From Thermoflexibacter ruber (GTDB lineage Bacteria; Bacteroidota; Bacteroidia; Cytophagales; Thermoflexibacteraceae): 64,000 nucleotides of DNA. Where the stretch lies: assembly GCF_900113045.1 (NCBI RefSeq), contig NZ_FONY01000014.1, positions 1 to 64,000 on the forward strand, in the 5' to 3' direction. Shown here piece by piece: positions 1 to 64,000 of the stretch (position 1 is its first letter; the number at the start of each line of letters is the position of its first letter). The position numbers were made by a program, and so were the translations under genes. The notes beneath the pieces were generated by a model. That model saw nothing but the letters and a program-made list of their open reading frames with translations, searched no databases and was not told the origin of the DNA.

Positions 1-2552
1 AAGATAGCATCAGGAGTTCCGCTGATATTGCTGGTAGTATTTCTATTGAGGAAGTTAGCAAATCCTTGACTTGCAGCCCAAGTTTGCCCAGAGGTGGTAA
101 CTTGGTTGCCACCTGCATTGATTCGGACATGGAGATTGTTAGGAGAAGGATTTTGTATGAATACGGCTCTGAGGGTAGTATTGGCATTGAGGGTAAAGGT
201 ATAGGGGTTGGTGGTGCTGACGGTTTGTCCACTTCCATTGACCCACTTGTCAAAAGTAAAGCCTTGATTAGGCGTAGCTTGTGCGGTGAGGCTTGAGCCT
301 GCGGGGTAGTTGCCGCCGATGTTATTGACTGTACCTCCTTTTTCTGCACTGATTTGCAGGGTATATTGGATTGGAGGCGGATTCACTACAAACTGCGAGG
401 GCAAATTGGCTACATAAGTAGTTTTTGAGTTATTCCCTCCTGAAACATATATTTTGCCATCAATAACTCCTGCAACGGGGGACATTCTTCCTGCGGGAAT
501 ATCTGTAAAGCGAATCCAAGTATTAGTAGGTGGGTGATAAGCATACACATCTCTGTAAGTACCCGCATTGTGGTTAATCTGTCCACCCACAGTGAAAATA
601 TATTCTCCATAGGTAAATATAGATGCGTGAATATGATTAAAAGCACGTGGCATATCCGTTACATGTGTCCATGTATCAGTCGCTGGGTCGTACATGTGAA
701 CATCGTCTTGTGGAACAAGTTTGCCATCGTGTTCTTTTTGCCCGCCAAAGACATAAATTTTTCCATGATAGACTACACTTCCTAAATGATTTCTCGGATT
801 AGGCATCATGGCAAGTTGCGTCCAACTGATTGCATTGGTAGCCAAGTTGAGCATATACAAATTCCCTTGGTCAATGGTTCTTGCGGTATTAGTGCCTCCA
901 AAATAATAGAGTTTGCCGTCTATGTACTCCAATTCTCCTGCGGCTCTATTAGTAGGAAGTTGAGGGAGTTCTTGGTAGGTATTAGTAGCAACTGTGTATT
1001 TATATACCCTTGTAGAACCAAATACTTGTCCAGCACCTGAAGCATTTGCCGCATAGCCTGCAGCAATATAAAAATCTGTACCATCGCTGGCAAAGCCCAT
1101 GTGCGTTGCGCCTCCATGCGTAGTACTTACGCTCAGCGGGGGCATATCGGCAAGTTTTGTCCAAGCATTTGTACTTGGATTATACACATGCACTACTTTT
1201 TTAGGTGCAAAAGTAGAGGTAAAACCTCCCAAGACATATAATTTATCGCTTGTTACACCTCCAGTTGCTTCGTTGTGTCCGTCAGGGTGTGCAGCAACGG
1301 TAGTCCAAGAAAGTGAATAGTTCTGGGCAATGCTTACACTCATATCCAATACATTGACCGTAACATTGGCTGTAGCTGTCAGCCCATCATTATCTCTCAC
1401 TCTTACAGTAAGTTGGATAGGACCTAAGACATTGAGCAAATATTTGGGATTATTTACCCTTAACTGTCCGTTAGTAGTGTTAATGGAAAAAACATTCATT
1501 GGATTGTACTGAGTATCCGAACTGGAGTTGCTGGCAGGCATAGGAGGGGTGATGAGGAACTGTGCAGCTGTAATTTCATAATTGACAATAGAACCGTCGC
1601 TATCTGTAGCCACCACTGTACCCACCAAAGTATTGGTAGGACTTCCTTCCACTATACTGAACGTTTGAGAATTGATAATGGGGGCAGAAGTAGAAAGTAC
1701 GTTCAAGTCATACTTTGCCTCTGTCATTCCACCTTGGGCATCTATGGCTTTGATATGTAATAAATAATTATCTCCTAATTTGATTTGAGAAGCATCTTTG
1801 AGTTTTAGCTTTCCGTCTTTGGTCAATTCAAAAATGGATTGCTCATCTCCAAGTATTTTTTGCTTATTTTTATTTATTTCAATATGGTGGAGCAAGTAGC
1901 TGACGGATTCATCATTACTTTGAGCGTCAGGGTCTTCCGCTTCAATCTGGGCGATAAGGCGTTGAGAAGTAAATTTTGGGGTAATATTAAATGTTTGACC
2001 TATCAGGATAGGGACTTGATTAGTAGTCGTACTTTTAATCTCTACTTTAATGGTAGCTTTGCCTTGCCACCCCTTCTCGTCAGTCGCTTGAATCAGCAAA
2101 GGGTAAGAACCTATCTGAGCATGATGGTCTGCAATGCTCAATGTCCCTGCATTATCTATGGTAAAATACCCATACTCATCACCATCTATGATAGAAAAAC
2201 TTTTGATTTTTTTACTTTTATCTGCAAGCTCAATACTGCCTATGATAGTATTTTCATCTATTTCTAATACATCTATCTCAAAACTTTTAGGGTTGGATTC
2301 ATCTAAAATAGTAGTGTGAAAGTCCAACACTGCTCTACTCCTTTTTTTCAGACTCTCGCTTCCCTTAAAGTCTTCTACTGTGCAGTCAAGCCGCTCATTG
2401 ACAGGGATTGCCTCTTGCTCAAACTTGGCAAAAGAGCGAATTTGGTCATTATCAAACCAAATCAATGCTAAGATAAGCCACTTTAACGCTAAACTTTTAG
2501 CTAAAGAAAAAGGCTGTTTCCAATTTTTCGCTTTTAGTTGGGGTACAATCAT
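1..2552 (-). CDS. Large secreted cadherin-like/Kelch/InlB-repeat/malectin protein, 3' end outside window
   Basis: One open reading frame runs from an ATG at 2552 to the left edge (850 codons, no stop); an in-frame TAA lies eight codons upstream of the ATG. A hydrophobic stretch at about residues 18-32 looks like a signal peptide. Residues about 75-405 hold three cadherin/Ig-like modules of the type VEGSPTNTLVGTV followed by DSDG. About 410-717 is a Kelch propeller with six visible blade motifs (KLYVLGGF, FYIAAGY, KLYYFGG, KIYVFGGQ, YIFTVGGQ, KIYVSGG). About 725-795 is an InlB/Listeria-Bacteroides-type repeat (GFTFDKW followed by TLRAVF). From about 803 a malectin-like domain begins (VRINAGG). 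Such proteins in Bacteroidota are usually surface or secreted carbohydrate-binding or adhesion proteins, often ending in a type IX sorting domain; that end is not visible. Function is inferred from domains only. Confidence 0.85.
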   Translation of the reverse strand, partial: MIVPQLKAKNWKQPFSLAKSLALKWLILALIWFDNDQIRSFAKFEQEAIPVNERLDCTVEDFKGSESLKKRSRAVLDFHTTILDESNPKSFEIDVLEIDENTIIGSIELADKSKKIKSFSIIDGDEYGYFTIDNAGTLSIADHHAQIGSYPLLIQATDEKGWQGKATIKVEIKSTTTNQVPILIGQTFNITPKFTSQRLIAQIEAEDPDAQSNDESVSYLLHHIEINKNKQKILGDEQSIFELTKDGKLKLKDASQIKLGDNYLLHIKAIDAQGGMTEAKYDLNVLSTSAPIINSQTFSIVEGSPTNTLVGTVVATDSDGSIVNYEITAAQFLITPPMPASNSSSDTQYNPMNVFSINTTNGQLRVNNPKYLLNVLGPIQLTVRVRDNDGLTATANVTVNVLDMSVSIAQNYSLSWTTVAAHPDGHNEATGGVTSDKLYVLGGFTSTFAPKKVVHVYNPSTNAWTKLADMPPLSVSTTHGGATHMGFASDGTDFYIAAGYAANASGAGQVFGSTRVYKYTVATNTYQELPQLPTNRAAGELEYIDGKLYYFGGTNTARTIDQGNLYMLNLATNAISWTQLAMMPNPRNHLGSVVYHGKIYVFGGQKEHDGKLVPQDDVHMYDPATDTWTHVTDMPRAFNHIHASIFTYGEYIFTVGGQINHNAGTYRDVYAYHPPTNTWIRFTDIPAGRMSPVAGVIDGKIYVSGGNNSKTTYVANLPSQFVVNPPPIQYTLQISAEKGGTVNNIGGNYPAGSSLTAQATPNQGFTFDKWVNGSGQTVSTTNPYTFTLNANTTLRAVFIQNPSPNNLHVRINAGGNQVTTSGQTWAASQGFANFLNRNTTSNISGTPDAI

Positions 2553-2994
2553 GGCTACAACAGATTTAAGTGTTTCTTATATTTATTTCAATATGTTTGA
2601 TGCAAGGCAGTGCTACGCCTATTGGTAATACACTAAAATTAATGAATGAGATTTTCTAAAGAAATAAGTTGTTAGTCAAGAAAGTAAGGAAAAATACTCT
2701 ATTATTTATATGATAAATTTGACCTACATAAGAATAGAGTAAGGCTATATGCTACATCAATGTGCTAAAAACTTATGTAGGTTTTAAATAAAAAATACCA
2801 TAATTAGTGCAATTATGATATTTTGCCAAATAAAGTTAAAAATAATTTTCAAATATATTGGCTTTAAAAGCACTTTTTTAAATTCTAAGCATAAAAATCT
2901 TACTTCGGTAATATTCATTCTTTGTTTGATACAAAAAATTTACAGATGATTAAAGGAATCTTGCTAATTTTACAAATTAAAATAGACTGTAACG
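2553..2994. other. Divergent intergenic region, no gene seen
   Basis: This 442 bp AT-rich spacer separates the starts of the minus-strand Kelch protein and the plus-strand FGE gene, so it should contain both promoters. I saw TAnnTTTG-like boxes (for example TAAATTTG near 2711 on plus, and its complement near 2850-2857) but no well-spaced TTG partner, so no promoter is called. No convincing ORF, RNA or repeat was found. Confidence 0.5.
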
Positions 2995-3801
2995 ATGACG
3001 AAGTATATTTTTATTTTGCTGGTATTCTTTGGCTGGGCTTGTACGCAAAGCAGTCAGCAATCGTATCCTACGCCTCCAAAAGGTATGGTATATGTACCTG
3101 CTGGGAACAGTACAAAAGCCTTTTTTATGGATATTTCCCCTGTAACGGTGGCAGAGTTTGACGAGTTTGTCAAACAGACAGGGTATCAAACAGAAGCTCA
3201 TCGCTTTGGGAACGCAGGAGTTTTTAATATAGAAAAAGGCATTTGGGAGATGGTAGAAGGAGCAAACTACCTGTATCCACTGGGTAAAACCTATCCTAAG
3301 GCAGAGCCTAATCATCCCGCTACACAGGTATCTTGGAATGATGCTGTGGCTTATGCTCAATGGGCAAAAAAACGCCTGCCGACTTACCAAGAGTGGAAGT
3401 GGGCGGCAATGAATGCCGATGAAAAGTGGAATAAAATTTATGCTTGGGGGGACGAACTGATAGAAAATGGCAAGGTCTATAAAGCTAACGTATGGCAAGG
3501 CAATTTTCCGTATTATTCTCAGGCAGAGGACGGTTTCCAATATACTTCTCCCGTAGGATATTACGGCAAAACTCCACTTGGACTGACTGATGTAGGGGGG
3601 AATGTTTGGCAGTGGTGTCAAGATTGGGCAAATCCGCAAGACGACACGCTATCACCAGAGGCAGAAAAATTGCAATATGGAGGCTCTTTTTTATGCGATG
3701 AAAATGTTTGTCATGGGTATAAAATTGGTAATACTGCACACTCTACCCCAGAAACAAGTCTTTGCCATGTAGGTTTTCGCTGTGTAAAAGACATAGAATA
3801 G
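2995..3801 (+). CDS. Formylglycine-generating enzyme (SUMF1/FGE family) lipoprotein
   Basis: This 268-residue protein matches the FGE-sulfatase fold. It has a start of the type PPKGMVYVPAG, a PVTVAEFDEFV segment, HPATQVSWNDAVAYAQW, RLPTYQEWKWAA, and a C-terminal GGNVWQW core followed by GGSFLC and VGFRC. True FGEs oxidise the active-site Cys or Ser of sulfatases to formylglycine using copper and oxygen, with two cysteines in a C-x4-C pair. Here C234 and C239 occupy that arrangement, so it may be catalytic rather than one of the many inactive SUMF1-like proteins. The N-terminus (hydrophobic run ending GWAC at residue 16) is a lipoprotein signal, placing it outside the inner membrane. A sulfatase with a CSPSR motif lies at 37683-39065. 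Confident family; substrate inferred. Confidence 0.85.
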   Translation: MTKYIFILLVFFGWACTQSSQQSYPTPPKGMVYVPAGNSTKAFFMDISPVTVAEFDEFVKQTGYQTEAHRFGNAGVFNIEKGIWEMVEGANYLYPLGKTYPKAEPNHPATQVSWNDAVAYAQWAKKRLPTYQEWKWAAMNADEKWNKIYAWGDELIENGKVYKANVWQGNFPYYSQAEDGFQYTSPVGYYGKTPLGLTDVGGNVWQWCQDWANPQDDTLSPEAEKLQYGGSFLCDENVCHGYKIGNTAHSTPETSLCHVGFRCVKDIE

Positions 3802-3839
3802 TATTTTGCATGGTGCTTATGCGAATATTTTTTAGTCTA

Positions 3840-3871
3840 TTGTTTTTTCAAGGCAAAAACTTATAAGTTTG
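3840..3871 (+). promoter_or_regulatory. Candidate Bacteroidota promoter for dcd
   Basis: TTG at 3840-3842 and TAAGTTTG at 3864-3871 are separated by 21 bp, matching the -33/-7 pattern of the Bacteroidota primary sigma factor. Transcription would begin near 3878, about 65 bp before the dcd start codon. Pattern match only. Confidence 0.45.
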
Positions 3872-3944
3872 CAACTGTTTTATTGAGCCTTGTAAAATAA
3901 ATTTTGGCAACATAACATCGATACTATTCAGACCTTCCAACACC

Positions 3945-4481
3945 ATGATTTTAGCAGACACAGAAATTTTAAAAGCTATAAAAGAACAACTAATTGTTAT
4001 TGAACCATTTAGAGAAGAATGTTTAGGAACAAACTCCTATGATGTCCATTTAGGAAAGTACTTAGCTACTTATAAGAATGAGATTTTAGATGCTCGTCAG
4101 CACAATGAAATTCTTACCTTCGAAATCCCAGAAGAAGGTTATGTACTCCAACCGAATACTTTGTATCTTGGTGTTACTCAAGAATATACAGAAACTCATG
4201 CCCATGTTCCTTTCTTAGAAGGCAAGTCAAGCGTAGGGAGATTGGGTATTGATATTCATGCTACAGCAGGAAAGGGAGATGTAGGATTCTGTAATCATTG
4301 GACTTTGGAAATTTCTGTTTCCCAAAAAGTTAGAGTTTATGCGGGAATGCCTATTGGTCAGTTAATTTTTTTCAAGGTCGAGGGAGAAATCAGAAACTAT
4401 TACAATAAAAAGAATAACGCCAAGTACGTAGAAAGAAGCGACAAACCTGTAGAATCTATGATGTGGAAAAACAAATTTTAG
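3945..4481 (+). CDS. dcd: dCTP deaminase
   Basis: This 178-residue cytosolic enzyme deaminates dCTP to dUTP, feeding dUMP and thymidylate synthesis. The family signature is clear: LEGKSSVGRLG (residues 91-101), then HATAGKGDVGF and HWTLEIS, where E122 aligns with the catalytic glutamate of E. coli Dcd (E138), and a C-terminal GMPIGQLIFF. Length is slightly shorter than the 193 residues of E. coli Dcd. The ATG at 3945 gives the expected N-terminus (MILADTEI). It stands between unrelated lipoprotein genes and seems to have its own promoter. Confidence 0.93.
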   Translation: MILADTEILKAIKEQLIVIEPFREECLGTNSYDVHLGKYLATYKNEILDARQHNEILTFEIPEEGYVLQPNTLYLGVTQEYTETHAHVPFLEGKSSVGRLGIDIHATAGKGDVGFCNHWTLEISVSQKVRVYAGMPIGQLIFFKVEGEIRNYYNKKNNAKYVERSDKPVESMMWKNKF

Positions 4482-4513
4482 TAGAAATGATAGTTTTATT
4501 TTTACTAAACATT

Positions 4514-4521
4514 TAACTTTG
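4514..4521 (+). promoter_or_regulatory. Candidate -7 box upstream of the iron-binding lipoprotein gene
   Basis: TAACTTTG at 4514-4521 fits the Bacteroidota TAnnTTTG box about 35 bp before the start at 4556. No clear TTG is seen at the expected -33 position, so this is a weak call. Confidence 0.3.
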
Positions 4522-4555
4522 CGGCTATTTATATTTAATCTAAATAAATTTAGTC

Positions 4556-5611
4556 ATGAAAATAAAACACATTTCTTTCCTTGCCTGCTGGATAACTGCT
4601 TTTCTATTCACGGCTTGCGGCAGCCAAACTACTAACGAAAGTCAATCTACAACTACCCTTTCACAAGAGGTAAATGTCTATACGCATAGGCACTATGATT
4701 CTGATGTACTGCTATTCGAGGAATTTACTAAGCAGACAGGCATCAAAGTCAATGTAATCAAAGCCAATGCAGACGAACTCATGCAAAGAATGGAAATGGA
4801 AGGAGAAAATTCTCCCGCTGATGTACTCCTTACAGTAGATGCAGGCAGACTGTACCGTGCCAAAGAAAAAGGACTTTTGCAACCTATTAGTTCTGAGGTG
4901 ATTAAACAAAATGTACCTGCTTATTTGATAGACAAAGATGACTACTGGGTAGCTTTGACTCAAAGAGGGCGAGTCATCGTCTATGCTAAAGACAAAGTAA
5001 ACCCACAAGAACTATCTACTTATCAGGCACTTACAGATAATAAGTGGAAAAAGAAAATCCTTGTACGTTCCTCTGATAATATTTACAATCAGTCTTTACT
5101 TGCCTCGATTATTGCTCATGAAGGAGAACAAGCAGCTAAAAAGTGGGCAGAAGGCATAGTAAAAAATATGGCAAGAGACCCCAAAGGTAATGATAATGAC
5201 CAAGTTACTGCATTAGTAGCAGGGGAGGGAGATTTGGCTATTGTCAATACGTATTATGTGGCTAAAATGCTTGCTGAAGCCCCTAATGCCAAAGAAATAG
5301 CTGGAAAAATTGGCGTATTTTTTCCAAATCAAAATACTTATGGAGCGCATTTCAACGTAAGCGGAGGAGGAGTTGCCAAGTACGCTCCTCATAAAGAAAA
5401 TGCAATCAAATTATTGGAATTTCTGACGAGTGAAAAAGCACAACAAATTTTTGCAGAAGCCAATCAAGAATATCCTATTAAGAGTGGTATCAATATTTCG
5501 CCTACACTACAATCTTTTGGCACTTTCAAAGCAGATACAATCGATTTGGATTTATTGGGCAAATACAACAGTACTGCTGTGAAAATCTTTGACCAAGTGG
5601 GGTGGAAATAA
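4556..5611 (+). CDS. Fe(3+) ABC transporter substrate-binding lipoprotein (FutA/FbpA-like)
   Basis: This 351-residue family 1 extracellular solute-binding protein has a lipoprotein signal ending FTACGS (cysteine at residue 21). The mature part opens with VNVYTHRHYDSD and continues with FTKQTGIKV. It contains the paired tyrosines of ferric-binding proteins (IVNTYYVAKM) and the conserved GAHFNVSG, and ends with YNSTAVKIFDQVGW as in cyanobacterial FutA. Such proteins bind ferric iron outside the inner membrane and hand it to an ABC permease. No permease or ATPase gene is next to it, so its partner must lie elsewhere. The ligand is inferred from the family. Confidence 0.85.
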   Translation: MKIKHISFLACWITAFLFTACGSQTTNESQSTTTLSQEVNVYTHRHYDSDVLLFEEFTKQTGIKVNVIKANADELMQRMEMEGENSPADVLLTVDAGRLYRAKEKGLLQPISSEVIKQNVPAYLIDKDDYWVALTQRGRVIVYAKDKVNPQELSTYQALTDNKWKKKILVRSSDNIYNQSLLASIIAHEGEQAAKKWAEGIVKNMARDPKGNDNDQVTALVAGEGDLAIVNTYYVAKMLAEAPNAKEIAGKIGVFFPNQNTYGAHFNVSGGGVAKYAPHKENAIKLLEFLTSEKAQQIFAEANQEYPIKSGINISPTLQSFGTFKADTIDLDLLGKYNSTAVKIFDQVGWK

Positions 5612-5740
5612 AATTTTTAAGTATATTTGTGAGGTTTATTTTGTAACTATTCAAAGATTTTTTTGTATTTTTAAGAGGTTTAATTCTTTTAATATACTAA
5701 ATTTATCACTTTGAAACTTTTGGCTCTAAAAAACCTCCAA

Positions 5741-7033
5741 ATGAATCTTGACTACCCAGCAGTAGATGCACAAACTAAGGCAGAGGAAAGACTGAAAAAG
5801 TATGCTAAACAACAAGAAATCTTGTTACAAGTTTCTATTTTGTTTACTTCAGTACAGGACTTTGATAGGCAGATAGCTAAGGCTTTGGCTATTGCAGGGG
5901 AATATACAGGAGTAAGTCGAGTATATATTTTCAAAGATGAAGAAGCTACTATGAGTAGTCATCTTATTTTTGAATGGCGTAATGCCCATATCCCTGAAGA
6001 TATTGACTACCTACAAGCAATTTCTTATTATGCCGTTCCTTCTTGGAAAACAGCCTTAGACCAAAAAGGCTGTTTGATGACAGCAGATATTCATTCTTTG
6101 CCTTATGACCTTGCAGAATTACTTTTTGCTCAAAAAATAAAGTCTATTCTCGTAGTTCCTTTATTTTTAAAAGGTAAAATCATTGGCTTCATAGGCTTTG
6201 ATGATTGTGTGCAGCATAAATCGTGGGAAAGTAATGATTTGGAATTTATTTCTACGATGTCCAACATTATTTCTCATGCTTTTGAAAGGCACTATGCAGA
6301 AGAAGAACTGAAAAGCATGCTGGAGCATCAACATAGAATAAACCAAGAATTAGTAAGACAGAATCTTGATTTACAGCAGTTTACTCATATTGTTTCTCAT
6401 AACTTGCGCGCACCCATAGCCAATCTCTTGGGCTTAGTTTCTTTGTATCGTACTGATGACCCTATGCACGAAGTAAATAAAGTAGCGATAGAGAATCTCA
6501 AAATAGTCAGCCAGCAGTTAGATGGAATCGTGAGGGATTTAAACGAAATTGTGGAAATAAAGCAACACCTTATTGCAGAAACCAAAGAGAATGTATCTTT
6601 GGAAGAGGAGTTAGCAGAAATAATCAACGGCTTGCAACGACAAATTTATTTAGCACGAGCAGAAATCAATGTAGATTTTTCAAAAGTTTCTCATATTTTT
6701 ACAATTAGAAAATATTTGAATAGTATTTTGCTACATTTGCTTTCAAATGCACTCAAATATAAGCACCCTGAGCGTTCCCCCTTGATAGAAATTAGTTCAG
6801 ATATAGTAGATAATTTTATACTTTTGCAAGTCAAAGATAACGGCTTGGGGATAGATTTGAAAAAAAATGGGCGCAAGCTATTTGGGTTTCATAAACGTTT
6901 TCATACTCACGTAGAAGGGAAAGGAATTGGATTGTATTTGGTTAAGCAACAAACAGAGGTCGTGGGAGGGAAAGTGGAAGTAGAAAGCCAACCCGAGCAA
7001 GGTAGCATTTTTAAAATATATTTGCCAAGATGA
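5741..7033 (+). CDS. GAF-domain sensor histidine kinase
   Basis: The frame is open from a TTG at 5711, but an ATG at 5741 (30 bp in) is preferred because TTG starts are uncommon here; the product is then 430 residues. A GAF-like sensor covers about residues 20-190 (VSRVYIFKD, then KSILVVPLFLKGKIIGFIGFDD). A short coiled linker leads to the H box FTHIVSHNLRAP with the phospho-accepting His at 220, then the N box LLSNALKYKHP, G1 DNGLGID and G2 GKGIGLYLV. No membrane segment or PAS domain is seen, so it is probably cytosolic. Its stop overlaps the start of the response regulator by 4 bp (ATGA), so the two are translationally coupled partners. The signal it senses is unknown. Confidence 0.9.
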   Translation: MNLDYPAVDAQTKAEERLKKYAKQQEILLQVSILFTSVQDFDRQIAKALAIAGEYTGVSRVYIFKDEEATMSSHLIFEWRNAHIPEDIDYLQAISYYAVPSWKTALDQKGCLMTADIHSLPYDLAELLFAQKIKSILVVPLFLKGKIIGFIGFDDCVQHKSWESNDLEFISTMSNIISHAFERHYAEEELKSMLEHQHRINQELVRQNLDLQQFTHIVSHNLRAPIANLLGLVSLYRTDDPMHEVNKVAIENLKIVSQQLDGIVRDLNEIVEIKQHLIAETKENVSLEEELAEIINGLQRQIYLARAEINVDFSKVSHIFTIRKYLNSILLHLLSNALKYKHPERSPLIEISSDIVDNFILLQVKDNGLGIDLKKNGRKLFGFHKRFHTHVEGKGIGLYLVKQQTEVVGGKVEVESQPEQGSIFKIYLPR

Positions 7034-7455
7034 AGAAAATTCGTACCGTTTTGGTCATTGATGATGACCCTATTAATAACGTAATCTGTAAAACACTTAT
7101 TCATACTCTTCATTTTTCTGAGGTAGTACACTCTTTTGTTCGAGCAAAAGAAGCCTTAGAATATCTCAAAGATGCTATTGAAAACCAGCCTGATAAGATA
7201 CCTCAAGTCATTTTTCTTGATGTCAATATGCCTGAAATGGACGGTTGGGAATTTTTGGAAGAGTATGATAAATTACCTACAGACTTCAAAGAAAGTTGCC
7301 AACTTTACATGCTCTCCTCCTCTGTCAATCGCGAAGATATGAGGAAGTCAGAGCATTACAAATACATACGTGATTTTATCCAAAAACCTCTCAGCCCTGT
7401 AAGCCTCGAGGACGTTCAGAATTCCTTTAACCTCGAGCAGAAAGCACAAGGCTAA
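7030..7455 (+). CDS. Single-domain response regulator (CheY-like receiver)
   Basis: This 141-residue protein is a stand-alone receiver domain with no output domain. Acidic pocket residues are in VIDDDP (residues 9-14), the phospho-acceptor is D64 in IFLDVNMPEMDGWEF, the switch serine is within LSSS (95-98) and the conserved lysine is K119 in FIQKPL. It overlaps the kinase gene by 4 bp and is surely its cognate partner. Such receivers in Bacteroidota usually act by protein-protein contact; its target is not evident here. Confidence 0.92.
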   Translation: MKKIRTVLVIDDDPINNVICKTLIHTLHFSEVVHSFVRAKEALEYLKDAIENQPDKIPQVIFLDVNMPEMDGWEFLEEYDKLPTDFKESCQLYMLSSSVNREDMRKSEHYKYIRDFIQKPLSPVSLEDVQNSFNLEQKAQG

Positions 7456-7504
7456 CCATGCACTTTGCACCAATATTAAAATAATTTAGCTTGATATTAA
7501 GCAA

Positions 7505-8860
7505 ATGAAAACCAAGTATTTATACATTTTTTTTGCTATTATTCCTTTTTTCCTTCTTGCTTGTGAAAATGAAGGCTCACGGACGCTGAGTAAAGAAGAT
7601 GCACAACTTATTCTGCCTTGGATTGATGACCAAATCAATTATTTGTCTATAGAAGAAAAAAAGAAATTAGCCTCCTCTTTAGCTAATTATTACCAGCAGA
7701 CAAGGAATCAAGTCAAAGTAATTTTGCTTTCAGATTTCGCTCCTTTACCTACTATGGGACGGTACTTGAGAAAATATGCCCAAGATAATCATTTTTCTTC
7801 TGATAGCTCTTTTATGCTTATTGGCTTGGCTATTCATAGAGGTATTCCTGATGTTTTTCCTAATTGGCGAATGAAACAAATCATTTCCCAAAAAGAAATA
7901 GATGAAATCATGCAAATCATAGTCAATGCGTGGGCAGACCAAGTACCTTATCAGGGTTTGGAGAAAACAGTTGCTTATTTGCAAGAGCATGGTACAGTAT
8001 TGGGAGAAACTTTTTTGCAAATGTCTATGCCTGCTTTTTCTCTTGAGCAAGCCTTGCAAAAGCCCGACAGTATTTTTCGCTTAGATTTACGTGAACAAAA
8101 ATTGACTGCTTTCCCCAAAGAAATCTTACAGCTGAAAAACTTAAATGAGCTTTGGCTGAGCAAAAATCAGATTAAAGAAATTCCTGAGGAAATAGGACAA
8201 CTTACTCACTTACAAAACTTAGATTTGTCTAATAATCAAATACATAGCCTGCCAGAAAGCCTTAAAAAACTAACTTATTTAAAAAAGCTAAACCTAACCA
8301 AAAATCCCTTAGAGAACCCCAATCAAGTATTTACATTGATTACTTCCTTGCCCAAGCTGACTTCTTTGGAAATGAATTTTTGTAATCTTACCCAACTTCC
8401 TCCTGAAATCAGTAAGTTAGATAAACTCACAGATTTACAACTTGTAGGCAATCAAATCCAATCCCTTCCTACAGAAGTGGGCTTTCTAAGCAACCTACAA
8501 GTTTTATTAATCAATCGCAATGATTTGACTACTTTACCTAATGAAATAGGGAAACTTGCTCGTTTGCAACTACTCTACGCCGATAGCAATCGCATAGAGC
8601 AAATACCTTCACAAATAGGAGAACTGCAAAAACTAACTGTGCTGCGATTACAGCATAATCAGCTCAGGTCGCTTCCTCAAGAGTTGGGAAAGCTAACTAC
8701 CTTAGAAAGACTATATATTGCAGATAATCAAGTAGATTCTATAAGTAATATAATTAAAAACCTTACTCAACTCAAAGAAATCTCTATCGGTAAGAACCCA
8801 GTCAGCGAAGAGGAGAAAAAGAAGATAAGCAGACAGTTCCCTCAACTCAAAATATGGTAA
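7505..8860 (+). CDS. Lipoprotein with TPM-like domain fused to leucine-rich repeats
   Basis: This 451-residue protein has a lipoprotein signal ending FLLACEN (cysteine at residue 20). Residues about 30-165 resemble a TPM/YgcG-type domain: YLSIEEKKKLASSLANYYQ, a strand VKVILLSDF, SFMLIGLAIHRG and an end GLEKTVAYLQEHG. From about residue 190 to the C-terminus there are roughly ten leucine-rich repeats of the bacterial/plant-like type (LWLSKNQIKEIPEEIGQLTHL and similar), each about 23 residues. LRRs are usually protein-binding surfaces. The fusion is unusual; I infer an envelope-anchored binding protein and cannot name a partner. The TPM assignment is weaker than the LRR one. Confidence 0.75.
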   Translation: MKTKYLYIFFAIIPFFLLACENEGSRTLSKEDAQLILPWIDDQINYLSIEEKKKLASSLANYYQQTRNQVKVILLSDFAPLPTMGRYLRKYAQDNHFSSDSSFMLIGLAIHRGIPDVFPNWRMKQIISQKEIDEIMQIIVNAWADQVPYQGLEKTVAYLQEHGTVLGETFLQMSMPAFSLEQALQKPDSIFRLDLREQKLTAFPKEILQLKNLNELWLSKNQIKEIPEEIGQLTHLQNLDLSNNQIHSLPESLKKLTYLKKLNLTKNPLENPNQVFTLITSLPKLTSLEMNFCNLTQLPPEISKLDKLTDLQLVGNQIQSLPTEVGFLSNLQVLLINRNDLTTLPNEIGKLARLQLLYADSNRIEQIPSQIGELQKLTVLRLQHNQLRSLPQELGKLTTLERLYIADNQVDSISNIIKNLTQLKEISIGKNPVSEEEKKKISRQFPQLKIW

Positions 8861-8890
8861 TAACTCATATAAAGAAAAAATATCTATCTT

Positions 8891-9976
8891 ATGCTGGATA
8901 AATTGACGGCAATCGCACAAAATTTTGCCTTACAGGGAAAAATTGTTTCTATATCGCCTTTGGGGGCTGGACACATTAACGATACTTTTTTAGTAAAAAC
9001 TGACCTGCAAGCGTATGTAATTCAACGTATCAACCACCAAGTTTTTAAGAATCCTGTGAAGGTCATGGAAAATATCCAACTCATTTGCCAGCATCAAATG
9101 AATAAACTCAAAAAAGAAAATCAAGCGATTGATAGAAAAGTACTTCAAGTTATTCTAACCAATCAAAGTAAACTTTGCTTGGTAGATATAAACGGTAACT
9201 TTTGGCGTACTTATTTATATGTCCCTGATACAGTTACTTTTAATATAGTAGAGAACAAACTCCAAGCCTTTCAAGCAGGAAAAGGATTTGGCAGATTTCA
9301 ACGTTATTTGTCAGACTTGAACCCTCAGTTGTTACACGAAACTATCCCTCGCTTTCACTCTCTTGCTTGGCGTTACGAACAGTTAGAAGAAGCAATCCAC
9401 CAAGATACTTGCCAAAGAGTAAGCAAAGTAAGCACAGAGGTAAATTTTGCTTTGTCAAGAAAAAATTTGGCTACCCAGCTCACTACCTATTTAAGTGATG
9501 GCACGCTGCCTGTGAGGGTTACGCATAACGATACAAAGATTAACAATATACTTATGGATAGCAAAACTCAAGAAGCTGTTTGTATTGTTGATTTGGATAC
9601 TGTCATGGCTGGCTCTGTGATTTATGATTTTGGAGATTTGATGCGTACTTCTTTGAGTTTATCTTCTGAAGAAGAGAAAGACCTTAGCAAAGTACAGCTA
9701 AGGATTCCTATTTTTAAGGCTTTAGCAGGGGGCTATTTGAGTGAGGCAAAATCTTTTCTTACAGAAAAGGAAAAAGCACTTTTGGTATTTGGCGGAAAGA
9801 TAATTACGCTTATCATGGGTATTCGCTTTTTGACAGACTATCTTTGTGGGGATATTTATTACAAAACCAAATACGAAGCACATAACTTAGACCGTTGCAG
9901 AACTCAATTTCAATTAGTTACACTCATAGAGCATCATCAGAAAGAGTTAGAGGAGATAGTATTAAAAAGTCACTGA
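8891..9976 (+). CDS. Aminoglycoside-phosphotransferase-fold sugar kinase (N-acetylhexosamine 1-kinase-like)
   Basis: This 361-residue protein has the APH/choline-kinase fold. An N-terminal nucleotide loop reads SPLGAGHINDTF (residues 22-33). The Brenner-type catalytic motif is VTHNDTKINNIL with D214 and N219, followed by the metal-binding VDLDTV (233-238) and YDFGD. This set of motifs is like NahK, which phosphorylates GlcNAc or GalNAc at C1 in bifidobacteria, and homologues in Bacteroidota are often linked to amino-sugar recovery. No uridylyltransferase neighbour is present to confirm it. Substrate is inferred. Confidence 0.75.
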   Translation: MLDKLTAIAQNFALQGKIVSISPLGAGHINDTFLVKTDLQAYVIQRINHQVFKNPVKVMENIQLICQHQMNKLKKENQAIDRKVLQVILTNQSKLCLVDINGNFWRTYLYVPDTVTFNIVENKLQAFQAGKGFGRFQRYLSDLNPQLLHETIPRFHSLAWRYEQLEEAIHQDTCQRVSKVSTEVNFALSRKNLATQLTTYLSDGTLPVRVTHNDTKINNILMDSKTQEAVCIVDLDTVMAGSVIYDFGDLMRTSLSLSSEEEKDLSKVQLRIPIFKALAGGYLSEAKSFLTEKEKALLVFGGKIITLIMGIRFLTDYLCGDIYYKTKYEAHNLDRCRTQFQLVTLIEHHQKELEEIVLKSH

Positions 9977-9988
9977 ATCAATGAATAA

Positions 9989-10019
9989 AACCTGTCAGGT
10001 TTCTAAAACCTGACAGGTT
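9989..10019. repeat. Dispersed palindromic repeat, family P, copy 1
   Basis: A perfect 14-bp inverted repeat (AACCTGTCAGGTTT, 3-nt gap, then its complement) sits between the convergent kinase and odhB genes. The core CCTGTCAGG is itself nearly palindromic. Related copies are at 11647-11679, 58950-58986 and 59098-59132. Here it could serve as a two-way terminator, but no strong T tract follows. Confidence 0.85.
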
Positions 10020-10033
10020 GGGGTTAAGCTATT

Positions 10034-11596
10034 TTACATTCCCAACAGCATCCTCGCCGGGTCTTCGAGCAGTTGCTTTACTCTTACCAAGAAACTTACT
10101 GATTCTCTCCCATCTATGATACGGTGGTCATACGAAAGAGCTACGTACATCATAGGTTTTATCACCACTTGTCCGTTCAAGGCTATTGGTCTTTCCACGA
10201 TATTGTGCATGCCGAGAATTGCTGACTGAGGGGCATTGATGATAGGGGTGGACATGAGCGAGCCAAATACGCCTCCATTGGTAATAGTGAACGTGCCGCC
10301 TGTCATCTCTGGGATACTCAACTTGTTATCTCTTGCCTTGCCTGCCAAACGCAATACTTCTTTTTCAATTTCTGCTAAACTCATAGACTCAGCATTGCGA
10401 ATCACAGGAACTACCAAACCTTTGGGAGCAGAAACCGCAATAGAAATGTCCACAAAGTCATTGTAAACTATCTCATCGCCTTCTATGCTGGCATTTACCG
10501 CAGGAAACTCTTGCAAAGCAATGCACACCGCTTTGGCAAAGAAGGACATAAAGCCCAATCCAACGCCGTGTTTTTCCTTGAAGGCATCTTTGTACTTTGC
10601 TCTTAGGTTCATGATTGCTTCCATATTTACCTCATTGAAGGTCGTAAGCATAGCGGTTTCGTTTTTCACTGCAACCAGGCGGCGAGCCACTGTTTTTCGC
10701 AAAGGGGTCATTTTTTCCCTTCTCGAGTTTCTGCTTCCTCCAAAAGGTGCAACCGCAGGGATTTCTGTCTTGGCTTCCTCCTTTTTTGCAGGGGGAACAG
10801 ATTTTTCTGCGTTTATGGCATCTTCTTTGGTAATTCTGCCGTCCTTGCCTGAGCCTTTGATTTCCTGTGGGTTGATTCCTTTTTCTGCCAAAATCTTTGA
10901 GGCAGCGGGAGAAGGCGTACCCGTAGCATAGCTTTCCTTGCTTTCCACCGTTTTTACTTCCTCTTTTTTAGGTTCTTCCTTTGCCGGAGGCGTTGTAGTG
11001 GTCGTATTGTTGCTTGTGCTTGCACCTACTTCTATTTTGCAAATAGGGCTGTTGATAGCCAAGACATCACCTGCTTTGGCTATATGCCGCAAAATGCCTT
11101 CTGCCTTCGCAGGGAGTTCGAAAGTTGCCTTATCTGACTCCAATTCGCACAATACTTCGTCCAACTTGACGAAATCTCCGTCTTTTTTAATCCAATTGGA
11201 AAGGGTAACTTCCGTAATGGACTCGCCCACAGGCGGAACGGTCATGGTCATCACTTCATTTGATTTGGTTTCCACTTTGTTTTCTGTTTTTACTTCTGTT
11301 TTGCTTTCATTTCTGACCTCTGCGGTGGGCGGAGGCGTAATATTTGTCGTTTTTGTTTGATTTTCTGCACCTTCTATTTTGCAGATAATCGCCCCGATAG
11401 GCAAGGTATCTCCCGCTTTGGCGTTGTGGCGCAAAATGCCCGAAGCCTCCGCAGGCAACTCAAAAGTCGCCTTATCAGACTCCAATTCGCAAATAATTTC
11501 TTCTGCGTTCACAAATTCGCCGTCTTTCTTGAACCAATTAGCAATGGTTACTTCGGTTACTGACTCGCCTACGGCTGGCACTTTCATTTCTATCAT
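10034..11596 (-). CDS. odhB: 2-oxoglutarate dehydrogenase E2, dihydrolipoyl succinyltransferase with two lipoyl domains
   Basis: This 520-residue enzyme transfers the succinyl group to CoA in the TCA cycle. Two lipoyl domains are visible, each with [13 protein letters not shown]; the lipoylated lysines are K42 and K156. They are joined by Pro/Thr/Lys/Glu-rich linkers. A peripheral E3/E1-binding domain follows ([14 protein letters not shown] ... [11 protein letters not shown], about residues 225-265), then the catalytic domain with the active site DHRIIDG (H491, D495). OGDH E2s usually have one lipoyl domain, so two is worth noting. E1 (sucA) lies 3 kb away on the same strand at 14658-17417, separated by an island of accessory genes. 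Confidence 0.93.
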
Positions 11597-11646
11597 TGTG
11601 TTTTATGTGAAATGTTTATGGTTTATTGTTTGATTACTTTAAGCGT

Positions 11647-11679
11647 AAACCTGTTAGGTTTTCAAAACCTAACAGGTTT
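11647..11679. repeat. Dispersed palindromic repeat, family P, copy 2
   Basis: A perfect 16-bp inverted repeat around a single C (AAACCTGTTAGGTTTT and its complement). It differs from copy 1 by compensating changes in both arms (GTCAGG to GTTAGG with CTGACA to CTAACA), which suggests selection for the hairpin or for the palindrome. It lies between the odhB start and the accessory island. Confidence 0.85.
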
Positions 11680-11700
11680 TTGGACTTTTATATATCTGTT

Positions 11701-11775
11701 CTGTTCCGCCCCTAAGGGGGTTTTAGAAATTTTGGTCATGCTGGTTTCTACAAAGCTGTCGTTCATAACAGGACT
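11701..11775. repeat. Degenerate copy of the R2 dispersed repeat
   Basis: The segment begins TTCCGCCCCTAAGGGGG and contains CTACAAAGCTGTCGTTC, matching the first half of the two longer R2 copies at 12431 and 13318, but the middle and right part diverge. It marks the odhB-side edge of the accessory island. Confidence 0.55.
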
Positions 11776-11802
11776 GCAATACATTTTATTTCACTCTTAA
11801 AC

Positions 11803-12420
11803 TTAATAGTGATATAGCCCCAATAAATCTATAAAATAGATTTTTAAATCATCACTGTACTCTTGCCATGTTTTTTGAGATTTGGGTTTTGAATAAAAAA
11901 GTTCAAGAAATCTTACTCCTTCATGCGTTCTAATTTCTAAATCAAACTCTTTTTGATATGACTTATACATAACATTTACATCAAGAACAAAATCATATTT
12001 GCTCTTTTGAACAGATAATATATCTACATCAAATTTTTTCAATTTTCTTTTAATCGCATTAAAATCAATTTTTAAACTATCAAACTGCCTTTTCCGATTA
12101 TCTATTAACTTCCCATCTTCGAAATCATCATTATTCCATAAAGTATCAATCTCAATGAACATTCCCTTAGCTTGAATAATTTTTTCATCTCCAAAAAACT
12201 GATAGTACATACTTATCCCATCTCCAAAATCTTTTGTAATATTGACATAGCCACACTCTATTATATCTTCTATACAACCTTCTTTTACTAACCTTTCTCT
12301 TGAAACATTAAAGACATCATCAAAGGGATTGTAAGTAGGTGCAGGATAGCTAAAAAATAGTTCTCCTATACCTGCAAATAAAAATAAACTTGTAAAAAAT
12401 ATGATGTTTTTTGTTTTCAC
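11803..12420 (-). CDS. Uncharacterised protein with N-terminal signal or membrane segment
   Basis: This 205-residue protein is not recognised. It starts with a hydrophobic stretch (IIFFTSLFLFAGIGELFF, about residues 5-22) suitable as a signal peptide or single anchor, followed by a charged soluble part rich in Asp, Lys and Phe. There are two cysteines near residues 49 and 56 (GCIEDIIECG), which might pair. It lies in the island between odhB and sucA, flanked by the degenerate R2 repeat and the first full R2 repeat, and is AT-richer than the OGDH genes. No function is proposed. Confidence 0.6.
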   Translation of the reverse strand: MKTKNIIFFTSLFLFAGIGELFFSYPAPTYNPFDDVFNVSRERLVKEGCIEDIIECGYVNITKDFGDGISMYYQFFGDEKIIQAKGMFIEIDTLWNNDDFEDGKLIDNRKRQFDSLKIDFNAIKRKLKKFDVDILSVQKSKYDFVLDVNVMYKSYQKEFDLEIRTHEGVRFLELFYSKPKSQKTWQEYSDDLKIYFIDLLGLYHY

Positions 12421-12430
12421 TATTTTTAAT

Positions 12431-12551
12431 GTTCCGTCGTCCCTCTGGGACTTTTATATTTTGGGTTTTTATTTTTTCCTACAAAGCTGTCGTTCCCACA
12501 ATGGAATTGCTAACTAAACTTTCCATTTTTCATATGTTATCACGTGAAAAA
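12431..12551. repeat. R2 dispersed repeat, full copy A
   Basis: About 120 bp beginning GTTCCGTCGTCCCTCTGGGA and ending TTATCACGTGAAAAA. It is nearly identical to 13318-13437 and in the same orientation. It contains the short palindrome GTCCCTCTGGGAC and the CACGTG palindrome. The two copies flank the MntA/HepT pair. No coding capacity is visible. Confidence 0.85.
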
Positions 12552-12647
12552 CAACTCCTATTTTACACAAGTGGGGACTAAATAGCAGCTACCCTTTTTT
12601 TGTGTTTTCTCTCATTACAAACTACACGAAAGACTGATACCCTAAAT

Positions 12648-12713
12648 TTATAACTTTGCAATAATTGCCAATATTTGTACTTCTAATTCAGGTAAGTTAT
12701 TTTCTATGATGCC
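12648..12713 (-). pseudogene. Out-of-frame C-terminal remnant of hepT
   Basis: After the premature stop of hepT, the other frame encodes a typical HepT C-terminal helix (IIENNLPELEVQILAIIAKL, then TAA). The join needs one added base between the TTG codon at 12713-12715 and the ATC codon at 12708-12710. This is a frameshift remnant or a sequencing error. Confidence 0.7.
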
Positions 12714-12991
12714 AAAACTACATTTTCATCTACCCCAAAATATTCATGTATTAAAAGATTTCTCAAGCCAATAATTTGTCGCCATGCCACTTCTATATAC
12801 TCATTTTTTAATTCATCAGAAATCCTACTACTTGCTTCGCCAATTACTTCTAATTGCCTAATGCAAGCATTTTTCATCATAGAATTAGATACAAAATCTT
12901 TAGAACTTACTCCTTGTGTGTAGTTCCGAATCTCTATAATTGCGTCTGCAATATGTTGCAACCTTACTTTATCTCCAAGTCTATCGGACAT
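12704..12991 (-). CDS. hepT: HepT-like HEPN toxin, C-terminus frameshifted
   Basis: This 95-residue product is a HEPN-domain toxin of the HepT/MntA family, a ribonuclease that is inactivated when its partner adds AMP groups. The RX4HXY motif is intact (R77, H82, Y84 in RNLLIHEYFG). The frame ends early in VVLAS at 12704. In the neighbouring frame the expected continuation is present, reading IIENNLPELEVQI and ending with TAA at 12648-12650; restoring one lost base would give 114 residues, the usual size. So a one-base deletion near 12711-12716 has removed the last helix. It overlaps mntA by 11 bp. Activity of the truncated form is uncertain. Confidence 0.85.
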   Translation of the reverse strand: MSDRLGDKVRLQHIADAIIEIRNYTQGVSSKDFVSNSMMKNACIRQLEVIGEASSRISDELKNEYIEVAWRQIIGLRNLLIHEYFGVDENVVLAS

Positions 12992-13301
12992 AAATCAACT
13001 TTTTTTCGTTATCGACTATGGGCTTTATATATTTGGAAAACCCTTTCTCAGAAACCAAATCAACTTTTTTATGGAGTAAATCTTCCAACTCCAATTTCAT
13101 TTTTACAAACAATAATCCTATTTTCACTTGATAATCCAACTCCACCAATATATCAATATCGCTATCTTCAAGTGCTTCCCCCCGCACATAAGAGCCAAAG
13201 AGGTATGCCTTTTTCACAGGCTTATCTTTAAAATATGCCTTTATAATCTCTACTTCACTTTTAAAATTTTCTGCTATCTCTATGGTTTCTTGGTGTATCA
13301 T
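12981..13301 (-). CDS. mntA: MntA-like minimal nucleotidyltransferase antitoxin
   Basis: This 106-residue protein has the minimal nucleotidyltransferase fold: LFGSYVRGEALEDSDIDILV carries the G36-S37 motif and the metal-binding aspartates D48 and D50. In characterised pairs such proteins adenylylate the tyrosine of the HepT RX4HXY motif. It is encoded directly upstream of hepT and overlaps it by 11 bp, so both are co-transcribed and coupled. Both genes are bracketed by two near-identical R2 repeats. Confidence 0.9.
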   Translation of the reverse strand: MIHQETIEIAENFKSEVEIIKAYFKDKPVKKAYLFGSYVRGEALEDSDIDILVELDYQVKIGLLFVKMKLELEDLLHKKVDLVSEKGFSKYIKPIVDNEKKLIYVR

Positions 13302-13317
13302 TGATTAATTATGCTCA

Positions 13318-13437
13318 GTTCCGTCCCTCTGGGACTTTTATATTTGGGGTTTTCATTTTTTCCCTATAAAGCTGTCGTTCCCACAATGGAATTGCTAACG
13401 AAACTTTCCATTTTTCATGTGTTATCACGTGAAAAAA
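13318..13437. repeat. R2 dispersed repeat, full copy B
   Basis: About 120 bp in direct orientation to copy A at 12431-12551, differing by scattered substitutions and a 2-3 bp indel near its start (GTTCCGTCCCTCTGGGAC here). It begins 16 bp upstream of the mntA start, so the promoter of the toxin-antitoxin genes must lie in or beyond the repeat. Confidence 0.85.
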
Positions 13438-13531
13438 TTTCCTCACTTCTGCATAGGAAAAACCTCAAAAGTTATCACTACTTCTCTGTTAGAAACGTGG
13501 TTCTTGATAGCATCGACTAATCTTTTATCAT

Positions 13532-14185
13532 TTATTTCCCTTGTAAAATAGATTTTTCATAAATATCTGCAAGTAAAATTTTTATATCTCCTATGCTAAT
13601 TTCCTGGGCAAAGTCCTCAAAATCTGTATTGAGCCACTGCTTGCTATTTTCTATGCGTTCGTACAGCGAAGCCCAAGTGCGACTTTGCGATACAAAAAGT
13701 ACGTATTTCAAACTCTCCATTTTTTTATAACAAGGCAATTTTTCTAATAAATCGTAGTCTTGGGTAGATTTAGATTGTACTTCTACTATCAAATATGGAT
13801 TAGTCGTTGCTTGCAACTTTTGGTAAGTATAAAACTCAGGTTGCCCACCTACTACCAATACATCAGGATTAAAACTTGCCTGACAGTCTGCTATATACAC
13901 CAATCTATTGCTCCCATATACACGATGAGCTGTTTTTAAATAAGCGTTGCCTAATAGTCTAATGATATTAGCAACAATCAATTCATGCGTATCACTTGCA
14001 AAACCCATAGAGATAATTTCGTTTTGATAATATTCTACCGTGTATTCACAATCCATCACCAACTCGTAAAACTCCTCCCAAGAAGCAGGAGTTCTTACGA
14101 TTTCTTCCATTTCCAACCTTTCTTTGAGGGTCAAAGGTAATTTTTCAATGACTTCCATAAGCGATTCATTTGTTTTATTTCTCAC
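13532..14185 (-). CDS. Uma2-family (DUF820) PD-(D/E)XK nuclease-like protein
   Basis: This 217-residue protein has the Uma2 layout: SWEEFYELVMDCEYTVEYYQ, then NEIISMG, a nuclease-like core with NPDVLVV and LIVEVQSKST (Asp, Glu-x-Gln and Lys of the degenerate site), and KYVLFVSQS. Uma2 proteins are common and often multicopy in Bacteroidota and cyanobacteria, and their role is not established. The upstream STAS-like gene at 14213-14578 is only 27 bp away on the same strand, so the two may form an operon. A second Uma2 protein is at 22496-23083. Confidence 0.8.
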   Translation of the reverse strand: MRNKTNESLMEVIEKLPLTLKERLEMEEIVRTPASWEEFYELVMDCEYTVEYYQNEIISMGFASDTHELIVANIIRLLGNAYLKTAHRVYGSNRLVYIADCQASFNPDVLVVGGQPEFYTYQKLQATTNPYLIVEVQSKSTQDYDLLEKLPCYKKMESLKYVLFVSQSRTWASLYERIENSKQWLNTDFEDFAQEISIGDIKILLADIYEKSILQGK

Positions 14186-14212
14186 ACAACCAATCTATGG
14201 CTTGCTTTTCTT

Positions 14213-14578
14213 CTATAAAAAACGTCTTAAAAAGTTTAAATCAGGGATTTCATCTCCCAACTGTTCTATGGACAACTGTGCATAAAAATCCTTTGGGATA
14301 ATATAAGCTAATCTTCTCAAACCTAACTGAATCATCGAGGCAATGATATTTTTAGCTGTCCATTCTTGCATCTCTGGCGGAATGGTATAAAGCAAATTCT
14401 GTACATTGGTAAGTACACGACTTGGCTGGTATTTTCGTGTCATTTCCAAAATCTTCGACTGTGCTTCTTGGAAACTCTCATCACCAATATATTCGGTATC
14501 AGAAGATACAATAATCCGCATAAGACTTTTATCGGCGTGATAATGAATTACTTGCAGATTGCTTCTATGTATTTCCAT
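14213..14578 (-). CDS. Small STAS/SpoIIAA-like protein
   Basis: This 121-residue protein has the alternating strand-helix pattern of STAS-like proteins: SLMRIIVSSDTEYIGDESFQEAQ, a central PSRVLTNVQNLLYTIPPEMQ, and LRRLAYIIPKDFYAQLS. No signal peptide or membrane segment is present. Similar proteins occur singly in Cytophagales with no known role. It lies directly upstream of a Uma2 gene and downstream of sucA, with the GTCCGAG palindromes between. The family call is tentative. Confidence 0.55.
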   Translation of the reverse strand: MEIHRSNLQVIHYHADKSLMRIIVSSDTEYIGDESFQEAQSKILEMTRKYQPSRVLTNVQNLLYTIPPEMQEWTAKNIIASMIQLGLRRLAYIIPKDFYAQLSIEQLGDEIPDLNFLRRFL

Positions 14579-14585
14579 TCTTAAA

Positions 14586-14653
14586 GTCCGAGTTTCTAAC
14601 TCGGACGGTTATATTTATGATTATTGTTTTTTGTCCGAGTTGGAAACTCGCAC
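14586..14653. repeat. Family Q palindromic repeats, sucA side of island
   Basis: Two related hairpins, GTCCGAGTTTCTAACTCGGAC at 14586-14606 and GTCCGAGTTGGAAACTCGCAC at 14633-14653, lie between the sucA stop and the STAS-like gene. They resemble the repeats at 58845-58917 and 59051-59095 and could act as a transcript end for sucA. Confidence 0.7.
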
Positions 14654-14657
14654 TCCT

Positions 14658-17417
14658 CTATTCAAAAACCTTATTAATAATTGCCGCTTGCTCTATTGCG
14701 TGAACCTTACTGAAGCCTGTGGCTGGTGAAGCACTGACTTTTCTGGAAATCAACTCAAAAGGTACATGACGTACAGTCCTGAGCAAGTAAGCCCAATAGC
14801 CCATGTTTTCAGGTTCTTCCTGTACCCAATAGACTTTGGCTTTTTTGTACTTTTCCATTTCTGCATCGAACTGCGTCATTGGGAATGGGTGAATTTGCTC
14901 TATACGAACTATGGCTACATCTTTTCGCTTGTCAGCTTGCTGTCTTTCAAGTAGTTCATAGTAGATTTTACCTGTGCAGAAAATCAACTTGCTTACTTTA
15001 TTAGTAGGTTTAGCATACTCATCAGGTATCAACTCTTTGAAACTCCCTTGAGTAAGGTCAGAGATAGGAGAAACGCATTTTGGGTGTCTGAGCAAAGACT
15101 TGGGCGACATCACTACGCAAGGCTTGCGGAAATCCCAAGCTAACTGCCTCCTTAGCAAATGGAAATAATTGGCAGGGGTAGTAATATTAGCAACTATCAT
15201 ATTATACTCAGCACAAAGTTGTAGGAAACGTTCAGGTCTGGCGCTGGAGTGTTCGGGACCTTGTCCTTCGTGTCCATGAGGTAGGAGCATCACCAAGCTA
15301 TTCATTTTGCCCCACTTCGTTTCGGCAGAGGCGATGAATTGGTCTATCATAATTTGCGCTCCATTGGCAAAATCCCCAAACTGTGCTTCCCAAAGTACCA
15401 AAGCATTCGGATTGGAGAAAGCATAGCCGTATTCAAAACCCAACACACCATATTCAGAAAGCAAGGAGTTGTAAATCCAAAACTTTTCTTGTCCTTCCTC
15501 TATATGATTGAGTTGGCAGTAATCTTCATTGGTTTCTGCATCTTTCATAATAGCATGGCGATGCGAGAACGTTCCTCTTTCTACGTCCTGCCCTGTTAGG
15601 CGTACCATTTTATCCTCTAAGAGCAAAGTACCATAAGCTAATAGTTCTCCACTTGCCCAGTTGATTTCTTTATCTTCGTAAAAAGACTTTTGACGGTCTT
15701 TAATGAGCTTATCTATCTGTTTGATAGCTTTAAAACCTTGGGGGAGCGTAACAAGGGCTTTCATTACTTTTTCTAAAGCAGTTACCGAAACGGCAGTAGT
15801 AGGCGAATGTTCAAAATCTTCTGGAGTGCTATGTCTTAACTTTGCCCACTGTTCGTCAAATTTTTTATCTATATAAGGAATAGATTGCTGCTTGACCAAG
15901 TTCAAGCGGTCTTGCAAGAGCTGTTTGAACTCCTTGTCCATTTCGTCTGCTAAGTTTGCATCTACATCTCCTCTTTCAAGCAGACGTTTGTTATATAAAT
16001 CTCGTGGATTGGGGTGCTTAGCGATGATATTGTAAAGTAATGGTTGTGTGAACCTTGGTTCGTCAGTTTCGTTATGCCCATGTCTGCGGTAGCAAACCAT
16101 GTCTATAAAAATATCTTTTTGAAATTTTTGGCGAAACTCTGTAGCTAATTCTACAGCAAAAATTACTGCCTCTGGGTCATCTCCGTTTACGTGCAATACA
16201 GGCGAGTCTAATATAGTAGCAATATCCGTACAGTAATTGCTGGAGCGGGCATCCTCAAAGTCAGTGGTAAAACCTACTTGATTGTTGATAACAAAGTGGA
16301 TAGTCCCCCCAACATTGTAACCTTTCAATTCTGACATCTGAACTACCTCATATACAATCCCTTGTCCTGCTACTGCTGCATCTCCGTGTATCAAGATAGG
16401 CACCATTTTCGTATTGTCGCCTTCGTAATATTTATCTATCTGCGCTCTTGTGGCTCCTAAGATAACAGGATTAATTGCTTCTAAGTGCGAAGGGTTCGGC
16501 AACAAATGAATATCAATAACTTTACCTACTGTAGTAACATAGTTGTTTGAGTAGCCCATGTGATATTTTACATCTCCCTCGCCTACTGCGTACTCTGCAT
16601 TTTTTCCTTCAAACTCACTAAACACCTCCTCGTAAGTTTTACCAATAATGTTGGTCAAAACATTTAAGCGACCCCTATGAGCCATGCCTATGATTACTTC
16701 TTCTGCTCCTAATTCAGCAGACTTATTGATGATAGCATCAAGGGCAGGAATAGTAGATTCGCCCCCTTCTAAGGAAAATCTTTTTTGCCCTAAAAATTTG
16801 GTTTGTAAGAAGTTTTCAAAAACTACGGCTTCATTCAATTTTTTCAGAATACGCTTTTTTTGCTCAGCACTTGGCGAAAAATTTAAGTATTCTTTCTCTA
16901 TTTTGTTTTTAAGCCAATCGTAGATTTCAGGCTCTCTTATGTATGTAAACTCAAAACCAATACTTCCCAAATAAATTTTCTCCAATGCCGCTACAATATT
17001 TCTTAGCTTAGTCGTGCCAAGCCCTAATGCTTTTCCTGCTACAAATTCTTGGTCTAAATCGGCTTCTGAGAGTTTAAAATCTTTCAAGTCGAGCATCGCC
17101 TTGCGGTCTTTGCGAGGGCGAATAGGATTAGTTTTGGATTTCAAATGCCCGCGAGAGCGGTAGGCTTGAATCAGGTTGCGTACCCACAATTCTTTTTGGG
17201 CAATGGCATAAGCATCTGTTGTAGGTACTGCCGTAGTGCTATGTCCATTTCCATTCGTTTCTTCTTTGCCATAAGTCAGTGAAAAATCAAAGCCTGCAAA
17301 AAACTGCTGCCAAGTTTCATCTACCGAAGTAGGCTCATTCTTATATGCCTGATACAACTCATCTACATAAGCTACATCTGCATTGGAGAGGTTAGAAATA
17401 TATGTAAATTTGTCCAT
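14658..17417 (-). CDS. sucA: 2-oxoglutarate dehydrogenase E1 component
   Basis: This 919-residue thiamine diphosphate enzyme decarboxylates 2-oxoglutarate in the TCA cycle. The N-terminus has the family signature (NADVAYVDELYQAYKN, then SVDETWQQFF) used in E2 binding. Other hallmarks are IIGMAHRGRLNVL, the ThDP-binding GDAAVAGQGIVYE, VGFTTDFEDARSSNYCTD, CYRRHGHNETDEP, and the C-terminal VLLPHGHEGQGPEHSSARPERFL. Length is normal. It is read from the ATG at 17417. In most Bacteroidota odhB follows directly; here the two are separated by 3 kb of accessory genes, so coupled expression may be weakened. Confidence 0.96.
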   Translation of the reverse strand: MDKFTYISNLSNADVAYVDELYQAYKNEPTSVDETWQQFFAGFDFSLTYGKEETNGNGHSTTAVPTTDAYAIAQKELWVRNLIQAYRSRGHLKSKTNPIRPRKDRKAMLDLKDFKLSEADLDQEFVAGKALGLGTTKLRNIVAALEKIYLGSIGFEFTYIREPEIYDWLKNKIEKEYLNFSPSAEQKKRILKKLNEAVVFENFLQTKFLGQKRFSLEGGESTIPALDAIINKSAELGAEEVIIGMAHRGRLNVLTNIIGKTYEEVFSEFEGKNAEYAVGEGDVKYHMGYSNNYVTTVGKVIDIHLLPNPSHLEAINPVILGATRAQIDKYYEGDNTKMVPILIHGDAAVAGQGIVYEVVQMSELKGYNVGGTIHFVINNQVGFTTDFEDARSSNYCTDIATILDSPVLHVNGDDPEAVIFAVELATEFRQKFQKDIFIDMVCYRRHGHNETDEPRFTQPLLYNIIAKHPNPRDLYNKRLLERGDVDANLADEMDKEFKQLLQDRLNLVKQQSIPYIDKKFDEQWAKLRHSTPEDFEHSPTTAVSVTALEKVMKALVTLPQGFKAIKQIDKLIKDRQKSFYEDKEINWASGELLAYGTLLLEDKMVRLTGQDVERGTFSHRHAIMKDAETNEDYCQLNHIEEGQEKFWIYNSLLSEYGVLGFEYGYAFSNPNALVLWEAQFGDFANGAQIMIDQFIASAETKWGKMNSLVMLLPHGHEGQGPEHSSARPERFLQLCAEYNMIVANITTPANYFHLLRRQLAWDFRKPCVVMSPKSLLRHPKCVSPISDLTQGSFKELIPDEYAKPTNKVSKLIFCTGKIYYELLERQQADKRKDVAIVRIEQIHPFPMTQFDAEMEKYKKAKVYWVQEEPENMGYWAYLLRTVRHVPFELISRKVSASPATGFSKVHAIEQAAIINKVFE

Positions 17418-17870
17418 TTTATGATATTTATTATTTTATCGCCTATAGTTTATGGTTTTGTGTTTATAGCTTTTCGCCAGAAATTTATGGCTTTCCTTAT
17501 TCCACACAGAAAAATATTTGTGTTTCAATAACACAAAAAGAGAAGTGGTTGAGTACAAGGAAAAAAGTTATAAAATGTATATTTGAATGTAAAAATACAA
17601 ACTTATACAAATATATATAATTTCGTTAATAAAAAAAATTGCATAATCGTTTATGCAAATATTTTGATTATTGACTATTACTTGCGAAACCTTAGTAATC
17701 ACAAAGTAATACTCATGTAATATTTACTATAAGAAACACTCATTTCTTGCAAATTTTTACTGTTACATAAGTAAATTCATAAAAAAACCAATAGGATAAT
17801 TACCTCTATTGGTTTTCTTTCTTATTGGGAGTATTTAACTTTCAAAACTATAAAAAATTAGCTCCTTTTA
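17418..17870. other. Spacer upstream of sucA, containing a terminator for the glutathione peroxidase gene
   Basis: This 453 bp AT-rich spacer has the GPx terminator at its right end (17781-17816) and must hold the sucA promoter. CAAACTTA and CAAATATA near 17600 are minus-strand -7-like boxes but lack a well-spaced -33 partner. No gene or repeat family was recognised. Confidence 0.5.
17781..17816 (-). terminator. Rho-independent terminator of the glutathione peroxidase gene
   Basis: An 11-bp stem AAAACCAATAG/CTATTGGTTTT closes an 11-nt loop. Read on the minus strand it is followed by a run of T (AAAAAAA on plus at 17781-17787), about 55 bp after the gene stop. Confidence 0.75.
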
Positions 17871-18479
17871 CTATTGGATAGCCGCTAAAATCTCATCGCT
17901 CATGGGTTTTACTTTAGAAGGATAGAATTTTAATAATTCCCCTTTTTCGCTGATGAGGTATTTGGAAAAATTCCAGCTTGGGGCATCTTCATTCCACCCG
18001 TTAAGCTCTTTAGAAGAAAGCCATTTGTATAATGGGTGCTGCCCTTCTCCCTTCTTTACTGAGATTTTTTCAAATAGTTGGAAAGTAACCCCATAATTTA
18101 GTTTGCAGAAAGAAGCGATTTCTTCACTTTCGCCTGGTTCCTGACCGCCAAAGTCATTACATGGGAAACCTAAAACCACTACTTTATCTCCATACTGTTC
18201 GTGCAGTTTTTGCAGCTCAGCATACTGAGGAGTGTAGCCGCACTTAGAAGCTACATTCACCAAAAGCATCTTTTTCCCTTTGTATTGAGCAAGAGAAATT
18301 TCCTTTTTACCATCTAAGGTCTTGATTTTGAAATCATAGATTCCTTGTTTTTCTGTATTTTGCATAGCGTTTTCTACATTTGCTAAAGCTACAGGACGTG
18401 ATTTAATCTCTCCACCGCCCGTGCAAGCACATACTAAAAAAGTAATTCCAATAAATAGATACGTAACCAGATTTTTCAT
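17871..18479 (-). CDS. Glutathione peroxidase family lipoprotein
   Basis: This 202-residue thiol peroxidase has the catalytic cysteine C80 in NVASKCGYT, the partner Q113 in NDFGGQEPG and W169 in SWNFSKYL. Bacterial enzymes of this kind are Cys-type and usually take electrons from thioredoxin rather than glutathione. A lipoprotein signal ends FLVCACTGGG (likely lipidated C19), placing it in the cell envelope, where it would reduce peroxides. It stands alone between a MarR regulator and sucA with its own terminator. Confidence 0.92.
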   Translation of the reverse strand: MKNLVTYLFIGITFLVCACTGGGEIKSRPVALANVENAMQNTEKQGIYDFKIKTLDGKKEISLAQYKGKKMLLVNVASKCGYTPQYAELQKLHEQYGDKVVVLGFPCNDFGGQEPGESEEIASFCKLNYGVTFQLFEKISVKKGEGQHPLYKWLSSKELNGWNEDAPSWNFSKYLISEKGELLKFYPSKVKPMSDEILAAIQ

Positions 18480-18587
18480 AGAGTAATGCTAATTAAAAAG
18501 TTCAACAATATTTGATTTAAAATAAAACACACATACCAAATTAAATGTTTTGCAGGTTGTCTTTTTTACAAAATTTGCTTAAATTAA

Positions 18588-19040
18588 TTAATGGCTACTT
18601 CTCAGTTTATCAAGTAGTTCATTGAACATCGTGATTTCTAAGGGAGAAAATATATCGAAAATGGATTCTAAAGGTTCTATCAAGCTATCTATTTTTTTTA
18701 ACTCTGCTAATCCTTTTTCTGTAATGGTAATATCCACATTGCGTCTATCATTAGGACATTCCTGTCTGCACAGATAGCCTTTTTCCCTTAACTTCTCCAC
18801 AATCCGAGAAACATCAGACATTTTGTCCAACATTCTTTCTCTAATATATTTGATAGTTACGGGCTTTGGATAGGCACCTCTCAAAATTCTAAGAATATTA
18901 AACTGCTGATGAGTAATTTCCTCAGACTTGAAAATACTATCCAACTTGTCCATATACCAGTTGGCCGTGTAAATCAAATTTACTCCAAGTTTGTGTTTAT
19001 CATTGCGAAATCTCCCTTGAATCGCCTCTTCTATTTTCAT
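18588..19040 (-). CDS. MarR-family transcriptional regulator
   Basis: This 150-residue protein has the winged helix-turn-helix of MarR regulators: THQQFNILRILRGAY, then IKYIRERMLDKMSDVSRIVEKLREKGYL (recognition helix), the wing with CPNDRRNVDITITEKG, and C-terminal dimerisation helices. A near-perfect 16-bp palindrome lies 30 bp upstream of its start, a likely autoregulatory site. The nearby yceI gene may be a target, since YceI proteins are often next to MarR genes in Bacteroidota; that is inference. Confidence 0.9.
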   Translation of the reverse strand: MKIEEAIQGRFRNDKHKLGVNLIYTANWYMDKLDSIFKSEEITHQQFNILRILRGAYPKPVTIKYIRERMLDKMSDVSRIVEKLREKGYLCRQECPNDRRNVDITITEKGLAELKKIDSLIEPLESIFDIFSPLEITMFNELLDKLRSSH

Positions 19041-19069
19041 AAAATCGATATTTTAATGAACGATGAGTC

Positions 19070-19085
19070 TTAGTAATAATACTAA
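19070..19085. promoter_or_regulatory. Candidate MarR operator
   Basis: TTAGTAATAATACTAA is a palindrome with 6-bp perfect arms, 30 bp upstream of the marR start codon. It has the size and symmetry of MarR-family operators. Confidence 0.4.
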
Positions 19086-19134
19086 TTTTCTTAGCAATAT
19101 AGTAAATTTTCATTTAAAGTTATAACAATTAATG

Positions 19135-19180
19135 AAAAAAGAGATTTGCCAAATCTTTTAGATTCAGAAAATCTCTTTTT
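19135..19180 (-). terminator. Terminator downstream of yceI
   Basis: Arms AAAAAAGAGATTT and AAATCTCTTTTT enclose a 20-nt loop about 30 bp after the yceI stop; on the minus strand it ends in a T run. It lies between yceI and marR, so the two genes are separate transcripts unless read-through occurs. Confidence 0.65.
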
Positions 19181-19208
19181 CTTACTCTCAAGTATGTTGG
19201 ACGGAGTA

Positions 19209-19796
19209 CTATTTCTTAGCTAATTCAAGTTTTACACTAAGTTCTACTTCATCACTTACCACTGCTCCACCTGCTTCTGTGACGGCGTTCCATTTCAAGC
19301 CATAATCCTTGCGATTGATAGTACCTGTGATTTTAAAACCTGCTTTGGTGTTTTTCCATGGGTCGACCACTGTACCGCCATAATTTACATTTAGAGTAAC
19401 CGTCTTTGTTACATCTCTGATAGTAAGGTCGCCTACAAGTTCGTATTTTTTGTCAGTAATCTTTTTAAAAGATTTTCCTACGAATTTGATTTGAGGAAAT
19501 TTCTCAGCATTGAAAAAATCATCGCCTTTCAAATGTTTATCTCTGTTCTCATTATCCGTGTCTATGCTATTTACATCAGCTGTAAAAGAAATCTTGGCAT
19601 CAGTAAAATCAGCTTTGTCCGCTTGGACAGAAACATCAAATTTTTTGAACTTTCCTGTAACCTCAGAGATAACTAAGTGAGTTACAGTAAACTCTACAGA
19701 AGAGTGCGAAGCGTCTAAGCTCCAATTGGTAGTCTGTGCCAAAGCACTCCAGTTTAATCCAATTACTACTGCTAAAAATAAAATTGCTTTTTTCAT
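19209..19796 (-). CDS. YceI-family periplasmic protein
   Basis: This 195-residue protein has a signal peptide (AILFLAVVIGLNWSALAQ) and the lipocalin-like YceI fold: WSLDASHSSVEFTVTHLVISEV, then KFPQIKFVGKSF, LTIRDVTKTVTL, and the end GLKWNAVTEAGG with VVSDEVEL. Family members bind isoprenoid lipids and are found in the periplasm, though their role is not settled. It has its own terminator and lies next to a marR gene. Confidence 0.93.
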   Translation of the reverse strand: MKKAILFLAVVIGLNWSALAQTTNWSLDASHSSVEFTVTHLVISEVTGKFKKFDVSVQADKADFTDAKISFTADVNSIDTDNENRDKHLKGDDFFNAEKFPQIKFVGKSFKKITDKKYELVGDLTIRDVTKTVTLNVNYGGTVVDPWKNTKAGFKITGTINRKDYGLKWNAVTEAGGAVVSDEVELSVKLELAKK

Positions 19797-19873
19797 TGTT
19801 TTTAATTATTTAAAATTACTTGCATTAAAAGTTTAAACAAAATATGTTATAACAGTTATTTAAGTTTAAATAA

Positions 19874-19907
19874 AACCTTCGTGAAATATTTTGCTCTCAC
19901 AAAGGTT
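19874..19907 (-). terminator. Terminator downstream of aroK
   Basis: An 11-bp stem (AACCTTCGTGA with TCACAAAGGTT, one mismatch) with T-rich sequence following on the minus strand, about 100 bp after the aroK stop. Confidence 0.55.
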
Positions 19908-20008
19908 CATTTATCTTATACTGTGAATTCAGCTACAAAGGTATGTGAAAACATTTAAAGTTTCAACATTTATCAGAAAAAAAATTTCAAATTTTATTGT
20001 CCGCATAT

Positions 20009-20527
20009 TTATATTTTGTCCATGTAAGTAAGCCACTGTAAAATATCCTGAACAGATAGATTGGCACCAGTAATCGTCAGTTCTGCTTGTCTGTAAAATG
20101 GAAGGCGATGGTTATATTTTTCTGTAAGTTGGTCTATCACCTCTTTATTCTCTGTATTTAATAGAGGTCTTGTATTGACTTCTTTGCTTACACGTTGGGC
20201 GAGGACTTCGAGAGGAACGTCTAAAAATATAGAAAAACCATTATTCTTAATGATTTGCATATTATCAAAAAAGCATGGCGTTCCTCCACCTGTTGCAATA
20301 ACTATTTTTTGCAAGGTCAAAGAATGAAGCAGTGCCTTTCTCTCTATTTCTCTGAAATACTCTTCCCCTTTGATGGCAAAAATCTCACTAATGGAATTTC
20401 TTTCATGTTGAACTATCCATTCGTCTAAGTCAAGAAAATGATAATTAATTTCCTTTGCTAATTGTTTGGAAAGGGTGCTTTTGCCACTTCCGGGCATTCC
20501 AAGTAAGTAAATTCGTTCAGGAAACAT
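20009..20527 (-). CDS. aroK: Shikimate kinase
   Basis: This 172-residue cytosolic enzyme phosphorylates shikimate in aromatic amino acid synthesis. The Walker A loop is GMPGSGKSTLS (residues 9-19), with shikimate-binding FLDLDEWI and IATGGGTPCF, and the lid arginine region NTRPLL. Length is normal. The SPOR-like gene upstream ends 14 bp before its start, so the two are probably co-transcribed. Confidence 0.95.
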   Translation of the reverse strand: MFPERIYLLGMPGSGKSTLSKQLAKEINYHFLDLDEWIVQHERNSISEIFAIKGEEYFREIERKALLHSLTLQKIVIATGGGTPCFFDNMQIIKNNGFSIFLDVPLEVLAQRVSKEVNTRPLLNTENKEVIDQLTEKYNHRLPFYRQAELTITGANLSVQDILQWLTYMDKI

Positions 20528-20541
20528 TACTCTCTGTTGCC

Positions 20542-21654
20542 TTAGTCAGAGGTTGAATAACGCGCTTTAAAATCTCTAAATGAACTGTTTAAACCTATTT
20601 TTTTCAAACGTGTTTGGTCGTTTGTTCCCTCGGCTTTGTCATAGTAGTTACCTACATAGACGTAATAATAAATTCTTTTGTTATATTGGTCGGGCATGAG
20701 ATATACTTCCTCAAATTTGCGAGAGCGTAATTCTTCGCAAAACTTTAATGCCCCCTCTAAGTCAGCAAATTTGAAAATTTCTAAGCCCCAATTACTTTTA
20801 TCTACTTTTTCTCCTTTCATGTTATAAAGTACAGACTCTTTTGGGTCAAAAGGGATAATAGGTTCTTTGGATTCTACCTTTTCTACTTCTTCGCCTACTT
20901 TATTTTTTAGAGGGATAAGCCAGTCTTGTTGAATGACCTCAAATTCATTGGCTTCTTTGTCGCCTTGGGCAAAAATATAATGTGCTTGTCCTTTTCTATT
21001 TTTAAGCTGGACGCAACTACCTAAACCTACTGTGTATGCGGTAACTGTGAAGGTATTTCCCTCGACTTTGACTGCTCCTTTGGTACGATTATCAGGGTCT
21101 TGGGGAACAGCCCTAACAAAATCCATGATGCCATCAAAGTTGAAATCGCCGAAGGTATCTACGCCGTTGTGTACACTTGAGAATGCCACTTGCTCGATAC
21201 GCTTAGGATTACTGATGTCAAAAAGATTGTAACACTTGAAATCGCAACTTTTGTCTATGCAGTCATCTCTCAAACTTACCAAGCATAAGTACTTTCTACC
21301 TAAGTAAGAAAACTCGTATATATCGAGAAAGTTACTTGTACTTTGCCTAAAAGCTTTCTCTACATCGCAGTAAAAAGAAAAGCGTTGATTGTTGAGGTAG
21401 ATTCCCGTAGTGCTGCTTGCATCTTTGCTTTTAGCATTGACAAAAAACAGACGCATAGGTACGCTACCGTTATTATAGTTAGTAAATGTAGTATCTTTGG
21501 ACTCTTTTACGCCAGCTGCGGTAAGTTGCTTGCTTTTGCTTACTCTCTCTTGAGTAAGTTTGCCAAAAGAATACTTGTTAGGGTCTTTACCAAACTGGGC
21601 ATGAAGCGCATTGGCAAATATGATAGACAAAAATAGGGTATATAGGATTTTCAT
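20542..21654 (-). CDS. Secreted protein with FG-GAP-like motif and SPOR-like C-terminus
   Basis: The frame is open from 21702, but the ATG at 21654 gives a clean signal peptide (MKILYTLFLSIIFANALHAQ), so 370 residues are called. The mature part has a calcium-loop-like FNFDGIMDFV and cysteine pairs (CIDKSCDFKC). The last ~80 residues (NWGLEIFKFADLEGALKF, then YYYVYVGNYYDKAEG) resemble a SPOR-type peptidoglycan-binding repeat. I do not recognise the protein as a whole; an envelope role is likely. It precedes aroK by 14 bp. Confidence 0.7.
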   Translation of the reverse strand: MKILYTLFLSIIFANALHAQFGKDPNKYSFGKLTQERVSKSKQLTAAGVKESKDTTFTNYNNGSVPMRLFFVNAKSKDASSTTGIYLNNQRFSFYCDVEKAFRQSTSNFLDIYEFSYLGRKYLCLVSLRDDCIDKSCDFKCYNLFDISNPKRIEQVAFSSVHNGVDTFGDFNFDGIMDFVRAVPQDPDNRTKGAVKVEGNTFTVTAYTVGLGSCVQLKNRKGQAHYIFAQGDKEANEFEVIQQDWLIPLKNKVGEEVEKVESKEPIIPFDPKESVLYNMKGEKVDKSNWGLEIFKFADLEGALKFCEELRSRKFEEVYLMPDQYNKRIYYYVYVGNYYDKAEGTNDQTRLKKIGLNSSFRDFKARYSTSD

Positions 21655-21780
21655 ACAGCGTATTTTTTTACCTTCCAATAGTGCATACTTTGAAATATAC
21701 AAATCTAATAAAAATTTTTTAATGCTTACAAAACTTACAAAAATCGGGCAGAAAAATTAAAAATAATAGCTTTTTAAAAT

Positions 21781-22455
21781 TTACTGCACCCCAAGCAGTT
21801 CTACTTCAAAATATAAAGTGGCATCAGGAGGTATTAGACCGTTGCCAGCTCCTCTGCTTCCATAGCCCAAAGACGCAGGAATCTTTAATATTGCTTTAGT
21901 TCCAATTTTTATTTTGGCTATTCCCTCGTCCCAGCCTTTGATAACCTGTTGCTGTCCAAGCAAGAAGGAGAAGGGCTGTCCTCTATCTACGGAGCTGTCA
22001 AACTTTTGCCCATTTTCTAAAAAGCCTGTATAATGTACCAGCACTCTTTTGCCTATCTCGGGTAAGTTGCCTGTGCCTTCTTTTAAAATCTTGATGCCTA
22101 AACCTGTTTCTGTAAATGTAAAACCTAATTTACGCTCTGCGTCTGCCCAACCTTTGAGTGCTTCTTGAATAAAAAGTATTTCTACGGCAGTGGGTTTGAG
22201 TACTTTGTCTATGGCTAAACTTGCTAAGTACTTTAAATCTTTTTCGCTTGCAAGATTGACTTTTATTGTTTTGCCAGCACGTTGGATGTAAAAAAATGTA
22301 GCTTTGTCGATGAACTGGGCGCATTGGTTGGGGAACATAGGGTTAGTGTAGCAGTAATCTATTTTTGCATTGGCTACTTTGGCACAGTTATCACATTGCC
22401 CAACTGCGATATAGCTAAGAATCATTCCTAAAAACAAAGTAAAAATATATTTCAT
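21781..22455 (-). CDS. FKBP-type peptidyl-prolyl isomerase, exported
   Basis: This 224-residue protein has a signal peptide (FTLFLGMILSYIAVGQ) followed by a Cys-containing N-terminal region (CDNCAKVANAKIDYCY) and a C-terminal FKBP domain of about 110 residues: LVHYTGFLENGQKFDSS, FLLGQQQVIKGWDEG, LKIPASLGYGSRG and IPPDATLYFEVELL. It is expected to help fold periplasmic proteins by isomerising proline bonds. It lies alone between short spacers. Confidence 0.92.
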   Translation of the reverse strand: MKYIFTLFLGMILSYIAVGQCDNCAKVANAKIDYCYTNPMFPNQCAQFIDKATFFYIQRAGKTIKVNLASEKDLKYLASLAIDKVLKPTAVEILFIQEALKGWADAERKLGFTFTETGLGIKILKEGTGNLPEIGKRVLVHYTGFLENGQKFDSSVDRGQPFSFLLGQQQVIKGWDEGIAKIKIGTKAILKIPASLGYGSRGAGNGLIPPDATLYFEVELLGVQ

Positions 22456-22495
22456 AATGTAATTTTTTATAGTTTAAAAATCAGATACTTCTTAT

Positions 22496-23083
22496 TTACT
22501 CAAAAATTTCATTTACACGAATACCAAAATCTTCAATGACATTAGGAGCAGTACATAGGTCATCGTCGGTACAAATCTGCACGTTTTTAGGAGAAGTATA
22601 GACATAGACTTTTTTCACCTCTGGGGAAATAAACCATACTACCTTGATGCCGCCATGGAAGTATTCTTCTAATTTCCTATCCATTTCCAAAGAGGAATTG
22701 CTCTCAGAGAGCAGTTCTATAACAAAAGCAGGTGCTTCACTAAATGCTTTCCTTTCGCGAATTTGTGCCTTTGTAAGGTAAACCGCATCAGGACGGCGAT
22801 AGGTGCTTACCGAAGCTAATAGAATATCAGCCTCGGGCATGATTCTGTTCCCCTGAGCATAGCTTGAGGTAAGGTTAAACTTAGTCAATATGTTATCTAT
22901 GATAAATCTTTCTTCTGCTTTCATTTTTTTTCTCTTTTCTATTTTGCCATTATTCCACTCGTACTTAAAGCCATTGGGTTTAAATTCCATTTGAAGGAAT
23001 TTTTCCAAACTTACTTTTCGTACTTTTTGGATTTTAGGCTGGAAAAAAGCAAACATCTTCGATTTTTCTTGTACTTCTGCCAT
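22496..23083 (-). CDS. Uma2-family (DUF820) PD-(D/E)XK nuclease-like protein
   Basis: This 195-residue protein has the Uma2 core: KYEWNNGKIEKRKKM, then RRPDAVYLTKAQI, APAFVIELLSESNS and VVWFISPEVKKVYVY. The nuclease-like residues are Asp in RPDAV and Glu in VIELLSES. Role unknown; it is only distantly similar to the Uma2 protein at 13532-14185. It starts 54 bp after the hlyD-type gene ends, on the same strand, which is where a transporter component might be expected. Confidence 0.8.
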   Translation of the reverse strand: MAEVQEKSKMFAFFQPKIQKVRKVSLEKFLQMEFKPNGFKYEWNNGKIEKRKKMKAEERFIIDNILTKFNLTSSYAQGNRIMPEADILLASVSTYRRPDAVYLTKAQIRERKAFSEAPAFVIELLSESNSSLEMDRKLEEYFHGGIKVVWFISPEVKKVYVYTSPKNVQICTDDDLCTAPNVIEDFGIRVNEIFE

Positions 23084-23136
23084 AGATAAAACTTTGTTTT
23101 GCTATGTAAATTTAATAAAAATTTACGAGTTTATCT

Positions 23137-24546
23137 TTATTTTTTTACCTCTTCGCTCTTTTTATCCTTCATTTTTACCACTTTATCCCCATCTTTGAGC
23201 AACTTAGAAATGGCAAGGAAAGGACCCGACACTACCTCATCGCCTTCTTTAAGACCTGATAAAATCTCTATATTATCAAAATCGCTAATGCCTGTTTTTA
23301 CCTCTACAAGTTTTACTGTGCCGTTATTATGCACAAATACGACTTCTTTGGGCTGCTCTTTAGATTTAGGTTTGTCTGATTCAACATTATTTGTATTTGT
23401 AGTTTGGCTTTCATTTTCCGCCTTGCCTAAATCCATGCCTGTGCGTGTAGTAACTGCGGCAAGAGGCACGGTAATAATACCACTTTTGCGTTCTGTAATA
23501 ATTTCTACGTTAGCAGTCATTCCGGGACGGAAAGGGTATCTTCTTGCAGGCGTAATTAATTCTTTGTAGGACTCGCTAAGCATAAGAATCCTTACTTCAA
23601 ACTCTGTAATAGCATCAGTCGATGCACCTACTTCTTGCTTAGCACTGTTGCCTATTAGGGTAACGATGCCTTTAAATTTTTTATCAGGGTAAGCATCTAC
23701 TTCTACAATAGCAGTATCGCCTGTGCTTACTCTCACTATGTCGTTTTCATTGACATCTACTCTTACTTCCATACGGCTAAGGTCGGCAATTCTCATCATT
23801 TCTGTTCCTGCCATTTGTGCTGTTCCTACTACTCTTTCGCCTTTTTCTATGTTTAGCTTAGAGATAGTACCTCCCATAGGGGCGTAGATGCTGGTAAAAC
23901 TTAGATTTTCACTTGCTTCTTTTACAGAGGCTTCTGCACCTTGTACGCCAAAACGTGCCGCTTCTATATTTTTAGTAGCCGCATCTAAGTCTGCTTTTGC
24001 GGCGTTCAGGTTGGCAGTGGCTAAGTCCATTTCTGCTTTGGAAATGGCTTTTTGCTCAAAAAGTTTTTCTTGTCGGTCATAGTCTGCTTTGGCTCGCACG
24101 TATTGGGCTTTGGACTGCTCAAAGCGTGCTTTTACCTGCTCCAATTGGGCGCGCTGGCTATTGAGGTTGGCACTGCTTCGGTCTAAGGCAGATTTCAAAA
24201 AGTCTGGCTTAATTTTAGCCAATAATTCTCCTATTCTTACCGAATCCCCTTCTCCTATCAGAAGTTCTATGACCTCACCTGATACTTGGGGAGAGATTTT
24301 TATCTCTGTAACAGGTTGTATTTTTCCAGACGCACTTACTTTTTCTACAATTTCTGCTTTTTGTACCTTGCTCAAAAGTACTTCTGTAGGTTTTTCGCCT
24401 CCTACCCAACCTGCCTTTCTTGCAATAACTGCAAAAACAATTAAGGCTAATAATACACCGCCTACGATGTAAAGCGTTTTATTACTTTTCTTTTTTTTCA
24501 CTATTTTACGAGTTTCTAAACCAATGGTTTGTTGATTCTCAGCCAT
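23137..24546 (-). CDS. HlyD/MacA-type periplasmic adaptor of an efflux pump
   Basis: This 469-residue membrane fusion protein has one N-terminal membrane anchor (TLYIVGGVLLALIVFAVIA, about residues 24-42). It then has the lipoyl-like hairpin and long coiled coil (residues about 110-220), a beta-barrel domain, and a C-terminal membrane-proximal domain. MacA-type motifs include SGKIQPVTEIKISPQVSGEV and FRPGMTANVEI. It links an inner-membrane pump to TolC. The TolC gene precedes it by 82 bp, but no MacB or RND pump gene follows; the next gene is Uma2-like. Confidence 0.9.
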   Translation of the reverse strand: MAENQQTIGLETRKIVKKKKSNKTLYIVGGVLLALIVFAVIARKAGWVGGEKPTEVLLSKVQKAEIVEKVSASGKIQPVTEIKISPQVSGEVIELLIGEGDSVRIGELLAKIKPDFLKSALDRSSANLNSQRAQLEQVKARFEQSKAQYVRAKADYDRQEKLFEQKAISKAEMDLATANLNAAKADLDAATKNIEAARFGVQGAEASVKEASENLSFTSIYAPMGGTISKLNIEKGERVVGTAQMAGTEMMRIADLSRMEVRVDVNENDIVRVSTGDTAIVEVDAYPDKKFKGIVTLIGNSAKQEVGASTDAITEFEVRILMLSESYKELITPARRYPFRPGMTANVEIITERKSGIITVPLAAVTTRTGMDLGKAENESQTTNTNNVESDKPKSKEQPKEVVFVHNNGTVKLVEVKTGISDFDNIEILSGLKEGDEVVSGPFLAISKLLKDGDKVVKMKDKKSEEVKK

Positions 24547-24628
24547 GATTTTTGGTATTTGGTGTTAAAATGCAAAAGTATAAAACTTCTTGAAAAGTTT
24601 TATACTTTTATGTAATTCAATTATTAGG

Positions 24629-26065
24629 TTAGAATTTTAGTTCTCTGCCTGCATAGAAGTCCAAAATTTTCATTCTAAAAACAAATTCGTACTTAGACCT
24701 GATTAAGTCCGACTGAGCAATGTTTAAGTTATTTCTTGCTATGGCAAAGTCAAAAGAGTTTCCTGCCCCTACTAAAAATCTTTGCTCTTGGACTTTGAAA
24801 GTTTCTGTTAGTGCATTTACTCTTACTTTATTAGAGGCATAAGTCCTACTTGCCGCTTTGGCATCGTTATAGGCTTGTTCTATGGTTTGACGTACTTGAT
24901 TTCGGATATTTAAAGCCTGTAACTTATTGCGTTCTAACTGAATTTTGGCGTTGGCAATGCCATTTCTTACTTGCCAACGGTTAAAAATGGGAATATTTAG
25001 ATTGATACCAATAGTTTGGCGTAAATTTTCATCTACTTGGCTTCCCCAAGGATTGCGCTCTATATTGACAGTCCTATCTTGGACAAAAGTAGAAACCGTT
25101 TTTGTAAAGTCATCTGTCAGAAAACCAATGACTTGGGTAGTAGTGCCTCTATCAATAACACTTCTTATCACCCCTTGGCTGGAGTAACCAGAAAGTACTT
25201 GGGCGTTGGCAGTAATAGAAGGATAGGCGTTCCCTTTGGCAAGGTCCACCCCGAGTTCAGCAACCTTGATATTTAGGTCTGCACTTTTGATATTGGGCTG
25301 ACTTGTTTCCGCAACTTCCCAGATGCTTTGTACGGTTTGTACTAATCCTGACTCGTCAGGCTCGGGAATCTCAGGTATGACTACTTCAAAAGGCTGTTCT
25401 AAAGGAATTTGGAGTAGTTGCTTTAAGCGCAAATAGGCAAAAGCCAAGTTATTCTCGGCAGTGGTAATTTGCAGTTCGTTATTAGCTCTTTGAGAAAGCA
25501 AGTCGTATTTGGCGACTTCTGCGGCTGCGCCTGCTTCTATTTGCTTGAGGGTTCTATCTAACTGTTCTTGTGTGTTTTGTAACTGTAAACGTGCAACTTG
25601 GAGTAGTTCCTGATTAAATATAATTTGTATGTACGCATTGACTACATTTAGAAATATATCGTTTCGAGTCTGCTCGTAATCATACCGACTTGCCTCTAAA
25701 ATAGACCTGTTTTGCTTAATAGCATTCATTTGGCGAAAGCCGTTGAATATAGTAACATTGGTACTCAAAAAGAAGTTGTTAGTACGCACAGGGTCATTGG
25801 TAAATAGGTTGGTAAAAGGGTCGATGTTACGACCAAATTGCCAGCCTTGTCCACCACCTAAGTTTAAGTTAGGGAGTAGTTGCATTTGTGATTGGAGCAG
25901 ATTGGCTTGATTAGCTTCTTGCGGTAATCCTGCTATTTTCAATTGAACGTTATTCCCTGAGGCATAATCCAAGCACTTTTGCAAGTCCCATTTTTGCTGA
26001 GCCAATAGTGGAGAAATTCCCCAAATGAAAATAAAAAAAGTGGCAAGAAAAGTAGTTTTTCTCAT
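24629..26065 (-). CDS. TolC-family outer membrane efflux protein
   Basis: The frame begins at 26149, but the ATG at 26065 gives a normal signal peptide (MRKTTFLATFFIFIWG ... PLLAQ), so 478 residues are called. It shows the two outer-membrane efflux repeats: WDLQKCLDYASGNNVQLKIA, GQGWQFGRNIDPFTN, LEASRYDYEQTRNDIFLNV, and AKIQLERNKLQALN. It forms the outer-membrane channel of the tripartite pump with the HlyD-type protein encoded next. Confidence 0.92.
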   Translation of the reverse strand: MRKTTFLATFFIFIWGISPLLAQQKWDLQKCLDYASGNNVQLKIAGLPQEANQANLLQSQMQLLPNLNLGGGQGWQFGRNIDPFTNLFTNDPVRTNNFFLSTNVTIFNGFRQMNAIKQNRSILEASRYDYEQTRNDIFLNVVNAYIQIIFNQELLQVARLQLQNTQEQLDRTLKQIEAGAAAEVAKYDLLSQRANNELQITTAENNLAFAYLRLKQLLQIPLEQPFEVVIPEIPEPDESGLVQTVQSIWEVAETSQPNIKSADLNIKVAELGVDLAKGNAYPSITANAQVLSGYSSQGVIRSVIDRGTTTQVIGFLTDDFTKTVSTFVQDRTVNIERNPWGSQVDENLRQTIGINLNIPIFNRWQVRNGIANAKIQLERNKLQALNIRNQVRQTIEQAYNDAKAASRTYASNKVRVNALTETFKVQEQRFLVGAGNSFDFAIARNNLNIAQSDLIRSKYEFVFRMKILDFYAGRELKF

Positions 26066-26292
26066 GCCTAATGTTTTGAAAGACAAATTATTATACATAG
26101 TAGATAAAGTTATTCTTTGTTTCTCTATAAAAAAATTTAATTTATACATTTTTAAGTTAAACTGTTGATTTATGACATTTTTGCTGTTCCTGCCAATATA
26201 GATGCAATTAAAGACAAAAAGTTGTTTAGAATAGTAAATAAGTTTTGAAAATGCTAAAAACTTAGCTATACAGGCTTTGAATTTTGAAAATA

Positions 26293-26337
26293 GCCAAAGC
26301 TAATCCCCCAATCTGATACCTTACGCATAGCTTTGGC
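26293..26337. promoter_or_regulatory. Inverted repeat upstream of tolC
   Basis: GCCAAAGCTA at 26293-26302 and its exact complement TAGCTTTGGC at 26328-26337 are separated by 25 bp. The arms include TAGCTTTG, a match to the -7 box, on both strands. It may be a two-site operator or an RNA hairpin. Confidence 0.4.
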
Positions 26338-26454
26338 AGAATTATTAAACATTATATATATCTATAATAGCATCAAAAAAAGACCTATAAATTTAAAAAA
26401 AATATATATTTGAGGTTTTTAAGTTAAAAAAATAACAAAAAAATTGAAAAATAT

Positions 26455-26485
26455 TTGAATTTTTAAAAATCAAGGTTTAAATTTG
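26455..26485 (+). promoter_or_regulatory. Candidate promoter of a small RNA
   Basis: TTG at 26455-26457 and TAAATTTG at 26478-26485 are spaced by 20 bp, a full match to the Bacteroidota -33/-7 pattern. No coding region follows before the terminator at 26559-26594. Confidence 0.5.
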
Positions 26486-26489
26486 TTCT

Positions 26490-26594
26490 ATCATTAGCGA
26501 GATACAAAATAGTTATAAATAGTTAAGCTAAATTGATTTGGTTTGCAATAGATGAGTTAAAGCCGCCTGACTTTGCTGGGCGGTTTTCTTTTTC
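26490..26594 (+). ncRNA. Candidate orphan small RNA of about 105 nt
   Basis: The segment is bounded by a good Bacteroidota promoter (26455-26485) and a strong rho-independent terminator (26559-26594). It contains no open reading frame of note, and the whole lies inside a divergent spacer, so it is not a leader of either flanking gene. It does not match tRNA, tmRNA or RNase P RNA. The start point is estimated 4-7 nt after the -7 box. Confidence 0.4.
26559..26594 (+). terminator. Rho-independent terminator of the candidate small RNA
   Basis: CCGCC at 26563-26567 pairs with GGCGG at 26579-26583, extended by A-T pairs, with an 11-nt loop and followed by TTTTCTTTTTC. It is the only GC-rich hairpin in the spacer. 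Confidence 0.65.
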
Positions 26595-26997
26595 TATCTC
26601 TCTACCCTATACAACTTACTTAAATTCTGCCTGTACCTACGTTTTTTATTTATTAACTTATTTTAATGTTTTCAACTTTTATACCATTTGTGTAAGTAAT
26701 TGTTTGTCAGTATTTTATTTTTTATAGCTAAGATAAGTTGTCCGAAAATGTACACGGATTTATCACTTTCGTACATATAGAAATGATAAGATTTAATCTT
26801 AATAAGGGTAAAAATTTGCTTGTACGGTACAGAAATTGCTTTTTATGTTTTAAAAAGTTACTTTTTAAAAATAATTTTTTTAATTTGCATTTACTTTTTA
26901 ATAAATTAGTTATAAAATCAAAAACATACACTGTTTCAGTAAATTAAAGACCAACAAATTTTGTTTTGTATCAAATAAATTAAAATTATACGCTTCT

Positions 26998-27882
26998 ATG
27001 AAAAATATGCAGAAAATATGCTTGCTCTTCGCAGTTTTTTTAGGCTCTCTTGGCTTAGCGGTTGCTCAGGAAAGAGATGAGTTTGGCTACAATATTAATT
27101 CCTTACGTCCTATTCACGAGCATGACCAACTCTGGAAAAGAACTGTATGGGTGCGCATGGATTGCAGAGAAAAGCAAAATAAGCCTTTCTTTGCAAGAAA
27201 TAATGAGATTACTAAAGTAATTATCGAAGCCGTGGATGCTGGTATCCTTAGACCCTTCGAGAACGATTCTTTGATTAATCGTATGAGTTATGAGAACTTT
27301 GTAGAGAACTTAACTATTCCCGGATCTGATGAGGGGCTTACCGAAGAAGAAAAAGCTATGGGTTTTGGAGCAGATGATACGGGCTGGGGGGATTCAGGTT
27401 GGGGAGATGATACTGGCGGTGCTGAAAGTGAAAGTACTGAATCTACTGTAGCAGCAAGCAATAGATATTTCCCGCATCAACTCAATATTTTAGAAATTAG
27501 AATAGATTTGATTTTTGATAAAAAGCGTTCAAGGTGGTACAGAGATATTCAAGCGATTACTTTGATTCTTCCTGCGGAAGCAAATACAGCGAAAGGCATA
27601 GACCAATCTATTGCTTCTTTTTCTTATAAAGAATTAGTAGAAAATGTGTTCAAAGACAATGATAGTGCTATTTGGTACAATGACGCTAACAACCCGCGTG
27701 AGCATCGTAACTTATCAGAAGCCTTTGATTTGACCTTGTATGCCGCACACATGATTAAGTACTCTAACCCTGATGATGCAATGATTCAAGATATTTATGG
27801 AGCGGACAAATCAGCGATTGTGGCTTCTATGCAGTTAGAGCATCAATTAGTAGATTTCGAAACAGAATTTTGGGAATATTAA
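26998..27882 (+). CDS. gldN: Gliding motility / type IX secretion protein GldN
   Basis: This 294-residue protein has a signal peptide (MQKICLLFAVFLGSLGLAVAQ region) and the GldN/PorN fold: YNINSLRPIHEHDQLWKRTVW, the core ILEIRIDLIFDKKRSRWYRDI, and PREHRNLSEAFDLTLYAA. GldN works with GldK, GldL and GldM in the periplasmic ring of the type IX secretion motor. An acidic Gly/Trp-rich insert (GWGDSGWGDDTGG, about residues 128-142) interrupts the middle. It is not next to gldKLM, which is unusual, so this may be a second, unlinked copy. Confidence 0.88.
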   Translation: MKNMQKICLLFAVFLGSLGLAVAQERDEFGYNINSLRPIHEHDQLWKRTVWVRMDCREKQNKPFFARNNEITKVIIEAVDAGILRPFENDSLINRMSYENFVENLTIPGSDEGLTEEEKAMGFGADDTGWGDSGWGDDTGGAESESTESTVAASNRYFPHQLNILEIRIDLIFDKKRSRWYRDIQAITLILPAEANTAKGIDQSIASFSYKELVENVFKDNDSAIWYNDANNPREHRNLSEAFDLTLYAAHMIKYSNPDDAMIQDIYGADKSAIVASMQLEHQLVDFETEFWEY

Positions 27883-27891
27883 AATATAATT

Positions 27892-27931
27892 AAAAGAAAA
27901 GACCAAACTCACGAGTTTGGTCTTTTCTTTT
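27892..27931. terminator. Bidirectional terminator between gldN and the MATE gene
   Basis: A perfect 19-bp inverted repeat (AAAAGAAAAGACCAAACTC and its complement, 2-nt centre) lies between two convergent genes, with A and T runs at both ends so that it can work on either strand. Confidence 0.85.
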
Positions 27932-27942
27932 GGTAAATGATT

Positions 27943-29289
27943 TTACGCTACTTGAATTATTCTCTTACTTTTGTCTAAAAACCTGAGAGTTAGTAAAATC
28001 GCCGCAACAGTTAGAGCAATAAACAAGCTAATCCAGATACCTACCGCTCCTATATCTAACACAAATCCAAGTACATAACCTAAGGGAATTCCTATACCCC
28101 AATAGGCAAAAAGAGTAATAAAAGTAGGAATTTTTACATCTGTAATTCCTCTTAATGCGCCCATACAAGCTACTTGTAAGCCATCAGAAAGTTGGAACAG
28201 TGCCGCTACGATTAGCAAAATGCTTGCAATCTTTTGTACTTCTACTTCTTTGACATAGAGCATAGGAATAACGTTGTGAAAAATAGAAATAATAAGTACA
28301 CAACTCGCCATAAAAACAAGATTGATGAGCATACCTGCTTTGCCCGCCATGCGGAGTTCTCCTACATTTTTTAGTCCTAATTGATTAGCAGTACGCACCG
28401 CAGTAGCTGAACTGATGCCCATAGCTACTAAGAAAGTGGTAGAAGCTACGTTAAGAGCAATCTGATGGGCTGCTAATTCATCTGCTCCTATCCAACCCAT
28501 CATTACATTGGACATAGCAAAGGCACTTGTTTCAAAAAGCATAGAAAGTCCAATAGGTACACCTAACTTAATGAGGTATTTAAAATCTTTGAAAGCAAAA
28601 ACTTTCCACTCAAAACCTTCTCTGTACTTGGCAAAATGCGAGGAGCTTACAAATAAAATGACTAAGGCAATACAGCCCAGCATACGAGCGAGGATAGTGG
28701 CTATACCTGCTCCAAGCAACCCTAAGGCAGGAAAACCAAAATTACCAAAAATAAAAGTGTAGTTCAGCAAAATGTTAAGTCCTGCTTCTCCAAATTCTAT
28801 GTACATGGGTTCTTTGGTATGAGAGATGCCGTGCATAAATTGTTTGATTGACTGAAAGATAAGCACAAAAAACGCAGAACCTCCCAATATTTGGAGGTAA
28901 GGACGCGCCAAAGTAGCTACTTCGAGTTGTTGTCCTAAACTATCTAAGAAAAAGGAAATGGCAACAATGAATAAAAAGATAAAAAAGCCTATGCTACTAT
29001 ACAAAACTATGCCATGTTTAAAATATCGCTGACAAGTCTTGATGTCGCCTGTGGCAGAAGATGCCGCTACAGGCGGAGTAAGCCCTAAGGTAATGCCTAT
29101 GCCTACAATAAAAATACTCCAGAAAATAGCATTTGCTAAAGCAGATGCTGCCAGAGATTGGCTATCAAAGTTGCCAACCATGGTATTGTCAGCTAAGCTA
29201 ATCAAAATTTGAGAAAGCTGTCCTGCAATGATAGGAAGTGCTAAATGAATAGTTTGTCTGTAATGCGAAAAATACGCTTGGGTAAACAT
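27943..29289 (-). CDS. MATE-family multidrug efflux transporter
   Basis: This 448-residue inner-membrane protein shows twelve hydrophobic segments in two halves. The MATE signature is at the start of each half (LALPIIAGQLSQILISLADNTMVGN and IKLGVPIGLSMLFETSAFA). Such pumps export cationic drugs or metabolites using Na+ or H+ gradients. It is convergent with gldN; the TPR gene upstream on the same strand ends 26 bp before its start. Confidence 0.93.
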   Translation of the reverse strand: MFTQAYFSHYRQTIHLALPIIAGQLSQILISLADNTMVGNFDSQSLAASALANAIFWSIFIVGIGITLGLTPPVAASSATGDIKTCQRYFKHGIVLYSSIGFFIFLFIVAISFFLDSLGQQLEVATLARPYLQILGGSAFFVLIFQSIKQFMHGISHTKEPMYIEFGEAGLNILLNYTFIFGNFGFPALGLLGAGIATILARMLGCIALVILFVSSSHFAKYREGFEWKVFAFKDFKYLIKLGVPIGLSMLFETSAFAMSNVMMGWIGADELAAHQIALNVASTTFLVAMGISSATAVRTANQLGLKNVGELRMAGKAGMLINLVFMASCVLIISIFHNVIPMLYVKEVEVQKIASILLIVAALFQLSDGLQVACMGALRGITDVKIPTFITLFAYWGIGIPLGYVLGFVLDIGAVGIWISLFIALTVAAILLTLRFLDKSKRIIQVA

Positions 29290-29315
29290 TTTGAGTAATT
29301 AAAGGTGTATAAATA

Positions 29316-30644
29316 CTACGGCTTTGCAAAGGCTTTCGGATATTGGAGTATCAGATAATTCAATGTAGCTTTGATATTGGACCTCAATAGCTCGTTTGCA
29401 GGAGTAATCAGTTGGGCATACTGCTCTTGACTCAAGCCGTGATTGCTGTCCTCAAAACTACTCATATTTCCTACTGCATTGAAAATCATTTGATTACTTA
29501 CTAAATCTACTTTTGCTTCTAAAAAATTAGAAGACGAGGTAGCCCACATGTACCCCTTATTCTGAGCATGAGGAACGATGATAGTGCGTTGTAGGCTGTC
29601 CTCCTTGATTTTTACTTCCCCACTCATTACCAAGTTGGATTCGTTATTGACTACAGCAAAAACTTGTAGGCGATATTTTTCACTGTTCTTATAACGCATT
29701 GCCTTGTAAAAATAATAGATATTTTTGCGTTGTATGCCGTTAGAAAACCAGTATTTGCTATCACTTGTCAAGTCAAAATAGTACTTTTTGCCCTCTGCCC
29801 CTAACCAAGTTTCTGTATCGATGTAGTACTTCATGTTTTCTATCTCTTCGGCAAAAGGGTTTTCTCCAAAGACATCTTGCAAAACTTTTACCCTTAGCAG
29901 ACCTAAAAGCATATTTTTCTTACCTGCGGCAAAACCTTGTTTGATTCTTAGCGAGTTGTAGTAGGCTTTTCCTTCTTCTATGCTTTTAAATTTGCGTTCT
30001 GTGATATTTTTACGCTCTGCAATAGTATTATTGTCGTCGGGAATGTTGCTTGCTGTTGGTTTATCCCCAATACCTGAGGCAGAAAGTCCTGCTACCTGAG
30101 CCAATTCCTCTCTCTCTTCCGAAGATGCTTGATTAAAGGCAAGTTTAAACTTACTTGCTAATTCTGCATCTTCGGGCTTGAGCATTTTGGCACGAGCAAA
30201 ATCTAAGGAAGCCTCGCCGTACTGCTCTAAACTCAAGTAAAGCTCGGCACGTTCTAAAAAGTAGTCTGCTTGCTTGTCGTCTAAGATGATAGCACTACTC
30301 AAGTCGCTGATAGCTTGCTCTTTGTTATTCTTTGCTTTGTGGATTAAGGCTCTTTGGTAGTAGAAATCAGCATTTCTTGTCATTATTTTAAGGGCTTCGT
30401 CTAAGTCAGCCAAGGCTTCGCTGTGCAGGCTCATAGCAGCGTAAGAAAGGCTGCGATAGTAGCGAGCCATGATGTGAGAAGGATTTTTTGATAGCACTTT
30501 ACCCATTTGTGTAATGGCTTCTTTGTAGTTTTGGGATAGGTATGCTTTTCTCCCTGCTTCGTATTCTTTGGTTTGGGCTTGTGCAAAAAAAGAAAATAAT
30601 AACAATGAGAAAAATAGAGCGATGATGTTCTTTGTGAGCTTCAT
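29316..30644 (-). CDS. Exported tetratricopeptide repeat protein
   Basis: This 442-residue protein has a signal peptide (NIIALFFSLLLFSFFAQAQ) and four TPR motifs at about residues 24-160 (for example AYLSQNYKEAITQMGKVLSKNP and LDEALKIMTRNADFYYQRALI). The second half (about 230-440) is an unrecognised beta-rich domain with many Tyr, Trp and Lys residues. TPRs normally bind other proteins; an envelope scaffold is likely. It lies upstream of the MATE gene on the same strand. Confidence 0.75.
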   Translation of the reverse strand: MKLTKNIIALFFSLLLFSFFAQAQTKEYEAGRKAYLSQNYKEAITQMGKVLSKNPSHIMARYYRSLSYAAMSLHSEALADLDEALKIMTRNADFYYQRALIHKAKNNKEQAISDLSSAIILDDKQADYFLERAELYLSLEQYGEASLDFARAKMLKPEDAELASKFKLAFNQASSEEREELAQVAGLSASGIGDKPTASNIPDDNNTIAERKNITERKFKSIEEGKAYYNSLRIKQGFAAGKKNMLLGLLRVKVLQDVFGENPFAEEIENMKYYIDTETWLGAEGKKYYFDLTSDSKYWFSNGIQRKNIYYFYKAMRYKNSEKYRLQVFAVVNNESNLVMSGEVKIKEDSLQRTIIVPHAQNKGYMWATSSSNFLEAKVDLVSNQMIFNAVGNMSSFEDSNHGLSQEQYAQLITPANELLRSNIKATLNYLILQYPKAFAKP

Positions 30645-30845
30645 AGAGTTATACTGTTTAGGTTTTCAGGGTAAATAAAATTGGAAAAGAGTAATTCATC
30701 TATCAAATTTGATAAAAATAATGCCAATTTCTCTAAAAGAAAAGCCTATAAATTTTTTAAAAATAAAAACTTACGAAAGTTAGCCAAGAATAGCACGCTC
30801 TCGTAAGCTATGAAAAATTTATTGATTTATAATACCTAATCAAAA

Positions 30846-31865
<1,020 letters not shown>

Positions 31866-31935
31866 TTATAAGTTCACGAACTATGTATGTAATTAATAAC
31901 TTTTGAATTAGTAATTAAACAACATTTTTCATTCA

Positions 31936-31964
31936 CAAAATTAAAAATCATAGCTGATTTGCAA
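31936..31964 (-). promoter_or_regulatory. Promoter of gapA
   Basis: On the minus strand TTG (complement of 31962-31964) is followed after 18 bp by TAATTTTG (complement of 31936-31943), close to the Bacteroidota consensus. It leaves a leader of about 80 nt. Confidence 0.55.
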
Positions 31965-32029
31965 AGCAAATGGTGTTTTCTTTTTGCTATTTTTTTGTAA
32001 TTATCTCCATTCATCAGTTTGTAAGAATA

Positions 32030-32065
32030 AAAAAAGACTGCCCTAATTTCAGACAGTCTTTTTTC
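32030..32065 (-). terminator. Terminator downstream of the ytxH-like gene
   Basis: AAAAAGACTG and CAGTCTTTTTT enclose a 13-nt loop about 15 bp after the gene stop, with T runs suited to either strand. Confidence 0.75.
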
Positions 32066-32079
32066 TATGTTACTTTTTC

Positions 32080-32412
32080 TTATGCCTCCTTAGCTTCTGT
32101 ATTGGCATTTTTATCTTTCAATTTTTCTTTGATAGGCGCAGTTACTGATTCAGTAAATTTCTGAATTTTACTTTTGCTGAGTTCTATTTGTTCTTCTAAA
32201 TCCTTTTTCAACTCGGCTTTTAGCTCAGAAGTTCTCTTCGCCAACTCTTTTCTTAGCTCGGCGGATTTCTCCTCAAACTCATGCTTCAAATCTCCTGCTT
32301 TTTTACTTATTCTTTCTCTGGTAACTTCTCCTTTGTCTGGGGCAAATAAAATCCCTGCTAAAGCACCGAGAGATAAACCTGCTAATAAAAACAACAATTC
32401 TGACCTTTTCAT
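32080..32412 (-). CDS. YtxH-domain protein
   Basis: This 110-residue protein has an N-terminal membrane segment (LLFLLAGLSLGALAGILFAP) and a long Lys/Glu-rich helix (KKAGDLKHEFEEKSAELRKELAKR and onward) typical of YtxH/DUF948-like envelope proteins linked to stress. The helix probably forms a coiled coil. It is monocistronic with its own terminator. Precise function is unknown. Confidence 0.85.
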   Translation of the reverse strand: MKRSELLFLLAGLSLGALAGILFAPDKGEVTRERISKKAGDLKHEFEEKSAELRKELAKRTSELKAELKKDLEEQIELSKSKIQKFTESVTAPIKEKLKDKNANTEAKEA

Positions 32413-32514
32413 AATAAATATATTTTAAGGGTTAAAAAATTCAACTAACTCTCTGCACAAAGCTAATAAATAATCTTATCTTATGAAAAGATACCCTATA
32501 ATAATTTAAACTTT

Positions 32515-34188
32515 TTAACTTCCTGAATACAAAGTGGTAACACTATTAGCAGGCAAGATAAAGGCTTCATTGTTTCTAATTGTGCTTATTTCTTTACAAT
32601 TATCGCTTTCAGAAGTCCTGAATTGCTTGAACTGAGCAGGTAAATTGTTGCCTTTTATTCTCATCGTTTTGTCGGTAGTTCCTTTATTAACCAAAACAAC
32701 AGTTGTTACACCATTATTTTCAAAGGCTAAAGGAAGTATATCATTATCAGGGCTTTCTGCTTCTACTCTTACTGCATTAGGTCTAATGTAGCGATAAAAG
32801 TTTTTAGAAGCGTAATAGGTTTTGCCCTTTTCTCCACTTGCAGTCATCAGACAATACTCGTCCAGTTTTCCTGAACTTAATGTCCAAAACACCCATGCTT
32901 CTATATTGCCAAAGCGAAGTGCAGTGTACATGCCTACAGCCAACTTCATTGCTCCACTTATGTTGGGCTGGAAACCAGAAGTTTCTGTCATCCAAAGAGG
33001 GATTTTATAAGGCGCACCCCAGTTATACATTCTTTGCCAAGTTTGGGCATCTAAAGAGGCAGCCGTAATACCGTCAAAAGCATAGCCGTGTACTGCTATT
33101 ATGTCCACGTATTGGCGTGCTTCTGGGTCGTTGATAATCGGTAGAACCAAACTTTGAATACCATCAAACCAGCCTACATCTTCGGGAACAAATAGCTTGA
33201 CATCGAGTTTTTCTTCTCTAAAACGCTTCCCTACTACTTTGAGCAAATCGCGAAGTGCCGCTCCATTGTAAACGCAAGAACCATAGAACTGGGAAAAACG
33301 AGGTTCATTTTGGATACTGAATGCGTACACATCTAAGTCTGCGTGCATCTTGAGCAATCTAATATAAGCTACACAGGCTTCTGCAAACTCCTCATAGTTT
33401 TCTACTTTGAGCTGATTGGTTTGGCTGTTAGGGTTGGTGGTGTAGGGTGGAGCGGAGGTTTGGTCTCTGGTGCCGTTGCCAAAGTGGTTATTCCACTTCA
33501 TCCATGAAGGAGGTGTCCATACAGAAACTATCAACTTATTGATGCCTGCCGCTTTCATAGCCTTATAATGAGGTAGCCTTTCATTGAAAGTGGCATGACC
33601 TTCATTGACTTTTTTGTCTAAATTGAGTTTAGAAAAATCAATGACTTTAGGGTTGTTATTGTCATTTTCTATCTCAATGTCTGGGACGAAATTTTCTCGC
33701 AAGATAGTGATACCTAAGTCATTCATAACATCATTTACAAATCGTGGACTTGTATAAGGTCCGCCTGACCAATAGACATCTTGCGCTCCAAAACCTCCAA
33801 AACCTTCTATCTTTTGAAATTTTTTAGTGTAGTCAAGGGCTACTTCTCCTATTTTTGTACTGATACCAATACGAGCCTCTACAGGTTGGGCTTTATTATC
33901 ACTGACGAATACTTTGATTACTAAATCTTGATTATCCGCAAAGGAAAAAACCTCTCTATCATTGCCTTTTCTTTTTGTTCCTTCGCCAAAATCCCACTCG
34001 TAAGTCAATACATCTAAGTCCGCATCTAAGGCAGTTACTGAGAACTCATAAGTAAAAGGGTTAATTTTCAGTAATTTAGCTTGTAGCTTTACGCCTTCAG
34101 GTGGACGGTTGGGCGTAGTTTTCTTTTGACAAGCCACTAATTGGGCAAGCAAAGCCAACAAAAATAAAATAATGCTGTTTCTTTTCAT
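32515..34188 (-). CDS. GH30-family glycoside hydrolase lipoprotein with PKD domain
   Basis: This 557-residue enzyme has a lipoprotein signal ending LAQLVAC (C20), a PKD-like domain at about 40-110 (ALDADLDVLTYEWDFGEG), and a GH30 catalytic barrel beginning QKIEGFGGFGAQDVYW. The acid/base is E295 in SIQNEPRFSQFY and the nucleophile E402 in WMTETSG. A beta domain follows. GH30 enzymes include glucuronoxylanases and beta-glucanases; the subfamily is not decided here. The enzyme would be anchored to the envelope and act on extracellular polysaccharide. Confidence 0.88.
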   Translation of the reverse strand: MKRNSIILFLLALLAQLVACQKKTTPNRPPEGVKLQAKLLKINPFTYEFSVTALDADLDVLTYEWDFGEGTKRKGNDREVFSFADNQDLVIKVFVSDNKAQPVEARIGISTKIGEVALDYTKKFQKIEGFGGFGAQDVYWSGGPYTSPRFVNDVMNDLGITILRENFVPDIEIENDNNNPKVIDFSKLNLDKKVNEGHATFNERLPHYKAMKAAGINKLIVSVWTPPSWMKWNNHFGNGTRDQTSAPPYTTNPNSQTNQLKVENYEEFAEACVAYIRLLKMHADLDVYAFSIQNEPRFSQFYGSCVYNGAALRDLLKVVGKRFREEKLDVKLFVPEDVGWFDGIQSLVLPIINDPEARQYVDIIAVHGYAFDGITAASLDAQTWQRMYNWGAPYKIPLWMTETSGFQPNISGAMKLAVGMYTALRFGNIEAWVFWTLSSGKLDEYCLMTASGEKGKTYYASKNFYRYIRPNAVRVEAESPDNDILPLAFENNGVTTVVLVNKGTTDKTMRIKGNNLPAQFKQFRTSESDNCKEISTIRNNEAFILPANSVTTLYSGS

Positions 34189-34344
34189 AAATTTACTACA
34201 TAGTTTTATATGTCAAGAAAGAGAAAATACCTTTTTTTAATCAAAAATTAACCAAAATTTTCAAAGTACCTTTTCTTAGATACTTAGGAGGCAGTTTTAC
34301 ATTTACAAGATGAAACTGTATTTTTGCATCTTAATTTTTGAAAA

Positions 34345-35298
34345 ATGATAGGCAAGGACATAGATTTGGCTATTAAACTATTGAAAGAGGGGCAGTTAGT
34401 AGGTATCCCCACCGAAACTGTATATGGTCTGGCAGGAAATGCGCTTGACGAAAACGCAGTTACTCAAATTTTTAAAGTAAAAAATCGCCCTACTTTTGAC
34501 CCATTGATTGTACATACCAATACTATTGAGAAAGTACATGATTTTGTGTTGGGCATGCCAGAGAAAGCCCATATTTTGGCAAAACATTTTTGGGCAGGCG
34601 CATTGACCTTACTTTTACCCAAAAAAAATATCATTCCCGATTTAGTAACCAGTGGCTCACCTTTGGTAGCTATCCGAATCCCTAACCATGCTTTGACCTT
34701 AGAAGTATTAAGTAGGTTAGATTTCCCACTCGCCGCTCCAAGTGCTAATCCCTTTGGATACATCAGCCCAACTACTGCACAGCACGTAGAAGCACAGTTA
34801 GGCGGTAAAATTTCCTATATTTTGGACGGAGGTAGCTGTCAGTTAGGGTTAGAATCTACTATCGTAGGCTTTGAGCAGGAGCAGGCAATCGTATATAGAA
34901 AAGGAGGCATCAGTATAGAAGCCATAGAGAAAGTCATAGGGAAAGTAGAAGTCAAAGCCCATTCTTCTTCTAATCCGCAAGCACCTGGAATGCTTAAAAG
35001 CCACTATGCGCCTCGTATTCCTCTGATTTTGGGAGAAATAGGTAAACTTATTCCAGAGTATGCAGAGGAAAAAATAGGCATTTTATCTTTTAAAAAATAT
35101 TTTGACGGAATACCTACCAATCAACAGTTTATTCTTTCAGAAAAGGGAGATTTTGGAGAAGCAGCAAAAAATCTATTTGCAGCGATGCGTACCCTTGACC
35201 AGATGGACATTGAGGTTATTTTGGCAGACCTGCTACCTGAACAGGACTTGGGCAGAGCCATTAACGACAGGCTCAGGAGAGCGGCGGCTAAAAGTTAG
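34345..35298 (+). CDS. L-threonylcarbamoyladenylate synthase (Sua5/YwlC type)
   Basis: This 317-residue cytosolic enzyme makes threonylcarbamoyl-AMP for the t6A modification of tRNA. The YrdC domain shows GQLVGIPTETVYGLAG, FKVKNRPTFDPLIVH, VAIRIPNH and PLAAPSANPFGYISPT. A C-terminal Sua5 domain (about 210-317, HYAPRIPLIL) marks it as the long Sua5 form rather than the short TsaC form. Monocistronic. Confidence 0.95.
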   Translation: MIGKDIDLAIKLLKEGQLVGIPTETVYGLAGNALDENAVTQIFKVKNRPTFDPLIVHTNTIEKVHDFVLGMPEKAHILAKHFWAGALTLLLPKKNIIPDLVTSGSPLVAIRIPNHALTLEVLSRLDFPLAAPSANPFGYISPTTAQHVEAQLGGKISYILDGGSCQLGLESTIVGFEQEQAIVYRKGGISIEAIEKVIGKVEVKAHSSSNPQAPGMLKSHYAPRIPLILGEIGKLIPEYAEEKIGILSFKKYFDGIPTNQQFILSEKGDFGEAAKNLFAAMRTLDQMDIEVILADLLPEQDLGRAINDRLRRAAAKS

Positions 35299-35322
35299 AT
35301 GAGGCTATGAGGATTATTTAAG

Positions 35323-35354
35323 AATTGGGAACTACTCATAAAAATTGGGAACTA
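35323..35354. promoter_or_regulatory. Direct repeat upstream of the acidic four-repeat gene
   Basis: AATTGGGAACTA occurs at 35323-35334 and again at 35343-35354, a 20-bp period (two helical turns), just upstream of a TAATTTTG -7 box at 35390-35397. It looks like a tandem binding site for an activator. Confidence 0.4.
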
Positions 35355-35424
35355 ATTAGGAGATTTATCAGCGTTCTAAATATTTTCATTAATTTTGGGC
35401 TTTCATTTTTGAATACATACTAAC

Positions 35425-35961
35425 ATGGAAATTCCAGATTTTACTATTCGCACAGGAAAACAGCAAAGTTTTGTCCAAGAATTAGCCCATCTTTGTCAGC
35501 AATATGCTTCAGAAGAGGACTTTGATTTTGAGGCTTATACAGACGAGCAGGACGAGGCTTCGCTTGTTATCAGTAATTTTTATATCCATACTGACAGGGA
35601 GAGTGCGTTCAACAAAGACTTAAAAAACCTCATCAATCAATTTGCCGTACCCTCTGACCAGCCTGTAGAGTTTGAGGAAATAGAAGCAAAAGACTTTTTT
35701 GAAATTTACGAGTTTTACATTCGTACCGATAAACAGCAGGCGTTTATAGAAAAGTTAGAGCAACTTTGTGATAACTTTGCATATGAATATGATTTTGAGG
35801 AATATATAGATGAGGAAGACGAGCTAATTTTGTACCTTGAGGATTTCTTCATTGCTACTGAAAAGCCACTTGAATTTGTTAATTCATTAGAAAACTTGTG
35901 CAAGGAATTTGCCCTTGACGATGAGTTTGGCTTCGGCTTTGATGCAGAAGAGGAGAAGTAA
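35425..35961 (+). CDS. Acidic protein of four internal ~45-residue repeats, unknown function
   Basis: This 178-residue protein is not recognised. It is almost wholly four tandem repeats starting near residues 3, 47, 92 and 135. Each opens with a strand of the form FTIRTGKQQSF, FYIHTDRESAF, FYIRTDKQQAF or FFIATEKPLEF. A helix of the type ELAHLCQQYA or KLEQLCDNFA follows, then an acidic Phe/Tyr-rich tail with Asp and Glu runs (EDFDFEAYTDEQDE, YDFEEYIDEEDE). No signal peptide or membrane segment is seen, so it is cytosolic. It is very acidic and could be a protein- or DNA-mimicking binder; that is speculation. It is upstream of, and convergent with, the M1 peptidase gene. Confidence 0.8.
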   Translation: MEIPDFTIRTGKQQSFVQELAHLCQQYASEEDFDFEAYTDEQDEASLVISNFYIHTDRESAFNKDLKNLINQFAVPSDQPVEFEEIEAKDFFEIYEFYIRTDKQQAFIEKLEQLCDNFAYEYDFEEYIDEEDELILYLEDFFIATEKPLEFVNSLENLCKEFALDDEFGFGFDAEEEK

Positions 35962-35963
35962 AA

Positions 35964-37610
35964 CTACGTACTTGTATCCTCTATCAAGAAATAGTACAAA
36001 TCTTGCTCGAAGTCCACACTTTGATTTTTATTCAACTTTAACTTGATTTTTTGCCAGTCTTTTTGGGGCTTGAGAGAGGGTAGTTTCTCTTTACTATCAC
36101 TGATTTTTAGTCTAATAGGTAACTCAAAATTAGGCTCTTGGGCTTCTAACTTATAGTGCAGCTCAAGTCTTTTACCCTTTTGCCTTTTGTAAATTTTCAA
36201 AATAGGTGGCTTGGCATATTTCAAATATTGGTTGAGAATAGGTCTGTACTGCTTACCTAATTTGGCACAGAAAAAGTCAATTACCTGTTCTGAGTTTACA
36301 ATAGACAGTTTGAACGTTTGGTGAAAATCGTACAAGGTCTTGAACCAAAGGGCATCATTGGCAAGTAAACTCCTGAGAGTGTGCAACATCCATGCCCCTT
36401 TGTAGTACATATCCGAACCTCTCCAATACCTATAATTAACACCTAAAGGAGCAAGTACAGGGTCTAAGTTTTGGATTTTGTCTTTGAATTTTTTTAAGTA
36501 GGCTACGTATTGGTCGTAACTTCCTGTCAGGCATTCTACAAAAAGAGCATCGGAGTAGGTGGTAAATCCTTCGTGAATCCACATTTCTGCATGGTCGCCT
36601 ACGCTGATGCTGTTGCCGAAGTATTCATGTCCACTTTCATGAACTATGATAAAATCAAAGCCTAACTCATTGTTGATGTAGTTGTTGCCATAGGCGATTG
36701 CCCCTTGGTGTTCCATGCCCCAAAAAGGAGTTTCTACTAAGGCATAGCCGTCTTTCCAGAAAGGATACTTGCCAAATTTTTCCTCATAGCAAGCCAACAT
36801 TTTCTTTACCTGCTGAAAATGTGTTTTTGCTTTTTCTAAGTTATATGCCAAAACATAGTAGTCCAAGGCTAATTTTTCTTTGTCTTTGCTTTCGTAAGTA
36901 TCTTGAAAATGAGCCAATTTGCCTACAACAAAAGTGATATTATAATTGTTGATTGGGTAGCTGACCTTCCACTCGTAGCTATCATAAAGATTATTGACTG
37001 CTTTTTGACTGATTAGATTGCCATTAGCTACACACATCAGCCCTTTGGGAACTTCAAAGTAAAGTCTTATGCTATCAGGCTCATCAGAGAGATGGTCTTT
37101 GTTAGGAAACCAAACGCTTGCACCTAAACCCTCACAACTCACTGCTATCCAGTCATTTCCTTCTTTGTCTTTTGTCCAAGTAAGTCCACCTTCCCAAGGC
37201 GGTCTTCGGGCTATTTGTGGCTTGCCTTGATAGTAAACTTTGATGCTATTAGTAGAGCCTTGCTTTTGTTTTTCAGGAAAATAAACAAAAGTGGCATTTC
37301 CTTCTCTTTTGAATTTCAATAGATTAGAGCCTTGTAAGATGCGGTCAATCTGCAAGTTTTCAAACAAGTCTATCTGCAATACTTGAAAGTCTTGTGATGC
37401 TTTGTAGTGAATTTCATTATAACCCTTGATAGTTTGACTTTCAGGGTGAATTTTTAGGTTCAAGTCATAAAAAGTTACATCGTAGCAGGCTCTCTCAGGA
37501 AATAGCGTACCTCGCAAGGAATCCTGATGAGTAAAGGATAAAGGGTTTTCTTGGGCAAATAAGGATTGACTAAGAAAAGAAAATACTGCAAAAAGTAGAT
37601 AGTAACGCAT
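35964..37610 (-). CDS. M1-family metallopeptidase
   Basis: This 548-residue exported protein has a signal peptide ending QSLFAQ. The zinc site HESGH (residues 324-328) with E347 in HEGFTTY is intact, and the exopeptidase motif is GMEHQGAIAYG (299-309). It lacks the long C-terminal domain of classical aminopeptidase N; such short forms are common in Bacteroidota. It should trim peptides in the periplasm or outside. Its stop lies 3 bp from that of the four-repeat acidic gene, which runs toward it. Confidence 0.9.
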   Translation of the reverse strand: MRYYLLFAVFSFLSQSLFAQENPLSFTHQDSLRGTLFPERACYDVTFYDLNLKIHPESQTIKGYNEIHYKASQDFQVLQIDLFENLQIDRILQGSNLLKFKREGNATFVYFPEKQKQGSTNSIKVYYQGKPQIARRPPWEGGLTWTKDKEGNDWIAVSCEGLGASVWFPNKDHLSDEPDSIRLYFEVPKGLMCVANGNLISQKAVNNLYDSYEWKVSYPINNYNITFVVGKLAHFQDTYESKDKEKLALDYYVLAYNLEKAKTHFQQVKKMLACYEEKFGKYPFWKDGYALVETPFWGMEHQGAIAYGNNYINNELGFDFIIVHESGHEYFGNSISVGDHAEMWIHEGFTTYSDALFVECLTGSYDQYVAYLKKFKDKIQNLDPVLAPLGVNYRYWRGSDMYYKGAWMLHTLRSLLANDALWFKTLYDFHQTFKLSIVNSEQVIDFFCAKLGKQYRPILNQYLKYAKPPILKIYKRQKGKRLELHYKLEAQEPNFELPIRLKISDSKEKLPSLKPQKDWQKIKLKLNKNQSVDFEQDLYYFLIEDTST

Positions 37611-37682
37611 GTGTATTGAGATTATTAATCTATAAATGCTAATAGAGAACTCAATTTATTTGATTTGGAAAATAGAGCTACC

Positions 37683-39065
37683 TCATTTTTTTATAGGCAT
37701 ATTGGCATGGACTTCTTTTCTCCAATTTATCAATATTTGATGTAGCTCTTTGGTTTTCTTTGGATTGTCTAATGACAAATCTCTTGCTTCTTGTATGTCC
37801 TCTGCTAAGTTAAAAAGTTCTAAGCGATTATTTTCATAGTTTTCTACCAATTTCCAATCTCCCATACGTACTGCCCCTGCTGGTCTTCCCATTTGATTGC
37901 TAAAATGAGGATAATGCCAAAAAATAGCTTCTCTTTGTATGTCTAAGTTAGGATTTTTTAATACAGGCGCAAAACTTTTGGCATCAGGGCTGACTTGGTG
38001 TTTTTCTCCTAATAATTCTAAAAAAGTAGGTAGGTAGTCTGTATTGGTAAAATACTGATTACAAATTTGTTGCGGGGCGATTTGTCCTTGCCAAAAAAAG
38101 ATAGTAGGTACTCTAATCCCTCCTTCGTACAGATGTCCTTTCCATTTCCTAAATGGGTGCGAATCCGTAGGGATAGGCCCCAGTTCAGGAAGTCCTACGC
38201 CTCCGTTATCCGAAGTGAAAACGATAAGCGTATTTTCCAAGAGGTTTTGTTTTTTCAGCTGTGCTATTATTTTCCCCACGCCATCGTCCATGCTTTCTAT
38301 CATAGCGGCATAATTGGGATTGTATTTGCCGCTGTATTTTTCATATTTGAAAAAGTATTTTCTTAGTTTGTCGCCTCTTGGAACGAGCAGTACGTGGGGA
38401 GCAGAGTAAGACAAAAACAGGAAAAAAGGCTTATTTTTCTCTTGTTTTTGGATAAAATCTATGCTATAATCAGTGAGTTTATCAGTGAGGTATGTTGAGC
38501 CATCGTCTTTAAACTCATTTTTATAGCTATCTTCGTAAATTGAGTAATTGTAATAGTCCAATCCATTTCTGCCTATCATGCGGGTATAGTCAAAACCCTG
38601 CCCCCAAGGGGCAAGAGAATCTCCACCGCCCAAATGCCACTTACCTATCATAGCTGTCTGATAGCCTAAGTTTTTCAATCTCTCTGCTAAAGTAATTTCT
38701 GAAGAAGGGAGAAACTTTTGCCATTGGGCAGGCAAAATAGGCGAAAGTGAATCGGTACGCTCACCCACCAGAAAGTTGGTGAGTTGCAAGCGAGCAGGGT
38801 GCTTGCCTGTGAGGATGGCGGCGCGTGAAGGCGAGCAGACAGGGCTTGAGGCATAGGCTTGCGTAAACCTCATGCCTCCTTTGGCGAGGGAATCAATGTG
38901 AGGAGTTTCGTTATAAGGATTGCCGTAACAGCCCAAATCCATGTAGCCCAAATCGTCTGCCATAATGAAAACGATATTGGGTTTGGACTTTTGATTTTGG
39001 CTTTGGGCTTGCAAATGAATGGTAAAGCATAGCAGAAGGAAACAGTATAAGTTTTTCATTGCCAT
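37683..39065 (-). CDS. Exported arylsulfatase (S1 family)
   Basis: This 460-residue enzyme has a signal peptide (about residues 1-21) and a sulfatase alkaline-phosphatase fold. The formylglycine site is PVCSPSRAAILTG with C77, the Cys-type CxPxR motif needed for maturation by FGE or anSME. Metal ligands are in FIMADDLG (residues 34-40), and GKWHLGG and SDNGG follow. It should remove sulfate from glycans. XdhC is encoded 17 bp upstream, so the two are probably co-transcribed. The candidate maturase is the exported FGE at 2995-3801. Confidence 0.94.
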   Translation of the reverse strand: MAMKNLYCFLLLCFTIHLQAQSQNQKSKPNIVFIMADDLGYMDLGCYGNPYNETPHIDSLAKGGMRFTQAYASSPVCSPSRAAILTGKHPARLQLTNFLVGERTDSLSPILPAQWQKFLPSSEITLAERLKNLGYQTAMIGKWHLGGGDSLAPWGQGFDYTRMIGRNGLDYYNYSIYEDSYKNEFKDDGSTYLTDKLTDYSIDFIQKQEKNKPFFLFLSYSAPHVLLVPRGDKLRKYFFKYEKYSGKYNPNYAAMIESMDDGVGKIIAQLKKQNLLENTLIVFTSDNGGVGLPELGPIPTDSHPFRKWKGHLYEGGIRVPTIFFWQGQIAPQQICNQYFTNTDYLPTFLELLGEKHQVSPDAKSFAPVLKNPNLDIQREAIFWHYPHFSNQMGRPAGAVRMGDWKLVENYENNRLELFNLAEDIQEARDLSLDNPKKTKELHQILINWRKEVHANMPIKK

Positions 39066-39082
39066 AGATTTAGTTATGTCTT

Positions 39083-40213
39083 TCAGTTTCTTTCATGGAT
39101 TGTGCCTATTCTTTTTTTCAAAAAGCCTCCCTCGCGCTTAGCAAAATGGGCTTGGATTTCTGCTAAAATTGCTAAGGCTATCTCTTCTGGGGTTTCTGCC
39201 CCAATATCCAGACCAATAGGATTGTGAACTTTGCTTATCTGTTCCTCAGTCATGTTCCCTATCTCCGCCAACATTTTGTCAAATCGCTTGCGAGGTCCTA
39301 ACATTCCGATATAAGATATAGGTTGGTGGATAAGTTGTTTTAAGATAGCTAAGTCAAATTTATAGCTATGAGAAATGAGTATAGCCGCCGTTAATTCTCC
39401 AAAACTAAGCTTTTGTCCAACTTCTTCTCTTGGAATCTCAAGCATTTGGTTGGCATTGGGGAAGCGTTCGGGCTGTAAATTGGCAGTTCGGTCATCTACT
39501 AAAGTTACGTACCAGCCTACTTCGTGGGCTAATTTGACCAAAGGAATAGAATCGTAACCAGGTCCGAATATTATCAAATGGATAGCAGGTTTTAGTACTT
39601 CTAAGAATACTTCCACACTTTTCTTGTCAGAGAGGGAAAAACTCATGCTTTGAGATTTGCCTTCTGACATAACTTGTGGAGCGACTCGCAAAATTTTATC
39701 TGCAAGTTCTTTATTGCGAATAAAATTAAGGGTTTGCTTATCTGCTCGTTGGAATAGCCTTTCGCCGATTTCTACCTCAGCAGTTTCCGAAGCATATACG
39801 GTAGCGATGAGTTCGGTTTCCTGCTCTGTGCGAGGTTTTCCCAAAAAAGATTTTAAGATATGAATGTGGTGCAAGTTATCTTCTTGATTGACAGGTTCTA
39901 TAAGTACATCTATGATGCCATTACACCCCAAACCTACCCCTAAACTGGTGGCGGATTGGTCGTCTGTGGTATCATAACGCACCAGCTTGGGTTTTCCCTC
40001 AGCAATAATTTTCCTTGCTTGCCTCAGCGCATCGCCTTCTAAGCACCCTCCACTAATTGCCCCTGTCCACTGTCCGTCATCTGTCATTATCATACGCGCT
40101 CCTGCTCGCCTATAAGAAGAACCTTGTACACTAACTACTGTTGCTAATGCTGCTTTTCGTTCGCTAAAATTAATTTGGTCGTAAGTTGCTACTATTTTTT
40201 CTAACTCTTTCAT
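39083..40213 (-). CDS. XdhC/CoxI-family molybdenum-enzyme accessory protein
   Basis: This 376-residue protein has the XdhC_CoxI N-terminal domain (SVQGSSYRRAGARMIMTDDGQWTGAISGGCLEGDA) with its conserved Gly-Cys, and a Rossmann C-terminal domain (IFGPGYDSIPLVKLA; then IGMLGPRKR). Such proteins help insert sulfurated molybdenum cofactor into xanthine dehydrogenase-type enzymes. No such enzyme is in the window. It precedes the sulfatase by 17 bp. Confidence 0.92.
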   Translation of the reverse strand: MKELEKIVATYDQINFSERKAALATVVSVQGSSYRRAGARMIMTDDGQWTGAISGGCLEGDALRQARKIIAEGKPKLVRYDTTDDQSATSLGVGLGCNGIIDVLIEPVNQEDNLHHIHILKSFLGKPRTEQETELIATVYASETAEVEIGERLFQRADKQTLNFIRNKELADKILRVAPQVMSEGKSQSMSFSLSDKKSVEVFLEVLKPAIHLIIFGPGYDSIPLVKLAHEVGWYVTLVDDRTANLQPERFPNANQMLEIPREEVGQKLSFGELTAAILISHSYKFDLAILKQLIHQPISYIGMLGPRKRFDKMLAEIGNMTEEQISKVHNPIGLDIGAETPEEIALAILAEIQAHFAKREGGFLKKRIGTIHERN

Positions 40214-40488
40214 AAGTAAGGGTTAAGGTATTGTAATGATAAATAATCAGGTGTATAATATAACTTTTCAAATGCAAATGTAGGTAGGTTGCTTAATCCC
40301 TAAGTAGATATGCTTGTAGGCAAAAATAGAGAAATTTCATCACATAAACATATTACATCATTTTTAAATTCCAAATTATATGATTAAAAAAAGGAAATTT
40401 TTACTTCTTTTAAAGTAAAATTAAGGAGATTTAGAGGAAAAAGAAAGCCAAACAATTATTCATCTTATCTTTAGACAACATTAAATTT

Positions 40489-41964
40489 ATGAAAATGAGA
40501 AACTTATTATTAAAAAATTTAACTTTAGCGATTTACGCTATCGTTTTCACAACTTTATTCTCTGCTTGTAGTGGCTCATCTACTCAGCAAGCAGAACAGA
40601 AGCAAGATAGCCTAAGTACTACACAAACGAGTATGAAAGATTACATCAAAGAGGAAACTAAGGAGGAGAGAGAAGCCCGCATGCAGTGGTGGAAAGATGC
40701 CCGTTTTGGAATGTTTATCCACTGGGGCTTGTATGCCATTCCCGCAGGCGAGCATAAAGGCAAGGTATTAGAAAAAGGGAAAATCGGGGAGTGGATTATG
40801 AACTCCTTGCAAATTCCTGTGGCAGAGTACGAAGAATACGCCAAACAGTTTAACCCTACAAAATACGATGCTAAGGAGTGGGTACGCATCGCCAAAGAAG
40901 CAGGCATGAAGTACATTGTCATTACTTCTAAGCACCATGACGGATTTTCGCTGTGGGATTCTCAAGTGAGCAATTATGACGTTATGGACGCTTCGCCTTA
41001 TAAGAAAGATATTTTGCAAGCCTTAGCTGACGAGTGCAAAGCACAAGGAGTTACTCTGTGTTTTTATCACTCTATCATGGACTGGCACCACCCTGACGCA
41101 CAAGCCCCTCACTATCCAGAGTATAACACAGATAAAAAGCAAAATCCTAATTTTAACAGGTATGTAGAACAGTACATGAAACCTCAGTTGAAAGAGTTAG
41201 TAGAAAAATACGACCCCGCAGTGCTTTGGTTTGATGGGGAATGGATACCAGAGTGGACTGAGCCACAAGGCAAGGAGTTATACAATTTTGTAAGGAACTT
41301 AAAGCCTACTATCATCATCAACAACAGAGTAGGCAAGGGCAGAAAAGGTATGCAAGGAATGAATGAATACGAAGATGCCGCAGGAGATTTTGGTACTCCT
41401 GAGCAGGAAATCCTTTCTGGGAAATCCAATGGATTGCCTTGGGAATCTTGTATGACAATGAACGATACTTGGGGATACAGAAAAGATGATAATAACTGGA
41501 AATCTGCTGAGATGTTGGTGCATAACTTGGCTGATATTGCTGCCAAAGGAGGAAATTACTTGCTCAATGTGGGTCCAACAGCAGAAGGAGAGATTCCAAA
41601 GCCAAGTGTAGAACGCCTTGCTGAGATGGGTAAGTGGTTGCAAGTCAATGGAGAAGCGATTTATGCTACGAAAAGTTTGAATAATTTTAAAGAAGGAGAA
41701 ACTATCCGATATACCCAAAGTGCAGACGGGCAGTATGTTTATGCTATTTCTTTGAAATGGGTAGGCAACCAACTCAACCTTAAAAATATCACGCCCAAAG
41801 AAGGCTCAGAAATAAAGATGTTAGGAGTGGACACACCTTTGAAATGGACGTATGATGCTACAAAAGGCTTGACCATAGAAATTCCTAAAGATTTGCAAGC
41901 CGAAGCCAAAAGACCTTGCAAGTATGCCTATACTTTTAAAATAGAAGGAACTGAAAAGCAGTAG
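40489..41964 (+). CDS. Alpha-L-fucosidase, GH29, lipoprotein
   Basis: This 491-residue enzyme has a lipoprotein signal ending LFSACSG (C27). The GH29 fold shows RFGMFIHWGLYA, YIVITSKHHDGFSLWDS, and the nucleophile D249 in VLWFDGEW. A C-terminal beta domain follows. It would release L-fucose from glycans at the cell surface. It is divergent from xdhC and convergent with pckA. Confidence 0.95.
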   Translation: MKMRNLLLKNLTLAIYAIVFTTLFSACSGSSTQQAEQKQDSLSTTQTSMKDYIKEETKEEREARMQWWKDARFGMFIHWGLYAIPAGEHKGKVLEKGKIGEWIMNSLQIPVAEYEEYAKQFNPTKYDAKEWVRIAKEAGMKYIVITSKHHDGFSLWDSQVSNYDVMDASPYKKDILQALADECKAQGVTLCFYHSIMDWHHPDAQAPHYPEYNTDKKQNPNFNRYVEQYMKPQLKELVEKYDPAVLWFDGEWIPEWTEPQGKELYNFVRNLKPTIIINNRVGKGRKGMQGMNEYEDAAGDFGTPEQEILSGKSNGLPWESCMTMNDTWGYRKDDNNWKSAEMLVHNLADIAAKGGNYLLNVGPTAEGEIPKPSVERLAEMGKWLQVNGEAIYATKSLNNFKEGETIRYTQSADGQYVYAISLKWVGNQLNLKNITPKEGSEIKMLGVDTPLKWTYDATKGLTIEIPKDLQAEAKRPCKYAYTFKIEGTEKQ

Positions 41965-41980
41965 AGCTAACTTGAAAATA

Positions 41981-42019
41981 CTCAGCCTTCATCAAAGTGA
42001 TAACATGACGAAGGCTGAG
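41981..42019. terminator. Bidirectional terminator between fucosidase and pckA
   Basis: A perfect 10-bp stem CTCAGCCTTC/GAAGGCTGAG with a 19-nt loop sits between two convergent stops. The T tract is weak on the plus strand. Confidence 0.65.
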
Positions 42020-42044
42020 TAATAATCAATTAGCACTTGTATTT

Positions 42045-43661
42045 TTACTCATACCTTTTCAGTTTTTTCTCTTTTCCCTCTCCTACGCCTTCCATGACCA
42101 TAGGTGCACCACTCATGATTTCCTCATTGGCATACTCTCTAAATTCCTCAAAATTATGCAAGAACAAATCTGCCAAATGATTTGCCTGCTCGTCATACTC
42201 GTCTTTGTTTGCCCATGTATCTCTGGGGTTCAAGATTTCGTTGGGAACATGAGGACAGGACTGAGGGACAAGCACGCCAAAGAAAGGATGAGGCTCGTAG
42301 GGTACATTTTCCAATTCTCCATTCAAAGCAGCAGTAATCATGGCTCTAGTAAAAGATAACTTCATACGCTTACCTGTACCATACTTTCCGCCAGTCCACC
42401 CCGTATTAATGAGCCAAACATTAGTCTGATGCTCTTTTATCTTTTTACCTAACATCTCTGCGTATGTTGTAGGGTGCAAGGGCATAAAGGGGGCACCAAA
42501 ACACGCAGAAAAAGTAGGTACAGGCTCTTTAATGCCTACTTCCGTGCCTCCTACTTTGGCAGTATAGCCCGAGATAAAATGAAACATCGCTTGCCCTACG
42601 GTGAGTTTAGAAATGGGTGGTAAAATCCCAAAGGAGTCGCAAGTCAAAAAGAAAATATTTTTAGGAATCCCCCCTACCGAAGGCTGAGCAATTTTTTGAA
42701 TATGGTAAAGCGGATATGAAACACGCGTATTGTCTGTTACTGAATTGTCAGCATAATTGACGGTGCGCGTGCCAGCAAAATACCTTGTATTTTCTACGAT
42801 AGCCCCAAAGCGAATCGCATGATAAATGTCAGGCTCGTTTTCCTTGCTTAGATTGATAGCTTTGGCATAGCAACCTCCTTCAAAGTTGAAAACACTGTGG
42901 TCTGTCCAACCATGTTCATCATCACCAATGAGATAGCGATTGGGGTCTGCCGAAAGTGTAGTCTTTCCTGTGCCAGACAAGCCAAAAAACACCGCAGTAT
43001 CTCCTTTTTCTCCAATATTGGCACTACAGTGCATAGTGAATACGTTGCGTTCTGTCGGCAATAAAAAGTTTAAGATGCTAAAAATACTTTTCTTAGTTTC
43101 GCCTGTGTAGCTTGTGCCACCAATGATGACTAATTTTTTAGTAAAATTGATGATGACGAAATTAGGGTTTTTGGTTCCATCTTGTTGAGGATTAGCTTGA
43201 AATTCTGGTAAAGAAAAAACTGTGAAATCTATTGACATATTTCCTGTTTCCTCTTTGGTAGGTCTAAGGAACATATTGTAAGCAAAAAGGTTGTGAAAAG
43301 CCTGCGTGCCTATTACTCTGATATTCATTCTATAAGCATCATCAGCCCCTACATAAGCCTCTCTAACGTAAAGATTTTTTCCTTGGGCAAAGGCAATCAT
43401 TTTATCTAATAATCGGTCAAACTTTTCACTGGAGAAAGATTGGTTGATATTTCCCCACCAGACCTTATTTTTGGAGATTTCGTCCTCGACGATGTATCGG
43501 TCTTTGGGAGCGCGCCCCGTAAACTTGCCTGTATCACAAGCCAATGCCCCTGTATCTGTCAGCGTACCCTCTCCATTTTTAAGGGCATGCTCAACTAACT
43601 CAGCAGGGGACAGGTTGTAAAAGATTTGTCCTGCTTTGATTGAATCAAGAATATTATTCAT
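42045..43661 (-). CDS. pckA: Phosphoenolpyruvate carboxykinase (ATP)
   Basis: This 538-residue cytosolic enzyme converts oxaloacetate and ATP to PEP, the first step of gluconeogenesis. The kinase loop GLSGTGKT (227-234) and metal site IGDDEHGW (245-252) are present, as is the substrate-binding TGRAPKDRYIV. Length is normal. Two copies of a TCAAACATTTG palindrome lie upstream (43691-43736), suggesting it is regulated. Confidence 0.97.
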   Translation of the reverse strand: MNNILDSIKAGQIFYNLSPAELVEHALKNGEGTLTDTGALACDTGKFTGRAPKDRYIVEDEISKNKVWWGNINQSFSSEKFDRLLDKMIAFAQGKNLYVREAYVGADDAYRMNIRVIGTQAFHNLFAYNMFLRPTKEETGNMSIDFTVFSLPEFQANPQQDGTKNPNFVIINFTKKLVIIGGTSYTGETKKSIFSILNFLLPTERNVFTMHCSANIGEKGDTAVFFGLSGTGKTTLSADPNRYLIGDDEHGWTDHSVFNFEGGCYAKAINLSKENEPDIYHAIRFGAIVENTRYFAGTRTVNYADNSVTDNTRVSYPLYHIQKIAQPSVGGIPKNIFFLTCDSFGILPPISKLTVGQAMFHFISGYTAKVGGTEVGIKEPVPTFSACFGAPFMPLHPTTYAEMLGKKIKEHQTNVWLINTGWTGGKYGTGKRMKLSFTRAMITAALNGELENVPYEPHPFFGVLVPQSCPHVPNEILNPRDTWANKDEYDEQANHLADLFLHNFEEFREYANEEIMSGAPMVMEGVGEGKEKKLKRYE

Positions 43662-43690
43662 TTCAGTTGTTATTGGTTAAGGTTAAAAAA

Positions 43691-43736
43691 GTCAAACATT
43701 TGACAATCAAGTGTTTTGGCATCAAACATTTGTGAT
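43691..43736. promoter_or_regulatory. Two phased palindromes upstream of pckA
   Basis: GTCAAACATTTGAC (43691-43704) and ATCAAACATTTGTGAT (43721-43736) share TCAAACATTTG and lie 30 bp apart, near three helical turns. They are downstream of a minus-strand -7-like box (CAAAATTA at 43749-43756) and 30 bp before the start codon, where a bound protein would block transcription. Confidence 0.5.
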
Positions 43737-43748
43737 TTTTTCTAAGTG

Positions 43749-43775
43749 CAAAATTAGGTAAATTTGAGAAAACAA
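43749..43775 (-). promoter_or_regulatory. Candidate promoter of pckA
   Basis: On the minus strand TAATTTTG (complement of 43749-43756) follows TTG (complement of 43773-43775) with a 16-bp gap, slightly short of the usual spacing. Confidence 0.35.
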
Positions 43776-43818
43776 TCTTTATTTTACATTTGATTTAATT
43801 TGAGAGCAAAGTTTTGTT

Positions 43819-45093
43819 CTAATCAAACAAAGCCTGCGCCGCTCCTAAAGATGTGCCTTGTGCAAAAGAAACAGTTTGAATGTTTAATGCCGGGAAAAAA
43901 TAAGCTAAGAATGTAAGGAAGATAGGATTTTTTGCAAAGCCACCATCTATGAATAGGTTTTTGTATGTTATACTACTATCCATGATTAGTTTGATTTTTT
44001 GTACTTGTTTTTGTACTAAGTCGAGCATAAAAGTAGCATAAGCCTGTTCATAATCAGCATAAGCACTTAGGCTATCTTCGTGAAAAATACGAGTTTGCCT
44101 TAACTTTTCATCAATATTAAAATTAGGAATGGCAGATATATTTTTGAAATAATCATTGGACTTATGGAAAAACTCAGCTAATTTTTCTGTAACCTGCTCA
44201 TGTAAATTCCCAATAAAAAGGCGAGAGGCTTTGACGGACTGTCCCTCAAAAGTAAGGTATTTCAGGCAGTCTTGTAAAAGTTCACTTTCTGAAAGCGGCT
44301 CAGTAGAAAAAGGATTTAGTGCAATACCCCAGGTCCCTGTAGAAAGCAAAATAAAAGGCTCAGAAGTAAGTTTTTTGTAAGGAATCAATGCGGCAGAGCT
44401 ATCATGCAGACCTACCCCACAAGGAATTTGGTGTTCACGAAACAAGGTTGTACCATTGACGTAAGAGGTAGCAATTGGGGGGAAAAGTTGGTGTAATTCT
44501 TCTTGATAGACCCAAGCATGATAGTCTTTTTTTACAAAATCCCACAACATAGTATGGCAGCCAATAGAAGTAAACTCTGTACTTAGCCTTCCTGAAAACA
44601 GATAGGAGCAGTACTGTGGAAAATGCAGAGAAGTACGTACTTGTTTGAATAGGTCAGGTTTATGATATTTTAGCCAGTACAGTTGCAAGCCAGAGTTTAA
44701 CATTGCCAAAGGAGGCGAAGCAGTTTGTACAGCTAAGGTAATTTTATCTCCATATTTTTGATAAAAGCTGTCAAGCAACTCCTCAGGAAAGGGTTTTAAA
44801 TAGTTATACAAAGGAGTAAGAGCTTTCCCATTTTTATCTAAGTGGACAAAGCTCGCTCCATAGGTAGTAAAGTTGATTTGTTTAACAAAAAACTGCTTGT
44901 CGGCTACGACTTTTGCCCAAGTAGCATATATCCATTGAGTAAGCAAAGATAAGTCATCACAAGGGAAGCCGTCCTCATCTGTCATTTCAGGGATTTTACC
45001 CTGCTCCTCTCTTACTATTTGCAAGTTTTCATCATAGAGCAAAAACTTTTTATTGGTTTTCCCTATGTCAAAAATAGCAGTAACCGTTTGCAT
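43819..45093 (-). CDS. FGGY-family carbohydrate kinase (rhamnulokinase/fuculokinase type)
   Basis: This 424-residue sugar kinase opens with the ATP-site motif IFDIGKTNKKFLL (residues 7-19). It continues with the sugar-site YGASFVHLD and HFPQYCSYLFSG, then GVGLHDSSAALIPY, LLSTGTWGIAL and IDGGFAKNP. The family phosphorylates ketoses, and this subtype is usually linked to 6-deoxy-sugar use in Bacteroidota. Its start overlaps the stop of the OsmC gene by 1 bp (TAATG). No isomerase or aldolase of the pathway is next to it, so the exact sugar is open. Confidence 0.85.
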   Translation of the reverse strand: MQTVTAIFDIGKTNKKFLLYDENLQIVREEQGKIPEMTDEDGFPCDDLSLLTQWIYATWAKVVADKQFFVKQINFTTYGASFVHLDKNGKALTPLYNYLKPFPEELLDSFYQKYGDKITLAVQTASPPLAMLNSGLQLYWLKYHKPDLFKQVRTSLHFPQYCSYLFSGRLSTEFTSIGCHTMLWDFVKKDYHAWVYQEELHQLFPPIATSYVNGTTLFREHQIPCGVGLHDSSAALIPYKKLTSEPFILLSTGTWGIALNPFSTEPLSESELLQDCLKYLTFEGQSVKASRLFIGNLHEQVTEKLAEFFHKSNDYFKNISAIPNFNIDEKLRQTRIFHEDSLSAYADYEQAYATFMLDLVQKQVQKIKLIMDSSITYKNLFIDGGFAKNPIFLTFLAYFFPALNIQTVSFAQGTSLGAAQALFD

Positions 45094-45506
45094 TATTCTA
45101 ATGAAAAACTATAAGTGATGTGAGCTGTTTTTTCCAAAGTTTTGGCTACCGAGCAGTATTTTTCCAAAGAAAGTTCTATGGCTTTTTGCACTTTTTCCTT
45201 GTCCAAACTTCCTTTTAGGTCAAAATGAATATGAATATCAGTAAAAAGTGAAGGCTCTTTCCCTTTTTCTCTTTCTCCTTCCACTGTCACCCGATAGTCT
45301 TTAATTTCCTGTCTTTGTTTTTTTAGAATATTAATAACATCTATACTACTACAGCCCGCCAAGGCCGCCAAAAGCATTTGCATAGGGCGGAAAGCTAAAT
45401 TACTACCTCCGATTTCTGTAGAACCGTCCATGTAGAGTTTGTTTCCTTGCTCATTAGTAGCTTCTAAGTGGTAGGCATCATTGATGCGACTTACTTCTAT
45501 TTTCAT
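45093..45506 (-). CDS. OsmC-family peroxide-resistance-like protein
   Basis: This 137-residue cytosolic protein has the OsmC/Ohr fold: GGSNLAFRPMQMLLAALAGCSSIDVINILKKQR, with the catalytic Cys in the LAGCSS turn (about residue 52) and the second Cys in KYCSVAKTL. These proteins reduce organic peroxides. It overlaps gldC by 4 bp upstream and the sugar kinase by 1 bp downstream, so all three are one operon. Confidence 0.9.
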   Translation of the reverse strand: MKIEVSRINDAYHLEATNEQGNKLYMDGSTEIGGSNLAFRPMQMLLAALAGCSSIDVINILKKQRQEIKDYRVTVEGEREKGKEPSLFTDIHIHFDLKGSLDKEKVQKAIELSLEKYCSVAKTLEKTAHITYSFSLE

Positions 45507-45841
45507 GCTCCTCCGTGTTGTTTTCTGATGTATAAAAATAGTTTTTCACAAAGTTGGTGAATTTCATTTGCCATGTGCTCGTCGCCCGTGGCGGTATGTA
45601 TGGTATCAGCCATGCCTGCCATAGTATCCACTACAAAATATTTCATTTCATCAGCCAGCATATCTTTTGCCCAGAGGTCTATGCGCATGGTTTCTCTCTG
45701 CTCGCCATCCCAGAGGCTCAGGTTGATGGCTTTTGCCTCTTTGGCTCCACTTGTAGGGGCATCGCTTGCTTCCCAAAATATTTTATCAGGTAGGTTCTCC
45801 TCGTCAAGTTCTATGTGCAATCTTATTTGTGCTTGTTTCAT
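45503..45841 (-). CDS. gldC: Gliding motility protein GldC
   Basis: This 112-residue protein matches GldC along its length: RLHIELDEENLPDKIFWEASDAP, AINLSLWDGEQRETMRIDLWAKDM, and the end VDTMAGMADTIHTATGDEHM. GldC is needed for full gliding in Flavobacterium but its role is not known; it has no signal peptide. It is the first gene of an overlapping gldC-osmC-kinase group. Confidence 0.9.
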   Translation of the reverse strand: MKQAQIRLHIELDEENLPDKIFWEASDAPTSGAKEAKAINLSLWDGEQRETMRIDLWAKDMLADEMKYFVVDTMAGMADTIHTATGDEHMANEIHQLCEKLFLYIRKQHGGA

Positions 45842-46036
45842 GTCTTACAACTCAGTGAGTATCAAAAGGTATTTTTATTTTGCCGCTAAATTAGTGTAAA
45901 TTAGTTCAAAATAAAAAACTTTGTCAGGGGAATGTATGTATCTTTGGGAGGAAAGTTTTAGGAAAGTATCACAATGTCATGCTATTGAGAGATGTAAGTA
46001 TAATTTGATTCATCAAGATTTTTTGCAGTCCATCTG

Positions 46037-47164
46037 CTAAGACCTTGCCCAACCAGCCAAAACTACAATCGTTAGGCTCAGCATAGCTATCAAACCTAAG
46101 GCAACTCGCAAGGTGATTAGCTCAGCTAAAAAACCAATGATAGGAGGTCCCACCAAAAAACCTGTCGCTCCTACGGTAGTAACTGCCGCTAAGGCAACTC
46201 CCGCAGGCATAGTTTTAGACCTTCCTGCCAGACTATATACCAAAGGAACGCCTGTAGAAAGTCCCAGACCTACCAAAGTAAAACCCACAATAATAAAAAA
46301 AGGGTAGGGGAGGAGCAGGGCAATCATCATTCCTACAAAGGCTAAAATACCATTGATTTTCAATAGTTTGATAGTACCAAAGCGAGCTGTGAGCCAATCC
46401 CCACCAAATCTTCCTGTCGCCATAGCTAAGGAAAAAGCAGTATAGCCTGCTGTACTTAGCCCAGAGGGATTAGTTAAAAATTCTTTCAAATATACTGCAC
46501 TCCAATCTGCCATTGCTCCTTCGCCTATCATTACACAAAAAGCTATGATACCCAAACCCAGCAGGGTAGCATCAGGCTTCACAAAAAGCGGATGCCCCTC
46601 TTGGGTAGCTATGTCTTTCTTGAGTAAGTTTTTATCAAAATATATTGCTAAGACAGCAAAAAAAACACTCACTCCTGCGAAGTGATGCAGTAAACTTACC
46701 TGAAACTGCTCCATGATACCTCCAATACCTGCCCCAAACATTCCTCCTAAGCTAAATAAGGCATGGAAAGAGGACATAATAGGTTTACGATATGCCAACT
46801 CCAAAGCAACTGCTTGGGTATTCATGCTGATATTGAGCAAATCAGAAGCAAAACCAAAAAAGAATAAAATTATCCCTAAAATCAAAGGCGTAGGAGCAAG
46901 GGGAATAAGGGAGAGAATAAAGCAAAGTAGCAAGACCGAAAAAATCACTAAGAAGCGGCTTTTAAAACGAGTAGTGAGCCAACCTGCTATGGGCAAAGTT
47001 ACCAAAGAACCCAAAGGAAGAGCCAGTAATACACCACCTAATTCGGCATGGTTAATCTGCAAAGTAGCCTGAATCAAGGGAATACGCGAAGCCCAGCTTG
47101 CAAAGATGATTCCATTGATAAAAAACATTGCCGATACAGCAATACGGTTGGCTTGGTAAGTCAT
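46037..47164 (-). CDS. MFS transporter (YbjJ/fucose-permease-like)
   Basis: This 375-residue inner-membrane protein shows about twelve hydrophobic segments. The first-half signature FFINGIIFASWASRIPLI and the loop ATGRFGGDWLTARFG are typical of a small MFS group annotated as YbjJ or sugar permease. It begins 21 bp after the DapA-family gene and is likely in one operon with it, so it may import that pathway's substrate. Substrate unknown. Confidence 0.85.
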   Translation of the reverse strand: MTYQANRIAVSAMFFINGIIFASWASRIPLIQATLQINHAELGGVLLALPLGSLVTLPIAGWLTTRFKSRFLVIFSVLLLCFILSLIPLAPTPLILGIILFFFGFASDLLNISMNTQAVALELAYRKPIMSSFHALFSLGGMFGAGIGGIMEQFQVSLLHHFAGVSVFFAVLAIYFDKNLLKKDIATQEGHPLFVKPDATLLGLGIIAFCVMIGEGAMADWSAVYLKEFLTNPSGLSTAGYTAFSLAMATGRFGGDWLTARFGTIKLLKINGILAFVGMMIALLLPYPFFIIVGFTLVGLGLSTGVPLVYSLAGRSKTMPAGVALAAVTTVGATGFLVGPPIIGFLAELITLRVALGLIAMLSLTIVVLAGWARS

Positions 47165-47185
47165 GTTTTAGTTTTATGTATTGAT

Positions 47186-48100
47186 TTAGAGGTTTTTATA
47201 CTCTGGCAATATGGGGCGTTTGCTTACTCCCTCGCGGATAATCTGCAATACTCTTTCTCTCTCTGCTCCCTCTAAGGTCAATCTTGGACTTCTTACGTAC
47301 TCCGTACCTAAACCTGTAACTGACTCTGCTAACTTGATGTATTGGACTAACTTAGGGTGAATATCCAACTCTAATAGAGGCAAAAACCAACGATAAATGT
47401 GCAAAGCTTCTTGGATTCTGCCTGCTTTTGCCAATTTGTAAATTGCTACGGTTTCTTTGGGGAAGGCACACACCAGACCTGCTACCCAGCCGTCAGCTCC
47501 CATCAGCAAACTTTCCAATGCCAAAGTATCCACTCCACATAAAATTTGAAAGCGATTTCCAAAGCGATTAATCATGCGTGTAACATTAGAAACATCTCTG
47601 GTGGATTCCTTTACTGCTTGGATATTTTGGCAGTCCGCCAACTCCTCAAACATATCTAAGGTTACTTCGATTTTATAATCTACCGGGTTGTTGTAAATCA
47701 TCATAGGTAAGTCGGTTTGTTGGGCTACTGCCTTAAAGTAAGCGACAGTTTCCCTATGGTCTGATTTGTAACGCATAGGTGGTAAAATCATCAAACCATC
47801 TGCACCTAATTTTTGTGCGTTTTGTGCTACCTCGATGGCTACTTTCGTAGAACCCTCAGCAATGTTGAGAATGACAGGGACTCTACCATTAATTTTTTCT
47901 ATGGCAAACTGTACTAAGGTTTGTTTTTCCTCAGCAGAGAGCGTACTTGCCTCGCCCAAAGTGCCTCCAAGGATAATCCCATCTACACCAGCCTCTAATT
48001 GGGCTTGTAGGTTTTTCTCAAAAGCAGGCAAGTCCAACTGCTCGCCTGCGGTAAACTTAGTGGTTAGTGCGGGAAATACCCCTTTCCATTCAAATTTCAT
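47186..48100 (-). CDS. Dihydrodipicolinate synthase (DapA)-family lyase/aldolase
   Basis: This 304-residue class I enzyme has the Schiff-base lysine K164 in QAVKEST, the conserved Y136 in MIYNNP and the GGTLGEASTL pocket (residues 45-54). The pocket reads GTLGE, not the GTTGE of true DapA, and the tail and overall pattern resemble Bacteroidota homologues placed in hydroxyproline or keto-sugar clusters. The neighbours (MFS, epimerase) suggest catabolism rather than lysine synthesis. Candidate reactions are pyrroline-4-hydroxy-2-carboxylate deamination or a 2-keto-3-deoxy-sugar aldol cleavage. Confidence 0.8.
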   Translation of the reverse strand: MKFEWKGVFPALTTKFTAGEQLDLPAFEKNLQAQLEAGVDGIILGGTLGEASTLSAEEKQTLVQFAIEKINGRVPVILNIAEGSTKVAIEVAQNAQKLGADGLMILPPMRYKSDHRETVAYFKAVAQQTDLPMMIYNNPVDYKIEVTLDMFEELADCQNIQAVKESTRDVSNVTRMINRFGNRFQILCGVDTLALESLLMGADGWVAGLVCAFPKETVAIYKLAKAGRIQEALHIYRWFLPLLELDIHPKLVQYIKLAESVTGLGTEYVRSPRLTLEGAERERVLQIIREGVSKRPILPEYKNL

Positions 48101-48240
48101 ATCTTTTTTGGTTTTTGTGGTTTGTTTTTTTATTACGGTTTTTTGTGAGTTAATTCATAGAATACACATTTAATTTGCAAAAAACTTAATCTATAAAATC
48201 CATGTTCCAAATTAGCTAAACAGAAATAACTATTATTTTT

Positions 48241-49440
48241 CTAATTTACAGAAAAGCGATGCAAAGTACTTGTTTGGTACGTTTCATTAGGTTTTAATAC
48301 TGTACTTGGAAAGTTTTTTTTGTTTGGAGAGTCAGGATAGTGCTGTGTTTCCAAGCAGAACCCATAACGCTGTTTATATACTACTCCTCTTTTTCCTGTG
48401 ATGCTACCATTCAAAAAATTTCCTGTGTAAAACTGTACAGCAGGTTCGGTAGTAAAAATTTCTAATATTCTCCCCGAATTAGGTTCTACTACTTTCCCTA
48501 CCAAGTTCAATCCGTCTTTTTCGGTGGGAGGATTGAGTACCCAAGAGTGGTCATACCCTATCCCAAACTTAATCTGCTCGTCTTTAGTATCATTAATTCT
48601 TGCCCCTATGGGAGTACTTTGCGTAAAGTCAAAGACTGTTCCTTTGACGGGTCTTATCTCTCCAGTGGGAATCATAGTTTTGTCCACTGGCAGAAAAGCA
48701 GAAGCATTAAGCATCAATTCATGTCCTAAAATATCTCCTTCGGTATGCCCAAGAAGATTAAAATAAGTATGATTGGTCAAATTGACAACAGTGGTTTTAT
48801 CAGTAGTGGCTTGGTAGTCTATCCTCAACGCATTGTCTTTTTGCAAGCGATAGGTTACTTCTACTTGTAAGTTTCCGGGGTAACCCTCTTCGCCGTCTTT
48901 GCTCAAGTAAGTAAGTTTGAGCGCAGGCTCCTCGCCATCTATGGGAGTTGCTTCCCAAAGTACTTTATCAAAACCTTGTAGCCCGCCGTGTAAATGATTT
49001 TCACCATTATTGACCGCTAAGGTATAGGTCTGCCCTTCTAAGGTAAACTTCCCTTTGGCAATGCGGTTGCCATAACGACCTATGATACAACCAAAATATG
49101 GAGAAGCCGTCAAATAACCACTTAGAGAATCATGCCCTAAAACTACGTCCTCATATTTTCCATTTTTGTCAGGAGCAGTCCAGTGAGTAATCGTGCCTCC
49201 ATAGTTAGTAATTTTTACTTCCATGCCTTCTGCATTGCGAAGGGTGTAAAGCATAGCCATTCTGCCGTCGGGCATTTTGCCGAATTCTTGTTGGGTGATG
49301 TTTGTTTGTTCTGTTAGTTTCACTGTATTGTCTGAGTTTTCTGTTTGAGTTTGTTCTTGGTTTTGACATGCGCTTGTTACTGTGCTAAAAATCAAAGCAT
49401 AACAAGCCAAATTCAAGTACTTTTTGATGAAGTTTGCCAT
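48241..49440 (-). CDS. Aldose 1-epimerase (GalM-like), lipoprotein
   Basis: This 399-residue protein has a lipoprotein signal ending TVTSACQN (C25) and the GalM fold: GCIIGRYGNRIAKGKF, ENHLHGGLQGFDK with the catalytic-region histidine, NLTNHTYFNLLGH, and the C-terminal LETQHYPDSPN. It interconverts sugar anomers, here outside the inner membrane. It is upstream of the DapA-like and MFS genes on the same strand. Confidence 0.93.
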   Translation of the reverse strand: MANFIKKYLNLACYALIFSTVTSACQNQEQTQTENSDNTVKLTEQTNITQQEFGKMPDGRMAMLYTLRNAEGMEVKITNYGGTITHWTAPDKNGKYEDVVLGHDSLSGYLTASPYFGCIIGRYGNRIAKGKFTLEGQTYTLAVNNGENHLHGGLQGFDKVLWEATPIDGEEPALKLTYLSKDGEEGYPGNLQVEVTYRLQKDNALRIDYQATTDKTTVVNLTNHTYFNLLGHTEGDILGHELMLNASAFLPVDKTMIPTGEIRPVKGTVFDFTQSTPIGARINDTKDEQIKFGIGYDHSWVLNPPTEKDGLNLVGKVVEPNSGRILEIFTTEPAVQFYTGNFLNGSITGKRGVVYKQRYGFCLETQHYPDSPNKKNFPSTVLKPNETYQTSTLHRFSVN

Positions 49441-49506
49441 AGGAGTTTAATAAAAATTTTAAAGTTAAGAGAAAAAAATATAGGCGTAAAAATGTTCTTA
49501 AAAACT

Positions 49507-50172
49507 TTACCCTTCCATCGCTTGATTAAGAAAGTCTATCAATGGTTTCATTGCGTTAAACCGCTCTATGACCAACTTACTAAAATTGTCTGACAGTACT
49601 TCCTGCTCGGTGAAGGAGCTACTTGCGATAAAGCTTTTCAACTGAATCAAAGAAAGATACGGGTGGTCTTTAGCATATCCTTTAGGAACAGTTTTAAGTC
49701 TATCCCCTTCTAACTCACCAAAGTATTTTTTAAAATCTGTATTTTCTATGATATGCAAAAATTCATCTATGTTGTAGTCTATTTCTTGGCGAATTTTCTT
49801 CAGCAAATCTCCTTGTGGCATCCACTTTCCCCCACCCACAAAATAGTTTGCATCTGGCTCTATATGAATATAATAGCCAGCTAATTCAGAATTTTTCCCT
49901 CCTTTGCAAAAGTAAGCACTCCAATGGGTTTTATAGGGAGATTTGTCTTTGGAAAAGCGAACATCCCTATGAATACGAAACATGGTTTCCTCGGCTCTCA
50001 TTGTTCCAAACTGTTCCTCCAAAGGAGTAAGCTGTTTCAAAAGTTCATGAACGAAGGATTTAAAGTTGTCTTTAGCATTTTCATACGCTATCTTATGCTC
50101 CATGAACCATTCTCGAGAGTTATTTTCTTTGAGATTTTTTAAAAAGTCTAATGTTGAGGAGAGTATTTTCAT
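49507..50172 (-). CDS. DUF2461-family protein
   Basis: The frame opens at 50199, but the ATG at 50172 (MKILSSTLDFLKNLKENN) gives the usual N-terminus, so 221 residues are called. The family pattern is clear: NNSREWFMEHK, FRIHRDVRFSKDKSPYKTHWSAYF, and GGGKWMPQGDLLKKIRQEI. DUF2461 proteins are cytosolic and widespread in Bacteroidota, with no established role. Monocistronic between epimerase and recJ. Confidence 0.88.
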   Translation of the reverse strand: MKILSSTLDFLKNLKENNSREWFMEHKIAYENAKDNFKSFVHELLKQLTPLEEQFGTMRAEETMFRIHRDVRFSKDKSPYKTHWSAYFCKGGKNSELAGYYIHIEPDANYFVGGGKWMPQGDLLKKIRQEIDYNIDEFLHIIENTDFKKYFGELEGDRLKTVPKGYAKDHPYLSLIQLKSFIASSSFTEQEVLSDNFSKLVIERFNAMKPLIDFLNQAMEG

Positions 50173-50227
50173 TAAATCATGGTATTTGATTAGATTCAAG
50201 GCAAATTTAGCCCAATTTTTAATTATT

Positions 50228-51919
50228 TTAGTGAATATCTTTGATAACTAACTGAAAATTTTTTCTTCCTCTGTACTCATTTTCTCCAATAGAATAACAT
50301 ATATCAAAAGTCTTATCGGCAGAGAGGTGTGCTTGGAAGTGAGCCAAGCCAAAACCAATAGCTTCCATAGGGGAAGAGTCATTTTGCTTGATAAAGAATT
50401 TGATATGGCTATCTTTCATAATACTGATGCTGCCGTGTAGTTTGACATTTTTAGACACAAAAACAGGTTGCATATTTTGAGGACCGAAGGGCGCCATTTG
50501 TTTAAGAACACTGACAAAATTAGCATTAATTTGATTTAGTTCCAATACACAATCTATTTCTTGGCTGGGCGTAAGATGTTCTTCTCCAATACTTTGTGCG
50601 ACTACATACTCAAATTTTGTTTTAAAAGCAGTAAGATTTTCCAACTCTATAGATAAACCTGCGGCATGAGCATGTCCCCCGTATTGGTAGAGCAGGTCAG
50701 CACATTCTTCTAAGGCATGATGTATGTCAAAGCCATTGACAGAACGCGCCGAGCCTGTGGCTTTTCCGTCGGATTCAGTAAGAATAATTGTAGGTCGGTA
50801 AAATTTTTCTATACAACGCGCCGCTACTATGCCCACTACTCCTTTGTGCCAGTCAGGTTTGAAAAGTACCGTAGTGCGGCTATTGGGGTTAAATTCTTGC
50901 TCAATAAGTTGGATAGCCTCTTGGGTAATAGAAGCGTCGAAGTTTCGTCTTGTTTCATTTGAGCTATTGGCAGTTTGAGCTAATTTTTGTGCTTCCTGTT
51001 CGTTATCAGCCAATAAAAGTCGTATGGATTCGCCTGCGTGGGTAATACGTCCTCCTGCGTTCAGGCGAGGGGCAATGCCAAATACAATCGCAGAAACATC
51101 TATGGGCTTTCGCAAACCTGCTATGTCTATCAGGGCTTTTAGACCAAAGCGAGGCTGATAGTTAAGCAACTGCAAGCCAAAGTGGGTAAAAATCCTATTT
51201 TCATCTATGATAGGAACGATGTCTGCCGCAATGCTTACAGCTAACAAATCTAAAAAAGGATACAGCCTATCAAAAGAGATATTGTTATTCTGACAGAAGG
51301 CTTGTAAAAGTTTGAAACCTACTCCGCACCCTGATAATTCTTTGAATGGATAAGCACAATCTGACCTTTTGGGGTCTAATACTGCAAAGGCGGGAGGTAA
51401 TTGAGGAGCAGGGAGGTGGTGGTCGCATACGATAAAGTCTATCCCTACGCTTTGAGCATACGCAATGGCTTCGTGGGATTTGATTCCGCAGTCCAAAGAG
51501 ATAACCAAAGAAATCCCCTGTTTTTTTGCCCAGTCCATGCTTTTGATAGAGATGCCGTAGCCTTCGGTATAGCGGTCTGGGGTATAATAAAGCAATTGAG
51601 TGTGAAATTGACGCAGAAAACCATAAACTAAGGCTACAGCTGTAGTTCCGTCCACATCATAATCTCCATAAATCAGTATTTTCTCACGATTGCGCATAGC
51701 CTCTTCCAATCTCCAAACGGCTTTGTCCATGTCTTGCATGAGAAATGGATAGTGGAGGTCTGCAAGTGAAGGACGGAAAAATTTTTTAGCACTATCAAAG
51801 TCATATACTCCTCTCTGTTTGAGTATTATTGCTACAGGGAGGCTTACATTGATTGCGTTTGCTAATTGGTTTATTTGCTCTTGGTCTGGAACTTGCTTAT
51901 ATACCCATTTCTTTGCCAT
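50228..51919 (-). CDS. recJ: Single-stranded-DNA-specific exonuclease RecJ
   Basis: The frame is open from 52018, but the ATG at 51919 starts the canonical MAKKWVYKQVPDQEQ, so 563 residues are called. The DHH phosphoesterase motifs are YGDYDVDGTTA, the DHH in VCDHHLP, and SIAADIVPIIDENR. The DHHA1 domain has GVVGIVAARCIEKF and GGHAHAAGLS. RecJ degrades single-stranded DNA 5' to 3' in repair and recombination. cysS is 112 bp upstream on the same strand. Confidence 0.96.
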   Translation of the reverse strand: MAKKWVYKQVPDQEQINQLANAINVSLPVAIILKQRGVYDFDSAKKFFRPSLADLHYPFLMQDMDKAVWRLEEAMRNREKILIYGDYDVDGTTAVALVYGFLRQFHTQLLYYTPDRYTEGYGISIKSMDWAKKQGISLVISLDCGIKSHEAIAYAQSVGIDFIVCDHHLPAPQLPPAFAVLDPKRSDCAYPFKELSGCGVGFKLLQAFCQNNNISFDRLYPFLDLLAVSIAADIVPIIDENRIFTHFGLQLLNYQPRFGLKALIDIAGLRKPIDVSAIVFGIAPRLNAGGRITHAGESIRLLLADNEQEAQKLAQTANSSNETRRNFDASITQEAIQLIEQEFNPNSRTTVLFKPDWHKGVVGIVAARCIEKFYRPTIILTESDGKATGSARSVNGFDIHHALEECADLLYQYGGHAHAAGLSIELENLTAFKTKFEYVVAQSIGEEHLTPSQEIDCVLELNQINANFVSVLKQMAPFGPQNMQPVFVSKNVKLHGSISIMKDSHIKFFIKQNDSSPMEAIGFGLAHFQAHLSADKTFDICYSIGENEYRGRKNFQLVIKDIH

Positions 51920-52031
51920 AATGTACAAATCTAATAAATAATTTGTTATTGTATGGCAAAAGTTTGATGAAAGTTGGTAAGTATATTTATTTTGGGCAAT
52001 AGGTGAAAATAAGTACAAAAGTAGCCATTAT

Positions 52032-53525
52032 TTACTCCTCGTAAGACCAATCCACCTTAGTTTTCATGTCTTTGACCACTACCCCCAAAGATTTAAAATG
52101 AGAACGTAGTTTATCTACTTGCTCAAAATTTTTATTGTGCTTTGCTTCTTTATAGATTTCTAAAAAGACATTCATAACATCAGCTAAGTTGGTTTCGTTT
52201 TCCTCTCTCAGCCCAAAAATCTCCTCTACAAAGGAAATGTAAGTCTTTCTCATCAAGTCAAAAGTAGCTTGGTCAATGCTTTGTATAGGTGTAACTCCAT
52301 TATGAATGGCATTAATTTTCTTCAGTAATTTGAGCAAAGCCGCTAAGGATACTGCTGTATTAAAGTCATCGTTCATTCCATCGTACATTTCTTGAACAAT
52401 TTTTTCTATTTCTTCTTTCTGCTTTGTCTCTTTGGGAATATCTACGTGCTCAGAATAAGTCAATTCTTTGATGGTTCTTAGCCCGTTCATTACCCTTTTG
52501 TAGCTTTTCTGTGCGGCTTTCAAAGCATCATTAGAAATATCCATAGTACTCCTGTAATGCGTTTGCAACATAGCAAAACGCAGAGTCATAGGACTATAAG
52601 CCTGCTCAAGCAAATCATGCTTGCCTGTAAACAGTTCTTGTGGCAAGATAGAGTTGCCCAAAGATTTACTCATTTTTGTTCCATTCACCGTTAGCATATT
52701 AGCGTGTAGCCAATATTTGACAGGCTCTACGCCGTAAGTGCCTTTGGATTGGGCAATCTCACATTCATGGTGAGGGAATTTCAAGTCCATGCCGCCTCCA
52801 TGAATATCAAACTGTGAGCCTAAATATTTGTTACTCATCACAGAACATTCCAAATGCCAACCGGGAAAACCCTCGCCCCAAGGCGAATCCCAACGCATGA
52901 TATGCTCTTTGGAGGCTTTTTTCCATAGTGCAAAATCTTCTGGACTGTGTTTTTCCCCTTGTCCGTCCAAATCTCTCGAGCCTGAAATCAATTCTTCTAT
53001 TACTCTGCCCGAAAGTTTGCCGTACTCAGCCGCATAAGTTTCATTATACTTGCTTACATCAAAATAGATAGACCCTCCTGCCTCATAAGCGAAACCTTTT
53101 TCTAACAGTTTCTTTGTCATAGCGATTTGCTCTACGATGTGTCCTGTTGCTGAGGGTTCTATGCTGGGGGGCAGATTATTCATCACTTGCATTACATAGC
53201 GAAAGTCGAGCGTATATTTTTGCACTATTTCCATTGGCTCGAGGTTCTCCAACTTTGCTTTTTTGGCTATCTTATCTTCTCCCTCATCGGCATCATTTTC
53301 CAAATGTCCCACATCGGTAATATTGCGTACATAGCGAACTTGATAGCCTAAATGCTTCAAATACCTAAAAATAATATCAAAAGAAGTAAAAGTACGGCAA
53401 TTCCCCAGATGCACATAGTTATAAACTGTAGGTCCGCAGACATACATACCCACATAAGGAGGGTGCAGAGGAGTGAAAATTTCTTTTTGTCGGGATAAAG
53501 TGTTAAAGACTTTGAGCTGTTGCAT
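52032..53525 (-). CDS. cysS: Cysteinyl-tRNA synthetase
   Basis: This 497-residue class I synthetase charges tRNA-Cys. The zinc and ATP sites are complete: C30 in YVCGPTVYNYVHLGN (HIGH-like HLGN 39-42), C227 in HLECSVM, PHHECE (251-256) and KMSKS (284-288). The C-terminal anticodon region is of normal length. Upstream the spacer carries no obvious regulator. Confidence 0.97.
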   Translation of the reverse strand: MQQLKVFNTLSRQKEIFTPLHPPYVGMYVCGPTVYNYVHLGNCRTFTSFDIIFRYLKHLGYQVRYVRNITDVGHLENDADEGEDKIAKKAKLENLEPMEIVQKYTLDFRYVMQVMNNLPPSIEPSATGHIVEQIAMTKKLLEKGFAYEAGGSIYFDVSKYNETYAAEYGKLSGRVIEELISGSRDLDGQGEKHSPEDFALWKKASKEHIMRWDSPWGEGFPGWHLECSVMSNKYLGSQFDIHGGGMDLKFPHHECEIAQSKGTYGVEPVKYWLHANMLTVNGTKMSKSLGNSILPQELFTGKHDLLEQAYSPMTLRFAMLQTHYRSTMDISNDALKAAQKSYKRVMNGLRTIKELTYSEHVDIPKETKQKEEIEKIVQEMYDGMNDDFNTAVSLAALLKLLKKINAIHNGVTPIQSIDQATFDLMRKTYISFVEEIFGLREENETNLADVMNVFLEIYKEAKHNKNFEQVDKLRSHFKSLGVVVKDMKTKVDWSYEE

Positions 53526-53740
53526 AGTGATTCTATGATTTGGATTTTAAATTTTACTTTTGAAAAACGTTGGACAATGTAAATAGTTTTAAAGATTAGT
53601 AACAACAGCAAGTTTTAGCATACTTATTCATGACTAATTTGTTGGGTTAAGGTGAAAAAGAATACAAATATATTAAATTCTTAGAAAGGGAAAGCCCAAA
53701 CACAATAAAAGGCAAATTTTTTTAAAAATTCAAATACCCT

Positions 53741-53772
53741 TTTGCACTCTTTGATTTTTTGTTTTAATTTTA
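53741..53772 (+). promoter_or_regulatory. Candidate promoter of the DUF2141 gene
   Basis: TTTG at 53741-53744 and TAATTTTA at 53765-53772 are 20 bp apart, one base off the -7 consensus, about 45 bp before the start. Confidence 0.4.
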
Positions 53773-53818
53773 CTCATCTCGATTCATCTAATATTTTTAA
53801 CCTAATCAAAACATCGCC

Positions 53819-54277
53819 ATGAGAAACATTATCAGCATTTTATTTATCGCTTTTTGTTTTATGAGCTTTTCTTTTCCAGTAGAACAGGAACTTGCCAAAA
53901 CTAAGCCTTTAAAACTGGTTTTCAAAAATATACCTAATACCTCAGCAAATATTCGCATAGGGGTATTCCGTCGCCAAGACAACTTCCCTGACATTGGCTC
54001 TGTATTTCGCTTTTATGATTTGAACCCTAATGGGCAAAGCGAAGCTACTCTGGAAATCAAAGACTTAGAGTACGGCGAATATGTCTTTGGTTGCTTTTTA
54101 GATGTAAACGGGAACGGCACTTTGGACATGAGTCCCGAGGGTTTTCCTTCCGAGCCTGTTACACTTTCCAATAATTTTGTCATTACAAGCTACGCTCCAA
54201 GTTTTGAGGATTGCAAAGTAACTTACTCTAAAAAATCCTTAGAGGTAGTTTTTGAGAAATACAGTACAGCAATGTAA
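53819..54277 (+). CDS. DUF2141-family exported protein
   Basis: This 152-residue protein has a signal peptide (IISILFIAFCFMSFSFPVEQ) and the DUF2141 pattern: IRIGVFRRQDNFPD, LEYGEYVFGCFLDVNGNGTLD (a calcium-loop-like DVNGNGTLD), GFPSEP and a single C-terminal Cys. Family members are small secreted or periplasmic beta proteins without a known role. Confidence 0.85.
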   Translation: MRNIISILFIAFCFMSFSFPVEQELAKTKPLKLVFKNIPNTSANIRIGVFRRQDNFPDIGSVFRFYDLNPNGQSEATLEIKDLEYGEYVFGCFLDVNGNGTLDMSPEGFPSEPVTLSNNFVITSYAPSFEDCKVTYSKKSLEVVFEKYSTAM

Positions 54278-54367
54278 AGGTGCGTAAAAAGAAGGTTAGT
54301 TTGTAAAACTTTGGGAAAGTTTGTCTTAAAGTTTTGCTAACTTTACCTACTAATCTGTTTTTTTGAT

Positions 54368-55921
54368 ATGAAAAAACTACCATTAGGAGTTCAAGATTTT
54401 AAAAAAATCATAGAGGGTAATTATTTGTATGTAGATAAGACTGCTTTTATCTACCAATTAATAAACTCAGCCAGCTACCTATTTATGTCGCGTCCTCGTA
54501 GATTTGGCAAGTCCTTGCTAATAAGTATTTTGCAAGAGTTATTTAGAGGACATAAGGCTCTGTTTGCTGGTTTGTGGATAGAAGACAAGTTGGCTTGGGA
54601 GGCGTATCCTACCATTGTCATTGACTTTAATACGATGAGTTATAAGGAAAAACCTTTGATAGATGAACTTAGTAAACAGCTATTACTGCAAGCCAAAGAA
54701 TATGAAATAACTTTAAAGGAAGATAATTACAAGCACCAGTTTACTGAACTGATAAGGAGTTTGTCTAAGAAGTATAAGAAAAGAGTAGTGGTTTTAGTAG
54801 ATGAGTACGACAAAGCCTTAACGGATATGTTGGAACTTCCAGACAGATTAGACGAAAATCGCCGCACTTTGAAAAATTTTTACAGCACCATCAAGTCAGA
54901 AGATCCTTATTTGCATTTTGTTTTACTAACAGGAGTTTCTAAGTTTGGAAAAATCTCTATTTTTTCAGATTTGAATAACTTGCTTGATTTGACCTTAGAC
55001 CAATCTTTGACTTGTTTGTTTGGCTATACTCAGCAAGAATTAGAGCATTACTTCATGCCTCATCTGGAACAGGCAAGCAAAAGATTAGCAACTCCTTTAC
55101 CTGACCTATTGGAAACCATCAAATACTGGTACAATGGCTACTCTTGGGACGGAAAAAATACGCTTTATAACCCCTTTTCTATCCTGAGTTTTTTTTATCA
55201 TGCTCGCTTCAGCAACTATTGGTTTGACACAGGAACGCCTACTTTTTTGACCAAATTGTTGAAAGAAAGAAAAACACCCTCTTACCAATTGGACAACCTG
55301 TTGAGTGATGAAATGGGGGTGAGTTATGCAGACCCAGAACGCATAGATGCGATTTCTTTGCTCTTTCAAACAGGGTATTTGACTATCAAAGAAGCCGATT
55401 GGAGAGCCGCCCCTCCCGCTTTGACCCTTTCCTATCCAAACTTTGAAGTCAAAGAGTCTTTTTTGAAATACTTGTTGGCAGAATACACCAACTTCCGTCC
55501 CAATGAAATCAGTACGGATATTTTGGCAAGAATCAAAAAAGCAATTTTAGGGCAAGATTGGGAGGATTTTTTTGATGTTTTGCACGCTGTTTTTGCCTCA
55601 GTCCCTTACCAAATTTTCAAAACTGAGGAGGCTTATTTTCACTCTTTGACCCATGTAGTGTTGAAATTGACTGACATGGTGGTTTTTTCAGAAGTGGTTA
55701 CGAATAGAGGGCGAATGGATATGGTGCTTTCTACCCCTACTCATATCTATATTTTTGAGTTTAAAACCAAAGGGACAGCAGGAGAGGCTTTGGCACAGAT
55801 AATACAACAAGGGTATGCAGAAAGGTTTGCTACAGAAGGCAAAGAGATTGCTTTGGTAGGAGTGGTATTTGATAGTGAAAATAAGGGAGTGAAGGAGTGG
55901 GAGATAAAAATGGGTAAATAA
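54368..55921 (+). CDS. AAA-ATPase-like protein with C-terminal PD-(D/E)XK nuclease domain
   Basis: This 517-residue protein belongs to a family multicopy in Bacteroidota. The N-terminal AAA-like domain has IIEGNYLYVDKTAFIYQL, a degenerate P-loop SRPRRFGKSLL (41-51) and VVVLVDEYDKAL as Walker B. The C-terminal nuclease-like domain has GRMDMVLSTPTHIYIFEFK, where the Asp, Glu and Lys form a PD-(D/E)XK site. The role is unknown; mobile-element or nucleic-acid functions are proposed for the family. No neighbour helps. Confidence 0.88.
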   Translation: MKKLPLGVQDFKKIIEGNYLYVDKTAFIYQLINSASYLFMSRPRRFGKSLLISILQELFRGHKALFAGLWIEDKLAWEAYPTIVIDFNTMSYKEKPLIDELSKQLLLQAKEYEITLKEDNYKHQFTELIRSLSKKYKKRVVVLVDEYDKALTDMLELPDRLDENRRTLKNFYSTIKSEDPYLHFVLLTGVSKFGKISIFSDLNNLLDLTLDQSLTCLFGYTQQELEHYFMPHLEQASKRLATPLPDLLETIKYWYNGYSWDGKNTLYNPFSILSFFYHARFSNYWFDTGTPTFLTKLLKERKTPSYQLDNLLSDEMGVSYADPERIDAISLLFQTGYLTIKEADWRAAPPALTLSYPNFEVKESFLKYLLAEYTNFRPNEISTDILARIKKAILGQDWEDFFDVLHAVFASVPYQIFKTEEAYFHSLTHVVLKLTDMVVFSEVVTNRGRMDMVLSTPTHIYIFEFKTKGTAGEALAQIIQQGYAERFATEGKEIALVGVVFDSENKGVKEWEIKMGK

Positions 55922-56000
55922 ATGTAGTTTTTGCCCAAATCAAAATGAGCATTAGATACGTTTAATGAGAAGTAAGATTTGATTTTAAGAAAATATCAAT

Positions 56001-58835
56001 ATGAATCATTATACCCAAACTTATATTAGTTCCTTGCTTGCACTCTTGATTTGTTTTTTCTGTACCCAAAGTGCTTTCTCTCAAGAAGATAGCCGCTTGC
56101 TTTCTGCTAAAACTTACTTTCAGCAAGGAAACTATGCCAACTGCCAAAAAGTACTTTTTCCTACTTTTTTAGACTTGCGTAAAACTAAGGGAGAAAATAG
56201 CCCGATTTTTCAGGAATCTTTAAGTTTATTGGCAGATTTGATAACTAAAATAGGTTATTACAGCTTGGCAGAACGTATTGCTTTCAAGGATTTATCCCTT
56301 TGTATGCGTTTGTATGGGAAAAAAGATGTGCGTACAGCAAAGGCAATCCTACGATTAGGTGATATTTCTCGCTTCAAGACTGATTATGAAAATGCAAAAC
56401 TGCACTATGATGATGCCAATGAGATTTATGCAGAAATTCCTAATAATGAATTGCTTGTAGCAGAAATTCAAGTCCATGAAGGGCAACTTTTGAGAGAAAA
56501 AGGAGAATATACTGCCGCTGAGGCTCTTTTTCGCAAGGCAAATATAAGCTATCAAAAATCGGGACTGCTTCCCTCTGATTTTAGACAAATAGAGTTAAAT
56601 GAAGGCTATGCCTCTTTGTATGTGGCACTTAGAAACTATGCCAAAGCTGTTCAACTCTTAGAAAGTAATATTTTTTTATTACAAAAATTTTATCACCCTT
56701 CCCACCCTAAAATTGTAGAAAGTCATCACCAGTTAGCTGAAATTTACCTGAAAGTAGGCTTAAAAGACAAGGGGCAGCTGCACTTGGACTCGGCTAAAAA
56801 ACAGGCTTATCTTACCCCTGAACTCTACTTACTTAATCAAAAACAGAAAGCTGACTTGCTTAAACAGCAAAATAATTTTGCCCAAGCCGATACGATTTAC
56901 CGCCAATTATTAGAAAATACTTCCGAATTGGTAGGTGAACATAGTCGTTTGAAAATGGACTTCATGGTAGAGGAGGCAAAAATGTATTACCAAATGGGAA
57001 ACTATGAAGAAGCTATTGCCTTATTGGAAAGAATAGAAGACTTGCAAAAAGATTATCTCAACATTGCCCATCCTGACTATTTGCAAACTTTACAAGACCT
57101 GAGTTTAGTGCATTGGGCATCAGGGAACGATAAAAAAACTTTGCGTTACTTCTCCGCGAGTGCAGAAAGGCTCTTAGAACAGTTCCGAAAAGCAAGTTCT
57201 TTTATGAGCGAGCAGGAGAAAACGCTTTTTTACGAAGAATCAAGGCGTTTTTTTGACAGATTCAATGCTTTTATTGTTGCTAATCATCAAAAGCAGCCCA
57301 GCCTGAGCCGAGTCATGTACGACCACCAACTGCAAACTAAAGCCTTACTTTTTTCCTCTGCCTTAATTCTAAGGGACAAGGTAATGACTACCAAAGACTC
57401 TACGCTTATCAAATATTACTTCAAATGGCTTGCAGGTAAGGAACAGTTAGCGAAAATATACAAACTTACTGGCGAAGGTTTGGAAGTAACTCCTCATTTA
57501 TTGGACTCTTTGGAAAATGCCTTGAACGATTGGGAAAAAAATATCCAGCTAAAAGTAGCCTTGAATGAAACCAAGTACGGCAGCTTGAAAGATAAAATCG
57601 CTTCAAGCACTTTAAAACAAAAGTTAAGCCCTACGGAGGCTGCGATAGAAATAGTCAGGGTGCAGGGTTTCTTACCTGACAAAGGAGGTAGAGAAACAGA
57701 TACGGTCTATTATGCCGCATTGATTTTGACTGCCAAAACACCCAATCCCGAATTAGTGCTATTTGCTAATGGCAACCTAATGGAAAATCAATACATGAAG
57801 TATTACAAAAATACGCTTATTTTTCGCTTACAAGATACGCTTTCCTACCACCGCTATTGGCAAGCCATTGCAGAAAGCCCTGCTCTCAAAGGTATCAAAA
57901 AAATTTATCTTTCTGTAGATGGTGTATATAATAAAGTCAATATCAATACGTTATACAACCCCAAAACGCAAAAATACCTAATTGAAGAAATAGATATTCA
58001 CTTGCTTACCAGTACGCGCGACCTTTTTTCTGCCAAAAATAATCCCAATAAACAAGAAATCCCTAACCGTGCCTTGCTCGTTGGCTACCCCGACTACCAC
58101 AATGCCCATGCAAGCGAAAACAACGGCAACACTTCACCAACAAAAACTATCCGTCGTAGCAATATCGAGGAACTTCCCGGTACCAAAAAAGAAATCGAGG
58201 GCATTGGCAAAATCTTAGATACGAATGAAAAACAAACTGTTACACTTTTTTCCTCAGAGGCAACCGAGGAGAATCTAAAACAGAGAGCCTCAGCCCATAA
58301 CCTATTGCACATCGCTACGCATGGATTTTTTTCTGCTGCCAAAGCCAATAAAAGTGAGGCAACTTTAGGTTTGCAAGACGAAAGGCATGAAAATCCCCTT
58401 CTACGTTGTGGTATTTTGCTTTCTGGGGCGGCAAATGCTTATTCCAAAGAAATATTACAAAATGAGCTTACTGCCTTGCTTAGCGGGCAAAAAGTAGAGG
58501 ACGGTATCCTCACCGCCTATGAAACTATGAACTTAGATTTGAGTAAGATAGATTTGGTCGTACTTTCTGCTTGCGAAACAGGCTTAGGCGAGGTAAAAAA
58601 CGGCGAAGGGGTATATGGCTTCCAACGAGCCTTGCAGACCGCAGGAGCAAAAGCCATCATCATGAGTCTTTGGAAAGTAAGTGATGAAACGACGATTGCT
58701 TTGATGGTGAGCTTTTATGAAAATTGGCTAAAATTGGGTAATAAACGTGCCGCTTTCTTAGCCGCCCAGAACCAACTCCGCAAGGATTTTCCTAATCCTT
58801 ATTTTTGGGGCGCGTTCATTATGATTGGTGAGTAG
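56001..58835 (+). CDS. Exported TPR-CHAT protein (caspase-like protease)
   Basis: This 944-residue protein has a signal peptide (YISSLLALLICFFCTQSAFSQ), about eight TPR motifs between residues 30 and 400 (for example LLREKGEYTAAEALFRKANISYQKS) and a C-terminal CHAT domain. The catalytic dyad is H774 in LLHIATHGFF and C858 in VVLSACETGLGE, followed by GAKAIIMSLWKVSDET. CHAT proteases usually act in the cytosol in immunity systems such as CRISPR-linked Craspase; here export means another setting. TPRs may bind the substrate or activator. No defence partner is adjacent. Confidence 0.9.
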   Translation: MNHYTQTYISSLLALLICFFCTQSAFSQEDSRLLSAKTYFQQGNYANCQKVLFPTFLDLRKTKGENSPIFQESLSLLADLITKIGYYSLAERIAFKDLSLCMRLYGKKDVRTAKAILRLGDISRFKTDYENAKLHYDDANEIYAEIPNNELLVAEIQVHEGQLLREKGEYTAAEALFRKANISYQKSGLLPSDFRQIELNEGYASLYVALRNYAKAVQLLESNIFLLQKFYHPSHPKIVESHHQLAEIYLKVGLKDKGQLHLDSAKKQAYLTPELYLLNQKQKADLLKQQNNFAQADTIYRQLLENTSELVGEHSRLKMDFMVEEAKMYYQMGNYEEAIALLERIEDLQKDYLNIAHPDYLQTLQDLSLVHWASGNDKKTLRYFSASAERLLEQFRKASSFMSEQEKTLFYEESRRFFDRFNAFIVANHQKQPSLSRVMYDHQLQTKALLFSSALILRDKVMTTKDSTLIKYYFKWLAGKEQLAKIYKLTGEGLEVTPHLLDSLENALNDWEKNIQLKVALNETKYGSLKDKIASSTLKQKLSPTEAAIEIVRVQGFLPDKGGRETDTVYYAALILTAKTPNPELVLFANGNLMENQYMKYYKNTLIFRLQDTLSYHRYWQAIAESPALKGIKKIYLSVDGVYNKVNINTLYNPKTQKYLIEEIDIHLLTSTRDLFSAKNNPNKQEIPNRALLVGYPDYHNAHASENNGNTSPTKTIRRSNIEELPGTKKEIEGIGKILDTNEKQTVTLFSSEATEENLKQRASAHNLLHIATHGFFSAAKANKSEATLGLQDERHENPLLRCGILLSGAANAYSKEILQNELTALLSGQKVEDGILTAYETMNLDLSKIDLVVLSACETGLGEVKNGEGVYGFQRALQTAGAKAIIMSLWKVSDETTIALMVSFYENWLKLGNKRAAFLAAQNQLRKDFPNPYFWGAFIMIGE

Positions 58836-58844
58836 GTCTTGGAG

Positions 58845-58917
58845 TCCGATTTTCCAAATCGGTACTCTGTACCCCCGATTTTCCCAAAGCGGGAAGGTAA
58901 CTGATTTGGAAAATCAG
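58845..58917. repeat. Family Q palindromic repeats, cluster 2
   Basis: Three short hairpins in a row: CCGATTTTCCAAATCGG near 58846, CCCGATTTTCCCAAAGCGGG near 58874, and CTGATTTGGAAAATCAG at 58901-58917. They share the GATTT-N3-AAATC plan with 14586-14653 and 59051-59095. Confidence 0.75.
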
Positions 58918-58949
58918 TACTACGGAAATAAAATAAAAAACTCCAACGT

Positions 58950-58986
58950 TTACACCTGACAGATTTAGCAAACCTGTCAGGTGTAA
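58950..58986. repeat. Family P palindromic repeat, copy 3
   Basis: TTACACCTGACAG and its exact complement CTGTCAGGTGTAA (13 bp) surround an 11-nt centre. The CCTGACAG core matches the other family P copies. Confidence 0.8.
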
Positions 58987-59050
58987 TGACAAAAATTTTC
59001 CCCCTCAAACATAGCAAAAAAACGCAAAAATCCTTTATTATGTAGGCTCT

Positions 59051-59095
59051 ATTTTCCCAAATCGGGAAGGTAAGTGATTTGGAGAATCAGTAATA
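59051..59095. repeat. Family Q palindromic repeat, cluster 3
   Basis: TTTTCCCAAATCGGGAAGGTAAGTGATTTGGAGAATCAGTA is a slightly changed copy of part of cluster 2 at 58880-58919. A single hairpin is clear in GATTTGGAGAATC. Confidence 0.65.
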
Positions 59096-59097
59096 CT

Positions 59098-59132
59098 AAA
59101 TCTGTCAGGTTTTTCTCAGACCTGACAGATTT
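59098..59132. repeat. Family P palindromic repeat, copy 4
   Basis: AAATCTGTCAGGT and its complement ACCTGACAGATTT (13 bp) flank a 9-nt centre, 18 bp past the stop of the GH78 gene; it could end that transcript. Confidence 0.8.
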
Positions 59133-59150
59133 TTGGACAGTTTGCTTTTC

Positions 59151-61931
59151 TCATCTTACCCCCGCTCCCCCCACAAAACTATACTTCCCGCTTCCTACTT
59201 CAAAAACTGCTCTTCCATTTTCAAATTTCGCATTTTTAAATTGAGAAACTTTTACATTATTTTCTACTAAGTCATCAAGGGAAGTAGCGGGCAAAGAGAT
59301 GACTGCGGTAGTGTTTGCAGGAATTTCTATGTTAAAAGTAGTTTTTCCGTTTTCTGTTTTCCATTCGGAAACTATTTTTCCGTAGTAGGTTTGCAGTTCC
59401 GATTTGGCGTGAGTGAGTTTAGTGGTCAAGTGCGGTTTGATGGTGATTTTTTTGTAGCCTACTCCGCTTTCTTCAGTGTCTATGCCTGTTACTACTCGGT
59501 AAATCCAGTCGCCGATAGCCCCATACGCATAGTGATTAAAAGAGTTCATGCTTGGAGTTTGGAAAGTACCGTCGGGCTTGATGCCGTCCCAGCGTTCCCA
59601 AATCGTAGTTGCCCCCATTTTGACAGGGTAGAGCCAAGAGGGATAAGTTTCTTGCAAAAGTAAGTCATAAGCAACATCTAAGTAGCCAAAGCGAGTCAAT
59701 ACATGACAGAGATAAGGCGTTCCTAAAAAACCCGTAGTGAGATGATTTCCATAGCTTTTTACATTCTCAGCCAAGCGTTCCGCTGCTTGTGGTCTGAGGT
59801 TTTCTGGCAACATATCGAAGTTCAGTGCCAGCACGTAAGCCGTTTGCGTACTTGACACCAAACGACCCGAAGGAGTCATGTATTCCTTCATAAAGGCATC
59901 TTTGATGTTTTTTAGTAGCGTGGCATACTTATTTGCGTCTTCGTTTTTCCCTAAAACTTTGGCAGTTTTGGCAAGTAAGTTAGTAGAGTTAGCAAAAAAG
60001 CACTGGGCTATCAGATACTTGTCGGTAACTGCGGCACGCCCATCATTGTCATCGTTAGGGCGATAAAAAAGCCAATCCCCAAAATGAAAGCCCTTGTTCC
60101 AGAGGTAGTTTGTGCTATTTTTTTCCATAAAACCTACCCAAGCTTTCATGCTTTCGTATTGGTTTTCCAGAATTTGCTTGTCGCCATACGCCAAATACAT
60201 ATCCCAAGGAATAATCGTAGCCGCATCAGCCCAACCTGCTGAGCCGCTTGCACCTTTTCCCAATACATTTGGCACTACGAAAGGTACTGCCCCGTTTGCC
60301 TCTGCTTGGTCTATGGCTACATCTTTGAGCCATTTAGCAAAAAAATTGTGTGATTGTCGGTTAAAAGTAGCGGTACGTGCAAAAGCCTGTGCATCTCCTG
60401 TCCAGCCCAAGCGTTCATCTCTTTGAGGGCAGTCAGTAGGCACGTCCAAGAAGTTTCCATTTTGTCCCCATTGGATATTGTGCTGTAACTGATTGATTAG
60501 CGGGTGAGAACTTGTAAACTCTCCTGTTTTTTTCATGTCAGAATACAAAGCCACTGCGGTAAACATCTCTGGTTTGATTTCCCCTGAGAAGTTTTCAATC
60601 TTGATATAGCGAAATCCTTGAAAAGTAAAATGAGGCTCAAAAAACTCTTCCCCTTCTCCTTTTAAAATATATTCATTTTTTTGCTTGGCGGGACGCAGGT
60701 TTTCTGTGTAAAAATTGCCGTCTTTGTCCAAGACCTCAGCATGGTAAAGCGTAATTTTATCTCCTGCTTTCCCACTGATTTTTACCTGCACCCAGCCCAC
60801 TAAGTTTTGCCCAAAATCAATGACCTGCTCGCCTTTGGGAGTTTTAAAAATTTTGATAGGCTTAAAAGTTTCCTGTTTCTTGATTCCCTCATTATAAGTG
60901 GCTAAAAGTTCTCCTTTGTAATCTGCCAAACGCACTCCTGCCCATTGGCTGTCATTAAAATTAGGGGTATCCCAGCCTTTTGCTTCTTTGCGAGCATCTA
61001 TGGTTTCTCCGTGATAAATCTCTGAGTACAAAATACTTCCTGTACTGGATTTCCAATTTTCATCAGAAATAATCGTTTCTTTGCTCCCATCAGTGTAAGT
61101 AATCTCTATTTGCAGAAGCAGTGCCAATTCTTTTCCGTAAAAATTTTTATTGTTTTGAAAACCAATGTAGCCTCTAAACCACCCACTTCCAAGAGCTGCC
61201 CCTATGGTATTATCGCCTTGTTGCAAAAGATTGGTAACATCATACACTTGATATTGCAAACGCTTTTGGTAGGCAGTCCAAAAAGGAGTAAGGTAATAAT
61301 CTCCAATGCGTTTCCCGTTGAGGCGAGCCTCATAAAGTCCTTGCGCAGTAATAAAAGCCGTAGCAGAACGAACTTGTTTTTTCAAGTTAAAATTCCTGCG
61401 AAAATAAGGACTTGGACGGTTCAAAGTATCTTCGTCAAACCCTACTTTTATCCATTTTGCTTTCCAATCACTTGGAGTAAAAAAAGCTGTATGCCAAAAG
61501 GCAGGTGTACTCCACGCCGAAACATTCCCCAGATTGTCCCAAACTCGCACCTGCCAATAGTATCGCTGATTGGATTCCAAAGGTGTACCCTTGTATTCTA
61601 CTAAAACGGATTGGTCAGACGCAACCTTTCCCGTAGTCCAAACTGCTGTTTTCATGCTCATATCTTTGCTTGCCCTGATTTCGTAGGCAGTTTGCATCAC
61701 GTTTCTATTTGGTGAAATCAAAGCCCAAGTAAATCGAGGTGTTTTTACATCTAAACCAATTGGGTTGCTTAGGTTTTCGCAAAGCAAGTTTGTTACCGAA
61801 ATGCTTTTGCTTTGAGCGTAAGTTTTTGTGGGCGAGAGTACCAACAAAAGTAGAAAAAAAAACAGTAATGTTACCCTCAGCAAGGGCACCAACCAAAGCG
61901 AAGGTAAGTAAAGTTGTGGTTTCATTTTCAT
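59151..61931 (-). CDS. Alpha-L-rhamnosidase, GH78
   Basis: This 926-residue enzyme has a long signal peptide (about residues 13-40, ending TYAQS). Domains in order: an N-terminal rhamnosidase beta region (LLCENLSNPIGLDVKTPRFTW), the Bac_rhamnosid N domain (ITAQGLYEARLNGKRIGDYYLTPFWT), and the (alpha/alpha)6 catalytic barrel with FLDVPTDCPQRDERLGWTGDAQ, whose acidic residues act as general acid and base. The C-terminal beta domain ends WIYRVVTGID and beyond. It releases terminal L-rhamnose from plant polysaccharides. Monocistronic, followed by repeats. Confidence 0.95.
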   Translation of the reverse strand: MKMKPQLYLPSLWLVPLLRVTLLFFFLLLLVLSPTKTYAQSKSISVTNLLCENLSNPIGLDVKTPRFTWALISPNRNVMQTAYEIRASKDMSMKTAVWTTGKVASDQSVLVEYKGTPLESNQRYYWQVRVWDNLGNVSAWSTPAFWHTAFFTPSDWKAKWIKVGFDEDTLNRPSPYFRRNFNLKKQVRSATAFITAQGLYEARLNGKRIGDYYLTPFWTAYQKRLQYQVYDVTNLLQQGDNTIGAALGSGWFRGYIGFQNNKNFYGKELALLLQIEITYTDGSKETIISDENWKSSTGSILYSEIYHGETIDARKEAKGWDTPNFNDSQWAGVRLADYKGELLATYNEGIKKQETFKPIKIFKTPKGEQVIDFGQNLVGWVQVKISGKAGDKITLYHAEVLDKDGNFYTENLRPAKQKNEYILKGEGEEFFEPHFTFQGFRYIKIENFSGEIKPEMFTAVALYSDMKKTGEFTSSHPLINQLQHNIQWGQNGNFLDVPTDCPQRDERLGWTGDAQAFARTATFNRQSHNFFAKWLKDVAIDQAEANGAVPFVVPNVLGKGASGSAGWADAATIIPWDMYLAYGDKQILENQYESMKAWVGFMEKNSTNYLWNKGFHFGDWLFYRPNDDNDGRAAVTDKYLIAQCFFANSTNLLAKTAKVLGKNEDANKYATLLKNIKDAFMKEYMTPSGRLVSSTQTAYVLALNFDMLPENLRPQAAERLAENVKSYGNHLTTGFLGTPYLCHVLTRFGYLDVAYDLLLQETYPSWLYPVKMGATTIWERWDGIKPDGTFQTPSMNSFNHYAYGAIGDWIYRVVTGIDTEESGVGYKKITIKPHLTTKLTHAKSELQTYYGKIVSEWKTENGKTTFNIEIPANTTAVISLPATSLDDLVENNVKVSQFKNAKFENGRAVFEVGSGKYSFVGGAGVR

Positions 61932-62097
61932 ATTGTTATTGGGTTTAACATAATATTTTTGCTTAAATTACTTTTTACTATCCAAGTAAGTGGAAGTTTT
62001 ATACTAAAAAAAAAAAAAGTAATTTGCTTATTCACAAAAATAGCTATTATTGTGTTAAGACAGTATTTTGTGAGGATTTAATGGTTATTTTCTCTTA

Positions 62098-62114
62098 ATT
62101 AGCGCTGCGCTAAT
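62098..62114. repeat. Short palindrome downstream of the type IIG gene
   Basis: ATTAGCGCTGCGCTAAT, a 7-bp stem with 3-nt centre, about 25 bp after the stop of the type IIG gene. It is not followed by a T run, so its role as a terminator is doubtful. A 13-base A run at 62006-62018 lies nearby. Confidence 0.5.
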
Positions 62115-62138
62115 CATCTCCCCAATTCTTTTTTTATC

Positions 62139-64000
62139 TCACTTTGCATTTTCTACAATAGCGATTTCCTCTGGCGTAAGTTGGTAGAGTTGATAGACTA
62201 ATTGATTGATTTCGTGGTCTGTATCTTGTATTTGGAAAAATAAAGGCATTATTTTTTCTTTCTCCGCTATGAAAAACTCAGTCCATTCTTTTTGTTTTAT
62301 AGGGCTAAGTTTAATTTTTAATTTAGACAACTCATTCAAAAAAAACTCAGTATCTAACTCATACCAGTTTGATAGCCTTTGTGTTATCTTTTTTACCTTA
62401 AAATTACTTTTTAATACATCAATAAAAACTTTTCTATTTTTTTGTAATTCTTGATGGGTGGAAAGCATGATATTTACTTTGTCTACCAAAATTTGTTGCT
62501 TGGAAAGGGGTACATCGGGGATAGGGAACTTCTCTAAATTCTCTAAACTAATTTTTGCAAATACTTTTCCTTTTATGTCATGCAGTAAACGATAAAAAAA
62601 TGTTGCACAAGAAGAATTAAGAATAGCTAAAAGAAATTTTAAGTCATATTGCTCATTTTTTGCATAAATTCCATGAACTAATGAATCAAAATAGTAATTT
62701 TTCTCATCGTAACAAGAAATAAGACTATCTCCTGTTTTTCTTATCATTAGTTTTGTTATCTCAAACATATCTGGGCTTCTTAATGCAAAATCTATTTTTG
62801 CTTGCTTTTTCATTCCCTTTTTAGATTTAATGTCTTTGATAGTCAATGAATTTGCAATATTTTCATCATAGTTTACATAATCTCCTGACCATCTGAGATG
62901 GTACTTGAAAATGTTTTTTCCCCAGATAATTGGTTTATGAAAAGCAGATTTCCTTTTATCAGAAATAAGAATATGCTTAATATTCCCCGTGTTAAGTCCA
63001 TTTTTTAAATCAAAAAAGGAATTTAATGTAGGTAATTGTAATAATTTCTTTACAATTTTTCTGTGTTGGTTATCTATGATAGAAATTTCTGCATTAGGAT
63101 AATTCAAAAACTCGAATTGGGAAATTTTATCATAAATCATTTTCTTTTTTTCTAAATCATTAAATTTATCAACAGCAATAAGTTCTGTCAAATTATCTTC
63201 TTGCAAATTTTTTTGAATGGAAAATTTAATGATAAGACTATCACCTACTTCTGCTTCTTCAAATACTTTTTCACCAATGGTAAGTAGGTAATGGATTTTA
63301 GCATTTTGGATTAAAAATTTTCTAATATTTTCATAAAAAATATTGAATAACAATGACTTAGGAATAATAAAACTAATAACTCCCCTATCAAAAAGTTGGA
63401 ACATCCTTTCTAAAAATAAGACATATAGATTGGTTTTATATTGAGCAAGGGAATAGTTGGTTTTAAAATATTTTTCTTGTTTTTTCCTAATAAAAATTCC
63501 ATACGGCGGATTGCCCACTACCACATCAAAGGCAAAGGGAAACTCTTTTTGCCAGTCAAAGGCATACTCGTCTATGTTGGGGTCGTCTATGAGCGAGTTG
63601 CCTTGCTTGATGTTGGGGGAAAGGTCAGCAAGCGTAACTAACTTATTTGCAGTGAGTAACCACATCGCTAACTTGCTAATCGCAATGCTTTCCATGTTCA
63701 AATCCACCCCGTAGATATTGTTTTGCACGATTTGCTTTTTCACCTCCCATTCCTGTCTTGCATTTTGGTTCATTCCCTCAAACATTCCCCCCAGCCCGTT
63801 CCCGTTTTGGTGCTTGCCCTTAGCTTCTAACTTTGCCCTTTCTGCCAAGACGATTTTCCACTCAGACCACAGATATTCAAAGACTTGGGTAAGGAAAGCC
63901 CCGCTTCCGCAAGCAGGGTCAAGTACTTTGATACCGCGCAAGACCTCACTGTACTCCTGCCAATATGCCAAGTTTTCGGTTTTATGTTTTGCCAACAGTG
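62139..64000 (-). CDS. Type IIG/Eco57I-like restriction-modification enzyme, N-terminus outside window
   Basis: The frame is open to the right edge, so only the C-terminal ~620 residues are seen. The adenine methyltransferase motifs are present: motif I in LDPACGSGAF, VDLNMESIAISKLAMWLL, and motif IV NPPYG in VVVGNPPYG. A TaqI-type C-terminal target-recognition region follows (LEKFPIPDVPLSKQQILVDK), and the end TDHEINQLVYQLYQLTPEEIAIVE is typical of such enzymes. They methylate and cut DNA with one chain; the nuclease part is expected before the window edge. It is AT-rich compared with the GH78 gene, as often in transferred restriction genes. Confidence 0.9.
   Translation of the reverse strand, partial: LLAKHKTENLAYWQEYSEVLRGIKVLDPACGSGAFLTQVFEYLWSEWKIVLAERAKLEAKGKHQNGNGLGGMFEGMNQNARQEWEVKKQIVQNNIYGVDLNMESIAISKLAMWLLTANKLVTLADLSPNIKQGNSLIDDPNIDEYAFDWQKEFPFAFDVVVGNPPYGIFIRKKQEKYFKTNYSLAQYKTNLYVLFLERMFQLFDRGVISFIIPKSLLFNIFYENIRKFLIQNAKIHYLLTIGEKVFEEAEVGDSLIIKFSIQKNLQEDNLTELIAVDKFNDLEKKKMIYDKISQFEFLNYPNAEISIIDNQHRKIVKKLLQLPTLNSFFDLKNGLNTGNIKHILISDKRKSAFHKPIIWGKNIFKYHLRWSGDYVNYDENIANSLTIKDIKSKKGMKKQAKIDFALRSPDMFEITKLMIRKTGDSLISCYDEKNYYFDSLVHGIYAKNEQYDLKFLLAILNSSCATFFYRLLHDIKGKVFAKISLENLEKFPIPDVPLSKQQILVDKVNIMLSTHQELQKNRKVFIDVLKSNFKVKKITQRLSNWYELDTEFFLNELSKLKIKLSPIKQKEWTEFFIAEKEKIMPLFFQIQDTDHEINQLVYQLYQLTPEEIAIVENAK

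Follow-up and report, generated by a model that had tools for sequence, protein, structure and literature searches.

What is a strongly acidic, repetitive protein with no recognisable relatives in the protein family libraries, and where did it come from? The question is raised by an open reading frame (ORF) of Thermoflexibacter ruber that lies in a stretch of 64,000 nucleotides (positions 1 to 64,000 of contig NZ_FONY01000014.1), referred to here as the window. The ORF, its predicted domains and its neighbours are as follows.

35425..35961, + strand: complete ORF, ATG start, 178 codons and a stop; two acidic domains in tandem, standing alone
35425..35694, + strand: domain 1, residues 1-90; half-units 1-42 and 44-88 (half-unit profile); matched by family profile A3
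35695..35958, + strand: domain 2, residues 91-178; half-units 89-131 and 133-177; predicted beta-alpha-beta-beta-alpha-beta
34345..35298, + strand: Sua5/YrdC threonylcarbamoyl-AMP synthase, upstream neighbour; context not conserved
35964..37610, - strand: M1-family peptidase, convergent downstream neighbour; context not conserved

A conserved gene for four acidic units

The 178-aa protein contains 49 Asp and Glu against 12 Lys and Arg (pI 4.05), and no signal peptide is apparent on reading its sequence. It consists of four homologous units of about 44 residues, each running strand-helix-strand and carrying an acidic turn. The scores for all six pairs of units (53-116) exceeded every one of the 1000 shuffles made for each pair (shuffle means 21-28, maxima 42-64), and a half-unit profile, whose training set included the window protein, recovered four units at 48.7-64.7 bits. 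The preliminary description of this DNA, made from the letters alone, had proposed a strongly acidic protein of four internal repeats that matches no known family, and each of these points is confirmed. Pfam and NCBIfam gave no match above cutoff, the best PDB sequence match had an E value of 0.11, PHROGs gave matches at E 0.04 or worse only, and PADLOC, run on four proteins including that of the window, gave none at E <= 0.1; none of the five libraries thus tied the unit clearly to a characterised domain. Pfam resemblances to families such as DUF5008, Pol_alpha_B_N and DUF695 stayed under the cutoff wherever a score was available and were scattered among family members; they were rejected.

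A search of 39 genomes recovered orthologues in both other genomes of the genus (about 56-57% identity) and more distant copies outside it. Scanning named genome contigs, a method limited to close relatives, recovered a Cytophagales MAG (L001) with 54% identity in the best segment, which is probably one of these two genus genomes. Among the genus orthologues pN was 0.17-0.27 vs. a pS of 0.79-0.88, with synonymous sites saturated. Given these orthologues and rates, ORF 35425-35961 is a real gene, and with pN far below pS, the lone gene is under purifying selection. Across a 19-row family alignment, columns 6, 38, 42, 46, 47 and 73 are 89-100% Asp or Glu, and the invariant positions of the domain are four Leu and one Glu.

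Predicted pairing of the units

Structure prediction, suggested as a check in the preliminary description, gave a confident model for a unit pair and a poor one for the whole protein. The second pair of the window protein, modelled with a four-row alignment that included the first pair and both pairs of L001, adopted a beta-alpha-beta-beta-alpha-beta fold (mean pLDDT 90, pTM 0.81) with elements E2-10, H14-28, E29-38, E45-55, H58-72 and E80-86. According to this model the structural unit is two repeats that close into one compact domain and, because the units pair in this way, the window protein probably comprises two tandem ferredoxin-like domains. Family profile A3, which includes the window protein, matched at 35425-35691 (domain 1, E 3.8e-32) and 35698-35958 (domain 2, E 2.2e-28). 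The full-length model (two-row alignment; pLDDT 70.1, pTM 0.47) does not confidently place the packing of the two domains.

The first half of the 19-row alignment matched the second in hhalign (98.6% probability, 33% identity), indicating by sequence comparison that the internal repeat is a half-domain duplication found across the family, and that a further step doubled it to two domains.

The domain as a C-terminal appendage of C1A peptidases

A two-unit domain profile matched 17 of 390 sampled genomes of the order, or 16 after G046 was dropped (E 7.2e-4, profile positions 12-66 only, within a long frame that reads like a DNA primase). The domain was found in 5/13 genomes in a family-level search, and draws from the class and from the phylum each gave 2/395, both times G000 and G021 only. 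It was not found in phages, plasmids or viral contigs (the last searched with one pattern). Confinement of the domain to the order therefore appears likely, though not proven, since the class and phylum draws are samples. Weak matches in the 39-genome search (E above 0.003) were set aside, except that in G021, which was later confirmed by profile. Two of them were rejected individually: L011, by reading a UDP-glucose dehydrogenase, for which Pfam and NCBIfam show a like weak resemblance, and L003, an unrelated frame. The remainder were not recovered at E <= 0.001 in the family and order profile searches.

Twelve of the 16 genomes carry the domain as a C-terminal appendage on a C1A peptidase, in proteins of about 364-490 aa with the peptidase first and no visible signal peptide. 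Eleven of these carry one domain (two half-units) and the G009 protein carries two (four half-units). Two fused proteins run on Pfam matched PF00112 (E 1.7e-16 and 3.6e-11); the window protein gave no PF00112 match at E <= 10, the catalytic domain being absent. Stand-alone proteins with four half-units are present in all three genomes of the window's genus, one of which (G001) is 62% complete, and G005, from the sister genus to which G009 also belongs, encodes stand-alone proteins of 179 and 100 aa with two half-units each. G005 also has a 52-aa ORF (L047:1504-1662, - strand), 68 nt downstream of an AIPR-family gene, whose residues 24-52 match the helix and following strand of one half-unit (33.0 bits with a profile that excluded it). 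The homology of the window protein with the peptidase tail, and this architecture, are well supported.

Apart from the 52-aa ORF with its partial single unit, the unit number was two or four in all 17 proteins read. The suggestion in the preliminary description that the repeat count may vary between strains is borne out at the level of species and genera, one genome per species having been compared. The closure of the modelled pair into one compact domain and the unit counts of two or four in the 17 proteins speak against a solenoid, in which equal units stack open-endedly in varying number, though the whole-chain model is poor.

A profile of the peptidase catalytic part matched PDB entry 3ois ('Cysteine protease', E 4.6e-47), which we take to be xylellain. 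At 1e-30 this profile matched 25/390 genomes of the order, 12 with the domain and 13 without. Among 35 matching loci, 30 were examined for catalytic motifs by script and 26 were parsed (12 with the domain, 14 without). A Q..C motif could be read in all 26 and the His pattern in 25, the exception being L078. The C-terminal parts in this wider group differ in kind: the present domain, a helical-looking part, or simple acidic tails. Across the 26 parsed peptidases their net charge is -32 to -154, and that of the catalytic parts -31 to +9. The catalytic part is itself acidic in the 12 domain-bearing peptidases (net -4 to -25), so that in these proteins the appendage does not stand out by its acidity. 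L086, the weakest clade member and not among the 26, ends 44 residues past NSW without an acidic tail.

Several of these C-terminal parts were also read individually. L074, L077 and L078 (families f14 and f1) have a helical-looking acidic part in place of the domain, and L078, from the window's own family, was the only one of three such proteins scanned to match TerB, below cutoff (E 0.0034). L082, L083, L085 and L087-L091 have tails rich in Asp and Glu (net -116 to -154), with short repeats in some.

Genomic context, the missing enzyme and a proposed order of events

The neighbours of the gene are not conserved. The genus orthologues sit behind CTP synthase, unlike the window gene with its Sua5 and M1 peptidase neighbours. 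The homologues with other repeat numbers that the preliminary description had proposed to look for, together with their neighbours, could be compared at 16 loci (4.9-21 kb), where no gene family besides the domain recurred beyond close relatives, bar a few general ones (short-chain dehydrogenase-like and ABC-transporter-like genes, named by reading). A sigma-70 and terminator scan found nothing beyond chance, and the sigma-70 promoter type may not apply in this host.

Two regions were noted in passing. Sulfatase, XdhC/CoxI-family and alpha-L-fucosidase genes at 37683-41964 of the window read like a carbohydrate-use region. The 100-aa copy of G005 (L031, G005:C34:223000-241000) lies among genes that were read as MNT/HEPN- and PIN-like toxin-antitoxin pairs and as a transposase, and beside a gene resembling a NucS-like nuclease in a Pfam match below cutoff; these surroundings are possibly a defence island.

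The peptidase profile had no match at 1e-30 in G000, G001 and G002, of the window's genus, or in G005. At 0.01 these four genomes gave partial C1A matches only (E 2.1e-12 or weaker). The three in G000 have signal or lipoprotein starts by reading, are distantly related and are missed by the domain profile. G001 is incomplete, as stated above, and with domain-bearing peptidases alone behind the profile, a very divergent peptidase could be missed.

A module tree (midpoint root; moderate support, with 4/16 inner branches strongly supported) separates families f10 and f22 from f1, and fused forms occur in each of the two parts (G009 in f1). This distribution favours fusion first, and we infer that the stand-alone form came later. 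G005a keeps an acidic linker like that preceding the domain in the peptidases. Its N-terminus scored above shuffles with the G009 peptidase prologue (shuffle fraction 0.0014) and did not with three others (0.12, 0.22 and 0.61), which is at most suggestive of a prologue remnant.

A bolder reading of the same family, which we regard as a long shot, is that it has kept a half-domain series: the 52-aa ORF with one half, two-half domains and four-half tandems, the latter two with and without a peptidase, could record a ferredoxin-like fold built stepwise from beta-alpha-beta halves. The first strand of the 52-aa ORF was assigned by reading, and this ORF may be decayed scrap. If the reading is true, a single half might pair with itself as a symmetric homodimer, and the family would offer a present-day model both for a ferredoxin fold arising by half-domain fusion and for an enzyme appendage becoming a free protein.

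A proposed binding role and its alternatives

With acidity taken as a shared property of the C-terminal parts, we propose that their common use may be binding of a basic partner or self-association. The domain would thus be a protein-binding one, with the acidic face as its putative binding face. In our preferred reading, which we give about an even chance, a peptidase-tail domain became detached from its enzyme and was kept as a cytosolic acidic binding module. The ORF would encode two tandem acidic domains, predicted to be ferredoxin-like, that elsewhere form the C-terminal appendage of xylellain-type C1A peptidases. In the peptidase, the domain would bind through its acidic hairpin and tail, the target being a basic client protein or its own copy; the stand-alone protein, an adaptor, decoy or holdase, would go on binding but no longer cut. 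These data neither establish nor refute the binding or mimic role raised in the preliminary description, and the homology to the peptidase tail is the best clue to origin.

Comparison of the modelled pair with known structures brings in a different role. Foldseek listed many ferredoxin-like folds, none at E <= 0.001, with a PII-like protein at the top (E 0.005); BFVD gave nothing at E <= 0.001. The best 50 rows from VIA-align included ACT-type regulatory domains, NikR, ribosomal S6 and designed folds (Z 7.3-9.5), the ACT-type and NikR chains superposing at Z 8-9.5 and 1.9-2.7 Å over 74-79 residues with 4-15% identity. On this basis the protein could be an ACT/PII-like small-molecule sensor, in which a metabolite or metal held between the tandem domains would give rise to an allosteric signal; in the peptidase, the domain would switch the enzyme. 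The high-ranking regulatory neighbours (PurU, the putative glycine cleavage repressor 1u8s, the metal-binding domain of NikR, and SerB2) and the PII-like Foldseek match fit such a sensor, and the acidic clusters could hold a metal. Against it, a ribosomal S6 permutant (Z 8.7) and a designed protein (Z 9.1) score on par with the ACT-type chains, no ACT family appears among the seven Pfam matches of the window protein at E <= 10 or among the 25 families listed for 19 members at E <= 1 (a capped list, from which matches of a single member may be missing), and the invariant four Leu and one Glu suggest no obvious pocket. We consider the sensor a real rival, although an unlikely one. Because the scores of the structural neighbours lie close together, we claim topology alone and, because this topology is very common, function is not shown by the fold.

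The domain could instead be a scaffold, through which single-domain peptidases dimerise and which in the tandems (the window protein and G009) forms the same dimer within one chain, leaving the lone protein as an oligomerisation module. According to a published study, ferredoxin-like domains form barrels through dimerisation or through duplication and fusion (PMC4835899), and the presence of one or two whole domains per chain in the 17 proteins, the 52-aa ORF apart, is in keeping with this. The two-domain model is not confident, however, and the selection acting on the stand-alone gene points to a role that goes further than holding an absent enzyme; we judge such a scaffold quite improbable.

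Homology to part of C1A peptidases also allows that the lone protein acts in trans like a freed propeptide, inhibiting or docking onto a papain-like peptidase of the host, of a phage or of a competitor, and related C1A peptidase domains are indeed present in eight phage records. This regulator is also improbable: searches of the genus did not turn up the cognate peptidase, the three C1A enzymes of G000 are only distant relatives and, by reading, look secreted, and the gene has no such peptidase alongside, its M1 neighbour not being conserved. That the gene is a non-functional remnant of a peptidase gene, as the missing catalytic domain and unconserved neighbours might suggest, is hardly credible with the frame open in 3/3 genus genomes and pN far below pS.

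A detached acidic binding module thus remains our preferred account. The domain is kept where the enzyme was not found, and the detached form gives a simple handle on what acidic appendages bind.

Comparison with known systems

The domain family outlined here is above cutoff in none of the libraries used and is tied to a bacterial papain-like peptidase group. A literature search found no description of the domain; the xylellain-type peptidase was already known. A published survey states that the multidomain members of this peptidase group were not analysed in detail there (PMC10380794).

Three known groups come closest. Antibiotic biosynthesis monooxygenases (ABM, PF03992) share the same general fold and, across roughly half the domain, a weak resemblance in profile. 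PF03992 matched 3/19 members at E <= 1 (best E 0.00044). The scores seen were 13.7-20.7 bits, the best of them below the cutoff of 23.1.

ACT-type domains (PurU, 1u8s, the C-terminal domain of NikR, and SerB2) resemble the window domain in predicted topology and size. PurU and 1u8s are presumably ACT proteins, and the title of one SerB2 structure entry names ACT. Membership is not supported by sequence (no ACT family among the matches listed; 4-15% identity): the beta-alpha-beta-beta-alpha-beta fold is present as a prediction, and Z values of 8-9.5 are not well above those of unrelated folds.

The xylellain-type C1A peptidases (3ois; PF00112) share the domain of the window protein, which is their C-terminal part in 12 genomes of the order. 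The catalytic domain is theirs, whereas the window protein consists of two copies of the appendage only. What appears to be new is the stand-alone occurrence of this appendage, predicted to be ferredoxin-like.
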